Shown in pieces: positions 1 to 60,987 of a DNA stretch of 60,987 nucleotides; the stretch's first letter is position 1, and every line of letters begins with the position of its first letter. Below the pieces are notes generated by a model. The model was not told where the DNA came from. It saw nothing but the letters and a program-made list of their open reading frames with translations, and searched no databases. This stretch comes from Promicromonosporaceae bacterium (GTDB lineage: Bacteria; Actinomycetota; Actinomycetes; Actinomycetales; Cellulomonadaceae). The stretch covers positions 1 through 60,987 of the forward strand of contig WRHK01000021.1 of the NCBI GenBank assembly GCA_009783295.1. The letters run 5' to 3'. The translations under genes and the position numbers were made by a program.

Positions 1-259
1 CGAACCCGCACACGTCCAGGGCCGCGCTCGTGGGGAGGTCCCAGACGGCGGCCCCGCCGAGGCACACGACCCGCCCGTGCCCACCCACGACGTCGGCGAG
101 CTGGCCCAGCCAGCGCGGGGGCCGGGCGGTGACGAACACCACCTCGACACCGGCGGCCTCGACCTGCGCCAGCACGCGGCGCGTGCGCGCGGAGACCGTC
201 CCGTCGGCGCGCAGCAGCGTGCCGTCGAGGTCGGTGGCCACCAGGCGGGGGAGCGTCAC
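1..259 (-). CDS. HAD-superfamily hydrolase (Cof-like), partial
   Basis: This is the N-terminal 86 residues of a HAD-type phosphatase whose 3' part lies outside the window. The HAD motif I, with the nucleophilic and acid-base aspartates in DLDGTLL, is at residues 9-15, followed by a helix and a strand ending in FVTARPPRW, the usual motif II region of Cof/YbiV-type sugar or nucleotide phosphatases. The GTG start shares the bases GTGA with the yajQ stop, so the two are translationally coupled. The fold is clear; the substrate cannot be told. Confidence 0.82.
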
Positions 260-750
260 CGGTAGTTGGTGTACTGCAGGGCGACGTCCAGGTCGGAGCC
301 CTTGAGCAGCGCGATCACGGTCTGCAGGTCGTCGCGGGACTTGCTGGTGACGCGCACCTCGTCGCCCGTGATCTGCGTCTTGACGGCCTTGGGGCCCTCG
401 TCGCGGATGATCTTGGTGATCTTCTTCGCGTTCTCGCTGCTCAGGCCCTCCTTGACCGTGGCGGCCAGGCGGTACTCCTTGCCCGAGGGCTTGGGCTCCT
501 TGTCGCCCGTGTCGAGGGCCTTGAGGGAGATGCCACGCTTGACCAGCTTGGTCTCGAAGACGTCGAGGATCGCCAGCACGCGCTCGGCCGAGTTGGCCAC
601 CATGAGGACGGACTCGCCGCTCCACGCGATCGAGGCGCCCACGTTCTTGAAGTCGTAGCGCTGCGCGATCTCCTTGGACGCCTGGTTGAGGGCGTTGTCG
701 ACCTCCTGGCGGTCGACCTTGGAGACGATGTCGAACGACGAGTCGGCCAC
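256..750 (-). CDS. yajQ: YajQ family nucleotide-binding protein (DUF520)
   Basis: A 164-residue cytoplasmic protein of the YajQ family, about the same length as E. coli YajQ (163). The family has two RRM-like alpha/beta domains and binds nucleotides, including cyclic di-GMP in some species. The N-terminal [19 protein letters not shown] stretch and the C-terminal LQ.TNYR end are typical. I chose the GTG at 750: it has a GGAG ribosome site upstream and gives the canonical N-terminus. A longer in-frame ATG at 819 would add 23 unconserved residues. It overlaps the downstream HAD gene by 4 bases. Confidence 0.9.
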
Positions 751-814
751 GATGGGGCTCCTTCGGCTCGGGGAGTGGTGTCCGCCACCACGGTACTGGT
801 GGGGGCGTCGCGAT

Positions 815-844
815 TTCACGCGCAGGCCGATCGCGGGCTATGGT
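815..844 (+). promoter_or_regulatory. Candidate promoter for tRNA-Tyr
   Basis: TTCACG (815-820), an 18-base spacer and TATGGT (839-844) lie about 30 bases before the mature tRNA-Tyr. Hexamers and spacing fit a housekeeping sigma promoter. This is a prediction from sequence only. Confidence 0.5.
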
Positions 845-874
845 TGGCCCCGCCCTGCAGTGCATGCAGGGCGC

Positions 875-955
875 GCCAGGTTGCCCGAGCGGCCAATGGG
901 ATCTGACTGTAAATCAGACGCGAAAGCTTCGGGGGTTCGAATCCCTCACCTGGCA
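875..955 (+). tRNA. tRNA-Tyr (GTA)
   Basis: An 81-base class II tRNA. The acceptor stem is GCCAGGT paired with ACCTGGC, the anticodon loop CTGTAAA gives GTA (909-911), there is a long variable arm, and the T arm holds GGTTCGAATCC. The 3' CCA is not encoded (CGCA follows the discriminator A). Confidence 0.95.
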
Positions 956-1029
956 CGCAGTGCGAAGGGTCCGGTCGGACGGCCGGGCCCTTCGTCGTGG
1001 GGGGTCTCTCCCACGGCCCGGAAGGCGAT

Positions 1030-1058
1030 TTCGTAGCCCGCTGGATGCCGTGTAGAGT
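1030..1058 (+). promoter_or_regulatory. Candidate promoter for tRNA-Thr
   Basis: TTCGTA (1030-1035), a 17-base spacer and TAGAGT (1053-1058) lie 10 bases upstream of tRNA-Thr, so transcription would start almost at the tRNA 5' end. Prediction from sequence. Confidence 0.5.
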
Positions 1059-1068
1059 CTTCCCCGCT

Positions 1069-1141
1069 GCCCCGATAGCTCAGTCGGCAGAGCGTCTCCA
1101 TGGTAAGGAGAAGGTCAAGGGTTCGATTCCCTTTCGGGGCT
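1069..1141 (+). tRNA. tRNA-Thr (GGT)
   Basis: A 73-base tRNA with acceptor stem GCCCCGA/TCGGGGC, anticodon loop ATGGTAA (anticodon GGT, reads ACC/ACU) and T loop GGTTCGATTCC. CCA is not encoded. Confidence 0.95.
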
Positions 1142-1207
1142 CTGTGATCATGGCGCGGGGCCGCCCTCGGTACTTCCGGCGGCGGTCTCGCGTTCAGTCA
1201 CGTTTGT

Positions 1208-1281
1208 GGCGGGGTAGCTCAGCTGGTCAGAGCGCACGACTCATAATCGTGAGGTCGCGGGTTCGAGCCCCGCCCTCGCTA
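1208..1281 (+). tRNA. tRNA-Met (CAT), elongator
   Basis: A 74-base tRNA with anticodon loop CTCATAA (CAT) on a CACGA/TCGTG stem. The acceptor stem GGCGGGG/CCTCGCT has two G-U pairs and a normal first pair, and the anticodon stem lacks the three G-C pairs of initiator tRNA, so it is elongator Met. CCA is encoded at 1282-1284. It lies 104 bases before rpmG. Confidence 0.94.
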
Positions 1282-1385
1282 CCACTTCAGTCAGGGTCCT
1301 CACGGACCGACGGCACGACGGCCGGCGTCGTTGCCGACCACGTTTTGCACGGTGCGTCTTCCGGGGGCGCGAGAGGTGACTCACC

Positions 1386-1556
1386 ATGGCTGCCAAGAGC
1401 GCTGACGTCCGCCCGAAGATCACGCTCGCCTGCGTGGACTGCAAGGAGCGGAACTACATCACCAAGAAGAACCGCCGCAACGACCCGGACCGCCTGGAGC
1501 TGCAGAAGTTCTGCCCGCGCTGCGGCAAGCACACGGCGCACCGCGAGACCCGCTGA
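1386..1556 (+). CDS. rpmG: 50S ribosomal protein L33 (zinc form)
   Basis: A 56-residue L33 that is complete from ATG to TGA. It keeps both CxxC pairs (CVDC and CPRC), so it is the zinc-binding C+ paralogue; actinobacteria often encode a C- copy elsewhere for zinc limitation. A GAGAGGTG ribosome site precedes the ATG. It is the first gene of the usual actinobacterial rpmG-HadA-HadB arrangement, with HadA-like 25 bases downstream. Confidence 0.95.
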
Positions 1557-1581
1557 CCGCGGTCCTCTGCGACAACCGAAC

Positions 1582-2037
1582 ATGACGGACACGCTGCCCG
1601 ACGCCGGCTTCGCCGGCCGTGTCTATCCCCCCACCGCGCCCTACGCGGTGGGCCGGGAGAAGCTCCGAGAGTTCGCGGCGGCGGTCGGTGCCCTGCACCC
1701 CGCCCACCACGACCTCGAGGTGGCGCGGGGTCTCGGCTATGCGGACCTGGTCGCTCCCACGACGTTCGCCGTCGTGATCGCCCAGGCGGCGGAGGCGCAG
1801 TACGTCCAGGACCCGGACGCGCGGATCGACTTCTCGCGCGTGGTCCACGCGGACGAGCGCTTCACGCACCACCGCCCGATCGTCGCCGGCGACGAGCTCG
1901 TGACGGTGCTGCACGTCGACAAGGTCGTCCACCGCGCGGGCATCGCCATGGTCACGACCCGCTGCGAGATCGCCGCGGGGGACCAGCCCGTCGCCACCGT
2001 CGTCTCGACGCTCGCCGTGAGGGGTGAGGACAAGTGA
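1582..2037 (+). CDS. HadA-like FAS1-type dehydratase domain protein
   Basis: A 151-residue hotdog-fold protein of the MaoC_dehydrat_N / UPF0336 family, the non-catalytic partner in HadAB-type (3R)-hydroxyacyl dehydratases. It shows the family pattern of an N-terminal YAVGREKLREFAAAVG helix, VAPTTFAVVI and a central FTHHRPIVAGDEL strand pair, and lacks the hydratase D-x-N-x-x-H motif that its neighbour has. Its TGA overlaps the next gene's GTG by 4 bases, which fits a stoichiometric heterodimer. In mycobacteria HadAB acts in FAS-II; no mycolate genes are visible here, so the acyl substrate is unknown. Confidence 0.85.
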   Translation: MTDTLPDAGFAGRVYPPTAPYAVGREKLREFAAAVGALHPAHHDLEVARGLGYADLVAPTTFAVVIAQAAEAQYVQDPDARIDFSRVVHADERFTHHRPIVAGDELVTVLHVDKVVHRAGIAMVTTRCEIAAGDQPVATVVSTLAVRGEDK

Positions 2038-2456
2038 CCCGCCCCGTTCTCGACGACCTCGCCGTCGGCGACGTCGTCGCCACCCGCACGCTGGAGCTCG
2101 ACCGGCCGCGCCTGGTCCGCTACGCCGGCGCGAGCGGCGACTTCAACCGCATCCACTGGGACGAGGCGTTCGCCACGGGCGTCGGCCTGCCGAACGTGAT
2201 CGTGCACGGCATGCTCACGATGGGCGCCGCCGTCGGCGTCGTCGAGGAGTGGGCCGGCGACCCCGGCGCCGTGGTCGACTACCAGACGCGCTTCACGCGC
2301 CCCGTCCCGGTGCCCGCCACCGAGGTCGTGCTGGTCGAGGTCAGCGCCGCCGTCGGCGCGGTCGACGCCGAGGCCCGCACCGTGCGCGTCGACCTGACGG
2401 TCACGCACGAGGGCGCGAAGGTGCTGGGCAAGGCCCAGGCCGTCGTCCAGCTCTAG
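2034..2456 (+). CDS. HadB-like MaoC family hydratase/dehydratase
   Basis: A 140-residue MaoC-type hotdog protein carrying the catalytic hydratase motif (GDFNRIHWDEAFA, followed by GLPNVIVHGMLTMG) near residues 36-65. It is the catalytic half of the HadAB-like dehydratase and should add or remove water at 3-hydroxyacyl thioesters. It starts with GTG inside the stop of the preceding subunit. It ends 30 bases before the convergent LacI gene, with a shared hairpin between. Confidence 0.87.
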   Translation: MTRPVLDDLAVGDVVATRTLELDRPRLVRYAGASGDFNRIHWDEAFATGVGLPNVIVHGMLTMGAAVGVVEEWAGDPGAVVDYQTRFTRPVPVPATEVVLVEVSAAVGAVDAEARTVRVDLTVTHEGAKVLGKAQAVVQL

Positions 2457-2470
2457 ACAGTCCTTCCGGC

Positions 2471-2506
2471 CGGGGCCGGTGCCGCGTCAGCGCGGTGCCG
2501 GCCCCG
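2471..2506. terminator. Bidirectional hairpin between HadB-like and lacI-type genes
   Basis: CGGGGCCGG (2471-2479) pairs with CCGGCCCCG (2498-2506). An inner CCGCG/CGCGG stem closes a TCAG loop, with a 2-base mismatch between the stems. It lies between two converging genes and contains the LacI gene's stop codon. There is no T tract, as is common in high-GC actinobacteria. Confidence 0.55.
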
Positions 2507-3566
2507 TCGTCGTCCCCTGGACCAGGCGCACCGGCAGGGTCACGGCCGTGGGCTCGTCGCCCGCGAGCAGGCCCAGCACGGCGCGGCCGAGCGCCGCGCC
2601 CTTCTCGCCCAGCGGCTGGTGCACGCTCGTGAGCACGTCGGGGGAGAGCCACGGCAGGTCCAGGCCGTCGAACCCGGCGATCGACACGTCCTCCGGCACG
2701 CGCAGGCCCAGCTCGCGGGCCGCGATGACCGCCCCGGCGGCCAGCAGGTCGGACTGCGCGAAGATCGCCGTCGGACGCTCCGAGTCCGGCACCCACTCGC
2801 CCAGGATCGCCATGGCGGCGTCCCGCCCGTGCTCCACGAGCGACGCGGGCGTCTCCCACGTGAACACGGGCTCGACCACGTCGCGCACGCCGGCCAGGCG
2901 GTTCGACGACGGCGTGCGGTCGGCCTGCGCCAGGCGCTGGGCGTCGACGGGGCCGGTGCGCTCCTCGCGGCCGAACGGCAGCGCGATCTCTGCGATGCGC
3001 GTGTGACCCAGCGCGACCAGGTGGCGGATCGCCTCCGCAGAGCCGGCGCGGTCCTCGATCGCCACGAGCGGCGCGCCCTCCACGGGTCGCCCCTCGCCGA
3101 CGACGACGCGCACGCCGCGCCGCTGCAGCGCCTCGAGGTTCGGGTCGTCCGTGACCACGCCCCACACGAGCACCGCGACGTCCATCGCCGCCGACGCCAC
3201 CAGCGGGTCCACGGGAACGCCCTCGACGCGGCTGGTGCCCGGCACCAGCAGCACGCCCAGGCCCTGCTCGCCGAGCACCTGCATGAGCCCGTCGAGCACC
3301 TTGACCGACACCGGGTCACGGAACGCGCGCCCCGGGTTGTCACCGATGATGACGCCCACGATGCCCGAGCGGCCGGAGCGCAGCTGCCGCCCCAGCGGGT
3401 TGGGGCCGGAGTAGGCGAGCTCGGCCGCGGCGGCGAGCACGCGGTCGCGCGTCTCCGGGGTGATCGGGCCGGCGCCGGAGAAGGCGAGCGACGCCGTCGA
3501 GACGGACACCCCGGCACGCTCGGCCACCCGCGCCAGCGTGGGGCGGCCGGCGTTGTTGCGGGTCAT
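2487..3566 (-). CDS. LacI family transcriptional regulator
   Basis: A 359-residue LacI/GalR regulator. The N-terminal helix-turn-helix (PTLARVAERAGVSVSTASLAFSG, about residues 9-31) and hinge helix (about 45-60, NPLGRQLRSG) bind DNA. Residues 67-340 form a periplasmic-binding-protein-like effector domain (GVIIGDNPG..., FAQSDLLAAG, SIAGFDGLDLPWLSP, LTSVHQPL). It faces away from the MFS permease across a 118-base gap with a candidate operator, so it probably controls that permease and itself. The effector is likely a sugar or nucleoside but cannot be identified. Confidence 0.88.
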   Translation of the reverse strand: MTRNNAGRPTLARVAERAGVSVSTASLAFSGAGPITPETRDRVLAAAAELAYSGPNPLGRQLRSGRSGIVGVIIGDNPGRAFRDPVSVKVLDGLMQVLGEQGLGVLLVPGTSRVEGVPVDPLVASAAMDVAVLVWGVVTDDPNLEALQRRGVRVVVGEGRPVEGAPLVAIEDRAGSAEAIRHLVALGHTRIAEIALPFGREERTGPVDAQRLAQADRTPSSNRLAGVRDVVEPVFTWETPASLVEHGRDAAMAILGEWVPDSERPTAIFAQSDLLAAGAVIAARELGLRVPEDVSIAGFDGLDLPWLSPDVLTSVHQPLGEKGAALGRAVLGLLAGDEPTAVTLPVRLVQGTTTGPAPR

Positions 3567-3640
3567 CGGGTCTCCTGTCGTCGCGCGGCCCGGGACGGGG
3601 TCGCGTGGCGTGAGCCTACCCGCGGGCCCGAGCGCTGTCG

Positions 3641-3652
3641 CGAATCGATTTG
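3641..3652. promoter_or_regulatory. Candidate LacI-family operator
   Basis: CGAATCGATTTG is a near-perfect 12-base palindrome centred on CG (one mismatched pair), the centre typical of LacI-family sites. It lies in the divergent region between the LacI gene (start 3566) and the MFS gene (start 3685). Inferred from symmetry and position only. Confidence 0.35.
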
Positions 3653-3684
3653 ACGTGGCGCGCGGCAGCGGCGACCGTCACCTG

Positions 3685-4935
3685 GTGAGCACGAACGTCT
3701 CGTCCTCGGACGACCCCTCCGCGCTGCGTCGCACCACCCGGGCCGCCTGGGCGGTGTTCGTCGTCTTCGCCGCCAGCGGCGCCACCTTCGCCACCTGGGC
3801 GTCCCGCGTGCCCGCCGTGCGCGACGCCCTCGGCTTCTCCGGCGGCCAGATGGGCCTGCTGCTGCTCACGGGGGCCATCGGCTCCGTCGCCGCGCTGCCG
3901 CTCTCGGGCGTCATCACGTCGCGGCTGGGCGCCGCGCGCGCCGTCGCCACGTTCGCGCTGGTCGGGGCCGCGGGGTACGCGCTGGTGTGCGTGGGCGTCG
4001 GCACGACGACGCCGCTCGCCGTCCGGGCCGGCCTGCTCGTCGCGGGCGTGGGGATCGGCGTGTGGGACGCGGCGATGAACCTGGAGGGCGCCGTCGTCGA
4101 GCAGCGGCTGGGGCGTTCGATCATGCCGCGGTTCCACGCCGGCTTCTCGCTCGGCACCGTGGCCGGCGCGGCGGTCGGCGCGCTCGTGGCGCACGCGCAC
4201 GTCCCCTTCGTGTGGCACGTCGGCGTCGGTGTCGCGCTGACCACCCTCGTGGCCCTCGCCGGGGTGCGCGGGTTCGTGTCGACGCCGCCCGGTGGGGTGC
4301 CGCAGCCCGCCGCCGACGGCCTCGACCCGGCCGAGGCGGCCCCCGTGCACGGGCTGCGCGACTCGCTGGCGGCCTGGCGCGAGCCGCGCACGCTGCTGGT
4401 CGGAGTCGTGGTGCTCGCCGCCGCCCTGACCGAGGGCGCGGCCAACGACTGGACCGGCCTGTCCCTCGTGGACGGGTTCGGCGCCACCCAGGCGACGGGC
4501 GCGTTCGGGCTCGCGCTGTTCCTCACCGCCATGACCCTCACGCGGCTGGCGGGCACCTCGCTGATCGACCGGTTCGGCCGCGTCGCCGTGCTGCGGGTCA
4601 GCGCGCTCGCCGCGCTGGTGGGCGTGGGGCTGTTCGCGTTCGCGCCGTGGCTCTGGCTCGCCATGGCCGCGAGCCTGCTGTGGGGCGCCTCGGCGGCGCT
4701 CGGCTTCCCGCTGGGCATGTCGGCGGCGTCGGACGACCCGCGGCGGGCCGCCATGCGCGTCGCCGTCGTCTCGACCATCGGGTACGCGGCGTTCTTCGTC
4801 GGGCCGGCCCTCATCGGGTTCGTCGCCGACCACGTCGGGTACCGCCACGCGCTGTCCGTCATCGGGCTGCCCGTGGTCGTCGGGCTGCTGCTGGCGGGGA
4901 GCGCGCGACCGCTCGTCCGTCGCGCGCACGAGTGA
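3685..4935 (+). CDS. MFS transporter
   Basis: A 416-residue major facilitator with about 12 hydrophobic segments in two halves. The first half begins at AAWAVFVVFAASGATFATWASRVPAVRDALGF and the second after a central loop near residues 205-230. Several residues recall the YbjJ/FucP-like group (ASRVPAVRDALG; VWDAAMNLEGAVVE), but the substrate is unknown. I chose the GTG at 3685; a GTG at 3655 is possible, and neither has a clear ribosome site. It is probably under the divergent LacI regulator. murB follows 39 bases downstream. Confidence 0.83.
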   Translation: MSTNVSSSDDPSALRRTTRAAWAVFVVFAASGATFATWASRVPAVRDALGFSGGQMGLLLLTGAIGSVAALPLSGVITSRLGAARAVATFALVGAAGYALVCVGVGTTTPLAVRAGLLVAGVGIGVWDAAMNLEGAVVEQRLGRSIMPRFHAGFSLGTVAGAAVGALVAHAHVPFVWHVGVGVALTTLVALAGVRGFVSTPPGGVPQPAADGLDPAEAAPVHGLRDSLAAWREPRTLLVGVVVLAAALTEGAANDWTGLSLVDGFGATQATGAFGLALFLTAMTLTRLAGTSLIDRFGRVAVLRVSALAALVGVGLFAFAPWLWLAMAASLLWGASAALGFPLGMSAASDDPRRAAMRVAVVSTIGYAAFFVGPALIGFVADHVGYRHALSVIGLPVVVGLLLAGSARPLVRRAHE

Positions 4936-4974
4936 GGCGCCCCGCGAGGCCCCGCCAGCGCCTACGCTGACCGC

Positions 4975-6147
4975 GTGACGATCTCCACGGACGTTCCCGC
5001 CCTCGCCGACCTCACGACCCTGCGGGTGGGTGGCCCCGCGGACGCCTACGTCGAGGCGTCGACGGAGGCCGAGCTCATCGACACGATCCGCGCCGCGGAC
5101 GACGCCGACCAGCCGCTCCTGGTCGTCGGGCGCGGGTCCAACCTGCTCGTCTCCGACGAGGGCTTCGGCGGCGTCGTGCTGCGCGACGTCCGCAAGGGCA
5201 TCCGGCTGGACGAGCAGGACTCGTGCGGCGGGGCCAGCGTGCACGTCGTCGGCGGTCAGGACTGGGACGAGCTCGTGGTCGCCTCCGTCGAGGCCGGCTG
5301 GGTGGGCCTGGAGGCGCTGTCCGGGATCCCCGGCACCGTCGGCGCGGCGCCCGTGCAGAACATCGGCGCGTACGGCCAGGAGGTCTCGCTCGCGATCTCG
5401 AACGTCCGCACGTGGGACCGGCTCCTGGGCCGTGTGCGCACGTTCGCCGTGGGGGAGCTGGGGCTCGGGTACCGCACGTCGCTGCTCAAGCGCACCATGC
5501 GCGGCGCCCCCACGGCCGCCGACCCGCAGGCGCCCTGGTACCCCACGCCGCGCTACGTGGTGCTGGACGTGAACCTGCAGATGCGGCTCGGCACGCTGTC
5601 CGCCCCGATCGCCTACGGCGAGCTCGCCTCGCGCCTGGGCGTCGAGGTCGGCGACCGCGCCCCGCAGGCCGAGGTGCGGGCCGCCGTGCTGGAGCTGCGG
5701 GCGGGCAAGGGCATGCTCGAGGACGGCCGGTTCGGCGTCGCGACCGGCACCGACCACGACCGCTGGTCGGCCGGGTCGTTCTTCACCAACCCCGTGGTCC
5801 CCGCCGACCAGGCCGGCCTGCTCCCCGCCGAGGCCCCGCGCTACCCGGTGCGCTCGTCGCGCCCCGAGACGACGACGGGCCCGAGCCTCGGCGTCGTCGA
5901 CCCCAGCCTGGTCAAGACGAGCGCCGCGTGGCTCATCGACCACGCCGGGTTCGGCAAGGGCTTCGGCGTCGCGGGGCCCGCGAGCGCCGCCACGCTGTCC
6001 ACCAAGCACACGCTCGCGCTCACCAACCGCGGCGGCGCCACGGCCGACGACGTCGTCACGCTGGCCCGCGCGGTGCGCGACGGCGTGCTCGACGCGTTCG
6101 GCGTGGAGCTCGAGCCGGAGCCGGTGCTGGTGGGCGTCAGCCTCTGA
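4975..6147 (+). CDS. murB: UDP-N-acetylmuramate dehydrogenase
   Basis: A 390-residue FAD enzyme that reduces UDP-GlcNAc-enolpyruvate to UDP-MurNAc in the cytoplasm, the second committed step of peptidoglycan precursor synthesis. FAD-binding motifs are GRGSNLLVSD (about 53-62) and the GIPGTVGAAPVQNIGAYGQEV region (about 117-137). Catalytic elements visible are YRTSLLK, the serine in AGSFFTNP and the C-terminal glutamate in LEPEPVLVG. The length and YRTS loop fit the long type I form. GTG start. It is convergent with the L,D-transpeptidase gene 54 bases away. Confidence 0.95.
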   Translation: MTISTDVPALADLTTLRVGGPADAYVEASTEAELIDTIRAADDADQPLLVVGRGSNLLVSDEGFGGVVLRDVRKGIRLDEQDSCGGASVHVVGGQDWDELVVASVEAGWVGLEALSGIPGTVGAAPVQNIGAYGQEVSLAISNVRTWDRLLGRVRTFAVGELGLGYRTSLLKRTMRGAPTAADPQAPWYPTPRYVVLDVNLQMRLGTLSAPIAYGELASRLGVEVGDRAPQAEVRAAVLELRAGKGMLEDGRFGVATGTDHDRWSAGSFFTNPVVPADQAGLLPAEAPRYPVRSSRPETTTGPSLGVVDPSLVKTSAAWLIDHAGFGKGFGVAGPASAATLSTKHTLALTNRGGATADDVVTLARAVRDGVLDAFGVELEPEPVLVGVSL

Positions 6148-6201
6148 CGCCCACCCTGGTCTCCCGGCGCTCGATCCGCCGCCGGTGGTCGAGACCCGTC
6201 G

Positions 6202-7164
6202 TCAGTAGATGACGATCGTGGTCCCGATCGGCATGCCCCACGTGTCCCACAGCCAGTTGATGGCCGAGTTGCTCACGCGCACGCACCCGTGCGAGGCGGG
6301 GTAGGGCGGCACGGAGCCCTCGCCGTGCACGGCCAGGCCGCCGGTGAAGTACTTGGGGCGGAACATGGTGCCGATCTCGAGGGTCGACGTGTGCATGCCG
6401 TTCTCCTGCTTGTACACGTGGAACGTGCCGCGCGGGGTGGTGGCGGTGTACTGGTGCCCGACGGCCTCGAACTTCTTGCCGCTGCCCGTCGAGGCGTTGA
6501 TGACGCGGGTGACGTGCCCGTTGTCGACGGCGAGCAGGATCTGGCGCTCGAGGTCCACCTCGACCACGTGGCCCGACGACGTGCGCGCCTGCGGGACGAC
6601 GCCCGCGTCGAGAGCCTGCTGGGTCTTGGGCCCCACCTTGCCGTCGCGGCTGAGCCCGGCCGCCTTCTGGAACGCCCACACGGCCTGCTGGGTGGACCCG
6701 CCGAACGAGCCGTCCACCGTCGGGACGAAGTAGCCGAGGTCGCGGAGCCGCTGCTGGATCGCGCGCACCTGGTCGCCGGCCGCACCGCGCGACGGGTACG
6801 TCGGGGCGGGCGGCGGGGCCGGGGTGGCGGGCGCCGGTGCGGGGGCGGGCGGTGCGGCCGGCGTGGGGGTCGCGGCGGCGGGGGCGGGCGCGGGGGTCGG
6901 CGCGACCGTCGTCGTCGGGGCGGGCGTCGACGGGTCAGGGGCAGGCATGGTCGGGCTGGCCGGCGCGGTGGAGGCCGGCGGGGCGCTGGAGGCGACGGGC
7001 GCACCGGCGTCGACCGGCAGCGAGGCGGACCCGGCGCCGGGCTGGGCGGACTGCCCCGGCCAGGCGCACCCGGCGAGCGCGAGGACCATCGCCGCGGCCG
7101 CGGCGCGTGACGCGGCGCCGCGGAGGCGGCCTGCTCCCTGGCGGTGCTTTGCTCGGTGCGACAT
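6202..7164 (-). CDS. Lipoprotein L,D-transpeptidase with peptidoglycan-binding domain
   Basis: A 320-residue cell-envelope protein. A lipoprotein signal ends in the lipobox LALAGC (lipidated Cys33). It is followed by a long Pro/Ala/Thr-rich wall-spanning linker (about 35-135), a PG_binding_1 repeat domain (about 140-205, DQVRAIQQRLRDLGYF) and a YkuD catalytic domain with the active-site motif SHGCVRVSN (His292, Cys294). It should form 3-3 or anchoring cross-links from tetrapeptide donors. The ATG at 7164 has an AAGGGG ribosome site; an upstream ATG at 7218 would spoil the signal peptide. Confidence 0.92.
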   Translation of the reverse strand: MSHRAKHRQGAGRLRGAASRAAAAAMVLALAGCAWPGQSAQPGAGSASLPVDAGAPVASSAPPASTAPASPTMPAPDPSTPAPTTTVAPTPAPAPAAATPTPAAPPAPAPAPATPAPPPAPTYPSRGAAGDQVRAIQQRLRDLGYFVPTVDGSFGGSTQQAVWAFQKAAGLSRDGKVGPKTQQALDAGVVPQARTSSGHVVEVDLERQILLAVDNGHVTRVINASTGSGKKFEAVGHQYTATTPRGTFHVYKQENGMHTSTLEIGTMFRPKYFTGGLAVHGEGSVPPYPASHGCVRVSNSAINWLWDTWGMPIGTTIVIY

Positions 7165-7362
7165 CGTGCCCCTTCGTCTCTGCGGCGCGCACGCCGCCGT
7201 CCCCGTCCACGGTGGCACCGAACCGGCGTCGGCGCCCTGGAGCGGGCCGAGCGTCCCAGCGATCGGAATGCATCCGTGACCTCGGCAACCTCTCCTCCCT
7301 ATGACGTCTCCCGAGGTCGGAACGTTGCGCCGGGCACCGGGTGAAATGGGAGGAAAGGGACG

Positions 7363-8385
7363 TCACGCCGGTGCGGCGAGCCAGTCGTCGACGCCGGCGA
7401 GCATGCGGGCCTTGCTGGGCTCCGACGCCCGGCTCGCCCGGATCGACCCGCGCGCCAGCCCGGCGAGCGCCGCGTCGTCGAACCCGTGCACCGTGCGGGC
7501 GGCCTCGTACTGGTCCACCAGGCGCGAGCCGAACAGCAGCGGGTCGTCCGCGCCGAGCGCCACGGTCGCCCCGGCGTCCACCAGGGACCGCACCGGCACC
7601 GCAGCGAGGTCGGGGTACACGCCCAGACCCACGTTCGACGCCGGGCACACCTCCAGCGCGATCCCGCGCGCCACGACGGACTCGAGCACGGCCCGGTCCT
7701 CGACGGAGCGCACCCCGTGGCCGAGCCGGTCCGGCACGAGCGCCTCCACGAGGGTGCCCACGTGGTCGGCGCCCAGCAGCTCGCCGCCGTGCGGAACGGA
7801 TGCCAGCCCGGCGGCGCGCGCGATCCGGAACGCCGGCCCGAACGCCTCCGTGTCGCCCGAGCGTTCGTCGTTGCTCAGCCCGAACCCCACCACCTCGCCG
7901 GGGCCGTCGCCCGCGTACCGGGCCGCGAGCCGGGCCAGCGCCCGCGCGTCCAGGGGGTGCCGCATCCGGCTCGCCGCGACGACCACCGCCACCTCGAGCC
8001 CGTGCGCGGCGCTCGCGGCCTTCGCGGCGTCGAGCACGATCTCGACCGCCGGCGTGATCCCGCCCACGAACGGGGCGTACGACGTCGGGTCCACCTGCAG
8101 CTCCAGCCGCACGGACCCCTCGGCGGCGTCGGCGGCCGCAGCCTCGTCGACGACGCGGCGCATCACCGCCTCCGACCGCACGCAGGCGCGCGCGGCGTCG
8201 TACAGGCGCTGGAAGCGGAACCAGCCGCGCTCGGTCGCGGGGACGCGCAGCGGGTCGCCGTCGAGCAGCGCCGACGGCACGCGCACGCCCTGCTCCCGCG
8301 CGATCTCGCGCAGCGACGGGACGCTCAGGGACCCGGTGAAGTGCAGGTGGAGGTGCGCCTTCGGCAGCCGGGCGAGGTCACGCAT
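7363..8385 (-). CDS. Adenosine deaminase family protein
   Basis: A 340-residue metal-dependent amidohydrolase of the adenosine/adenine/AMP deaminase family. The zinc ligands and catalytic residues are recognisable: HLHLHFTGS (residues 11-19), PHGGE (proton-donor Glu), RLGHGVRS, VCPASNV and GADDPLLF. In classical Add the first motif is ELHxHLxG; here His replaces the Glu, so deamination of adenosine itself is likely but not assured. It lies 25 bases after the response regulator on the same strand, as the last gene of the ABC/two-component operon. Confidence 0.85.
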   Translation of the reverse strand: MRDLARLPKAHLHLHFTGSLSVPSLREIAREQGVRVPSALLDGDPLRVPATERGWFRFQRLYDAARACVRSEAVMRRVVDEAAAADAAEGSVRLELQVDPTSYAPFVGGITPAVEIVLDAAKAASAAHGLEVAVVVAASRMRHPLDARALARLAARYAGDGPGEVVGFGLSNDERSGDTEAFGPAFRIARAAGLASVPHGGELLGADHVGTLVEALVPDRLGHGVRSVEDRAVLESVVARGIALEVCPASNVGLGVYPDLAAVPVRSLVDAGATVALGADDPLLFGSRLVDQYEAARTVHGFDDAALAGLARGSIRASRASEPSKARMLAGVDDWLAAPA

Positions 8386-8410
8386 CGGTGCAGTCTCGCA
8401 CCTCGGGCGC

Positions 8411-9025
8411 TCACGCGAGCCAGCCGCGGCGCCGAGCCTCCGTCACCGCCCCGGTGCGGTCGTCGACGCCCAGCTTCGCGAAAGCCCGGAGCAGGTGCGT
8501 CTTGACCGTCGCCTCGCCGATGAACAGGCGCCGGGCGGCCTCGGCGTTGGAGCAGCCCTCCGCGACCAGCCCCAGCACCTCCGCCTCGCGCGGCGTGAGG
8601 CGCTCCGCCGAGGCCCGCACCGACCCCACCAGGCGCGTCGCGACCGTCGGCGCGAGCACCGTCTGCCCCTGCGCCGCCGCCCGGATCCCGCGCACCAGCG
8701 CGTCGCGCGGGGTGTCCTTGAGCAGGTAGCCCGTCGCGCCGGCCTCGACGGCCCGCAGGATGTCCGCGTCGGTCTCGTAGGTGGTCAGCACCAGCACGCG
8801 CGGTCCCGTCCCGACGATCCGCGACGTCGCCCCCACCCCGTCCAGCACCGGCATGCGCAGGTCCATGAGCACGACGTCGGGCCGCAGCTCCGCAGCCAGC
8901 GACACCGCCTCCTGGCCGTCGCCGGCCTCGCCCACCACCTCGAGGTCCGCCTCGGTGGCGAGCATGCCCACCAGCCCCGACCGCACCACCGGGTGGTCGT
9001 CCACCACCAGCACCCGCACCGTCAC
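8411..9025 (-). CDS. NarL/FixJ family response regulator
   Basis: A 204-residue response regulator. The receiver domain (1-118) has acidic pair Asp9-Asp10, phosphoacceptor Asp55 (VLMDLRMP), a Thr in VLTTYE and Lys in LLKDTP. The C-terminal LuxR/NarL helix-turn-helix (about 140-200) contains LTPREAEVLGLVAEGCSNAEAA and IGEATVKTHL. Its GTG start shares GTGA with the stop of the partner kinase, so the pair is coupled. Its target is unknown; a 20-base palindrome upstream of the ABC ATPase gene is a candidate site. Confidence 0.92.
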   Translation of the reverse strand: MTVRVLVVDDHPVVRSGLVGMLATEADLEVVGEAGDGQEAVSLAAELRPDVVLMDLRMPVLDGVGATSRIVGTGPRVLVLTTYETDADILRAVEAGATGYLLKDTPRDALVRGIRAAAQGQTVLAPTVATRLVGSVRASAERLTPREAEVLGLVAEGCSNAEAARRLFIGEATVKTHLLRAFAKLGVDDRTGAVTEARRRGWLA

Positions 9026-10266
9026 GACCCCGCCCTCACCGGCAGGGTCACCGTCACCGAGGTGCCGCCGTCGTCGCCCGAGCCGATCGCGAGCGTGCCG
9101 CCCGCCGCCGCGACCCGCTCCCGCATGCCCCGCAGCCCGAACCCGTCGGGCGTCCCCGGCACGATCCCCGTCCCGTCGTCCACGATCTCCAGCCGCACCG
9201 GGCCGTCGCCCCCGCCCTCGAGCGAGATCCACACGGCCCGCGCGCCCGCGTGCCGGCGCGCGTTCGTCAGGGCCTCCTGGGCGGCGCGCAGCAGCACCAC
9301 CTCGTCGCCCGGCGCGAGCGCCGCGGCCGCGTCGACCTCGACGACGGCGTGCAGGCCGGTCTCCGCCGACCACCGGTCCGCCAGCCGCCGCAGCGCGTCC
9401 GCGAGCGTGGTCCCCTGCAGCGGCACCGGCGCGAAGGCCGCCACCAGGCCCCGCGCCTCGGCCAGGTTGTCCCGCGCCGTCGCCTCGACCGTGGCCAGGC
9501 GCTCGCGGGCGGTGGAGGCGTCGCCGCGGTCGAGCGCCGCCGTCGCCACCTGGCTGAGCGTGACCACGCTCATGAACCCCTGGGCGAGCGTGTCGTGGAT
9601 CTCGCGGGCCACGCGCTCGCGCTCGGCCGCGACCCCGGCGGCGTGCTGGGTGGCCGCGAGCTCGGCCTGCGCGGCGCGCAGCTCGTCGACCAGGCGCGCG
9701 TTGTCCTCCGCCTGCCGGATCGTCCGCGCGAACCACAGGCCCAGGGCCACCGCGAACACGAAGGTCACGGCCATCGACGGCGCCAGGTGGGCGATCACGC
9801 TGGTGCTCCACCCGGACGCCGCCCACATCCCGGCCGTCGCCCCGGCCACCAGCAGCACCACCGTCACGACCCCCTCGCGAGGCCGCTCGGACAGCATCCA
9901 CGCTTGCGCGAACGACGCGAACAGCAGCACCTCCGCGAGGGTCCCCTGGGTCATGGCGACCGTCGTGGCCACGACCAGCACCGCCAGATAGGCCCAGGTG
10001 CGGCCCCGCTCGCGGGTGCGCGCCGCCCGCGCCCCGAGAAGGGCGTACGCGAGCACGATGGCGCCCACGCAGGCGAGCTGGATCGCCAGCGCTCGTTGCG
10101 GGGCGCCGTCGATCACGAACGTGAGAGCCGCCAGCAGGGCCAGCACGTAGAACGAGACGTCCCACCACACCACGACGCGCGACCACGCGGGCAGGTGGAC
10201 CGCCCGCGCCGCCGAGGCGGGCGCGGGCGGTTCGCACGCGTGGGCCGGGACGTCAGCCGTCGTCAC
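9022..10266 (-). CDS. NarL-type sensor histidine kinase
   Basis: A 414-residue membrane kinase of the HisKA_3 class. About six hydrophobic segments (residues 35-185) form the sensor. A coiled linker leads to the dimerisation helix with phosphorylated His224 (AREIHDTLAQGF). The ATPase domain shows the N box (EALTNARRHA), DDGTGI and GFGLRGMRERV. I chose the GTG at 10266, which overlaps the permease gene by 14 bases. A longer ATG start (10332) would add 22 residues read through the permease's C-terminal codons. The stimulus may be the cargo of the adjacent exporter, as in DesK/LiaS-like pairs. Confidence 0.88.
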   Translation of the reverse strand: MTTADVPAHACEPPAPASAARAVHLPAWSRVVVWWDVSFYVLALLAALTFVIDGAPQRALAIQLACVGAIVLAYALLGARAARTRERGRTWAYLAVLVVATTVAMTQGTLAEVLLFASFAQAWMLSERPREGVVTVVLLVAGATAGMWAASGWSTSVIAHLAPSMAVTFVFAVALGLWFARTIRQAEDNARLVDELRAAQAELAATQHAAGVAAERERVAREIHDTLAQGFMSVVTLSQVATAALDRGDASTARERLATVEATARDNLAEARGLVAAFAPVPLQGTTLADALRRLADRWSAETGLHAVVEVDAAAALAPGDEVVLLRAAQEALTNARRHAGARAVWISLEGGGDGPVRLEIVDDGTGIVPGTPDGFGLRGMRERVAAAGGTLAIGSGDDGGTSVTVTLPVRAGS

Positions 10267-11092
10267 GCCGCCGCCACCGGAACGTCCGCAGCCCCAGCAC
10301 CAGGCCCGCCACCAACCATGCGCCCAGTACAACAGCCGTCAGCCCGTGCTGCCACGACCCCGACGGCTCGAGGGCGCGTGCGTCGTCGGGCAGGAACACC
10401 GACCGCATGCCGTGGGCCAGCCAGGCGAGCGGGAACACCTCGCCCACCTGGCGCAGCCACGACGGCAGCTGGTCCACCTGGAAGAACACCCCGGAGATGA
10501 ACTGGAGCACCAGCACCACGGGCGTCACGACGGCGGCCGCCGACCGGCCCGAGCGCGGCACGGACGAGAACCCGACGCCGCACACCGCCCCGGCGGCCGT
10601 CCCCAGCAGCAGCACCCACGCGAACGTCGCCCAGCGGTCCGCCGACGTCGGCAGCGCGACGTCGTACACGAAGTGCGCGACGGCGAGCAGCAGCACGATC
10701 TGCGTCACGGTGACCGTGACCACCTGCGCCACCTTGCCGAGGAAGTACGCGGCGGCCGGCGCCGGCGTGGCGCGCAGGCGCTTGAGGGTGCCGTCGTCGC
10801 GCTCCACCGCGATGGTCACGGCCAGCGACTGGAAGCTCGACAGGACGGCGCCGGTGGCGATCATCCCGGGCAGGAAGTACTGGGCGAACCCGACGGTGCC
10901 CGCACCGCCCGGCAGGGCGATGGGGCTCTTGCCGAACACCGTGGCGAAGATGACCAGCATCATCACCGGGTAGATCAGCACGAACACGACGGCGTCGCGC
11001 TCGCGCAGGAACTGGCGCACCTCGATGCCGGCCCGGACCCGGGCGACGGACAGCACGGCCGGCAGGCGCGGGGTGACGGCGAGCGTGGTCAT
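10253..11092 (-). CDS. ABC-2 type transporter permease
   Basis: A 279-residue ABC-2 permease with six predicted membrane segments. The N-terminal cytoplasmic helix (EVRQFLRERDAVVFVLIYPV) and ERDDGTLKRLRATP before TM3 are typical of drug or lipid exporters of the DrrB/YhhJ kind. Its ATG overlaps the stop of the ATPase gene by 4 bases (ATGA) and its end overlaps the kinase gene, so ATPase, permease and two-component genes form one tight operon. The cargo is not known. Confidence 0.9.
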   Translation of the reverse strand: MTTLAVTPRLPAVLSVARVRAGIEVRQFLRERDAVVFVLIYPVMMLVIFATVFGKSPIALPGGAGTVGFAQYFLPGMIATGAVLSSFQSLAVTIAVERDDGTLKRLRATPAPAAAYFLGKVAQVVTVTVTQIVLLLAVAHFVYDVALPTSADRWATFAWVLLLGTAAGAVCGVGFSSVPRSGRSAAAVVTPVVLVLQFISGVFFQVDQLPSWLRQVGEVFPLAWLAHGMRSVFLPDDARALEPSGSWQHGLTAVVLGAWLVAGLVLGLRTFRWRRRDDG

Positions 11093-11991
11093 CGCTTCTC
11101 CTCGGGGTTGATGAGCCCGAGGTACACGTCCTCGAGGCTGGGTCGGGTCACGGACAGTCCGGGCACCTCGCCGTCGGGGCCGGCGGCGGTCGCCATGAGC
11201 CGGGCGACCATCGCCGTCGGCTCGGTGGTGCGCTCCGCATGCGTGCCGCGGGAGTCGGTCCACCGCACGACGGGCGTGCGGGCGGCCTCGCCGCCGAGCG
11301 TCTCCGGCGTGCCGAGCGCCACGACCTTCCCGTCGCGCACGACGGCGGCGCGGTCGGCCAGCGCGGCGGCCTCGTCGAGGTAGTGGGTGGTCAGCACGAT
11401 GGTGGTGCCGCCGTCGCGCAGGGACCGCACCAGGTCCCAGAACTGGTGGCGGGCCTCGGGGTCGAACCCGGTGGTCGGCTCGTCGAGGAACAGCAGCTCG
11501 GGCCGCCCCACGATGCCGAGCGCGACGTCGAGCCGGCGCCGCTGCCCGCCGGAGAGAGCCCGCACCCGCGTGCGAGCCTTCGCCGCCAGCCCGACGGCGT
11601 CGATCACCTCGTGCGGGTCGCGCGGCGCCGGGTAGTACGCCGCCGTCGCACGCACGATCTCGCCGACCGTCACCTCGGACAGGTCGCGCGAGTCCTGGAG
11701 CACCACGCCGAGCCGGGCCCGCCACGCGCGGCCGGCCAGGGCCGGGTCCTCGCCCAGCACGCGCACCTGGCCGCCGTCGCGGGAGCGGAAGCCCTCCAGG
11801 ATCTCGACCGTCGTGGTCTTGCCCGCCCCGTTGGGGCCGAGGATCGCGAACACCTCGCCGCGCTCGATGTCGAGGTCCAGGCCGTCGAGCGCCTGGTGCG
11901 TCCCATATCTCTTGCGCAGACCGCGCACGCGCACGGCGGCGGTGCTCTCTGCTGCCCGGGTTCCGGCCGGGACCGGGATCGTCGTCGTCAT
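11089..11991 (-). CDS. ABC transporter ATP-binding protein
   Basis: A 300-residue ABC ATPase of the DrrA/CcmA-like group and partner of the downstream ABC-2 permease. Walker A is GPNGAGKTTT, the signature LSGGQRRR, Walker B ELLFLDEPTTGFD and the switch His sits in LTTHYLDEA. A C-terminal extension of about 80 residues follows the nucleotide-binding domain, as in DrrA. The ATG at 11991 has a GGAGG site 5 bases upstream. It is the first gene of the minus-strand operon. Confidence 0.92.
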   Translation of the reverse strand: MTTTIPVPAGTRAAESTAAVRVRGLRKRYGTHQALDGLDLDIERGEVFAILGPNGAGKTTTVEILEGFRSRDGGQVRVLGEDPALAGRAWRARLGVVLQDSRDLSEVTVGEIVRATAAYYPAPRDPHEVIDAVGLAAKARTRVRALSGGQRRRLDVALGIVGRPELLFLDEPTTGFDPEARHQFWDLVRSLRDGGTTIVLTTHYLDEAAALADRAAVVRDGKVVALGTPETLGGEAARTPVVRWTDSRGTHAERTTEPTAMVARLMATAAGPDGEVPGLSVTRPSLEDVYLGLINPEEKR

Positions 11992-12048
11992 GCCTCCAAG
12001 GTCCCCGGCGCGCACGCTGGTGCGGGACGACCCGACGGCTGGACCTGG

Positions 12049-12068
12049 CGTCCACCGAACGGTGGACG
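12049..12068. promoter_or_regulatory. Perfect inverted repeat, candidate operator
   Basis: CGTCCACC-GAAC-GGTGGACG is a perfect 8-base inverted repeat, 58 bases upstream of the ABC ATPase start and 10 bases upstream of the tRNA-Trp promoter -35. Its position suits an operator for the response regulator or another factor acting on the exporter operon. Function inferred from position. Confidence 0.45.
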
Positions 12069-12077
12069 GGGAAGTGG

Positions 12078-12107
12078 TTCGACCCATCCCCTGCGGTCGC
12101 GTACAGT
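12078..12107 (+). promoter_or_regulatory. Candidate promoter for tRNA-Trp-secE-nusG
   Basis: TTCGAC (12078-12083), an 18-base spacer and TACAGT (12102-12107) precede tRNA-Trp by about 70 bases. This is the only good promoter-like pair seen before tRNA-Trp, so it may drive tRNA-Trp, secE and nusG together. Confidence 0.5.
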
Positions 12108-12178
12108 TGTCGCTCGGTGGTTGACGGCCACGATGATCGATCGCGCCCTCGGGTGCGGGTGGTGGCTGTCAGAGCCAA

Positions 12179-12251
12179 AGGGTAGTGGCGCAATTGGCAG
12201 CGCAGCGGTCTCCAAAACCGCAGGTTGCAGGTTCGAGTCCTGTCTACCCTG
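12179..12251 (+). tRNA. tRNA-Trp (CCA)
   Basis: A 73-base tRNA with acceptor stem AGGGTAG/CTACCCT, anticodon loop CTCCAAA (anticodon CCA) and T loop GGTTCGAGTCC. The 3' CCA is encoded (12252-12254). It lies 95 bases before secE, the classic tRNA-Trp-secE-nusG order. Confidence 0.96.
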
Positions 12252-12346
12252 CCAGCGGGTCCCTAGGACCCTGGTGTTCAGGTGTCAGTGCCGTCCGTAG
12301 CCGCCGGCAGGCGGCGCGGGCGCCGTCGGAAGTTCGAGGTCAGCCC

Positions 12347-12592
12347 ATGAGCGATTCGGTCGTGCAGACGGGTGGCGCGGCGCGCAAGAACCAGGACCGC
12401 AAGGGCCTGTTCGCCCGCATCGCGCTCTTCGTGCGCCAGGTCATCGCCGAGCTCAAGAAGGTCGTCTCCCCGACGCGTCAGGAGCTGCTGACCTACGTCG
12501 GCGTCGTCCTGGTGTTCGTCGTCATCGTGATGGCCTTCGTCTCGCTGGTCGACTACCTCGTCGGTCTGGGCGTCTTCCACCTCCTCGGCTGA
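12347..12592 (+). CDS. secE: Preprotein translocase subunit SecE
   Basis: An 81-residue SecE of the short single-membrane-helix type. It has an amphipathic surface helix ([22 protein letters not shown], about 26-47) with the conserved lysine/proline turn, then one membrane segment (about 50-70). It stabilises SecY in the plasma membrane. The ATG start follows a modest GAGGT site. It precedes nusG by 49 bases. Confidence 0.95.
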
Positions 12593-12641
12593 GCCCAGCC
12601 CACCGCACCACACATCACCAAGTCGGAAAGCAGGTTCGTTC

Positions 12642-13409
12642 GTGTCCCAGGAGCCTCTGGACCAGGAGAACGTCGACGCCGTGGAGCCCGTCGAGGGCAC
12701 CGAGGCGGAGCTCGACGTGCCCGCGGACGAGACCGAGCAGGTCACCGAGCCCGAGCAGGCCGACGACGAGCAGGCCGACGACGAGCAGGCCGAGCCGGCC
12801 GAGGCCGACCCTGCCGAGGAGTTCAAGCGCACCCTGCGCGCCCAGATGGGCGACTGGTACGTCATCCACTCCTACGCGGGCTACGAGAACCGTGTGAAGG
12901 CCAACCTGGAGAACCGCATCCAGAGCCTGAACATGGAGGACTACATCTTCCAGATCGAGGTCCCCATGGAGGAGGTGACCGAGATCAAGAACACGGTGAA
13001 GAAGACCGTCCGTCGCGTCCGGATCCCCGGTTACGTCCTCGTCCGCATGGACCTCACCGACGAGTCGTGGGGCGCCGTGCGCCACACGCCGGGCGTCACG
13101 GGCTTCGTCGGCCACACGCACCAGCCGGTGCCGCTGACGCTCGACGAGGTCTTCTCGATGCTCGCCCCGACGATGCTCGAGGTGCCTGCCGCCGGCAAGC
13201 CCGCCGCGGCCGCCGCGAAGGCCAAGGCCGCCGTCATCGTCGACTTCGAGGTCGGCGAGTCGGTCACCGTCACGGACGGGCCGTTCGACACGCTGCCCGC
13301 CACGATCTCCGAGATCAACGTCGAGGCCCAGAAGCTCAAGGTCCTCGTCTCCATCTTCGGCCGGGAGACCCCGGTCGAGCTGTCGTTCAACCAGGTCGCC
13401 AAGATCTGA
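12642..13409 (+). CDS. nusG: Transcription termination/antitermination protein NusG
   Basis: A 255-residue NusG. The NGN domain (about residues 66-175, [38 protein letters not shown]) binds the RNA polymerase clamp; the KOW domain (about 200-255, [15 protein letters not shown]) contacts Rho or S10. A 60-residue acidic N-terminal tail contains a short ADDEQ tandem repeat; such tails are usual in actinobacteria. An Ala/Lys-rich linker joins the domains. GTG start. A hairpin with a T tract follows. Confidence 0.95.
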
Positions 13410-13422
13410 CCAGTCGCGGACG

Positions 13423-13442
13423 GCGCCCTTCGGGGCGCTTTT
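13423..13442 (+). terminator. Intrinsic terminator or attenuator after nusG
   Basis: GCGCCC-TTCG-GGGCGC followed by TTTT gives a compact hairpin with a UUCG-type loop and a T tract, rare in this GC-rich window. It separates secE-nusG from rplK-rplA. Confidence 0.65.
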
Positions 13443-13514
13443 CGCACGTTCGGCAGCATGCAACCGGGTCATCGCCCCAAGGCGTAGTCCCACGAACAAG
13501 GAAGGGGAAGGCAC

Positions 13515-13946
13515 ATGCCTCCCAAGAAGAAGGTCGCCGGCCTCATCAAGCTCCAGATCAAGGCCGGCGCGGCCACGCCCGCCCCGCCGATCGGCCCCGC
13601 GCTCGGTCAGCACGGCGTGAACATCATGGAGTTCTGCAAGGCGTACAACGCGGCGACCGAGTCGCAGCGCGGCAACGTCGTGCCCGTCGAGATCACGGTG
13701 TACGAGGACCGCTCGTTCACCTTCATCACGAAGACGCCGCCGGCCGCCGAGCTGATCAAGAAGGCCGCTGGCGTCGCCAAGGGCTCCGCCACGCCGCACA
13801 CCGTCAAGGTCGCCTCGCTCTCCGCGGACCAGATCCGCGAGATCGCGCAGACCAAGATGGAGGACCTCAACGCGAACGACATCGAGGCCGCGATGAAGAT
13901 CGTCGCCGGCACCGCGCGTTCGATGGGCATCACCACCCAGCTCTGA
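13515..13946 (+). CDS. rplK: 50S ribosomal protein L11
   Basis: A 143-residue L11, normal length. The N-terminal domain ([37 protein letters not shown]) and the C-terminal rRNA-binding domain are both intact. It forms the GTPase-associated centre with the L10-L12 stalk and is the thiostrepton site. It has a strong GAAGGGGAAGG ribosome site. rplA lies 68 bases downstream. Confidence 0.97.
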
Positions 13947-14014
13947 GCTGGAACCCGTAGCACACCTGTGGCAGGGCCTCCCGGCCCGCTACGACCACTC
14001 AAGGAGAAGCCATC

Positions 14015-14731
14015 ATGGCGAAGCACAGCAAGGCCTACCGGGCCGTCGCGGACAAGATCGACCGCGACTCGCTCTACGCCCCGCTCGACGCGGTGCGTCT
14101 GGCCAAGGAGACCTCGACCACCAAGTACGACGCGACCGTCGAGGTCGCGTTCCGTCTCGGCGTCGACCCGCGCAAGGCGGACCAGATGGTCCGCGGCACG
14201 GTCAACCTGCCGCACGGCACGGGCAAGACCGCCCGCGTCCTGGTGTTCGCGAACGGCCCGAAGGCCGCCGAGGCCGAGGCCGCCGGCGCCGACATCGTCG
14301 GTGGTGACGAGCTCATCGAGCGCGTGGCCGCCGGTTTCACCGACTTCGACTCGGCCGTCGCCACCCCGGACCTCATGGGCAAGGTCGGCCGCCTGGGCCG
14401 CGTGCTCGGCCCGCGTGGCCTCATGCCGAACCCGAAGACCGGCACCGTGACGATGGACGTGGCCAAGGCCGTGTCCGAGATCAAGGGCGGCAAGATCGAG
14501 TTCCGCGTCGACAAGCACGCGAACCTGCACTTCATCATCGGCAAGGTCTCGTTCGACGAGAAGCAGCTGGTGGAGAACTACGCCGCCGCGCTCGAGGAGA
14601 TCCTGCGCCTCAAGCCGTCGACGTCGAAGGGTCGCTACCTGACGAAGGCGACGATCGCGACGACGATGGGCCCGGGCATCCCGGTCGACCCGTCGCGCAC
14701 GACCAAGCTCACGGAGGAGACCGCGGCCTGA
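14015..14731 (+). CDS. rplA: 50S ribosomal protein L1
   Basis: A 238-residue L1, the mobile L1-stalk protein at the E site and often an autogenous repressor of rplKA. The conserved [21 protein letters not shown] region is present (about residues 127-148). AAGGAGAAG is the ribosome site. A strong hairpin follows, ending the operon before the accessory sigma/protease island. Confidence 0.97.
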
Positions 14732-14749
14732 CGCTGCGCCTCCCGGCCC

Positions 14750-14783
14750 AGGGCCCGTCACGTCTTCGGACGTGGCGGGCCCT
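14750..14783 (+). terminator. Terminator after rplA
   Basis: A 15-base stem (14750-14764 with 14769-14783) closed by a TTCG loop, without a T tract. It insulates the rplKA operon from the sigma-factor gene downstream. Confidence 0.7.
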
Positions 14784-14846
14784 GCGTGTATCACCATGCG
14801 ACCGACGGCCTCTCTGTTCGTGACAGCGGCAGGCCGAGCGGCCGGA

Positions 14847-14855
14847 GGGTGAAAT
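14847..14855 (+). promoter_or_regulatory. GGGTGAAAT motif upstream of the ECF sigma gene
   Basis: The nonamer GGGTGAAAT lies 103 bases before the sigma-factor start. The same nonamer lies 48 bases before the CHAT gene (18065-18073). ECF sigma factors usually control their own promoter, so this may be part of a shared recognition element. No convincing partner element at fixed spacing was found. Confidence 0.35.
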
Positions 14856-14958
14856 GCGGACCGACAGGTACCCCATGCCCACCGGCGGTGCCAGGCCGGA
14901 AATAGGCTCGGGCCCACGAGGGGGGACGAACGCGACGGAGCGTCTGTGGGAGAGCTGG

Positions 14959-15600
14959 ATGAGTGCTGAAGACGTACCGGACGAGTCGGTCGCGAACCTC
15001 GAGGGGTCGCAGACCCTGGGGGACCGCGCGGCGCACGCGCTGCTCGAGTACCGCGAGGGCCGCACCGCTCCGATGGCCGACCTCGTCCGCGAGGCCACCC
15101 CTCTCCTCTGGCACACGGTGCGCGCCCAGGGCGTCGACCGCGACACGGCCGACGACGTCGTGCAGTCCGTCTGGGCCGCGCTGGTGCGGCACGCCGACAC
15201 GATCGCGGAACCGCACGCCGTCCTCAAGTGGCTCCTGGTGACGGCCCGCCGGGCCTCCTGGGAGGCCGTGCGGCACACGCGCGAGGACCTGCGACGTCGT
15301 GCCGAGCTCCCCGACGACACCCCGGACAACCCGTACACGCTCCGCGACCCGCAGCCGGGGCCGGACGCCCAGGTGCTGTCCGAGGAACGCGACCGCATGG
15401 TGTGGCGCGCGCTCTCGCGCCTGCCCGAGCGGTGCCAGGAGCTGCTGAGACTCGTCTCGCTCGCCGACCGGCCTGACTACCGGATGATCTCGACGGCGAT
15501 CGGAATGCCGGTGGGCAGCATCGGCGCGACCCGGGGGCGGTGCCTCGCGAAGCTGAGGACCGTCCTCGACGACATGGGAGAGGACCCGTGGACAGCATGA
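14959..15600 (+). CDS. ECF-type sigma-70 family RNA polymerase sigma factor
   Basis: A 213-residue two-domain (group IV) sigma factor. Region 2 (about residues 36-110) has the core-binding DDVVQ motif (65-69) and the WLLVTARR segment that recognises the -10. Region 4 (about 148-202) ends in IGMPVGSIGATRGRCLAKLR, the helix-turn-helix that reads the -35. The ATG at 14959 has a GGGAGAG site 5-10 bases upstream; an upstream ATG (14854) would add 35 residues through the promoter motif. It overlaps the next gene, as sigma/anti-sigma pairs do, and opens the S8/CHAT protease island. It probably controls the island. Confidence 0.9.
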   Translation: MSAEDVPDESVANLEGSQTLGDRAAHALLEYREGRTAPMADLVREATPLLWHTVRAQGVDRDTADDVVQSVWAALVRHADTIAEPHAVLKWLLVTARRASWEAVRHTREDLRRRAELPDDTPDNPYTLRDPQPGPDAQVLSEERDRMVWRALSRLPERCQELLRLVSLADRPDYRMISTAIGMPVGSIGATRGRCLAKLRTVLDDMGEDPWTA

Positions 15601-16079
15601 ACTACGCTCCGGACGCCCCGATCGACGACCAGGACGCTGCAGTCCTCGACAGCCTCGCCCGTGCCCTCGGCACGCTCGACCCCGTCCCGGACGGCCTGAT
15701 CGAACGCTCCCTGTTCGCGATGACGCTCGCCGCGCTCGAGGGCGAGGTCATGTCGATGCAAGAGGTCGACACGCTCGCCGGCGCGATCCGCGGCGACACC
15801 GCCCCGGTCGAGGCGCGCACGATCACCTTCACGCACGAGACGCTCACGGTCATGGTCGCGCTGTCGGCCGCCGACTCCGGGCTGGTCCGCATCGACGGCT
15901 GGCTCGTCCCGGCCGCGGAGCTGGTCGTCGAGCTGCGGCAGCCCGACGGGGACCGGTCCACGACGTCCGACCAGGACGGGCGCTTCTCCTTCGACCTCGT
16001 CGAGCGCGGGCCGGCGAGCCTGCTGGTGCGACCCGCTGACGGCGGCGCGCCCGTGGTGACGCCCGTGGTGGAGCTGTGA
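15588..16079 (+). CDS. Small protein with helical N-terminus and carboxypeptidase-regulatory-like beta domain; possible anti-sigma or substrate
   Basis: A 163-residue protein without signal peptide or membrane segment. Residues about 15-60 are helical (AAVLDSLARALGTLDPVPDGLIERSLFAM, AALEGEV). Residues about 90-160 look like a transthyretin/carboxypeptidase-regulatory beta sandwich (VRIDGWLVPAAELVVELRQPDG, DQDGRFSFDLVERGPASLLVR). I recognise no named family with certainty. It overlaps the sigma gene by 13 bases with the GTG start (GGGAGAGG site), or by 4 from the ATG at 15597, and shares GTGA with the S8 protease gene. Position and coupling suggest it restrains the sigma factor or is a protease substrate; both are inference. 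Confidence 0.7.
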   Translation: MDSMNYAPDAPIDDQDAAVLDSLARALGTLDPVPDGLIERSLFAMTLAALEGEVMSMQEVDTLAGAIRGDTAPVEARTITFTHETLTVMVALSAADSGLVRIDGWLVPAAELVVELRQPDGDRSTTSDQDGRFSFDLVERGPASLLVRPADGGAPVVTPVVEL

Positions 16080-18040
16080 GCACGCCGGACGACGGCGGGG
16101 CGACGCCCCGCACCTGGTCGGCGAGGCAGCAGCGCGACTGGGCGCTGAGGCTCCAGTGGCGCACGCGCGCGCTGGACCCGACGACGGCCCACCGGGCGCC
16201 GAGCGACGAGTCCGCGGCGACCCAGCCGCTGCTCCAGCCCACCTGGTACGTGGGCGACCGCCTGCTGCTCGACCGCGCGGCCCCGCCCGAGGGCGCCGGG
16301 ACGCGCGGCCCGGACGACTGGTTCGAGCGCCTCGTCGAGATTGCCCGCGAGCACGACCTGGATGCTCGGATCGAGCCCGAGACCTACGACGACCTGCACC
16401 TCATGACGGCCGTGGCCGACGAGCTCGGCCTGCGCGACTCGACGCGCGAGCGCCTGCGCCGCGTGTTCGGCACGTCGGTGCTGCTGGCGCCGCGCGCGGT
16501 GGGTCCGCAGCCCGACGCCTGGCTGCTGCGCACCCGTCTGCGCGACCGCGACCGCCACGAGTTCCCCGTGGCCCTCGACCACGTGATCGTGCCCGCGGGC
16601 GGCATCGGCGGCGGGGCGGCCACGCAGCCCCAGCCGCTGGCCGCGACCCAGCCGTTCGTGCACCCGCTGTCGATGACGACCGGGTACAGCATGACCACGG
16701 GCTACCCCATGACCAGCGGGTACTCGATGACGACGGGCTACCCCGTGCAGGCCACCTCGATGACCACGGGCTACCCGGTCACGGGGCTGAGCGAGTACGT
16801 CGTGGCCGGCTGGGGCGGCCGCCAGCCCGTCGCCTGGGTGGGCGCCGAGCCGCGCGGCGACATGCCTGAGGCCGGCGAGAACGAGTTCGCCGGCAAGGAC
16901 GGCGGGCGGCGGCCCGTGGTCGCGCTGCTCGACACCGGCGTGGGGGAGCACCCGTGGTTCTCCGGCGGCGGGTCCCCTGCGCGGCGGGGCGACGTCGTCG
17001 TGCGCGACCCCGAGGTGTTCCGCGGCGACGCGACGAGCGTCGTCGGGGTGCAGCCCAAGCCGCAGTTCGACTACCAGGACCCCGAGCGCGGCGGCGTCTC
17101 GATGAACCCGCTCACCGGGCCGCTCGACCCGGTGGCCGGGCACGGCACGTTCATGGCCGGGCTGGTCCACCAGCTCTGCCCGGACGCCACGATCCTGGCC
17201 CCGCGCGTCTACGGCGGCAGCGGCATCGTTCCGGAGCGCAACCTGCTGCGCTCGCTGCGCCGGCTGCTGCTGCTGCACCTGCGCGGCCTGGCAGGCGTGG
17301 GGGGCTGGGCTCCGGTCGACGTGCTGGTGCTGTCGCTCGGCTACTACCACGAGAGCCCCGCCGACACCTCGTTCGACGCCCCCCTGCGGACGGTGCTCGA
17401 CGAGCTGCGGCACTGGGGCGTGCTGGTGGTGTGCGCGACGGGCAACGACGGCCAGGTCCGCGAGACCTTCCCGGCGGCGTTCGCGCCGAGGACGGACCGC
17501 GACGGCGCCAAGCCGGCCTACGCGCCGGGCTTCCACGAGAAGACGCCCCCGGTGATCGCCGTCGGCGCGCTCAACCCGGACGGGTCCACGGCCCTGTTCA
17601 GCAACGACGGCGAGTGGGTCACGTGCCTGCGCAAGGGCGCGTCGCTGGTCAGCACGGCGCCGCAGACGATCGACGGCGCCGTCGCGCCCACCCGCTACCT
17701 GCCGGAGCTGTTCAGCAAGGGGCACCACCGCTCGACCATCGACCCCGAGGGCTTCCAGGGCGGGTTCGCCGTCTGGAGCGGCACGTCGTTCTCCGCGCCG
17801 GTGCTGGCTGGCGAGCTCGCCGAGCAGGCCCGCCTGCGGTTCGACGGCGCCCACGCGGCGCCCGACGCCGGCCCGGACCACCGCGAGCCGGACGACCCCG
17901 AGGACGCGCCCAACGGTGCCGACTCGCCGCAGGCCCGCGCGGTCTACGACGCCCGGCGGCGCCAGGTGCACCGCGGGTGGCAGGTGCTCCGCACCGTCGT
18001 CGACGTCCCCGGAGAGGGGGCGGGGCCTGCGGCCCGGTGA
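16076..18040 (+). CDS. Cytosolic S8 (subtilisin-like) serine protease with N-terminal domain and SMTTGY-repeat linker
   Basis: A 654-residue protease with no signal peptide or membrane helix, unusual for subtilisins. An N-terminal domain of unknown fold (about 1-195) is joined by a repeat linker (199-234; five SMTTGY-like hexapeptides) to a peptidase S8 domain (about 278-590). The triad is complete: Asp286 (VVALLDTGVG), His356 (GHGTFMAGL), Ser571 (SGTSFSAPV), with oxyanion Asn457 (CATGND). The C-terminal 60 residues are charged and low-complexity. GTG start, coupled to the preceding gene. Next to the sigma factor and CHAT protease it likely acts in a regulated intracellular proteolytic response. 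Targets are unknown. Confidence 0.88.
   Translation: MSTPDDGGATPRTWSARQQRDWALRLQWRTRALDPTTAHRAPSDESAATQPLLQPTWYVGDRLLLDRAAPPEGAGTRGPDDWFERLVEIAREHDLDARIEPETYDDLHLMTAVADELGLRDSTRERLRRVFGTSVLLAPRAVGPQPDAWLLRTRLRDRDRHEFPVALDHVIVPAGGIGGGAATQPQPLAATQPFVHPLSMTTGYSMTTGYPMTSGYSMTTGYPVQATSMTTGYPVTGLSEYVVAGWGGRQPVAWVGAEPRGDMPEAGENEFAGKDGGRRPVVALLDTGVGEHPWFSGGGSPARRGDVVVRDPEVFRGDATSVVGVQPKPQFDYQDPERGGVSMNPLTGPLDPVAGHGTFMAGLVHQLCPDATILAPRVYGGSGIVPERNLLRSLRRLLLLHLRGLAGVGGWAPVDVLVLSLGYYHESPADTSFDAPLRTVLDELRHWGVLVVCATGNDGQVRETFPAAFAPRTDRDGAKPAYAPGFHEKTPPVIAVGALNPDGSTALFSNDGEWVTCLRKGASLVSTAPQTIDGAVAPTRYLPELFSKGHHRSTIDPEGFQGGFAVWSGTSFSAPVLAGELAEQARLRFDGAHAAPDAGPDHREPDDPEDAPNGADSPQARAVYDARRRQVHRGWQVLRTVVDVPGEGAGPAAR
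16670..16780 (+). repeat. In-frame hexapeptide repeats (SMTTGY/PMTSGY) in the S8 protease
   Basis: About 18-base units encode SMTTGY, SMTTGY, PMTSGY, SMTTGY, then PVQAT, then SMTTGY. The codons vary between copies (TCG/AGC, ACG/ACC), so the peptide rather than the DNA seems to be kept. It links the N-terminal domain to the catalytic domain. Confidence 0.85.
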
Positions 18041-18064
18041 CGGTGACCGCGTTGCGGAACGGGC

Positions 18065-18073
18065 GGGTGAAAT
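18065..18073 (+). promoter_or_regulatory. GGGTGAAAT motif upstream of the CHAT gene
   Basis: This nonamer is identical to the one upstream of the island's sigma gene and sits in the only sizeable gap within the island (81 bases). It suggests the CHAT gene has its own promoter responding to the same factor. Function inferred. Confidence 0.35.
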
Positions 18074-18121
18074 CGAGGGATCGCCGGCTCCACGGAGGTC
18101 GTGCGGACGTAACCTCACGAC

Positions 18122-20710
18122 GTGTCCGACGCCCTCGTGCGCGCACGCGCGCTGTACGCGGACGCCCATCGCGCGGACGAGCTCGAACGGTTCGATGAGG
18201 CGATCGCGGGGTTTCGCGCGCTCCTGGACATGCTCGACGCCACGGACTTCGACGACGAACGTCCGGACGCCGGCAAGCTCCGCGTCCGCACGATCCTGGG
18301 CATCGCTCGGGCCCGCTACGAGTCGACGGGCGACCTCGCGGGGGCGATGAGCACCATCGACGAGGCGGAGAAGTGCGCCATCGACGAGGGGCTCGAGACC
18401 GACCGGCTGGCCGCCCAGGGCCAGCGGGGCCTGCTGCTGCTCCGCTCGGGCGACGTCGCCGGCGCGCTCGAGGCGCTGGACGCCATCGCGCCCTCGCCCG
18501 AAGCACCGCCGTCGCGCGACCTCGCGGTCACCCTGCTCAACCGCGGCGTGCTCCACCTCGACTACGGCAGCCCCGAGAACGCCGGCCCCGACCTGCGCGC
18601 CGCCGCGGACGTCGCGTCGCGGGCGGGGGAGCGGAACGTCGAGGCGATGGCCCGCCACAACCTGGGCCTCCTGTCGTTCCTCCAGGGCGACCTGCCCTCG
18701 GCGCTGCGCGAGATGTCGGAGGCCGCACACCTCGGCGACACCCCCCAGCCGGTCGGCCTGCTCGACCGCGCGCGCGTGCTCGCCGACGCAGGGCTGGTCA
18801 CGGACGCCGTCGAGGCCCTGGAGCACGCGGCGGAGCTGCTCGAGGGCGGTTCGGTGCTGGTCCGGGCGGAGGTCGAGCTGACCCTGGCGAGCTGCCTCAT
18901 GGACCTGCGCCAGCCGGAGCGCGCGGCCGCGGCGGCGCGGGCGGCCGCGACGGCGTTCGCCCACGCGGACAACGAGCCGTGGGCGCTGCGCGCCCAGGTG
19001 GTCGAGCTCGAGGCGCTGCTGAGCGCGGACCGGTGGACCCGGACGCGCGCCCCCCGGGCGGAGCTGCGCCGCCGGGCGGCCCGCGCCCGCGACCTGGCCG
19101 CCCACGACGAGCCGCGTGGCGTCGTGGGCCGCATGGTGGTGACCTATCCGGCGCTGCTCGCGGCCGCCGAGTGGTCGGCCATCGCGGGCGACCTCGACGC
19201 CGCCCGCGCGCACCTCTCTGGCGTCCCGGCCGACCTCGGGACGGCGCCGCTGCCGCTCCGCCTCGGGCGTTCCGCCGTCGCCGCCCGGATCGCGTTCGCG
19301 TCCGGCCGCCGCGCCGAGGGCGTCCGCGCGATCCGGCACGGCCAGCGGATGCTCGTGGACCACCGCGGCCTGGGCACGGTCGAGGCGGTCGCCGCCAGCG
19401 GCGTGCACGCGATGCAGCTCAACCTGGTGGACCTCCAGGCTGCCCGCGCCTCGGGGGACGCGGGCGCGATCTTCGACGCCCTCGAGCGCGGCCGGGCCAC
19501 CGCTGCCGGCGCGGCGCGCGTGGTCCCGCCCGACGACCGCGAGCTCGCCGACCTGCTCGAGCAGGCCCGTGCGGCGCACCAGGCCGCGCTCGCCCTCGGC
19601 CCGACGGCCACGCCCGAGGGCCTGCGGGCCAAGCGGGCGCACCTGGTCGATGCTCGCCGCCTGCAGTCGAGGGCGCGCGAGCGGGCCTGGCAGGTCGAGG
19701 GCGCACGCCGCCCGGTCGAGCCCGCCACGGTGCGCATGCTCACGGCGGCGCTGCGCGAGCTCGACGAGTCCGACCGCGGCGCGCCCGTGGTCGCCTCGTA
19801 CGTCTCGATGGGTGGCGAGGTGCTGGCCGTCCGCTCCGACGTCCGAGGCCAGACCCTGCACCGGCTGGCCCAGCGGGACGAGGTGATCGAGCTGGCGCAC
19901 CGGGCGCACGCCGACCTCGCGATCGTCGCGAACGAGCTCATTCCCGCGCCGCTGCGTGCGGCAGCGTCCAGCTCGCTCACGCGCGCCCTCGCCCGGCTCG
20001 ACGACCTCCTGGTCACCCCGCTGGGAGTGGAGCAGGACCTGCTCGTCGCGGCCCGGGGGCGCCTACTCACGCTGCCCTGGTCGTCGGTGCCGTCCCGCGC
20101 CGAGCACAGCACGTGGGTGGCCGACCGCGTCGACCTGCGCCGCGGCCTCGCCGACGCCGGGGTCGGGCGTCCGGGCGGCGTCGTCGTCCTCGCCGGGCCG
20201 GGCACGGACGGCGGGTCGGGGGAGGCCGGCGCCGTGGCCGCGACCTGGGCGGGGGCCCGCCTGCTGACCGACGACGACGCGACGGCCGCCGCCGCCGTCG
20301 ATGCGCTCGGCAAGGCGGCCGTGGTGCACCTCGCTGCGCACGGCGGCCACTCGCGCGACAACGCGCTGTTCTCGTCGCTGCGGCTCGCCGACGGCCCGCT
20401 GTTCGCCCACGAGCTCGACGGCGTCGACCTCACGGGTGCGGTGGTGGTCCTCTCGGCCTGCGAGCTGGGCCTGTCCACGTCCGACGTCGGCGGCGAGGCC
20501 CTCGGCTTCGCGAGCGTGCTGCTGCGTCACGGGGCCCGCGCGGTGGTCGCGGCGGTCGCCCCGCTGCGCGACGACGTCGCCGTCCGCGTCATGCCCCGCC
20601 TGCACGGTGGCCTGCGCGACGGCCTGCCGCCCGGCGCGGCGCTCGCCGCCGCGACCGCCGCGGAGCGGGAGCCCGTCCCGCTCGTCTGCTTCGGCCCGCT
20701 CGTGCTGTGA
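18122..20710 (+). CDS. TPR-CHAT protein (caspase-like cysteine protease)
   Basis: An 862-residue protein. Residues about 1-480 are Ala-rich helical hairpins of TPR type (ALYADAHRADELERFDEAIAGF; GLLLLRSGDVAGALEAL; HNLGLLSFLQGDLPSALREM). Residues about 560-862 form a CHAT domain. The catalytic pair is His740 (VVHLAAHGGHS) and Cys780 (VLSACELGLS), both intact. CHAT domains are separase/caspase-like proteases; TPR-CHAT proteins act as activated proteases in type III-E CRISPR and other conflict systems. No signal peptide or NTPase domain is present. GTG start with no clear ribosome site. It ends the sigma/S8/CHAT island; partners and substrate are unknown. Confidence 0.9.
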   Translation: MSDALVRARALYADAHRADELERFDEAIAGFRALLDMLDATDFDDERPDAGKLRVRTILGIARARYESTGDLAGAMSTIDEAEKCAIDEGLETDRLAAQGQRGLLLLRSGDVAGALEALDAIAPSPEAPPSRDLAVTLLNRGVLHLDYGSPENAGPDLRAAADVASRAGERNVEAMARHNLGLLSFLQGDLPSALREMSEAAHLGDTPQPVGLLDRARVLADAGLVTDAVEALEHAAELLEGGSVLVRAEVELTLASCLMDLRQPERAAAAARAAATAFAHADNEPWALRAQVVELEALLSADRWTRTRAPRAELRRRAARARDLAAHDEPRGVVGRMVVTYPALLAAAEWSAIAGDLDAARAHLSGVPADLGTAPLPLRLGRSAVAARIAFASGRRAEGVRAIRHGQRMLVDHRGLGTVEAVAASGVHAMQLNLVDLQAARASGDAGAIFDALERGRATAAGAARVVPPDDRELADLLEQARAAHQAALALGPTATPEGLRAKRAHLVDARRLQSRARERAWQVEGARRPVEPATVRMLTAALRELDESDRGAPVVASYVSMGGEVLAVRSDVRGQTLHRLAQRDEVIELAHRAHADLAIVANELIPAPLRAAASSSLTRALARLDDLLVTPLGVEQDLLVAARGRLLTLPWSSVPSRAEHSTWVADRVDLRRGLADAGVGRPGGVVVLAGPGTDGGSGEAGAVAATWAGARLLTDDDATAAAAVDALGKAAVVHLAAHGGHSRDNALFSSLRLADGPLFAHELDGVDLTGAVVVLSACELGLSTSDVGGEALGFASVLLRHGARAVVAAVAPLRDDVAVRVMPRLHGGLRDGLPPGAALAAATAAEREPVPLVCFGPLVL

Positions 20711-20730
20711 CGCGGATCGCGCCCCGTCGG

Positions 20731-20760
20731 TTTCGTCTCCCGCGGCACGCCGTGTACGCT
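20731..20760 (+). promoter_or_regulatory. Candidate rplJ promoter
   Basis: TTTCGT or TTCGTC (20731-20737) and TACGCT (20755-20760), 17-18 bases apart, lie about 200 bases before rplJ, at the start of its structured leader. Confidence 0.4.
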
Positions 20761-20764
20761 TCAC

Positions 20765-20910
20765 GGGTAACCCAAGACCGCCGGTCGTCTCCGGCTGCCC
20801 TCCTCGAGGGTGGTCGCTGACCGAAGTCCCGCTGAGATGCGGGGGCCTGCGCAGGTGACACTCGTCAGCTCTTGAGAGCCCCGGTGCGCCTGCGCCGGGG
20901 CTCCTTTCGT
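20765..20910 (+). ncRNA. Candidate L10 (rplJ) leader RNA with attenuator hairpin
   Basis: A roughly 140-base leader between the promoter and rplJ contains several inverted repeats and ends in a perfect 9-base hairpin, GAGCCCCGG (20876-20884) with CCGGGGCTC (20895-20903), followed by CTTTCG. L10(L12)4 binds such leaders in many bacteria to repress rplJL. I judge this by position and structure; I did not match the kink-turn consensus. Confidence 0.5.
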
Positions 20911-20962
20911 TTCCGGGCTTCGCCATCCTGGAGCCGGCGGGACCACCATCGGAAGGATTGCC

Positions 20963-21484
20963 ATGGCGAGGCCGGACAAGGCAGCCGCTGTCGCAGAGGT
21001 CGCGGACAAGTTCCGCGAGTCCAACGCGGCCGTGCTGACCGAGTACCGCGGGCTCACCGTGAAGCAGCTCAAGGAGCTGCGTCGCGCGCTCGGCGGCAAC
21101 GCAACCTACGCCGTGGTGAAGAACACGCTCACCCAGATTGCGGCCAAGGAGGCGGGTGTCGAGGGTCTCGACGCCGACCTCAAGGGCCCGTCCGCCATCG
21201 CGTTCGTGACCGGAGACCCGGTCGAGTCCGCGAAGGCGCTGCGTGACTTCGCCAAGGCCAACCCCGCACTGATCATCAAGGGCGGTGTCCTCGACGGGCG
21301 CGGCCTGACCGCTGCGGAGATCACGAAGCTCGCGGACCTCGAGTCCCGCGAGGTTCTGCTGGCCAAGGCGGCCGGCGCGATGAAGGCAAAGATCAGCCAG
21401 GCTGCCTACGCCTTCACCGCGAAGCCCGCCCAGGTCGCTCGCGTCATCGACGCCCTGCGTCAGAAGCAGGAAGCCGCTGCCTGA
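20963..21484 (+). CDS. rplJ: 50S ribosomal protein L10
   Basis: A 173-residue L10. The N-terminal rRNA-binding domain ([25 protein letters not shown]) and the C-terminal helix that anchors L7/L12 dimers are present. It is the base of the ribosomal stalk. GGAAGG precedes the ATG. It heads rplJ-rplL, here separated from rplKA by the accessory island. Confidence 0.97.
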
Positions 21485-21572
21485 TCCGCTCCCGCGGATC
21501 GTGCAGCACACCCACAACCCCACGCTTCTGACCGGCGTCCAGCCAAGAAGCTTTGAAGGAAGGAACGCCATC

Positions 21573-21956
21573 ATGGCGAAGCTCACCAACGAGGAGCTCA
21601 TCGAGCAGTTCAAGGGCATGACCCTGATCGAGCTCTCCGACTTCGTGAAGATCTTCGAGGAGACCTTCGACGTCACCGCCGCCGCCCCGGCCGCTGTCGC
21701 CGTGGCCGCCGGCCCGGCCGCCGCCGCCGAGGAGGTCGAGGAGAAGGACGAGTTCGACGTCATCCTCACCGCCGCCGGCGACAAGAAGATCCAGGTCATC
21801 AAGGAGGTGCGCGCGCTCACGTCGCTCGGCCTCAAGGAGGCCAAGGACCTCGTGGACGGCGCCCCCAAGCCCGTTCTCGAGGCCGTCAACAAGGAGACCG
21901 CCGAGAAGGCGAAGGCTCAGCTCGAGGGCGCCGGCGCGACCGTCGAGCTCAAGTGA
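21573..21956 (+). CDS. rplL: 50S ribosomal protein L7/L12
   Basis: A 127-residue L7/L12: an N-terminal dimerisation helix pair, an Ala/Pro-rich hinge (about residues 35-50) and the C-terminal factor-binding domain ([38 protein letters not shown]). The ATG at 21573 has a GAAGGAAGG site. An upstream ATG at 21501 is not used by the family. A strong hairpin follows. Confidence 0.97.
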
Positions 21957-21995
21957 TCCGTGCGGCCTAGCCGCACCTCACTGACTCACTGACGA

Positions 21996-22031
21996 GGCCC
22001 TGTCCTCCACCCGACGGGTGGGGACAGGGCC
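21996..22031 (+). terminator. Terminator after rplL
   Basis: GGCCCTGTCC (21996-22005) pairs with GGACAGGGCC (22022-22031), and an inner CCACCC/GGGTGG stem closes a GAC loop; TTGTCG follows. This is a strong GC-rich terminator separating rplJL from rpoBC. Confidence 0.8.
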
Positions 22032-22207
22032 TTGTCGTCGCCGGGAGGCGTAGACTTCCCCGCACCGCTGTTCTTGGGCGGCATATGGCGGCCACCGAGA
22101 CAACGCCTCGCACCTCCCGGTCCCAGGGAACCGTGTGATTCGTCGCACAGAACCCCGTACCGACAACGACCGGCCTGGCTTGGCGTCCTTCGGCGTGCCT
22201 GCGCGCG

Positions 22208-22237
22208 TTGGACACGTTTAGTCCGGTCGGCTATGCT
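22208..22237 (+). promoter_or_regulatory. rpoB promoter
   Basis: TTGGAC (22208-22213), an 18-base spacer and TATGCT (22232-22237) make one of the best housekeeping-type promoters in the window. It would give a leader of about 160 bases for rpoBC. Confidence 0.6.
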
Positions 22238-22406
22238 AGCGCTTTGCGCTCGCGTGTGCCCTCGCCGCCATCCCCGAACCCCGTCGGATCCCCGTCTCTG
22301 TCCCCACGTCTCTGTGGGTACGGCTGTGACGTCCGTCGCGCGGAAGGCGGCCCGTTCGGTGCACGAAGCGTACAGCGTGCCATCGAACTGCAGGGAAGGA
22401 CCCCTC

Positions 22407-25907
<3,501 letters not shown>

Positions 25908-25966
25908 TCTCAGCTCAACGCTGACAAAGACAATCTTTCAAGAGCCACAAGGGAAGTAGGAATACC

Positions 25967-29842
<3,876 letters not shown>

Positions 29843-29910
29843 ACCCCACGGGTCTCCTCGCTTCGCTGCGGGGACCCGCGGGGACCCCTAGCTCCGCTGA
29901 TCTCTCTCCC

Positions 29911-29949
29911 GGACGCCCCCGTCACCGCACCGCGGTGGCGGGGGCGTCC
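29911..29949 (+). terminator. Terminator after rpoC
   Basis: GGACGCCCCCG (29911-29921) pairs with CGGGGGCGTCC (29939-29949), with an inner CACCG/CGGTG stem. The hairpin is very stable and has no T tract. Confidence 0.75.
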
Positions 29950-29987
29950 CCCTGCCCGGCGCGCGACGCACCTCACAGCCAGCGGCT

Positions 29988-30016
29988 TTGGTGATCCGCG
30001 GCGGGCCGGGTAGTCT
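29988..30016 (+). promoter_or_regulatory. Promoter for rpsL-rpsG-fusA
   Basis: TTGGTG (29988-29993), a 17-base spacer and TAGTCT (30011-30016). The same TTGGnG/TAGTCT pair appears before rplM, which suggests a common strong ribosomal-promoter form in this organism. Confidence 0.6.
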
Positions 30017-30272
30017 TGACGACCGTGCCCGTGCCGTCGTGCGCGCGCCCTCCGGGGAGCGTCGCGATGTGAGTGCAGGGGCATCCCGAGATCCCGCCCG
30101 ACGGCGTCCTGCCGGACAGCTGCGGCGGGTCCGGGCCATCGAGCCGGTGGTAAGTGGCGCTGCGGTCCCTCCATGAGGACTGCGTGCCGCCTGCTGTCGG
30201 CACGCACAGCCTTATACCCACAGGCGGAGGCCGGCCGGTCTCCGTGAGCTCACAGAAGACGACGGAGACGTA

Positions 30273-30647
30273 GTGCCTACGATCCAGCAGCTCGTCCGCA
30301 AGGGCCGGACCACGAAGCCGGGGAAGTCGAAGACTCCCGCGCTCAAGGGTTCCCCGCAGCGGCGCGGCGTGTGCACCCGTGTGTACACCACCACCCCCAA
30401 GAAGCCGAACTCGGCGCTCCGCAAGGTTGCGCGTGTGAAGCTCTCCTCCGGCATCGAGGTGACCGCGTACATCCCCGGCGTCGGCCACAACCTCCAGGAG
30501 CACTCCATCGTGCTCGTGCGCGGCGGCCGTGTGAAGGACCTCCCGGGTGTCCGTTACAAGATCGTCCGCGGCGCGCTCGACACGCAGGGTGTGAAGAACC
30601 GCAAGCAGGCTCGCAGCCGCTACGGCGCCAAGAAGGAGAAGGCCTGA
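30273..30647 (+). CDS. rpsL: 30S ribosomal protein S12
   Basis: A 124-residue S12. Lys43 (TTTPKKPNS) and Lys88 (GGRVKDLPG) are both wild type, so no S12-based streptomycin resistance is encoded. Its residues near the decoding centre monitor codon-anticodon pairing. GTG start. Its TGA shares one base with the rpsG ATG. Confidence 0.98.
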
Positions 30648-31117
30648 TGCCTCGTAAGGGTCCGGCCCCCAAGCGGCCGCTCATCGCCGACCCGGTCTAC
30701 GGGTCCCCCGTCGTCACCCAGCTGATCAACAAGATCCTGCTGGACGGCAAGAAGTCCACGGCCGAGGCCATCGTCTACAGCGCCCTCGAGGGCGTTCGTG
30801 CGAAGACCGACCAGGACCCCGTCGTCGTGCTCAAGCGCGCGCTGGAGAACGTCCGCCCGGCCCTCGAGGTCCGCAGCCGCCGCGTCGGTGGCGCGACCTA
30901 CCAGGTCCCGGTCGAGGTGCGCCCCACGCGTTCCACGACGCTGGCCCTGCGCTGGCTGACCGACTTCTCGCGCGCCCGTCGTGAGAAGACGATGACCGAG
31001 CGTCTCATGAACGAGATCCTCGACGCCTCGAACGGCCTCGGTGCCGCGGTCAAGCGCCGCGAGGACATGCACAAGATGGCCGAGTCGAACCGCGCGTTCG
31101 CTCACTACCGCTGGTAA
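30647..31117 (+). CDS. rpsG: 30S ribosomal protein S7
   Basis: A 156-residue S7, normal length, the primary binder of the 16S 3' major domain and usual autoregulator of the str operon. Typical segments are [28 protein letters not shown] and the C-terminal NRAFAHYRW. It overlaps rpsL by one base, so the two are translationally coupled. Confidence 0.98.
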
Positions 31118-31125
31118 TCGCTCGT

Positions 31126-31157
31126 CGGCCCTGGGGGGTGCACACCCCCCGGGGCCG
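31126..31157 (+). terminator. Hairpin between rpsG and fusA
   Basis: CGGCCC-TGGGGGGTG pairs with CACCCCCC-GGGGCCG in the 75-base gap. There is no T tract. It may tune readthrough into fusA or stabilise the upstream mRNA end; a full stop is unlikely because no promoter is evident before fusA. Confidence 0.45.
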
Positions 31158-31192
31158 CAGGCGTCCCGCCCTCCACAAACAAGGGGAACCCC

Positions 31193-33295
31193 GTGGCACT
31201 TGACGTGCTGACCGACCTCAACAAGGTCCGGAACATCGGCATCATGGCGCACATCGATGCCGGCAAGACGACGACGACCGAGCGAATCCTGTTCTACACG
31301 GGCGTCAACTACAAGATCGGTGAGACGCACGACGGCGCGTCGACCACCGACTGGATGGAGCAGGAGCAGGAGCGTGGCATCACGATCACGTCCGCTGCTG
31401 TGACCGCCTTCTGGAACAAGAACCAGATCAACATCATCGACACCCCGGGTCACGTGGACTTCACGGTCGAGGTGGAGCGCTCGCTGCGCGTCCTCGACGG
31501 TGCCGTCGCCGTCTTCGACGGCAAGGAGGGCGTGGAGCCCCAGTCCGAGACCGTGTGGCGTCAGGCGGACAAGTACGAGGTCCCCCGCATCTGCTTCGTC
31601 AACAAGATGGACAAGCTGGGTGCCGACTTCTACTACACGGTCGACACGATCGTGAACCGCCTCAAGGCCCGTCCGCTGGTCATCCAGCTGCCGATCGGTG
31701 CCGAGAACGACTTCGAGGGCGTCGTCGACCTGGTCGAGATGCGCGCGATCGTGTGGCGCGGCGAGACCAAGATGGGCGCCGAGTACACGGTCGAGGAGAT
31801 CCCGGCCGACCTCCAGGAGAAGGCCGAGCAGTACCACGCCGAGCTCCTCGAGGCCGTCGCCGAGACCGACGACGAGCTGCTCGAGAAGTTCCTCGGTGGC
31901 GAGGACCTGACGGTCGCCGAGATCAAGGCCGGCATCCGCAAGCTCACCGTCGCCGGCGAGGCCTTCCCGGTCCTGTGCGGCTCGGCGTTCAAGAACAAGG
32001 GCGTCCAGCCCATGCTCGACGCCGTCGTCGACTACCTCCCGTCGCCCCTCGACGTCCCGGCCATCAAGGGCCACGACGTCAAGGACCCGGAGATCATCGT
32101 CGAGCGTCACCCCGACGCCGCGGAGCCGTTCTCGGCCCTCGCGTTCAAGATCGCCGCGCACCCGTTCTTCGGCAAGCTGACCTTCATCCGTGTCTACTCG
32201 GGCAAGGTCGTGCAGGGCGCCCAGGTCGTGAACTCGACCAAGGGCAAGAAGGAGCGCATCGGGAAGATCTTCCAGATGCACGCCAACAAGGAGAACCCTG
32301 TCGACGAGGCGTCGGCCGGCCACATCTACGCGTTCATCGGCCTCAAGGACGTCACCACCGGTGACACCCTGTGCGACTCGAACGCCCAGGTGATCCTCGA
32401 GTCGATGACCTTCCCCGAGCCGGTCATCGACGTGGCCATCGAGCCCAAGACGAAGGCCGACCAGGAGAAGCTCTCGACGGCGATCCAGAAGCTCGCCGAG
32501 GAGGACCCGACCTTCCGCGTCAAGCTGGACGAGGAGACCGGCCAGACCGTCATCGGCGGCATGGGCGAGCTCCACCTCGACATCCTCGTCGACCGCATGC
32601 GTCGCGAGTTCAAGGTCGAGGCGAACGTCGGCAAGCCTCAGGTCGCGTACCGCGAGACCATCCGCCGTGCGGTGGAGAAGGTCGAGTACACGCACAAGAA
32701 GCAGACCGGTGGTTCGGGCCAGTTCGCGAAGGTCCAGGTGAGCTTCGAGCCGCTGGACACGACCGAGGGCGAGCTCTACGAGTTCAACAACGCCGTCACC
32801 GGTGGCCGCATCCCGCGCGAGTACATCCCGTCGGTCGACGCCGGTATCCAGGCCGCTCTGCAGCAGGGTGTGCTGGCGGGCTTCCCGCTCGTCGGTGTCA
32901 AGGCCACGCTGCTCGACGGCGCCTACCACGAGGTCGACTCCTCCGAGATGGCGTTCAAGATCGCCGGCTCGATGGTCCTCAAGGAGGGCGTCAAGCGCGC
33001 CGACCCGGCTCTGCTCGAGCCGGTCATGGCCGTCGAGGTCCGTACGCCCGAGGAGTACATGGGCGACGTGATCGGAGACATCAACTCCCGCCGTGGCATG
33101 ATCCAGTCCATGGAGGACGCGACCGGCGTCAAGGTCGTCCGCGCCCTGGTGCCGCTGAGCGAGATGTTCGGTTACATCGGCGACCTGCGGTCGAAGACCC
33201 AGGGTCGTGCGGTGTACTCGATGCAGTTCGACAGCTACGCCGAGGTTCCTCGCAACGTCGCTGACGAGATCATCAAGAAGACCCGGGGCGAGTGA
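31193..33295 (+). CDS. fusA: Elongation factor G
   Basis: A 700-residue translational GTPase that drives translocation. G motifs: AHIDAGKTT (G1), the GITITSA switch, DTPGHVDF (G3), NKMDK (G4). Domains II-V are all present and typical in length. GTG start with AAGGGGAA upstream. It stands third in the str operon, 125 bases before tuf. Confidence 0.98.
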
Positions 33296-33420
33296 GTCCC
33301 CACAGGTCGACCTGCTTCACCATCAACCTGTAGGAAATCCCCGTCGCCCCGCGGGAGGTAGGCTTCAAAGCCGAGTCTCGCAACGTTCGGGAACATCTAC
33401 CCAGTCCCAGGAGGACCCCA

Positions 33421-34617
<1,197 letters not shown>

Positions 34618-34652
34618 TCTTGTGCTGATGGCTTGCTGATCTGATCAGCTGC

Positions 34653-34688
34653 GAAGGCCCCGGTTCCCGCAAGGGAGCCGGGGCCTTC
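34653..34688 (+). terminator. Terminator after tuf
   Basis: GAAGGCCCCGGTTCCC pairs with GGGAGCCGGGGCCTTC across a GCAA loop (one G-U pair). The hairpin is very stable and ends the str operon. Confidence 0.8.
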
Positions 34689-34703
34689 GTGCGTGTGCTC
34701 GTG

Positions 34704-34790
34704 TTCTATCTCGCGGGCGAGCGTTCTATCTTGCGGCCCGGAGCTCTATCTCGCGAGATAGAGCGCTCGCCCGCGAGATAGCGGCCCGGG
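34704..34790. repeat. Nested palindrome cluster (CTATCTCGCG repeats)
   Basis: Four CTATCTCGCG-type units lie within 87 bases. An 18-base arm (34706-34723) is repeated exactly in inverse at 34764-34781; between them lies a perfect 22-base palindrome (34743-34764, GCTCTATCTCG and its complement) and a variant unit CTATCTTGCG (34726-34735). It lies between the tuf terminator and the ribokinase start, so it could be an operator array for that operon or a dispersed REP-like element. Confidence 0.8.
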
Positions 34791-34825
34791 CTGCCGGGGG
34801 CCCCTCGGCACGGCATGCTGGGCGC

Positions 34826-35734
34826 GTGGCCCGTATCGTCGTCGTCGGCTCCGTCAACGCCGACCTGGTCGCGCGCACCGCGCGACACCCGCGTCCTGGC
34901 GAGACGGTGCTCGGGTCGGACCTGGAGGTGCTGCCCGGGGGCAAGGGGTCGAACCAGGCGGTCGCGGCCGCGCGGCTCGGGGGAGACGTCGCCCTGGTGG
35001 GCGCCGTGGGGGACGACGCGTTCGCCGGCACCGCGATGTCGGGGCTGCTGGCCGCCGGGGTCAACACGTCGGCCGTCGCTCTGGTGCCCGGGCCGACGGG
35101 TATCGCCCTGATCACCGTCGATGACGCGGGGGAGAACACCATCGTGGTGGTGCCCGGCGCCAACGGGTCGGTCGGGGCCGCGGCCGTGGCAGGCCGGCAG
35201 CAGCTCGTCGCCGAGGCCGACGTCGTGGTGCTGCAGTGCGAGATCCCGCGCGACGGCGTCGAGGCCGCGGCGCGGGCGGCGCGGGGGAGGGTGCTGCTCA
35301 ACCTCGCGCCGAGCCGGGAGCTGCACCCCGACGTCGTGCGGCTCGCGGACCCGCTCGTGGTCAACGAGCACGAGGCCTTCGGCGCGCTGGCGCTGCTCAC
35401 GAGCGACGCCCCGGCCGACGACGCCGGCGTCGTGCGGGCGCTCGTCGGGGCCGGGGTGCGGTCGGTCGTGCTCACGCTCGGCGCCCAGGGTGCGCTCGTG
35501 GCCGAGGGTGGCCGAGACCCGGTCACCGTGCCGGCGCCGCAGGTCGAGGCGCGCGACACCACCGGGGCGGGCGATGCGTTCGTCGGCGCCCTCGCGGCCC
35601 GGCTCGCCGAGGGCGAGGGCCTGGTCCACGCGGCGCGGCACGCGGTCCGCGTCGGGGCCTATGCCGTGACCGGCGCCGGCGCCCAGCCCTCCTACCCGGA
35701 TGCCGGCGACACGCTCCCGGAGGTGAGCCGATGA
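34826..35734 (+). CDS. rbsK: Ribokinase (PfkB family)
   Basis: A 302-residue PfkB-family kinase that phosphorylates ribose (likely to ribose 5-phosphate). The N-terminal GSVNADLVA and GGKGSNQAVAAARLG motifs bind sugar, and the catalytic base is Asp250 in DTTGAGDAF. GTG start. Its stop overlaps the next gene's ATG by 4 bases; the two following genes are nucleoside hydrolases that release ribose, so the operon makes a complete nucleoside-to-ribose-phosphate salvage path. Confidence 0.9.
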   Translation: MARIVVVGSVNADLVARTARHPRPGETVLGSDLEVLPGGKGSNQAVAAARLGGDVALVGAVGDDAFAGTAMSGLLAAGVNTSAVALVPGPTGIALITVDDAGENTIVVVPGANGSVGAAAVAGRQQLVAEADVVVLQCEIPRDGVEAAARAARGRVLLNLAPSRELHPDVVRLADPLVVNEHEAFGALALLTSDAPADDAGVVRALVGAGVRSVVLTLGAQGALVAEGGRDPVTVPAPQVEARDTTGAGDAFVGALAARLAEGEGLVHAARHAVRVGAYAVTGAGAQPSYPDAGDTLPEVSR

Positions 35735-36663
35735 TCCCGGTCATCCTCGACGGCGACCCCGGGCACGACGACGCCATCGCCTGGCTGCTCGCCTTCGCCT
35801 CCCCGGAGCTCGACGTGCGCGGGATCGTCTCGGTCGCCGGCAACGCCAGCCTGGAGAACACCACCCACAACATGCGGCGGATCGTGACGCTGCTGGGAGT
35901 CGGCGGGGTGCCGCTCGCGCAGGGGGCCGCCCGTCCTCTCGTCGCCCAGGCGATCGTCGCGCACTCGGTGCACGGGACGTCGGGACTTGACGGCCCCGCG
36001 CTCCCGGAGGCTGCCGTCGACCTCGACGCCCGCCCCGGCGCCGAGCTCATGGCCCACCTGCTGCGCGAGAGCGCCGAGCCCGTGTGGCTGGTGCCGACGG
36101 GCCCGCTCACGAACGTCGCGACGCTGCTGCTCGCCCACCCGGAGCTCAAGGCCCGGATCGCGGGCATCTCGCTCATGGGCGGCGGGATCCACTCAGGCAA
36201 CTGGACGCCCGCCGCGGAGTTCAACATCCTGGTCGACCCCGAGGCGGCGCAGGTCGTGTTCACCTCGGGGCTGCCGATCCTGATGGCCGGGCTCGACGTC
36301 ACCGAGAAGGCGTACGTGCTCCCCGCGGACTTCGAGCGCGTGCGGGCCGTCGGCACCCCGCTCGCCGGGATCGTCGCGGACTGGCTCGAGTTCTTCTTCG
36401 CCTACCACCGCGACCTCGGCTACGCGGGCGCCCCGGTCCACGACCCGGTCGCGGTGGTGGCGCTCACGCACCCCGAGATCCTCGAGGTCCAGCCCCTGTA
36501 CGTGCAGGTCGAGACGACGGGCGAGTACTCGCGGGGGGCCACGGTCGGCGACGTGTTCGGGGCCAGCGGGGAGCTGCCGAACGCGCGGGTCGCTCTGGGG
36601 ATCGACCGCCAGGCCTACGTCGACCTTCTGGTCGACGCCGTCGCGCACTACGGGAGGGGCTGA
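35731..36663 (+). CDS. Inosine/uridine-preferring nucleoside hydrolase 1
   Basis: A 310-residue IunH-family N-ribohydrolase. The calcium-binding motif DGDPGHDD is at residues 7-14, the ribose-binding AAEFNILVDPEAA is central, and the catalytic-side His lies in VHDPVAV. It should cleave ribonucleosides to base and ribose. ATGA overlap with rbsK, one-base overlap with the second paralogue. The base preference cannot be read from sequence. Confidence 0.9.
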   Translation: MIPVILDGDPGHDDAIAWLLAFASPELDVRGIVSVAGNASLENTTHNMRRIVTLLGVGGVPLAQGAARPLVAQAIVAHSVHGTSGLDGPALPEAAVDLDARPGAELMAHLLRESAEPVWLVPTGPLTNVATLLLAHPELKARIAGISLMGGGIHSGNWTPAAEFNILVDPEAAQVVFTSGLPILMAGLDVTEKAYVLPADFERVRAVGTPLAGIVADWLEFFFAYHRDLGYAGAPVHDPVAVVALTHPEILEVQPLYVQVETTGEYSRGATVGDVFGASGELPNARVALGIDRQAYVDLLVDAVAHYGRG

Positions 36664-37598
36664 TGGGCGTCCCCGTCATCGTCGACTGCGACCCGGGCAC
36701 GGACGACGTCGCCGCCCTGGTGCTCGCGCACGCGCTGGCGCAGCGCGGCGACCTCGACGTCGCGGCCGTCACCACGGTGGCGGGGAACGTCGACGTCGAG
36801 CAGGCGACCCGCAACGCGCTCGACGTCGTCGGGCTGCTCGGGTGGGACGTGCCCGTGGCGCGCGGGGCCGCGAAGCCTCTGGTGGCCGACCTGGTCACGG
36901 CGGCGGAGATCCATGGCACGGACGGCCTGCTGGGCGTCGAGCTGCCGACGTCGAGCAGGGTCGCCGACGGCCGCCCGGCGTGGCAGGTGATGCGCGACGT
37001 CGCGGCGTCGAGCGACCAGCCGATCGACGTCGTCGCGACCGGACCCCTCACGAACGTGGCCGTCGCCCTGGCGACGTACCCGGAACTGGGCGAGCGGCTG
37101 CGGCGGGTCGTCGTCATGGGCGGGGCGTTCCTGGCGGGGAACACCACGCCGGCGGCCGAGTTCAACGTCTACGTCTACCCGGAGGCCGCGCAGCGCGTCT
37201 TCACCAGCGGGGTGCCGTTCTGGCTCTGCCCGCTCGACGTGACGCACGAGGCGTACATCACGGCCGACGAGCTGGGCCAGGCGAGGGCCCTCGGGTCGCC
37301 GGGCGCCGTGCTGTTCGCCGACGTCATCGGCCGGTACCTGCCGCTCGTCGCCCGCTACTCCGGTGGCCGGGGCGCGGCGCTCCACGACCCGCTGGCCGTC
37401 GTCTATGCCGCCGACGACTCGCTGTGCACGTCAGCGGAGTGCTTCGTCGGGGTGGAGACGCGGGGGAGCATCACGCGCGGGATGACGGTGACGGACCGGT
37501 ACAGCGACACGAAGCTCGAGCGCAACGGGCACCTGGTCGAGACCGTCGACCGGGCCGCCTTCGTCGCGCGGGTGCTGGACCTGCTCGCCGTCGGCTGA
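36663..37598 (+). CDS. Inosine/uridine-preferring nucleoside hydrolase 2
   Basis: A 311-residue IunH-family paralogue of the preceding gene (clearly related but divergent). Motifs are DCDPGTDD (8-15), AAEFNVYVYPEAA and LHDPLAV. Its ATG uses the last base of the upstream TGA. A tandem pair suggests split base specificity (purine versus pyrimidine, for example) or a heteromer; both are inference. Confidence 0.9.
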   Translation: MGVPVIVDCDPGTDDVAALVLAHALAQRGDLDVAAVTTVAGNVDVEQATRNALDVVGLLGWDVPVARGAAKPLVADLVTAAEIHGTDGLLGVELPTSSRVADGRPAWQVMRDVAASSDQPIDVVATGPLTNVAVALATYPELGERLRRVVVMGGAFLAGNTTPAAEFNVYVYPEAAQRVFTSGVPFWLCPLDVTHEAYITADELGQARALGSPGAVLFADVIGRYLPLVARYSGGRGAALHDPLAVVYAADDSLCTSAECFVGVETRGSITRGMTVTDRYSDTKLERNGHLVETVDRAAFVARVLDLLAVG

Positions 37599-38031
37599 CC
37601 AGGCCCCGTCGTGCGGGGAGCGTCACAGGCCACGCGGTTGGAGCACCGCGACCCGTATGGCACACTAGTCAGGTTGCCTGTCACGGGCGCGTTCTTTCTT
37701 GTGTCGAACAGTGTGTTGTACCGCAGCCGCGCGGAGCCTCTCCGGGACTCGATCCCAGGCCTCCGCCGAGTCGGCTGGAGCGGGTCCCCCTCACGACGAG
37801 GGGTTCGCGGGGTGCCGTCTGTTCACTCGTCAGAGCGCTCCGCACGACCGGGCTCCCGGTAGGCACACGTCCTCCAGGAGAGGGTTCGGCAGGCCCGACT
37901 TACGTCGCGGTCCGTCCTCACGGACAGATCGCAATTCAACGGCCCCCAGGGCTTCGAGCGGTTCGCTATGCGACACGCCCGAGCGCGGGGGCCGGACAGT
38001 AGCGGTTCGAGAGAGAGAGTCAGACGACGCC
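37599..38031 (+). other. Leader region of the S10 operon (433 bases)
   Basis: No coding gene is supported. A possible promoter is TTGGAG (37638-37643)-N17-CACACT (37661-37666); the overlapping TAGTCA is an alternative -10. The remaining 360 bases would be a long 5' leader, as often seen before rpsJ. I recognise no named regulatory RNA in it. Confidence 0.5.
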
Positions 38032-38340
38032 ATGGCGGGACAGAAGATCCGCATCCGGCTCAAGTCCTATGACCACGAGGTCATCGACAGCTCGGCGCGC
38101 AAGATCGTTGACACGGTCACGCGTGCCGGTGCGACTGTTGTGGGCCCGGTGCCGCTCCCGACGGAGAAGAACGTCTTCGTCGTGATCCGGTCGCCTCACA
38201 AGTACAAGGACAGCCGCGAGCACTTCGAGATGCGCACGCACAAGCGGCTCATCGACATCATCGATCCCACGCCGAAGGCCGTCGACTCGCTCATGCGTAT
38301 CGACCTGCCTGCCGACGTGAACATCGAGATCAAGCTCTGA
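38032..38340 (+). CDS. rpsJ: 30S ribosomal protein S10
   Basis: A 102-residue S10 (NusE), which also pairs with NusB and NusG in antitermination. The ATG at 38032 gives the canonical start [18 protein letters not shown]; the open frame further upstream is leader. First gene of the S10 operon, 17 bases before rplC. Confidence 0.98.
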
Positions 38341-38357
38341 GGCCAGGTGACTGACAG

Positions 38358-39011
38358 ATGAGCAACCTGCAGAAGAACGTGACCGCGGTGCTGGGCAAGA
38401 AGCTCGGCATGACGCAGCTGTGGGACGAGGCCGGGCGCCTGGTTCCCGTCACGGTCGTGGCGGTGGACACCAACGTGGTGACCCAGGTCCGCACGGCCGA
38501 GACCGACGGCTACTCGGCCGTCCAGCTGGCCGTCGGCCAGATCGACCCCCGCAAGGTCACCAAGCCGCTGAAGGGCCACTTCGAGAAGGCCGGCGTCACG
38601 CCGCGCCGTCACGTGGCCGAGATCCGCACCGCCGACGCCGCCGACTACTCGGTCGGCCAGGAGATCACCGCTGCCGCCTTCGAGGCCGGCGCCGTGGTCG
38701 ACGTCGTCGGTACGACCAAGGGCAAGGGCACGGCCGGTGTCATGAAGCGTCACGGCTTCGCCGGCGTGAGCGCCTCCCACGGTTCGCACCGCAACCACCG
38801 CAAGCCGGGCTCGATCGGTGGCGCCTCGACGCCGTCGCGCGTGTTCAAGGGCCTGCGCATGGCCGGCCGGATGGGCAACGCCCGTCAGACCACCCAGAAC
38901 CTGACCGTCCACGCGGTCGACGTCGAGAAGGGTCTGCTGCTCGTCAAGGGCGCGGTTCCCGGCCCCAAGGGTGGCGTCGTCGTCGTCAAGACCGCCGCGA
39001 AGGGTGCGTGA
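38358..39011 (+). CDS. rplC: 50S ribosomal protein L3
   Basis: A 217-residue L3. The loop that reaches toward the peptidyl transferase centre ([19 protein letters not shown], about residues 135-153) is intact, so no linezolid/tiamulin-type change is evident at a glance. It begins 17 bases after rpsJ and ends just before rplD. Confidence 0.97.
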
Positions 39012-39016
39012 AACAC

Positions 39017-39712
39017 ATGACCGCACAGATCGTCGACGTTCTCGACGCCCAGGGCAAGAAGGCCGGCACCGCCGAGCTTCCTGCTGAGGTGTTCGACGTC
39101 GTCACCAACATCCCGCTGATCCACCAGGTCGTCGTCGCGCAGCGCGCCGCTGCCCGCCAGGGCACGCACGCCACGAAGACCCGCGGCGAGGTCCGCGGTG
39201 GTGGCAAGAAGCCGTACAAGCAGAAGGGCACCGGCCGCGCCCGTCAGGGTTCGACCCGCGCTCCGCAGTTCGCCGGCGGTGGCACCGTCCACGGCCCGCA
39301 GCCGCGCTCGTACGACCAGCGGACCCCCAAGAAGATGAAGGCCGCCGCTCTCCGTGGCGCCCTGTCCGACCGCGCTCGCGCCGGCCGCGTGCACGTCGTC
39401 TCCGGCTTCGGCATCGACGGCACGCCGTCGACCAAGACCGCGCTGAAGACCCTGTCGACCCTGACCGAGCGCCCCAACGTGCTCGTGGTGACCGAGCGCA
39501 CGGACGAGGCGACCATCCTGTCGCTCCGCAACGTGCCCGAGGTCCACCTCATCGCGGCCGACCAGCTGAACACGTACGACGTCCTCATCTCGGACGACAT
39601 CGTCTTCACCGAGGGCGCGCTCGCCGCGTTCCTCGCCGGCCCCGCCAAGGGCGCGAAGGCGACTGCGACCGAGTCGGAGGCCGCCGAGGCCGCTGAGGAG
39701 GCCACGAAGTGA
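39017..39712 (+). CDS. rplD: 50S ribosomal protein L4
   Basis: A 231-residue L4. The tunnel loop [20 protein letters not shown] (near residues 55-75) is normal, so no macrolide-type change is evident. The C-terminus carries a short Ala/Glu tail. I use the ATG at 39017; the in-frame GTG at 39008, which overlaps the rplC stop by 4 bases, is an equally plausible start adding three residues. Its stop overlaps rplW by 4 bases. Confidence 0.96.
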
Positions 39713-40011
39713 CCACCGTGCAGAAGGACCCGCGCGACATCCTGCTCGCGCCGGTCGTCTCCGAGAAGAGCTACGGCCTCCTCGACGAGGGCAAGTACAC
39801 CTTCGTCGTGGACCCGCGTGCCAACAAGACCGAGATCAAGATCGCCGTCGAGCAGGTGTTCGGCGTGAAGGTCGACTCGGTCAACACGATCAACCGCAAG
39901 GGCAAGACGCGTCGCACGCGTTTCGGCCTGGGCAAGCGCAAGGACACGAAGCGTGCGATCGTCACCCTCCGCGAGGGTTCGATCGACATCTTCGGCGGTC
40001 CGGTCGGCTGA
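39709..40011 (+). CDS. rplW: 50S ribosomal protein L23
   Basis: A 100-residue L23, at the exit-tunnel rim where trigger factor and SRP dock. GTG start overlapping the rplD stop (GTGA). The segments [14 protein letters not shown] and [18 protein letters not shown] are typical. Confidence 0.97.
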
Positions 40012-40042
40012 CCCGGACTAAGAAGATCGAGGACTGAATCCC

Positions 40043-40879
40043 ATGGGTATTCGTAAGTACAAGCCGACTACGCCTGGCCGTCGCGGCTCGAGCGTCGCGG
40101 ACTTCGTCGAGGTCACCCGTTCGCAGCCGGAGAAGTCGCTGGTCCGCCCCCTGTCGAAGACGGGTGGCCGCAACAACACCGGTCGCATCACGACCCGCCA
40201 CAAGGGTGGTGGCCACAAGCGCCAGTACCGCGTGATCGACTTCCGTCGTCACGACAAGGACGGCGTGCCGGCCAAGGTCGCTCACATCGAGTACGACCCC
40301 AACCGCACCGCGCGCATCGCCCTGCTGCACTACGCGGACGGCGAGAAGCGCTACATCATCGCCCCGAACAAGCTGTCTCAGGGTGACGTGGTGGAGGCCG
40401 GCGCCGGCGCTGACATCAAGCCCGGCAACAACCTGCCGCTCCGCAACATCCCGACCGGTACGGTCATCCACGCCATCGAGCTCAAGCCCGGTGGCGGCGC
40501 GAAGATCGCCCGCTCGGCCGGTGTCTCGGTGCAGCTCGTCGCCAAGGACGGCCCCTACGCCCAGCTGCGTATGCCGTCCGGCGAGATCCGCAACGTCGAC
40601 CTGCGCTGCCGCGCGACGGTCGGCGAGGTGGGCAACGCCGAGCAGTCGAACATCAACTGGGGCAAGGCCGGCCGCATGCGGTGGAAGGGCGTCCGCCCGA
40701 CCGTCCGTGGTGTCGCCATGAACCCGATCGACCACCCGCACGGTGGTGGTGAGGGCAAGACGTCCGGTGGTCGTCACCCCGTCGACCCGTGGGGCAACCC
40801 TGAGGGTCGTACCCGCCGTCCGAACAAGCCGAGCGACAAGCTGATCGTCCGCCGTCGCCGCACCGGCAAGAAGCGCTGA
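40043..40879 (+). CDS. rplB: 50S ribosomal protein L2
   Basis: A 278-residue L2, essential for subunit association and peptidyl transfer. The conserved C-terminal [17 protein letters not shown], with the histidine implicated near the catalytic centre, is present, as is the Arg/Lys-rich tail. It is 31 bases after rplW and 15 before rpsS. Confidence 0.98.
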
Positions 40880-40894
40880 TAAGGAGCCTGGAAC

Positions 40895-41176
40895 ATGCCT
40901 CGTAGCCTGAAGAAGGGCCCCTTCGTCGACGGACACCTTCAGAAGAAGGTGGACGTGCAGAACGAGAAGGGGACCAAGAACGTCATCAAGACCTGGTCCC
41001 GTCGGTCGGTCATCACGCCCGACTTCCTCGGTCACACCTTCGCCGTGCACGACGGTCGCAAGCACACGCCGGTCTTCGTGACCGAGTCGATGGTCGGCCA
41101 CAAGCTCGGCGAGTTCGCCCCCACGCGGACCTTCCGCGGCCACGTGAAGGACGACAAGAAGGGTCGTCGTCGCTGA
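40895..41176 (+). CDS. rpsS: 30S ribosomal protein S19
   Basis: A 93-residue S19 with the canonical start [14 protein letters not shown] and the [14 protein letters not shown] segment, located in the 30S head. AAGGAG precedes the ATG. rplV follows after 55 bases. Confidence 0.98.
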
Positions 41177-41231
41177 GCCTCGGCTCAGTGACGACACCTG
41201 GACTGTCTTCGATTAAGGAAGCAGGACAGCA

Positions 41232-41600
41232 ATGGAAGCCAAGGCGCAGGCGCGGTTCGTCCGCGTGACGCCGATGAAGGCCCGGCGCGTCGTGGACCTC
41301 ATCCGTGGCAAGCAGGCCGGCGAGGCCGTCGCGGTGCTGAAGTTCGCGCCGCAGGCCGCCGCCGAGCCGGTGCTGAAGGTCGTGGAGTCCGCGATCGCCA
41401 ACGCCCGGGTGAAGGCCGACCGCGCGAGCGAGCGCTTCGACGAGCAGGAGCTCGTCGTCACCTCCGCGTTCGTCGACGAGGGCCCGACCCTCAAGCGGTT
41501 CCGTCCGCGCGCCCAGGGCCGAGCGGCCCAGGTGCTCAAGCGGACGAGCCACATCACCGTGATCGTCGCACCGCGCGAGAAGAAGGAAGGGGCCCGATAG
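41232..41600 (+). CDS. rplV: 50S ribosomal protein L22
   Basis: A 122-residue L22 with the tunnel hairpin ([12 protein letters not shown]) intact and the N-terminal [19 protein letters not shown]. No macrolide-type deletion is seen in the loop. Its stop shares one base with the rpsC GTG. Confidence 0.97.
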
Positions 41601-42424
41601 TGGGGCAGAAGGTTCACCCGCACGGGTACCGCCTCGGCATCACCACCGACCACCGGTCGCGCTGGTTCGCCGACAGCACCAAGCCCGGTCAGCGGTACCG
41701 CGACTACGTCCGTGAGGACGTCCAGATCCGCAAGCTCATGGGCACCGGCCTCGAGCGCGCGGGCATCTCCAAGGTCGAGATCGAGCGCACCCGCGACCGC
41801 GTCCGCGTGGACATCCACACGGCGCGCCCGGGCATCGTGATCGGCCGCCGTGGCGCCGAGGCCGACCGCATCCGCGGCGAGCTCGAGAAGCTCACGGGCA
41901 AGCAGGTCCAGCTCAACATCCTCGAGGTCAAGAACGCGGAGATCGACGCGCAGCTGGTTGCTCAGGGCATCGCCGAGCAGCTCGCCTCCCGTGTCTCCTT
42001 CCGTCGTGCCATGCGCAAGGGCATCCAGTCCGCGCAGCGTGCCGGCGCGAAGGGCATCCGCGTGCAGGTCTCGGGTCGTCTGGGCGGCGCCGAGATGAGC
42101 CGGTCGGAGTTCTACCGCGAGGGTCGCGTGCCGCTGCACACGCTCCGCGCGAACATCGACTTCGGCTTCTTCGAGGCGCGCACCACCTTCGGCCGCATCG
42201 GCGTGAAGGTGTGGATCTACAAGGGCGACATCACCGAGAAGGAGTTCGCCGCCCAGCAGGCCGCCGCCGCTCCGCGTCAGGGCCGTGGCCCGCGCGCCGA
42301 GCGTGGTGGCGAGCGTGGCGAGCGCCGTGGCGGTCGCCGCAACGAGCGTTCGGCTGCCCCCGCGTCCGAGGCCCCCGAGGCCCCTGCCGCTGAGGCGCCG
42401 GCTGAGACCGGAACGGAGGCCTGA
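41600..42424 (+). CDS. rpsC: 30S ribosomal protein S3
   Basis: A 274-residue S3. A KH domain ([19 protein letters not shown]) and the S3 C-terminal domain are followed by a roughly 55-residue Arg/Gly then Ala/Glu/Pro-rich tail, so the protein is longer than E. coli S3 (233). It forms the mRNA entry channel with S4 and S5. GTG start coupled to rplV. Confidence 0.97.
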
Positions 42425-42426
42425 GC

Positions 42427-42846
42427 ATGCTGATTCCCCGCAGGCTCAAGCACCGCAAGCAGCACCACCCCGGCCGCTCCGGCGCGTCGAAGGGTGGCAA
42501 CCAGATCGCGTTCGGCGACTTCGGCATCCAGGCTCTCGAGCCCGCCTACGTCACCAACCGTCAGATCGAGGCTGCTCGTATCGCGATGACCCGCCACATC
42601 AAGCGTGGCGGCAAGGTCTGGATCAACATCTACCCGGACCGTCCGCTGACCAAGAAGCCCGCTGAGACCCGCATGGGTTCCGGTAAGGGCTCGCCCGAGT
42701 GGTGGGTCGCCAACGTCAAGCCCGGCCGCATCGTCTTCGAGCTGGCCGGCGTCCCGGAGCCCCTGGCTCGCGAGGCCATGCGCCGCGCGATCCACAAGCT
42801 CCCGATGAAGTGCCGTTTCGTGGTGCGCGAGGGTGGTGCGATCTGA
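42427..42846 (+). CDS. rplP: 50S ribosomal protein L16
   Basis: A 139-residue L16, which helps position the A-site tRNA. Segments [10 protein letters not shown] and [17 protein letters not shown] are canonical. It starts 2 bases after rpsC ends, and its stop shares one base with rpmC's ATG. Confidence 0.98.
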
Positions 42847-43082
42847 TGGCTATCGGTACCAAGGGCCTTGCCCCGACCGACCTGGACGGCTTCGACGACG
42901 AGAAGCTCGTCGCCGAGCTGAAGAAGGCCAAGGAGGAGCTCTTCAACCTCCGCTTCCAGTCGGCCACCGGCCAGCTGGAGTCGCACGGCCGCATCAAGGC
43001 CGTCAAGCGCGACATCTCGCGGATCTACACGATCCTGCGTGAGCGCGAGCTCGGCATCCGTACGGCTCCGAGCGCTGAGTGA
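42846..43082 (+). CDS. rpmC: 50S ribosomal protein L29
   Basis: A 78-residue L29, an alpha-helical hairpin at the exit tunnel ([22 protein letters not shown]). A short N-terminal extension precedes the core. ATG coupled to rplP. Confidence 0.97.
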
Positions 43083-43089
43083 GGCAGAG

Positions 43090-43374
43090 ATGAGCAACGA
43101 GACGACTGAGTCCAACGTGGTCGAGCGGGGCATCCGCAAGACCCGCCGCGGCTACGTGGTCAGCGACAAGATGGACAAGACCATCGTGGTCGAGGTCGAG
43201 GACCGGGTGAAGCACCCGCTCTACGGCAAGGTCATGCGTCGCACGACCAAGGTCAAGGCCCACGACGAGCAGAACACCGCCGGCATCGGCGACCTCGTGG
43301 TGATCATGGAGACCCGCCCGCTGTCCGCGACCAAGCGGTGGCGCCTCGTGGAGATCCTCGAGAAGGCCAAGTGA
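43090..43374 (+). CDS. rpsQ: 30S ribosomal protein S17
   Basis: A 94-residue S17 with an OB fold ([18 protein letters not shown]) and the C-terminal [19 protein letters not shown] chose the ATG at 43090; it begins 7 bases after rpmC. It is the last gene of the S10 operon before a hairpin and gap. Confidence 0.97.
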
Positions 43375-43398
43375 CCCACCCCTGAAGTGATCTTCGTC

Positions 43399-43435
43399 GC
43401 CCGGGCCGCGATCAGCGGCCCGGGCGGCGTAGACT
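43399..43435 (+). terminator. Perfect 11-base hairpin plus possible -10, S10/spc operon border
   Basis: GCCCGGGCCGC (43399-43409) and GCGGCCCGGGC (43415-43425) flank a GATCA loop. Only four bases later comes TAGACT (43430-43435), a fair -10 without a convincing -35. It may terminate the S10 operon and restart transcription for rplN onward. Confidence 0.55.
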
Positions 43436-43565
43436 CTTCGACTGGCCTGCTGCGGCGTGACACACGTATGCGCGCGGCACGGCCCAACCCATCAATCCGT
43501 TCGGCCAGGCTCATGCGGGCGCTCTGCGCGCGCGAGAGAACCAGCTCGACGACAGGAGCATTTGA

Positions 43566-43934
43566 ATGATCCAGCAGGAGTCGCGACTCCGGGTCGCCGA
43601 CAACACGGGTGCCAAGGAGATCCTCTGCATCCGCGTTCTCGGTGGTTCCGGCCGTCGCTACGCCGGTATCGGTGACGTCATCGTCGCCACCGTCAAGGAC
43701 GCGATCCCGGGCGGCAACGTGAAGAAGGGCGACGTGGTCAAGGCCGTCGTCGTCCGGACCGCCAAGGAGCGCCGTCGTCCGGACGGTTCCTACATCAAGT
43801 TCGACGAGAACGCCGCCGTCATCCTCAAGAACGACGGTGAGCCTCGTGGTACCCGCATCTTCGGCCCGGTCGGTCGCGAGCTTCGCGACAAGCGGTTCAT
43901 GAAGATCATCTCGCTCGCGCCGGAGGTGCTCTGA
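43566..43934 (+). CDS. rplN: 50S ribosomal protein L14
   Basis: A 122-residue L14, exactly the usual length, with [18 protein letters not shown] at the start and the conserved [11 protein letters not shown] core. First gene of the spc operon, after a 191-base gap. AGGAG is the ribosome site. Confidence 0.98.
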
Positions 43935-43936
43935 CC

Positions 43937-44278
43937 ATGGCGAAGATCAAGAAGGGCGACCAGGTCGTCGTCATCTCGGGCCGTGACAAGGGCAAGACGG
44001 GCCGCGTGCTCGAGGTCCTCACGGACTCGGACCGCGTCGTCGTCGAGGGCGTCCAGCGTGTGACCAAGCACGTCAAGGCCGGCCAGACCGCTCGCGGCAC
44101 CCGCACCGGCGGCATCGAGACCGTCGAGGCCCCGATCCACGTCTCCAACGTCATGCTCGTCGACCCGGAGACCAAGAAGGGCACCCGCGTCGGCTTCCGC
44201 CTCGAGCAGGTCGAGCGCGACGGCAAGACCAAGACGGTTCGCGTCCGCGTCGCGAAGCGCTCCGGGAAGGACATCTGA
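43937..44278 (+). CDS. rplX: 50S ribosomal protein L24
   Basis: A 113-residue L24, an early assembly protein, with a KOW motif ([22 protein letters not shown]). It starts 2 bases after rplN and shares one base with rplE. Confidence 0.97.
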
Positions 44279-44853
44279 TGACCGAGACGACTCTCGAGGC
44301 CCCGGCCACGCCGCGCCTCAAGCAGAAGTACCGCGAGGAGATCCTGACCGCGCTCCGTGAGGAGTTCGGCTACCCGAACGTCACCCTGGTTCCCGGTCTG
44401 ACCAAGATCGTCGTGAACATGGGTGTCGGCGACGCCGCCAAGGACTCGAAGCTCATCGAGGGCGCGATCCGCGACCTGACCGCGATCACCGGTCAGAAGC
44501 CGCAGGTCACCAAGGCCCGCAAGTCGATCGCCCAGTTCAAGCTGCGCGAGGGCATGCCGATCGGCGCCCACGTGACGCTGCGCGGCGACCGCATGTGGGA
44601 GTTCCTCGACCGCCTGCTGTCGATCGCCCTGCCCCGTATCCGCGACTTCCGCGGCCTGTCGGGCAAGCAGTTCGACGGCCACGGCAACTACACGTTCGGC
44701 CTCACGGAGCAGTCGATGTTCCACGAGATCGACCAGGACAGGATCGACCGTGTCCGCGGTATGGACATCACGATCGTGACCACGGCCAACACCGACGACG
44801 AGGGCCGTTCCCTGCTCCGCCGTCTCGGCTTCCCCTTCAAGGAGGAGAACTGA
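44278..44853 (+). CDS. rplE: 50S ribosomal protein L5
   Basis: A 191-residue L5, which binds 5S rRNA and touches the P-site tRNA. Conserved parts are [35 protein letters not shown] and the [15 protein letters not shown] end. rpsZ starts one base after it ends. Confidence 0.98.
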
Positions 44854-44854
44854 C

Positions 44855-45040
44855 ATGGCGAAGAAGGCCCTGATCAACAAGGCCGCCGCGAAGCCCAAGT
44901 TCGCGGTTCGCGCCTACACCCGGTGCCAGCGCTGCGGCCGACCCCACTCGGTCTACCGCAAGTTCGGTCTGTGCCGTATCTGCGTCCGGGAGATGGCCCA
45001 CCGCGGCGAGCTCCCCGGCGTGACCAAGAGCAGCTGGTAA
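44855..45040 (+). CDS. rpsZ: 30S ribosomal protein S14, zinc type (type Z)
   Basis: A 61-residue S14 of the short zinc-binding form. The four cysteines are CQRC and CRIC. The end GVTKSSW is canonical. Many actinobacteria have a second, zinc-free S14 elsewhere. Confidence 0.97.
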
Positions 45041-45129
45041 ACCTACGACGTCGAAGGTCCGGCCGGGACCGTGTGGCTAGTCCACGCTGAGCCGGCCGGA
45101 AACCACGGCGAGGAAGGGCAAGAGCCCAG

Positions 45130-45528
45130 ATGACGATGACTGACCCGATCGCAGACATGCTGACGCGTCTGCGGAACGCCAACTCGGCGCACCACGACAC
45201 CGTGACGATGCCGTCCTCCAAGCTGAAGCTCCACATCGCGGAGATCCTTCAGAAGGAGGGCTACATCGCCGGTTTCGTCGTCGAGGACGCGAAGGTGGGC
45301 AAGAACCTCACCATCACCCTGAAGTACGGCCCGAACCGCGAGCGCGCCCTGTCGGGCATCCGCCGCATCTCGAAGCCGGGTCTTCGCAAGTACGCGAAGT
45401 CGACGGAGCTCCCCAAGGTCCTCGGTGGCCTGGGTGTCGCGATCCTGTCGACCTCCTCCGGCCTCCTCACCGACCGCCAGGCTCAGGCCAAGGGCGTCGG
45501 TGGCGAGGTCCTCGCCTTCGTCTGGTAA
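45130..45528 (+). CDS. rpsH: 30S ribosomal protein S8
   Basis: A 132-residue S8, primary 16S binder and classical translational repressor of the spc operon. It shows [17 protein letters not shown] and the C-terminal [11 protein letters not shown]. An 89-base gap with only weak structure precedes it. Confidence 0.98.
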
Positions 45529-45546
45529 TCGGAAAGGAGATAAGCC

Positions 45547-46083
45547 ATGTCTCGAATCGGCAAGATCCCCGTTCCGGTTCCCGCCGGCGTGGACGTCACC
45601 ATCTCGGGTGCGCTCGTGACGGTCAAGGGGCCCAAGGGCACCCTCGAGCACACGCTGCCCGCCCCCATCACGGTCGCCCAGGAGGACGCCACTCTCGTGG
45701 TGTCGCGCCGGGACGACGAGCGTGAGTCCCGTGCGCTGCACGGCCTCACCCGCACGCTGCTCTCGAACATCGTCACCGGTGTCACGCAGGGCTACGAGAA
45801 GAAGCTCGAGATCGTCGGCACGGGTTACCGCGTCACGGCCAAGGGCAGCGACCTCGAGTTCGCGCTCGGCTTCAGCCACCCGGTCGTCGTGACGCCCCCC
45901 GCGGGCATCACGTTCGCTGTCGAGACCCCCACCAAGTTCTCGGTGGCCGGTATCGACAAGCAGCAGGTCGGCGAGGTCGCGGCGAACATCCGCAAGATCC
46001 GCAAGCCCGAGCCGTACAAGGGCAAGGGTGTGCGTTACGCCGGCGAGGTCGTCCGCCGCAAGGTCGGAAAGGCTGGTAAGTGA
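45547..46083 (+). CDS. rplF: 50S ribosomal protein L6
   Basis: A 178-residue L6 near the sarcin-ricin loop. [18 protein letters not shown] opens the protein and the second domain ends in [33 protein letters not shown] is the ribosome site. Its stop overlaps rplR. Confidence 0.98.
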
Positions 46084-46454
46084 TGGCTATCAAGATCCTG
46101 GGCAAGGGCAAGGCCGTCGCTCGTCAGCGCCGCCACCTCCGCCTGCGCAAGAAGATCACCGGCACCGCCGCTCGTCCCCGCCTGGTCGTGACGCGCTCGA
46201 ACCGCCACATGGTGGCTCAGGTCGTCGACGACACCGTGGGCAAGACCGTCGCCTCGGCGTCGACCCTCGAGGCCGACCTGCGCGCGTTCGACGGCGACAA
46301 GGTGGCCAAGGCCCGCAAGGTCGGCGAGCTCGTCGCCGCGCGTGCCAAGGCTGCCGGTGTCGACTCCGTGGTCTTCGACCGCGGTGGCAACAAGTACCAC
46401 GGCCGTGTCGCCGCCGTCGCCGACGGTGCGCGCGAGTCGGGTCTGGCGCTGTGA
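46083..46454 (+). CDS. rplR: 50S ribosomal protein L18
   Basis: A 123-residue L18, a 5S rRNA binder. I use the ATG at 46083; a GTG one codon upstream is possible. The protein ends with the typical [21 protein letters not shown]. Confidence 0.97.
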
Positions 46455-46488
46455 TGACGATCAACGCACGGAAGATGAGGAACCTCTG

Positions 46489-47145
46489 ATGGCTGCAGGG
46501 CAGCGCACCGGCGCCCCCCAGGGCGCCAACGAGAGCACCAACGACGGCCGTCGCAGCAACCGCCGCGACGACCGCCGCAACAACGACCGCCGCGAGGCCG
46601 AGAAGTCGGCCTTCGTCGAGCGCGTCGTCACGATCAACCGCGTCGCCAAGGTCGTCAAGGGCGGCCGCCGCTTCAGCTTCACCGCGCTGGTCGTGGTGGG
46701 CGACGGTGACGGCACCGTGGGCGTCGGCTACGGCAAGGCCAAGGAGGTGCCCGCGGCGATCGCCAAGGGTGTCGAGGAGGCGAAGAAGAACTTCTTCCGC
46801 GTCCCCCGCATCCAGGGCACCATCCCTCACCCCACCCAGGGTGAGGCTGCCGCCGGCGTCGTGTTCCTGCGTCCGGCCTCGCCGGGTACCGGTGTTATCG
46901 CCGGTGGTCCGGTGCGCGCCGTGCTGGAGTGCGCGGGCATCCACGACGTCCTGAGCAAGTCGCTCGGCTCGTCGAACTCGATCAACATCGTGCACGCCAC
47001 GGTCGAGGCGCTCAAGCAGCTCGAGGAGCCGGCCGCCGTGGCCGCGCGTCGCGGGCTCCCGCTCGAGGACGTGGCCCCTGCCGCTCTCCTTCGTGCCCAG
47101 GCTGCCGGCCTGGCCAAGAAGGACGCCGAGAAGGTGGGTGCGTGA
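46489..47145 (+). CDS. rpsE: 30S ribosomal protein S5
   Basis: A 218-residue S5. A 45-residue Arg/Asn/Asp-rich N-terminal tail precedes the double-stranded RNA-binding domain ([23 protein letters not shown]) and C-terminal domain ([17 protein letters not shown]). The spectinomycin-sensitivity loop looks normal. One-base overlap with rpmD. Confidence 0.97.
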
Positions 47146-47327
47146 TGGCTCGTCTCAAGGTGACCCAGACCAAGTCCGCCATCGGCGGCAAGAAGAACCA
47201 GCGCGAGACGCTGCGGACCCTGGGCCTCAAGCGGATCGGTGACACCGCCGTCAAGGAGGACCGTCCCGAGATCCGCGGCATGGTCAACACCGTCGCGCAC
47301 CTCGTGACCGTCGAGGAGGTCGACTGA
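47145..47327 (+). CDS. rpmD: 50S ribosomal protein L30
   Basis: A 60-residue L30, canonical length ([25 protein letters not shown]). It is coupled to rpsE by one base and to rplO by a 2-base gap. Confidence 0.97.
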
Positions 47328-47329
47328 CC

Positions 47330-47824
47330 ATGGCTGAGACCAAGAAGAAGGCGGCGGCCGAGGTCGAGGAGACCACCTCGGTCAAGCCGCTGAAGATGCA
47401 CCACCTGCGTCCGGCCCCGGGTGCCAAGACCGCGAAGACCCGTGTGGGTCGCGGTGAGGGCTCGAAGGGTAAGACGGCGGGCCGCGGTACCAAGGGTACG
47501 AAGGCTCGTTACCAGGTGCCCGAGCGCTTCGAGGGTGGGCAGATGCCTCTGCACATGCGCCTCCCGAAGCTGCGCGGGTTCAAGAACCCGTTCCGTGTCG
47601 AGTTCCAGGTCGTGAACCTGGACAAGCTCGCCGCGCTGTACCCCGAGGGTGGCTCCGTCACCGTCGAGGACCTCGTCGCCAAGGGCGCGGTCCGCAAGGG
47701 CCAGCCGGTGAAGGTGCTGGGCACGGGCGAGATCGCCGTCAAGCTGGACGTCGCGGTGGACGCGCTGTCCGGCTCCGCCAAGGACAAGATCCTGGCGGCC
47801 GGCGGCTCGGTCTCGGAGGACTGA
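47330..47824 (+). CDS. rplO: 50S ribosomal protein L15
   Basis: A 164-residue L15 with the conserved [20 protein letters not shown] and [10 protein letters not shown] basic loop. An Ala/Glu/Lys N-terminal extension of about 20 residues precedes the core. Last gene of the spc operon before a hairpin and the secY leader. Confidence 0.97.
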
Positions 47825-47831
47825 GAAGGTC

Positions 47832-47872
47832 ACGCAGGGCCGGTGGCGCAGTTGGCGCCCCCGGCCCTGCGT
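47832..47872 (+). terminator. Hairpin after rplO
   Basis: ACGCAGGGCCGG (47832-47843) pairs with CCGGCCCTGCGT (47861-47872); the 17-base loop has a further small TGGCGC/GGCGCC pairing. No T tract. A TAGAAT hexamer at 47921-47926 downstream may be a secY -10. Confidence 0.6.
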
Positions 47873-48104
47873 GCTGTCATCAGTGGGACAGATGGTGGCC
47901 ACCTGCCCCCGTCGTCCGCATAGAATCCCTTCCGGTCCTGCTGCACCCCCGGGTGCAGCATGCGGTCCGGGTCTGACGACCCGGCCCGGACCGCGTCCAT
48001 CCGGCGCCGACGGCGGCGGGCGCTCTGCCCGCCGACGCGACGCCACAACTCGTCGGGACGCCCGGCGACACGAGTCATCCCGCCTCGGCGGGCCAGGAGG
48101 ATAG

Positions 48105-49403
48105 GTGCTCAGCGCATTCGCCCGGGCTTTCCGGACGCCCGACCTGCGGCGCAAGCTGCTGTTCACGATCGCGATGATGGCGATCTTCCGCGTCGGTTCC
48201 TTCATCCCGACGCCGGGCGTGAACTACCCCAACGTCCGCCAGTGCCTCGCTCAGACGGCCGGTGGGACGTCGCTCCTCGGGCTCGTCAACACCTTCAGCG
48301 GTGGCGCGCTCCTGCAGCTGTCGATCTTCGCGCTCGGGATCATGCCCTACATCACCGCGAGCATCATCATCCAGCTGCTCCGCGTCGTGATCCCCCGCTT
48401 CGACGTCCTCTACAAGGAGGGGCAGGCGGGCCAGGCCAAGCTCACGCAGTACACCCGCTACCTGACGATCGCCCTGGCGATCCTGCAGTCGACGACGGTC
48501 ATCACGACCGCCCGTCAGGGCCTGCTGTTCCAGGGCTGCTCGCTCGACGTCCTCGCGGACTCCAGCGTCGTGACGATGCTCCTCATGGTCATCACGATGA
48601 CCGCGGGCACCGGCCTCATCATGTGGATGGGTGAGCTCATCACCGAGCGCGGCGTCGGCAACGGCATGTCGCTGCTGATCTTCACCTCGATCGCGGCCGG
48701 CTTCCCGTCGGGCCTGTGGTCGGTGGCCGGCGGCAACAACGGCATCCGCAACATCATCATCGTGATCCTGGTGATCGTCGTGGTGATCGGTGCGGTCGTC
48801 TACGTCGAGCAGTCGCAGCGCCGTGTGCCCGTCCAGTACGCCAAGCGCATGGTCGGACGCCGCATGTACGGCGGCACGTCCACGTACATCCCGATCAAGA
48901 TCAACATGGCCGGTGTGATCCCGGTGATCTTCGCGTCGTCGATCCTGGCGATCCCGACGCTGATCGCGCAGTTCGGCAACCAGAGCGCCGGCTGGGTCCA
49001 GTGGATCACCAGCCACCTCGCCCGCCAGGACGCGCCCCTGTACGTCGTGCTCTACGCCGTCCTGATCCTGTTCTTCACGTTCTTCTACACGTCGATCACG
49101 TTCAACCCGGACGAGGTCGCGGACAACATGAAGAAGTACGGCGGCTTCATCCCTGGCATCCGCGCCGGCCGCCCGACCGCCGAGTACCTGAGCTACGTGA
49201 TCGACCGCATCACGTCGGCCGGCTCGGTCTACCTGGTGGTCATCGCACTCATCCCGACGCTGATGGTCGTCTTCCTCGGCCTCGCCACGCACCTGCCGTT
49301 CGGCGGCTCGTCGATCCTCATCATCGTGGGTGTCGGCCTCGAGACCGTGAAGCAGATCGACTCGCAGCTGCAGCAGCGTCACTACGAAGGGTTCCTCCGT
49401 TGA
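48105..49403 (+). CDS. secY: Preprotein translocase subunit SecY
   Basis: A 432-residue SecY, the channel of the Sec translocon, with ten membrane segments. The plug region (TFSGGALLQLSIFALGIMPYI), TM7 and the cytoplasmic C5 loop (GFIPGIRAGRPTAEYL) are recognisable. GTG start with AGGAGG upstream. Its stop overlaps the adk TTG start, as in the conserved secY-adk-map order. Confidence 0.97.
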   Translation: MLSAFARAFRTPDLRRKLLFTIAMMAIFRVGSFIPTPGVNYPNVRQCLAQTAGGTSLLGLVNTFSGGALLQLSIFALGIMPYITASIIIQLLRVVIPRFDVLYKEGQAGQAKLTQYTRYLTIALAILQSTTVITTARQGLLFQGCSLDVLADSSVVTMLLMVITMTAGTGLIMWMGELITERGVGNGMSLLIFTSIAAGFPSGLWSVAGGNNGIRNIIIVILVIVVVIGAVVYVEQSQRRVPVQYAKRMVGRRMYGGTSTYIPIKINMAGVIPVIFASSILAIPTLIAQFGNQSAGWVQWITSHLARQDAPLYVVLYAVLILFFTFFYTSITFNPDEVADNMKKYGGFIPGIRAGRPTAEYLSYVIDRITSAGSVYLVVIALIPTLMVVFLGLATHLPFGGSSILIIVGVGLETVKQIDSQLQQRHYEGFLR

Positions 49404-50038
49404 CAGAGAGCTCCACGCCCTCGCGCCACGACCTGCACCCCGCCCCGGGTCCGGAGGGCCGCGTCACGCGCCTCCTGATCATGGGCCCGCAGGGTTCGGG
49501 CAAGGGCACGCAGGCCGCGCGCCTCGCCGACGTGTTCGGCATCCCGGCGATCTCCACGGGTGACATCTTCCGCGCGAACATCAAGGGCGAGACCGAGCTG
49601 GGCCGCCTCGCGCAGGAGTACACCAACAAGGGCGAGCTCGTGCCCGACGAGGTCACGGACAAGATGGTCCGCAGCCGCCTCGGCGAGCAGGACGCCCAGG
49701 GTGGCTTCATCCTCGACGGTTACCCGCGCAACGCCCACCAGGTGGAGGCGCTCGACGGGATCCTCGGCGACCTCGGCTGGCAGCTGGACGGCGTCATCGA
49801 GCTCACCGCGGACCGCGGCGAGCTCATGTCCCGCATCGCCAAGCGCGCCGAGATCGAGGGCCGCGCGGACGACACCGAGGAGGCCATCGCCCGCCGCCTC
49901 GACATCTACGCGGAGCAGACCGCCCCGCTGACGTCCGCCTACGGCCAGCGCTCGCTGCTGGTCCAGGTGGACGGCATCGGCGAGGTCAGCGAGGTCACCG
50001 ACCGCATCGTGGCCGGCCTTGCCGCGCAGCTCGGCTGA
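49400..50038 (+). CDS. adk: Adenylate kinase
   Basis: A 212-residue kinase interconverting ATP+AMP and two ADP. The P-loop is GPQGSGKGTQ, the NMP region ISTGDIFRAN and FILDGYPRN are present, and the LID is the short form usual in actinobacteria. The canonical N-terminus TRLLIMG is preceded by GTC, not a start. I therefore use the TTG at 49400, coupled to the secY stop (TTGA). This adds about 26 residues; an ATG further in would cut the P-loop strand. Confidence 0.92.
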   Translation: MTESSTPSRHDLHPAPGPEGRVTRLLIMGPQGSGKGTQAARLADVFGIPAISTGDIFRANIKGETELGRLAQEYTNKGELVPDEVTDKMVRSRLGEQDAQGGFILDGYPRNAHQVEALDGILGDLGWQLDGVIELTADRGELMSRIAKRAEIEGRADDTEEAIARRLDIYAEQTAPLTSAYGQRSLLVQVDGIGEVSEVTDRIVAGLAAQLG

Positions 50039-50039
50039 G

Positions 50040-50921
50040 ATGGCTTTCGGCCGCGAGCGCGTCGAGCTCAAGACGCTCGAGCAGGTGCGCGTCATGCGAC
50101 GCGCCGGTCTTGTCGTCGCCGACGTGCTCGCGGCCGTCCGCGCGTCTGCCCGCCCGGGCATGACGACGGCGGACCTCGACGTGGTCGCAAGCGGCGTCAT
50201 CGACGCGGCGGGCGCCACCTCGAACTTCCTGGGGTACCACGGGTTCCCCGCGACGATCTGCACCTCCGTCAACGACGAGGTGATCCACGGCATCCCCGGC
50301 CCGCGCGTGCTGCAGGCCGGGGACGTCGTGTCCGTGGACGCGGGCGCGTTCGTCCGCGACGCCGCCGGCAAGGGCTGGCACGGCGACAGCGCCACCACCT
50401 TCATCCTCGGGGCCGACGGCACGCTCCCGTCCGGGTCCCCCGACGCGGACCCTGCCGACGACGCCCTCGTGCGAGCCACCGAGGCCGCGATGTGGGCCGG
50501 GATCGCCGCGCTTGCGCAGCGCGGCCGGCTGAACGACGTGGGGCGCGCCGTCGAGGCGGCGCTCGAGGTGGCCGGTGCCGCCACCGGCCAGGAGCTCGGC
50601 ATCGTGGAGGAGTACGTCGGCCACGGCATCGGCTCCGCCATGCACCTGCCGCCGGACGTGCTCAACTACGCGACGTCGTCGCGCGGCATCCCGCTCAAGA
50701 CCGGCATGTGCCTGGCGATCGAGCCGATGGTGACACGGGGGAGCGGGCAGACCCGCGAGCTCGCGGACGGCTGGACGGTCGTCACGAGCGACGGCTCGCG
50801 CGCCGCCCACTGGGAGCACTCGGTCGCGATCCTCGAGGACGGCATCACCGTGCTCACCGCCCCGGACGCCGGGGCCGAGCGGCTCGCGGCGCTGGGCGTC
50901 GACGTCGTCTCCGTCGACTGA
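50040..50921 (+). CDS. map: Type I methionine aminopeptidase
   Basis: A 293-residue MetAP removing N-terminal Met. Metal ligands are visible: Asp in VSVDAG, Asp in HGDSATTF, His in GHGIGSAMH, Glu in AIEPM and Glu in HWEHSVA. It starts one base after the adk stop. A relatively long insertion around residues 120-150 (ADGTLPSGSPDADPADD) separates the metal-binding strands. Confidence 0.95.
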   Translation: MAFGRERVELKTLEQVRVMRRAGLVVADVLAAVRASARPGMTTADLDVVASGVIDAAGATSNFLGYHGFPATICTSVNDEVIHGIPGPRVLQAGDVVSVDAGAFVRDAAGKGWHGDSATTFILGADGTLPSGSPDADPADDALVRATEAAMWAGIAALAQRGRLNDVGRAVEAALEVAGAATGQELGIVEEYVGHGIGSAMHLPPDVLNYATSSRGIPLKTGMCLAIEPMVTRGSGQTRELADGWTVVTSDGSRAAHWEHSVAILEDGITVLTAPDAGAERLAALGVDVVSVD

Positions 50922-50965
50922 GCGCGGGCACCGCGCCGGCGTGAGGCACGGCACCCCGATCTGGC

Positions 50966-50994
50966 TTTCCCCTGCAGGAGTCGTCGGGTAGGGT
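50966..50994 (+). promoter_or_regulatory. Candidate infA promoter
   Basis: TTTCCC (50966-50971), a 17-base spacer and TAGGGT (50989-50994), about 190 bases upstream of infA in a 265-base gap. TAGTCC overlapping at 50994 is an alternative -10. Confidence 0.35.
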
Positions 50995-51186
50995 AGTCCG
51001 TCGGGTGTAGTCCGCTCGCGCCCATCTTCCGCCAGGCTCTCAGCCCGACGGAGGCACGCTCGAGCGGCAGCACGCGACATCCCACGTCCCACCATCGGTG
51101 CCACGCCGTCGGCCCTACGCCGCGCGGTGCGACCGGGCTCGCCCGGGGACGAGGGGAGAAGTCAGGACGAAGAGTTAGCGGAGGAT

Positions 51187-51408
51187 ATGGCAAAGAAGGA
51201 CGGTGTCATCGAGATCGAGGGCAGCGTGGTCGAGGCCCTGCCGAACGCGATGTTCCGCGTGGAGCTGGCCAACGGTCACAAGGTGCTCGCCCACATCTCG
51301 GGCAAGATGCGTCAGCACTACATCCGCATCCTCCCTGAGGACCGGGTGGTCGTTGAGCTGAGCCCGTACGACCTGTCCCGTGGCCGGATCGTCTACCGCT
51401 ACAAGTAG
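51187..51408 (+). CDS. infA: Translation initiation factor IF-1
   Basis: A 73-residue OB-fold factor that occupies the A site during initiation. Canonical length and sequence ([25 protein letters not shown], ...[12 protein letters not shown]). GGAGG lies just upstream of the ATG. First gene of the infA-rpmJ-rpsMK-rpoA-rplQ unit. Confidence 0.98.
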
Positions 51409-51477
51409 TCCGTCCCCCACTCGAACCGACCCAGCCGGCGTCACGCCCTCGTGCGTGCCGGCGGCTAAGGAAGACTC

Positions 51478-51591
51478 ATGAAGGTCAAGCCGAGCGTCAA
51501 GAAGATCTGCGACAAGTGCAAGGTGATCCGCCGGCACGGTCGCGTCATGGTGATCTGCGAGAACCTGCGCCACAAGCAGCGCCAGGGCTGA
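51478..51591 (+). CDS. rpmJ: 50S ribosomal protein L36 (zinc form)
   Basis: A 37-residue L36 with the zinc ligands CDKC, a later Cys and His ([32 protein letters not shown]). AAGGAAG precedes the ATG. It lies between infA and rpsM, its usual place. Confidence 0.97.
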
Positions 51592-51760
51592 TCGCAGCAT
51601 CCTGACCTCGGGCGGCGCCAGCCGCCCACCAGCGCACCGTCACAAAGCCGTCCGCTCCCCGGAGCGGGGCGGTGGAACCCTCGGCCCGGAGGCCGGGGCC
51701 CGCAGTACGCGGGACGACGGTGCGGAAGACCTCCGGTGAAGTACAGGAGCCGTCAGGCAC

Positions 51761-52135
51761 ATGGCACGTCTTATCGGCGTCGACCTCCCCCGCGAGAAGC
51801 GGGTCGAGATCGCGCTCACCTACATCTACGGCGTCGGCCGTACCCGTGCGTCGGAGACGCTGGTCGCGACGGGCATCAGCCCGGACGTCCGCGTCAAGGA
51901 CCTCGACGACGCCCAGCTCGTCGCTCTCCGCGACTACCTCGAGGGCAACTACAAGCTCGAGGGTGACCTCCGCCGTGAGGTCGCCGCCGACATCCGCCGC
52001 AAGGTGGAGATCGGCACGTACCAGGGTCTGCGCCACCGTCGCGGGCTGCCGGTGCGCGGTCAGCGCACCAAGACCAACGCGCGTACCCGCAAGGGTCCGA
52101 AGCGCACCGTCGCGGGCAAGAAGAAGGCCCGCTGA
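51761..52135 (+). CDS. rpsM: 30S ribosomal protein S13
   Basis: A 124-residue S13, contacting the P-site tRNA and L5 bridge. It starts [21 protein letters not shown] and ends with the basic tail [20 protein letters not shown] 169-base gap after rpmJ holds two small GC hairpins but no clear promoter. Confidence 0.98.
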
Positions 52136-52211
52136 CGTCTAGCAGTCCGGGTAGCTGGGCCTCACGGCCCGCTCCGGTCCGACGACCTCAGTACTAGGAG
52201 AGAACGAGCAC

Positions 52212-52619
52212 ATGCCTCCCAAGACCCGTGCCGCCGCCGGCACGCGCAAGCCGCGCCGCAAGGACAAGAAGAACGTCCCGGTCGGCCAGGCGCACATCAA
52301 GAGCACCTTCAACAACACCATCGTGTCGATCACGGACCCCACGGGTGCCGTGATCTCGTGGGCCTCCGCCGGCCACGTGGGCTTCAAGGGCTCGCGCAAG
52401 TCGACGCCGTTCGCCGCGCAGCTCGCCGCCGAGTCGGCCGCCCGCCGCGCCCAGGAGCACGGTGTGAAGAAGGTCGACGTCTTCGTCAAGGGCCCGGGTT
52501 CCGGTCGTGAGACCGCGATCCGCTCGCTCCAGGCGACCGGCCTCGAGGTCGGCTCGATCCAGGACGTCACCCCGCAGGCCCACAACGGCGTTCGCCCGCC
52601 GAAGCGCCGCCGCGTCTGA
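52212..52619 (+). CDS. rpsK: 30S ribosomal protein S11
   Basis: A 135-residue S11 lining the E-site platform ([23 protein letters not shown]; the tail [18 protein letters not shown]). It is followed directly by rpoA; the rpsD gene often found between them is missing here. Confidence 0.98.
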
Positions 52620-52757
52620 CCTTCTCAGCCGGTCGGTCCCCCTGGGGGCCGACCGGCTGAACCCCTGCCCGGGCGGAGATCCCACCGTCCGGTCGTGCGA
52701 GTGATCGCTGATCCGTGATGCGTCATATGGCGGACGCACACCGAAAGGACAACCACA

Positions 52758-53765
52758 GTGCTGATCGCACAGCGCCCCACCCTGACCGAAGAGGTCATCT
52801 CGGAGCACCGCACCCGTTTTGCCATCGAGCCGCTGGAGCCGGGCTTCGGCTACACGCTCGGCAACTCGCTGCGCCGCACCCTGCTGTCGTCCATCCCGGG
52901 CGCGGCCGTCACCTCCATCCGCATCGACGGTGTGCTCCACGAGTTCACCACCGTGCCGGGTGTGAAGGAGGACGTCACCGAGATCATCCTCAACATCAAG
53001 AACCTCGTCGTCTCCTCCGAGAACGACGAGCCGGTCGTCATGTACCTGCGCAAGCAGGGCGCCGGGGCCGTCACCGCCGCGGACATCGTGCCGCCGGCGG
53101 GCGTCGAGGTGCACAACCCCGACCTGCACATCGCCACGCTGAACGACAAGGGCAAGCTCGAGATCGAGCTGACCGTCGAGCGTGGCCGTGGCTATGTCTC
53201 CGCCGCGCAGAACAAGTCGGCGGACGCCGAGATCGGCCGCATCCCGGTCGACTCGATCTACTCGCCGGTCCTCAAGGTCACCTACAAGGTCGAGGCCACC
53301 CGTGTGGAGCAGCGCACGGACTTCGACAAGCTGATCGTCGACGTCGAGACGAAGCCGGCCATCACGCCGCGCGACGCTCTCGCCTCCGCCGGCAAGACGC
53401 TCGTCGAGCTGTTCGGCCTCGCCCGCGAGCTGAACGTCGAGGCCGAGGGCATCGAGATCGGCCCGTCGCCGACGGACTCCGCGCTGGCCGCGGACCTGGC
53501 GCTGCCGATCGAGGAGCTCAACCTCACCATCCGTTCGTACAACTGCCTCAAGCGCGAGGGCATCCACCAGGTCGGTGAGCTGGTCGCGCGGTCCGAGGCC
53601 GACCTGCTCGACATCCGTAACTTCGGCGCCAAGTCGATCAACGAGGTCAAGGAGAAGCTGGCCGAGCTCGGCCTGGCGCTCAAGGACTCGCCGCTCGACT
53701 TCGACCCGTCCGCGACGTTCTACGACGGCGGCGACGACACGGCCTACGACGAGCAGTCGTACTGA
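52758..53765 (+). CDS. rpoA: DNA-directed RNA polymerase subunit alpha
   Basis: A 335-residue alpha subunit. The N-terminal dimerisation domain ([25 protein letters not shown]) and C-terminal domain that binds UP elements and activators ([29 protein letters not shown], about 255-310) are complete, with a short acidic tail. GTG start. 23 bases before rplQ. Confidence 0.98.
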
Positions 53766-53788
53766 TTCTTTTCTAGGAGAACCCCAAC

Positions 53789-54343
53789 ATGCCTACCCCC
53801 ACCAAGGGTCCGCGGCTCGGCGGTGGCCCGGCTCACGAGCGTCTCATCCTCGCGAACCTGGCCACGGCGCTCTTCGAGCACGGCCGCATCACCACCACCG
53901 TCACCAAGGCGAAGCGCGTCCAGCCGCTGGCCGAGCGCCTCATCACGTTCGCGAAGCGCGGCGACCTGCACGCCCGCCGTCGCGTCCTGACCGTGGTGCG
54001 CGACAAGGGTGTGGTGCACACGCTGTTCACCGAGATCGCCCCGGCCGTGGCCGAGCGCAACGGTGGCTACACGCGCGTCACCAAGATCGGCAACCGCAAG
54101 GGTGACAACGCCCCCATGGCCGTGATCGAGCTCGTGACCGAGCCCGTCAGCCCGAAGCAGGCCGTCGTCAAGGAGGCCGAGAAGGCCGCCAAGAAGGCTG
54201 CGCCGAAGAAGGCTGCCCCCCAGGTCGAGGAGCCCGCGGTCGAGGAGACCGTCGAGACCCCCGCCGAGGCCGTCGAGGCCGAGGTCGCGGAGACCGAGGC
54301 GCCCGCCGCCGAGGCCGCCGCGGAGGAGACCAAGGAGGCCTGA
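53789..54343 (+). CDS. rplQ: 50S ribosomal protein L17
   Basis: A 184-residue L17. The core (about residues 1-118, [23 protein letters not shown]) is canonical and is followed by a roughly 60-residue Ala/Glu/Val/Lys-rich tail ([11 protein letters not shown] then an acidic stretch). This tail is common in actinobacteria and its function is not known. Last gene of the alpha operon. Confidence 0.97.
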
Positions 54344-54369
54344 GCCTCCACGCGTCCCGCGTGCCTGAC

Positions 54370-54407
54370 GAAGGGGCCCCGCACCGATGCCGGTGCGGGG
54401 CCCCTTC
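54370..54407 (+). terminator. Terminator after rplQ
   Basis: GAAGGGGCCCCGCACCG (54370-54386) pairs with CGGTGCGGGGCCCCTTC (54391-54407) across a short ATGC loop. A 17-base perfect stem, the strongest hairpin seen in the window, ends the alpha operon. Confidence 0.85.
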
Positions 54408-54476
54408 GCGTGCCCGGCCGGCCGGTGGCAGAGTGGTGAGACCCCGTGCTCCGACCGGGGCGAGGGGGTGGGGCGG

Positions 54477-55265
54477 ATGGCTTCCGGCGTACCCGTGCTG
54501 CTGGTGCACGGCGCGCGGACCTCGCGCACCATGTGGCGCCGCCAGCTCCAGGTGCTCGACGGCGCCGGGGTCACGGCCGTCGCGGTCGACCTGCCCGGGC
54601 ACGGCGGGCGCATCGACGAGCCGTTCACGCTCGACGGCTCCGTCGACGCCATCCACGACGGCGTCGATGGCCTGGGTGGGCGGGCGCTCGTCGTCGGGCT
54701 GTCGCTGGGCGGCTACCTCGCGATCGAGCACCGGGCCCGGTACCCCGAGCAGTCCGCCGGGCTCGTGGCGGCGTCGTGCTGCACGCCGCCGCAGTCGCCG
54801 CTGCGCGGGCTGTGGCAGTCGGCGTCGCACGCGCTCGAGTCGCGCCCCGACCACGGCGCGTGGCTCAACGACTGGCTCACGGCGCACACGCTCGACGACG
54901 CCGCCGCCGCCGACATCACGGCGGGCGGGTACGCGCTGACCGTCATGACGGACGTGCTGCGCGAGCTCGCGCCGTCGGACACGCTCTCCGCGCTGGCGCG
55001 CGGCACCAGCCCCGTGTGGCTCGTCAACGGCCGCTGGGACCACTTCCGGGGCGGCGAGCGGCGCATGGTCGCGGCCGCCCGCTCGGGCGGCGCGCCGCTG
55101 CGGCTCGTGGTGGTACCGGGGGCCCGTCACACAGTGAGCTTCGACGCCCCTGTCGCGTTCGCGCGGGTGGTGCTCGAGGCGGCCGCTGCGGTCAGCCCCA
55201 CGTCTCGTGCGGCAGCTCCCACGCTCGCGCCCCGCCCACGAGAGCCGCTGAGTTCGGCACGATGA
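54477..55265 (+). CDS. Alpha/beta hydrolase
   Basis: A 262-residue alpha/beta-fold hydrolase. The oxyanion HG is in VLLVHGARTS, the nucleophile is Ser76 (VVGLSLGGY) and the catalytic His is His218 (GARHTVSFD). No signal peptide, so cytosolic. The substrate is unknown. I use the ATG at 54477 (GGGGG-rich site); a GTG three codons earlier is possible, and the upstream ATG at 54387 lies inside the rplQ terminator. Its last 24 codons run antisense over the end of the convergent ROK gene. Confidence 0.82.
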   Translation: MASGVPVLLVHGARTSRTMWRRQLQVLDGAGVTAVAVDLPGHGGRIDEPFTLDGSVDAIHDGVDGLGGRALVVGLSLGGYLAIEHRARYPEQSAGLVAASCCTPPQSPLRGLWQSASHALESRPDHGAWLNDWLTAHTLDDAAAADITAGGYALTVMTDVLRELAPSDTLSALARGTSPVWLVNGRWDHFRGGERRMVAAARSGGAPLRLVVVPGARHTVSFDAPVAFARVVLEAAAAVSPTSRAAAPTLAPRPREPLSSAR

Positions 55266-55959
55266 CGACGTCGTCGCCGAGGCGTCCGAGCGCCGCCGGC
55301 GTGATGCGGCGCGAGTTGCCGCCGCCCAGGTAGAGGCGGTCCCACCAGAACACCGGCCGCAGGCCCTCGACAAGGTTCACCACGCGCCGCGACCACAGGC
55401 CGTCGCCGAGCCGGCGGCGCTCCGGCTCGCCGATGTACTCGTCGTAGGTGACGAACCGGCGCACGGGCGCGTGCGACCACTCCAGGTGCGGGGCCAGCCG
55501 ACCGCCGTCGAACAGCGCCGACCCGAGCCCGGTGCCGAGCGTGAGCACCAGCTCGAGCCCCGACCCCGCGATCACGCCCGCGCCGTGCACCTGCGCATCG
55601 TTGAGCACCATGGCCGGCACCCCGAGGCGCTGCGTGACGGCGGCCCGCATGTCGAAGCTCGACCACGCCTCCAGCAGCTCCGGCTCGACGCGCGACCGCG
55701 GCCCGGACCGCGTCACGTAGTGCGGCGTGTGCACGACGACGCCGTGCCGGATCATGCCCGGCATGCCGACGGTGGCGCGGTCGGCGCGCGGCAGGTCGGC
55801 GGCGATGCCGGCGATCGTCTCGACCAGCAGCGACGGCGGGAGCGGGTAGGGCGTGGGCACGCGCACGGCGGCGGCGTGGGCCGTGCCGCCCGCGTCCAGG
55901 ACGGAGGCCTTGATGCCGCCGCCCCCGCAGTCGACGGCGAGCGTGAGGGTCTCTGACAC
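55192..55959 (-). CDS. ROK family kinase (polyphosphate-glucokinase-like)
   Basis: A 255-residue ROK/PpgK-like sugar kinase. The phosphate-binding motif is AVDCGGGGIKASVLD (residues 7-21), the catalytic base is Asp121 (VLNDAQVHG) and a second nucleotide motif is LTLGTGLGSALFDGG. As in polyphosphate glucokinases, the ROK cysteine zinc motif is absent. I chose the GTG at 55959 (GGGGAC upstream); a longer ATG at 56019 would run into truA's start region. Glucose as substrate is likely but unproven. Confidence 0.8.
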   Translation of the reverse strand: MSETLTLAVDCGGGGIKASVLDAGGTAHAAAVRVPTPYPLPPSLLVETIAGIAADLPRADRATVGMPGMIRHGVVVHTPHYVTRSGPRSRVEPELLEAWSSFDMRAAVTQRLGVPAMVLNDAQVHGAGVIAGSGLELVLTLGTGLGSALFDGGRLAPHLEWSHAPVRRFVTYDEYIGEPERRRLGDGLWSRRVVNLVEGLRPVFWWDRLYLGGGNSRRITPAALGRLGDDVVIVPNSAALVGGARAWELPHETWG

Positions 55960-56008
55960 GTCCCCATCATCGCCCGGCCCACCGGGTGCGTCCGGGAGAA
56001 TGGTCCAC

Positions 56009-56905
56009 GTGAACGCCATGGAGACGGTGCGCGTCCGCCTCGACCTCGCCTACGACGGCACGGGGTTCGCCGGGTGGGCCACGCAGCCTTCCCTGCGCAC
56101 GGTGCAGGGCGCGCTGGAGGAGGGGCTCGAGCGCGTGCTGCGCCTCGGGGCGCTGGGCCTGCCCGCGCCGCGCCTCACGGTCGCCGGCCGCACCGACGCC
56201 GGCGTGCACGCCCGCGGGCAGGTCGCGCACGTGGACATCCCCGTCAAGCGCTGGGAGGCGCTGCCCGGCCGCTCGGACCGCGAGCCCGGCGAGTCCCTCG
56301 TGGCTCGGCTCGCGGGCGTGCTGCCGCGCGACGTCGTCGTGCACCGGGCCGGCCTGGCGCCGGCGGGCTTCGACGCGCGCTTCTCCGCGCTCTACCGCCG
56401 CTACGCCTTCCGCATCGCCGACGACCCCCGCCTGCGCGACCCGCTGCGGCGCACGCACGTGCTGTGGCACCGCCGCCCGCTCGACGTCGGCGCCATGCAC
56501 GACGCCGTCCAGGCCCTGCGGGGCGTGCGCGACTTCGCGGCGTTCTGCAAGCCCCGGCCCGGCGCCACCACGATCCGCGAGCTCAAGGAGCTCGACTGGG
56601 AGCGCCCCGCGGAGGGGCCCGACGCCGGGCTCGTGGTCGCGCGCGTCGTGGCCGACGCGTTCTGCCACAACATGGTGCGCTCGCTCGTGGGCGCGTCGGT
56701 CGCCGTGGGGGAGGGGCGCAAGCCCGTCGGGTGGCCCGCGGAGGTGCTCGCCTCGAAGCGGCGCGAGCTCAACGCGGCGGTCGTGCCCGCGCACGGCCTG
56801 GTGCTCGAGGAGGTCGTCTACCCGCCGGACGCCGAGCTGGCCGAGCGGGCCGACCGCGTGCGCGCCCTGCGCATGGACGAGGACGTGTGGGAGGGCCCCC
56901 GCTAG
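56009..56905 (+). CDS. truA: tRNA pseudouridine(38-40) synthase TruA
   Basis: A 298-residue pseudouridine synthase modifying positions 38-40 of tRNA anticodon arms. The catalytic Asp63 lies in AGRTDAGVHARGQ, and ARFSALYRRYAF plus FCHNMVRSLVG are family hallmarks. I chose the GTG at 56009 with GGGAGA upstream; ATG at 56000 and 56018 are alternatives. It normally follows rplQ directly; here two genes are inserted. Its TAG overlaps the stop of the convergent DUF5709 gene. Confidence 0.95.
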   Translation: MNAMETVRVRLDLAYDGTGFAGWATQPSLRTVQGALEEGLERVLRLGALGLPAPRLTVAGRTDAGVHARGQVAHVDIPVKRWEALPGRSDREPGESLVARLAGVLPRDVVVHRAGLAPAGFDARFSALYRRYAFRIADDPRLRDPLRRTHVLWHRRPLDVGAMHDAVQALRGVRDFAAFCKPRPGATTIRELKELDWERPAEGPDAGLVVARVVADAFCHNMVRSLVGASVAVGEGRKPVGWPAEVLASKRRELNAAVVPAHGLVLEEVVYPPDAELAERADRVRALRMDEDVWEGPR

Positions 56906-57318
56906 GGGCCTTCCGTCCAGTGCACCGCGGCCTCCTCGGCCGACGCGCCCGCGCCGTCGACGCCCGCGTCCTCGCCGTACAGGTCGTTGTCGCGGCTCGC
57001 GCCCACCTCGTCCCGGTCGGCGTCGACGTCGCCCACCAGGCGGCCGGCGCGCTGGGAGTCACGAGGGCGCTGGCGATCCTCCTCCCACCAGTCCGGCTCC
57101 TCGGCCGCCAGCCGGGAGTCGAGCGGCTCGTCGCGCGCCTGCTCCCACGCCGTCTCGCCCCAGCGGGCGTGGCGCTCGCGGTCGGGCGGCGAGACGCCCT
57201 CGTCGAGCGGGTCGTAGTCGCCGCGGTCGTACAGGATGTCGTCGGGCGCGAGCTGGTCGGTGTCGCCTTCGGCCCCCGACTCGGGGTCGGGAGCCGTCCC
57301 GGGGATCTCAGGACTCAT
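56902..57318 (-). CDS. DUF5709 domain-containing protein
   Basis: A 138-residue acidic, probably disordered protein matching the actinobacterial DUF5709 pattern: DQLAPDDILYDRGDYDPLDEG.SPPDR, WGETAWEQ, PLDSRLAAEEPD, RAGRLV and the C-terminal GVDGAGASAEEAAVHW. The function of this family is unknown. ATG start. It shares the palindromic CTAG with truA's stop, so both stops use the same bases on opposite strands. Confidence 0.85.
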   Translation of the reverse strand: MSPEIPGTAPDPESGAEGDTDQLAPDDILYDRGDYDPLDEGVSPPDRERHARWGETAWEQARDEPLDSRLAAEEPDWWEEDRQRPRDSQRAGRLVGDVDADRDEVGASRDNDLYGEDAGVDGAGASAEEAAVHWTEGP

Positions 57319-57495
57319 GCCCCCAGGATCGCGCGCCGAGGGCGCGCGTGCGCGGCGGCGCGCCACTGGGTGCGTCCTGGCGCCGGGCTGGGCGTGCGGT
57401 GGTGCGCTGCTGGGCGCGCGGCGCCGTCGGCGCGGGGCTACCGTCGATGGGCAGGCGAGCTCGCCCGAGCGCGCCCTCGGACGTTGGAGCCCACC

Positions 57496-58134
57496 ATGGC
57501 TGGACTGGACGAGCTGCTCTCGTCGCTCCCGCTCGACCAGATCGCCGGCAAGCTCGGCGTCGACCCGGGCACCGCGCAGACCGCCGCGAGCGGCCTGCTC
57601 CCGGCGCTCGTCGGCGGCCTGCAGGCGAACGCCGCCGACCCGGCCGGCGCGGCATCGATCTCCCAGGCGCTCACGCAGCACAGCTCCAGCCTGGTCGACG
57701 GCGGGGTGAACCTGGCCGACGTCGACGACGCTGAGGGCGCCAAGATCGCGCACCACATCTTCGGCGCGCAGCAGGACCAGGTGGTCGCGAAGGTCGCCGA
57801 GACGACCGGGACCGAGCCGGGGGTGCTGCAGAAGCTGCTGCCGACGCTCGCGCCCATCGTGATGTCGTACCTGTCCAAGCAGGTGTCGGCGGGCCCGCAG
57901 GCCTCGGGCGCGCAGGCACAGCAGGGCGGCGGCGGGATCGGCGGGCTGCTGGGCAACCTGTTCGGCGGCCACAAGGGCGACCAGGCCGGGGCTGCCGGCG
58001 CCGGCGGCACGGACCTCGGTGGCGTGCTCGGCTCGATCCTCGGCGGCGGGGGGTCCGGGGGCGCCGGCGGCGGCCTCGACGTCGGCTCGCTGCTCGGTGG
58101 GCTGGGCGGTCTGCTGGGCGGTGGCCGGCGCTGA
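57496..58134 (+). CDS. DUF937 domain-containing protein
   Basis: A 212-residue protein. Residues about 1-135 are the helical DUF937 domain (DELLSSLPLDQIAGKLGVD, ALVGGLQANAADP, HHIFGAQQDQVVAKVAETTG); the rest is a Gly-rich tail with GGLLG repeats. YidB-like relatives are of unknown function. No signal peptide. It lies alone between divergent DUF5709 and the rplM promoter. Confidence 0.85.
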   Translation: MAGLDELLSSLPLDQIAGKLGVDPGTAQTAASGLLPALVGGLQANAADPAGAASISQALTQHSSSLVDGGVNLADVDDAEGAKIAHHIFGAQQDQVVAKVAETTGTEPGVLQKLLPTLAPIVMSYLSKQVSAGPQASGAQAQQGGGGIGGLLGNLFGGHKGDQAGAAGAGGTDLGGVLGSILGGGGSGGAGGGLDVGSLLGGLGGLLGGGRR

Positions 58135-58163
58135 TCCTGCCGTGGCACGTGACCGATCTCGCT

Positions 58164-58193
58164 TTGGAGATCGGATACCTGCCGGGGTAGTCT
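58164..58193 (+). promoter_or_regulatory. Promoter for rplM-rpsI
   Basis: TTGGAG (58164-58169), an 18-base spacer and TAGTCT (58188-58193). A CGATCTC/GAGATCG inverted repeat overlaps the -35 and could be a regulatory site. The leader is about 165 bases. Confidence 0.6.
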
Positions 58194-58362
58194 GGTCAGT
58201 CGTTGTGCTCTTGTTCCGACGTCCCGCGATCGCAGCGCGCCCACTCGCACATGTGATCGCAAGGCCGGGATGTCACCCCAGGAACCTCCCGCGCACAGCG
58301 CCTTGTCACTTCGGGCACCGCTTCTAGCCCGACGACTACCGAACACGAAAAGGTTACGAACC

Positions 58363-58812
58363 GTGCGTACGTACACCCCGAAGCCCAGCGACGTCCAGCG
58401 CGACTGGTACGTCATCGACGCGACCGACGTCGTCCTGGGCCGTCTGGCGACCCACGTCGCCACGCTCCTGCGCGGGAAGCACAAGCCGACCTTCGCCCCG
58501 CACGTCGACGGTGGTGACTTCGTCATCGTCATCAACGCCGACAAGGTCGCCCTGTCGGGCAACAAGCGGACGACGAAGCTGGCGTACCGCCACTCCGGTT
58601 ACCCGGGTGGTCTGCGTTCCGTCGCTTACGGCGAGCTCCTGGAGAAGAACCCCGAGCGCGCCGTCGAGAAGGCCGTCCGCGGCATGCTGCCGAAGAACTC
58701 CCTCGGCCGCGAGCAGCTCGGCAAGCTGAAGGTCTACCGCGGCGCGGAGCACCCGCACGCGGCCCAGCAGCCCCAGGCGTTCGAGATCACCCAGGTTTCG
58801 CAGCAGGCCTGA
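58363..58812 (+). CDS. rplM: 50S ribosomal protein L13
   Basis: A 149-residue L13, an early assembly protein. It starts at the GTG at 58363 ([21 protein letters not shown]) and contains [21 protein letters not shown] and the C-terminal [16 protein letters not shown]. rpsI follows after 35 bases, the conserved pair. Confidence 0.98.
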
Positions 58813-58847
58813 GCCGCTGCCGAAGAGCGACACGAAGGATTCGAAAA

Positions 58848-59336
58848 GTGGCAGAGACCACCGTCGACACCGAGCTGGACGAGACGACCCCCAGCACCTA
58901 CACGACTGAGACCGAGGCGCCCGTCGCCAACCGTGGTCAGTCCATCACGGCTCCGGGCCAGGCCCTGGGTCGCCGCAAGGAGGCCGTGGCGCGCGTTCGC
59001 CTGGTCCCCGGCACCGGCCAGTGGAAGATCAACGGCCGCACCCTCGAGGACTACTTCCCGAACAAGGTGCACCAGCAGCTGGTCAACTCCCCGCTGAAGC
59101 TCGTCGAGGTCGAGGGCCGCTTCGACATCGTCGCCCGCATCTCGGGTGGCGGCTCGTCCGGCCAGGCCGGCGCCCTGCGCCTCGGCATCGCCCGCGCGCT
59201 GAACGAGATCGACCGCGACGCCAACCGTCCGGCGCTCAAGAAGGCCGGCTTCCTGACCCGCGACCCGCGCGCCGTCGAGCGTAAGAAGGCCGGTCTCAAG
59301 AAGGCCCGCAAGGCTCCGCAGTACTCGAAGCGCTGA
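58848..59336 (+). CDS. rpsI: 30S ribosomal protein S9
   Basis: A 162-residue S9. The core and the C-terminal QYSKR, which reaches the P-site tRNA, are canonical. A 38-residue Thr/Glu-rich N-terminal extension is typical of actinobacteria. GTG start. Confidence 0.97.
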
Positions 59337-59357
59337 TCGTCGCTTCCAGCTGCACGT

Positions 59358-59390
59358 ACGGCCCCGTCGGACATCGTCCGGCGGGGCCGT
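59358..59390 (+). terminator. Terminator after rpsI
   Basis: ACGGCCCCGTCGGAC pairs with GTCCGGCGGGGCCGT across an ATC loop (one G-U pair). A strong stem separates rplM-rpsI from glmM. Confidence 0.75.
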
Positions 59391-59495
59391 CGCCGTTGGC
59401 GGCGCCGCCGCCCTGTGGACCGGTGGCCACCGGCGGGCAGAGGTTGCGAAGACCCGGTCTACGATCGGGAGGCATCGTCCGAGGAGGAAAAACAC

Positions 59496-60860
59496 ATGGC
59501 TCGTCTGTTCGGCACCGACGGAGTGCGAGGTCTCGCGAACCGCGACGTCACCGCGGAGCTCGCCCTGGCGCTCGGGAGCGCCGCCGCGCACGAGCTCGCG
59601 TCGTCGGACCACGCCCCCGGCCACCGGCCCCGCGCGGTGCTGGGACGTGACCCCCGCGCGTCGGGCGAGTTCCTCGGCGCCGGCGTCACCGCCGGTCTCG
59701 CGAGCGCGGGCGTCGACGTGATCGACCTGGGCGTGCTGCCGACGCCGGCCCTGGCGTACCTGGTCAGCGAGCTCGACTGCGACCTGGGCGTCATGATCTC
59801 GGCGTCGCACAACCCGATGCCCGACAACGGCATCAAGTTCTTCCAGCGCGGCGGCCTCAAGCTCGACGACGCCGTCGAGGACCGCATCGAGGCGTGGATC
59901 CAGGAGACCTGGGAGCTGCCCACGGGCGCCGCCGTCGGGCGCGTGCGCATCGACAACGGGTCGGCCGTGGACCGGTATGTCGAGCACCTGATCGGCAGCA
60001 TCGGCACGACTGCCGACTACCGGCCCCTCGAGGGCCTGCGCATCGCCGTGGACGCCGCCAACGGCGCCGCGAGCGCCGTCGGGCCGGAGGCGCTGCGCCA
60101 GGCCGGCGCCGACGTCGTCGTGATGAACGCGAGCCCCGACGGCCGCAACATCAACGAGAAGGCCGGGTCGACCCACCCCGAGCAGCTCCAGGCCGTCGTG
60201 GTGGCGGCCGAGGCGGACTTCGGCGTGGCGTTCGACGGCGACGCCGACCGCTGCCTGGCCGTGGACCACGGCGGCGTGCTGGTGGACGGCGACCAGATCC
60301 TGGGCATCCTCGCCCGGTCGATGAAGGCGGAGAACCGCCTGCCCAACGACACGCTCGTCGTGACCGTGATGAGCAACCTGGGCCTGCTGCTCGCCATGAA
60401 GAAGTCGGGCATCACCACGGTGCAGACGGGCGTCGGGGACCGCTACGTGCTCGAGGAGATGCGCGCCCACGGGCACGGCCTGGGCGGCGAGCAGTCCGGC
60501 CACATCATCCTGGCGGAGCACGCGACCACCGGCGACGGCGTGCTCACGTCGCTGCACCTCGCGGCGGAGGTCAAGCGCTCGGGCCAGCGGCTCGCCGACC
60601 TGGCGGCCGCGATCCCGCGCCTGCCGCAGACGCTCATCAACGTCAAGGGTGTCGACAAGGCGCGCGCCGACAGCGACCAGGGCGTGCTCTCCGCCGTCGC
60701 CGCGGCCGAGGCGCTGCTGGGGGAGACGGGCCGCGTGCTGTTGCGCTCCTCGGGCACGGAGCCGCTGGTGCGCGTCATGGTCGAGGCCGCGACGCAGCAG
60801 CAGGCCGACGGCGTCGCCGACTCGCTGGCCGCCGTCGTGCGCGAGCGGCTGGCGCTGTGA
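59496..60860 (+). CDS. glmM: Phosphoglucosamine mutase
   Basis: A 454-residue alpha-D-phosphohexomutase converting glucosamine 6-phosphate to glucosamine 1-phosphate for UDP-GlcNAc and peptidoglycan. The phosphorylated serine is Ser104 ([12 protein letters not shown]), the metal loop is DGDADRC, and [12 protein letters not shown] binds phosphate. GAGGAGG is the ribosome site. Its TGA shares GTGA with the following deformylase gene. It follows rplM-rpsI as in most actinobacteria. Confidence 0.97.
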
Positions 60861-60987
60861 GCGGCACAGGGTTCGCTGGCCCGGTCGACGAGGAGCTGTA
60901 CGCGGCGGTCTCCAGCCTGCTCTCGGCCGTCGGGCCGGCGGGCCTGCTGCCCATCGTGCAGTCCGGCGACCCGGTGCTGCGCCGACC
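60857..60987 (+). CDS. def: Peptide deformylase, partial (N-terminus)
   Basis: The first 43 residues of a gene cut by the window end. The segment [14 protein letters not shown] matches the N-terminal strand of peptide deformylases, preceded by the roughly 25-residue extension seen in actinobacterial forms downstream of glmM. The catalytic motifs lie outside the window. GTG start overlapping the glmM stop by 4 bases. Confidence 0.75.

Follow-up and report, generated by a model that had tools for sequence, protein, structure and literature searches.

A conserved actinobacterial gene set that may form a protease-triggered, ECF54-type sigma switch

Four forward-strand genes, encoding an ECF sigma factor, a small protein, an S8 (subtilisin-like) protease and a TPR-CHAT protein, form one real, conserved unit in a Promicromonosporaceae bacterium and its relatives, and we see roughly even chances that this island is an autoregulated, protease-triggered sigma switch of the ECF54 type. 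The window, i.e., the whole stretch of DNA that was analysed (60,987 nt, contig WRHK01000021.1), holds the four genes together with three features that are new in this work and that the initial annotation of this DNA had overlooked: a sigma-type promoter, an invariant arginine in the linker of the two-domain small protein, and a tandem repeat array at the pro/mature (zymogen) junction of the S8 protease.

Results

The four genes lie together on one strand in 89 of 97 loci. Eighty of the 97 were the best-scoring matches of a scan, and the remainder includes a less biased class sample, in which all four genes occurred in 14 of the 16 other S8-bearing genomes (the misses are L032 and L033 (5-kb contig)). 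The open reading frames and translations at this locus match those of the initial annotation, which had described four same-strand genes with the first three translationally coupled: the start of the small-protein gene overlaps the sigma stop codon (ATGA), the S8 gene start overlaps the end of the small-protein gene (GTGA), and an 81-bp gap then precedes the TPR-CHAT gene. Its assignments (an ECF sigma factor, a small beta-domain protein, an S8 protease with a full Asp286-His356-Ser571 triad and an 862-residue TPR-CHAT protein with His740 and Cys780 intact) also hold on the evidence below, and two of the comparative checks that it had proposed, namely that the genes stay together and that the catalytic residues are conserved, came out in its favor.

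The sigma gene (14,959-15,600, + strand, with a longer in-frame alternative start at 14,854) encodes a protein with matches to both ECF regions, that is, Pfam Sigma70_r2 (E 1.4e-6) and NCBIfam sigma70-ECF (E 2.4e-18, residues 75-237), with region 4 matched by Pfam Sigma70_r4_2 at E 0.067 only. Upstream of the operon lies a sigma-type promoter, TGTATCAC-N14-CCTCTCT (14,787-14,815, + strand, 21.9 bits), and the corresponding motif, KGTATCA-N16-CTCYT, has a site of at least 17 bits ahead of the operon in 78 of 95 loci and recurs just 3' of the CHAT gene in 37 of 84. The operon's own sigma factor presumably reads this motif, which would make the operon autoregulated. Among 25 further loci held out from motif discovery, one of which lacks a sigma or S8 gene to measure from, the motif was present in 9 of 24, whereas the 400 b preceding sigma or S8 held none in the remaining 15; hence, the promoter fades in distant clades, which counts against the switch model. 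The own genome holds three matches, compared to one for the reversed pattern, located at the operon, before a gene for a 444-aa protein (sub-threshold alpha/beta-hydrolase match, E 0.0054) and before a gene whose product, on inspection by eye, resembles a secreted protein, and we claim no regulon from these. Across 14 other genomes there were 27 matches vs. 5 for the reversed pattern, with three of the 14 having none, and 13 of the 27 are situated at the operon or just behind it as judged from their coordinates.

The small-protein gene (15,597-16,079, + strand) encodes 160 residues that look like a non-catalytic two-domain protein, predicted to comprise two helices, a flexible linker and a CarboxypepD_reg-like beta-sandwich. 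The Pfam CarboxypepD_reg match (E 2e-5) is under that family's cut-off, and 35 of 88 members match at E<=0.01; a carboxypeptidase was rejected because this regulatory-like fold is the sole match. Within the low-confidence inter-domain linker is Arg65 (codon at 15,789-15,791, + strand), an arginine invariant in all 88 aligned rows and found in 27 of 28 rows from further loci. The small-protein gene adjoins its sigma gene in the 89 loci with all four genes and in at least 21 of 25 further loci. We regard the small protein as a candidate anti-sigma factor and Arg65 as its candidate cleavage site.

Several observations speak against this reading. The Pfam matches listed for the small-protein members include no anti-sigma family, and the 50 Foldseek matches listed include no known anti-sigma fold, being mostly Ig-like sandwiches at E 8e-3 or worse to a query model of pTM 0.59. 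Arg-specific clan CD enzymes have an acidic S1 residue and none is evident by eye at the matching place of this CHAT domain, so Arg65 as the P1 residue is unproven; it could instead contact the sigma factor. 

Alternatively, the proteases might degrade the sigma factor itself until a signal blocks them, with no anti-sigma factor involved and the small protein serving as an adaptor or chaperone. A control idea of this kind is stated for ECF54, taken to lack an anti-sigma factor, in the review passages on that group (PMC8999054); sigma is encoded with both proteases in the same 89 loci, and of its partial distance correlations the strongest is that with CHAT (0.55), not that with the small protein. 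Both the review's assumption and this correlation also count against the anti-sigma model. However, the presumed carboxypeptidase of this idea matches CarboxypepD_reg alone, the small protein remains with sigma where the proteases lie elsewhere, and sigma-driven expression of the proteases would amount to negative feedback on sigma, which is possible. We hold direct sigma degradation to be rather unlikely and favor the anti-sigma reading, noting that the five loci with sigma and small protein and with no S8 or CHAT found within 16 kb (L190, L193, L195, L196 and L197) count against the full model as well.

The S8 gene (16,076-18,040, + strand, 654 aa) matches Pfam Peptidase_S8 (E 1.7e-17), and alignment and structure comparison place its catalytic domain at 16,832-17,845 (+ strand). 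All 91 aligned rows keep the triad Asp286, His356 and Ser571 and the oxyanion Asn457, the alignment covering 91 of the 97 proteins (four were dropped for length and two as near-duplicates). The N-terminal pro-domain (residues about 53-173; 16,232-16,594, + strand) occupies the position that the propeptide has in pro-Tk-subtilisin, pro-subtilisin E and PCSK9; this placement was derived from aligned ranges and lengths in a second look at the Foldseek candidates, where the alignment range and length of the S8 model (pTM 0.88) take in the propeptide of 2e1p, 3whi and PCSK9. The propeptide domain is predicted to pack on the catalytic domain, and no Pfam propeptide family is among the matches of 16 S8 members; judged by its modelled architecture, the protein looks like a zymogen. 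In the N-terminal 60 residues of all 97 S8 proteins, as called, a crude hydropathy test picked up no hydrophobic segment; as in the initial annotation, no signal peptide is seen, and its 'cytosolic' is likely.

At the pro/mature junction, the S8 gene carries a tandem array of (S/P)MTTGY units with degenerate copies (16,670-16,786, + strand). The repeat units are near-identical within one S8 protein (pN/pS 0.03), while the 80 arrays hold 57 different units, and units differ even between the two modules of one locus (L186, L188). Arrays are also present in 12 of 18 S8 proteins of further loci, and we accordingly dropped the view that they are a late, derived feature. Among these loci, the units read NPAYQG, NPGYQG and ANPAYQ in L194, L198 and L199, the L209 array is weak (two copies), and L192 and L200-L204 have none in S8; L210 and L186 are apparently the same stretches as L062 and L074, respectively. 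The unit as a cleavage motif common to the partners was rejected, with matches of 4 and 5 residues in 0 of 77 each for the same-locus sigma, small protein and CHAT, and in the own genome the unit was not found beyond the array itself.

This pattern, i.e., within-protein conservation with fast between-species turnover at the site through which related proteases are switched on, is striking, and a species-specific repeated peptide at a zymogen activation site looks new. A bolder interpretation, which we consider doubtful, is a CRISPR-free TPR-CHAT/anti-sigma/ECF sigma switch in which the sigma inhibitor would be cut at one universal arginine and the second protease would be locked by a private 'barcode' of identical short repeats at the zymogen junction. 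Selection would keep the copies within a protein identical, whereas the unit would be exchanged from species to species and from module to module of a genome, and the cognate enzyme alone could open the lock. If true, this would be a way of insulating zymogen activation that is new in principle, and the Csx29-Csx30-sigma module might descend from such a switch or be related to it. It is also conceivable, with a very low probability in our view, that the array is a signalling-peptide precursor, whose repeats S8 would cut from itself so that the peptides exit the cell and report activation to kin. The units differ between species and between the L186 and L188 modules, and are near-identical within a protein, as private signals would be; however, S8 has no hydrophobic N-terminus, an exporter or receptor gene is not seen in the four-gene operon, and the array lies at the autoprocessing junction, so autoprocessing explains it more simply.

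The TPR-CHAT gene (18,122-20,710, + strand) matches Pfam CHAT (E 5.7e-22) and, under the cut-off, TPR_12 (E 2.5e-4). Its CHAT protease domain (19,985-20,662, + strand) contains His740 (20,339-20,341) and Cys780 (20,459-20,461), both invariant in the 85 of 85 rows that reach them, with 8 of 93 rows gapped there. Against the Csx29 model NF041237, the domain scored 20.7 bits over a short part of its length (E 1.6e-4; cut-off 300), and the sole PADLOC match was a weak one to BovA (E 3.7e-5).

These similarities speak for a further alternative, that is, a conflict or suicide system in which CHAT and S8 would respond to a phage or toxin by breaking down proteins of the cell and the sigma factor would boost their expression. 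A design with feedback would suit such a system, and a TPR-CHAT protease works in a CRISPR system according to the sections of PMC10028731 on type III-E. On the other hand, 24 of the 97 loci sit between rplA (14,015-14,731 here, + strand, Pfam) and rplJ (20,963-21,484, + strand, Pfam), a shared site more in keeping with vertical inheritance than with a mobile island; no RAMP-family (PF03787) match was found in the own genome, compared to 4 of 14 control genomes that were positive, with the sensitivity of PF03787 to Cas7-11 assumed; and, of 14 pattern stretches found in viral contigs, none was confirmed as a relative. On these grounds we dropped a mobile or viral origin, regard a CRISPR link as unlikely and judge a conflict or suicide function to be quite improbable; the death or defence role proposed in the initial annotation thus finds no direct support, the BovA match being all that PADLOC returned.

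Behind CHAT lies a structured element that, in the 7 loci compared with Rfam, matched no family at the gathering thresholds. Its covariance model, run over 96 loci, returned the 15 source loci and 18 further rows at <=26.1 bits, and some measures for a structured RNA were not above shuffles (further pair types 18 vs. 19.1). In Nocardioides a protein is encoded behind CHAT, and the L073 product is similar by eye.

Discussion

In the switch that we favor, the small protein would hold the ECF sigma factor off RNA polymerase at rest, and S8 would wait in the cytosol as a zymogen under its propeptide. The TPR part may sense a signal and so switch on the CHAT protease, which might then cut the small-protein linker by Arg65 and/or S8 at the tandem-repeat junction; freed S8 would complete the breakdown of the small protein and might act on other substrates as well. 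Once released, the sigma factor would transcribe its own operon from the KGTATCA-N16-CTCYT promoter, a positive feedback, and, in many relatives, could also transcribe from the second promoter behind CHAT. The binding of sigma by the small protein, the pairing of each protease with its substrate, the signal and the output are all parts that we infer, and the literature searched yielded no functional test of an ECF54-type set and no binding or cleavage data. From the overall reading of the initial annotation, the conserved unit, the kept catalytic residues and a protease-linked sigma response as the best interpretation survive; the death or defence role finds no direct support, and the term 'undescribed' does not hold, the gene context having already been published as ECF54 with proteolytic control predicted (PMC8999054, passages on that group).

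Among known systems, S8 resembles intracellular and pro-subtilisins (B. clausii ISP 2wwt/2x8j, pro-Tk-subtilisin 2e1p, pro-subtilisin E 3whi) in having a propeptide followed by a subtilase catalytic domain, but differs in what separates the propeptide from the mature enzyme, namely a long tandem-repeat stretch that is disordered and species-specific. ISP has no signal peptide, and none is seen in S8 here. The Klenkia loci of our set (L086, L105) belong to the same family as the genus Geodermatophilus. The review text on ECF54 (PMC8999054, citing Casas-Pastor 2021 and Huang 2015) lists a representative from Geodermatophilus. That text gives ECF54 the neighbours 'carboxypeptidase', subtilase and CHAT, as found here beside an actinobacterial ECF sigma factor, and probable control by proteolysis without an anti-sigma factor. 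Here, in contrast, the 'carboxypeptidase' matches a regulatory-like fold alone and has an invariant linker arginine, and the promoter, the repeat array and the unlinked sigma/small-protein loci are absent from the review text on ECF54, although Casas-Pastor 2021 and Huang 2015 may hold more. The present work takes what was a gene-context prediction to a circuit that experiments can address, with a promoter, candidates for the anti-sigma factor and its cleavage site, and a zymogen predicted by modelling.

Release of an ECF sigma factor by a protease may also be likened to RseA/DegS and RsiW (as told in the relevant part of PMC10028731), except that the four genes here include no membrane anti-sigma factor or site-2 protease. 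With a crude threshold on hydropathy, 2 of 92 small proteins and 17 of 93 CHAT proteins are flagged, so both families are assumed to be soluble. A closer analogue may be the type III-E Csx29/Csx30/CASP-sigma (Craspase) system, which likewise combines a TPR-CHAT protease, an ECF sigma factor and a further protein. According to the sections of PMC10028731 on it, the third protein there is a sigma inhibitor that the TPR-CHAT protease cuts, a role that the initial annotation had overlooked. Sites for that sigma factor are predicted within its own locus, as the upstream motif may be here if read by this sigma factor. Csx30 and the small protein are likened by proposed role alone, our CHAT falls far below the Csx29 family cut-off, and an S8 protease is added here. 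Taken as an analogy, the comparison suggests that ordinary actinobacterial chromosomal biology, too, makes use of the way in which type III-E releases its sigma factor.

Conservation and placement of the four-gene unit

The island sits in an actinobacterial chromosome segment ordered rplK, rplA, four-gene island, rplJ, rplL, followed by long ORFs the size of rpoB/rpoC (our flank survey took the first long ORF past rplL as rpoB). ORFs and translations bore out the positions given in the initial annotation for the ECF sigma (14959-15600), small protein (15597-16079), S8 protease (16076-18040) and TPR-CHAT (18122-20710) genes, all on the forward strand, and the catalytic residues it had listed are all present. 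The proposed coupling of the first three genes is seen as an ATGA overlap between sigma and small protein (15597-15600) and a GTGA overlap between small protein and S8 (16076-16079), while 81 bases separate S8 from CHAT.

The co-occurrence check suggested at that stage was run on 97 loci, i.e., the window, 16 loci from a class-genome search (a single S8 sequence; 17/296 genomes positive, own genome counted) and the best 80 of 418 relatives confirmed in an S8 profile scan (Oerskovia, Cellulomonas, Cellulosimicrobium, Isoptericola, Promicromonospora, Microbacterium, Nocardioides, Klenkia and others). All four genes were complete and on one strand in 89 of the 97, mostly as sigma-small-S8-CHAT (n = 79) or S8-sigma-small-CHAT (n = 7); three further orders occur in one locus each and may partly reflect ORF boundaries. 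The incomplete loci are contigs of 3-5 kb (L033, L054, L063), S8 plus CHAT only (L032, L056, L060), a locus without CHAT (L062) and S8 only (L093). A small-protein profile was positive (E 1e-6, nine candidates scored per genome) in at least 33 of 396 phylum genomes, extending to other classes and large genomes. Of 25 further loci (19 from this search, six from another), at least 21 have sigma next to the small protein, 24 contain a sigma under a looser filter, and 15 have both S8 and CHAT nearby. The four-gene set is real and conserved, and we regard it as almost certain that its members belong to a single system.

In 24 of the 97 loci, the window among them, rplA and rplJ bracket the genes, which argues for old, vertical inheritance within that clade; another three, close to contig ends, have just one of these two neighbours, and no ribosomal flank of this type was found in the remainder. 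At L186 and L188, two S8-CHAT modules with one sigma were found in one locus, and the repeat units of S8 differ per module, providing a natural orthogonality test.

A shared promoter motif and its possible outputs

In a model-free count of word pairs, GTATC-N17-CTCCT came up in 22 of the 59 upstream regions left after removal of redundancy, against a maximum of 5 in five shuffles. The corresponding weight matrix reads K-GTATCA, 16 bases, CTC(C/T)T, and, with the matrix trained on the same loci as counted, sites of 17 bits or more occur in 78/95 upstream windows and 37/84 windows just behind CHAT, compared with 25 sites elsewhere in 3.76 million strand-bases. The window's site (14787-14815) scores 21.9 bits, and no site turned up downstream of its CHAT gene. 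In operons starting with S8 the motif lies upstream of S8, and in one genome (G296) it precedes both a sigma plus small-protein locus (L205) and a separate S8 plus CHAT locus (L056). We infer that the putative reader is the operon's own sigma. The motif is less general in distant clades, since it lies within 400 bases upstream of sigma or S8 in 9 of 24 further loci (29 sites overall in 0.78 million strand-bases).

Behind CHAT, the site is followed directly in 15 of the 37 loci (14 of them Microbacteriaceae) by a conserved structured RNA of ~145 nt (e.g., L067:14272-14415), possibly a sigma-dependent non-coding RNA. Its 27 pairs have 92.1% of cells paired, with changes on both sides in 17 cells versus 7.5 in shuffles (7 versus 4.3 pairs); no Rfam match was found in the loci searched. 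In four loci (L020:6578-6895, L021:6416-6733, L055:13974-14327, L064:13912-14208), and probably L073, the second promoter directly precedes a ~100-aa protein, without a confident Pfam match, that could be an inhibitor or output. For the other loci with this site we could not name a product. The RNA and proteins may be outputs of the switch.

In two loci from large genomes, L201 (13912-15876) and L202 (852-2675), an ATPase with a P-loop-like motif lies beside CHAT and behind this same sigma-type motif, although the copy preceding S8/sigma at these loci scores weakly (17.6 bits for L201) or is missing. The window's own genome also encodes a 444-aa protein (L146:2738-4072; G000:C20, minus strand) whose alpha/beta-hydrolase match stays below threshold; a sigma-type motif at consensus level precedes it, making it a possible regulon member.

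The small protein as a candidate anti-sigma factor

The AlphaFold model (mean pLDDT 88.7, pTM 0.59) has helices at 11-27 and 34-62, a low-confidence linker at ~56-72 and a beta-sandwich at 75-160. Among 88 aligned rows (92 sequences extracted, with L065, L077, L082 and L092 excluded), no position is invariant except Asp28, Pro31 and Arg65. The last of these falls within the linker, most commonly in the context [AG]-[VAT]-R-[GS], and is kept in 27 of 28 rows from the further loci; the exception (L204) has an Arg shifted by one column. The small protein is a candidate anti-sigma factor, with Arg65 a candidate for either the cleavage site or a sigma contact. Beside one homolog, a 660-aa protein (L191:8211-10193) starts with short aromatic tandem repeats (GGHGLYPAGHGLYPAGHGPY).

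Relation to known systems

The set, initially considered possibly undescribed, is already known as a gene context: the ECF54 review catalogues its neighbours (carboxypeptidase, subtilase and CHAT) and notes that control by proteolysis without an anti-sigma factor had been proposed (PMC8999054). Since the Pfam match, in 35 of 88 small proteins, is to CarboxypepD_reg, the review's 'carboxypeptidase' is probably not an enzyme in this clade. Three features were not found in print, as far as our search went: the predicted zymogen with its repeat array, the promoter motif, and the linker with its invariant arginine. Nor is the operon filed as type III-E, because it scores well short of the Csx29 model's cut-off and its own genome yielded no RAMP match. 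In type III-E, the TPR-CHAT protease Csx29 is reported to cut Csx30, a protein that inhibits an ECF sigma, and the locus itself carries predicted sigma sites (PMC10028731). The present operon would, by inference, work in a like manner, and we give about even chances to a switch in which protease action releases the sigma.
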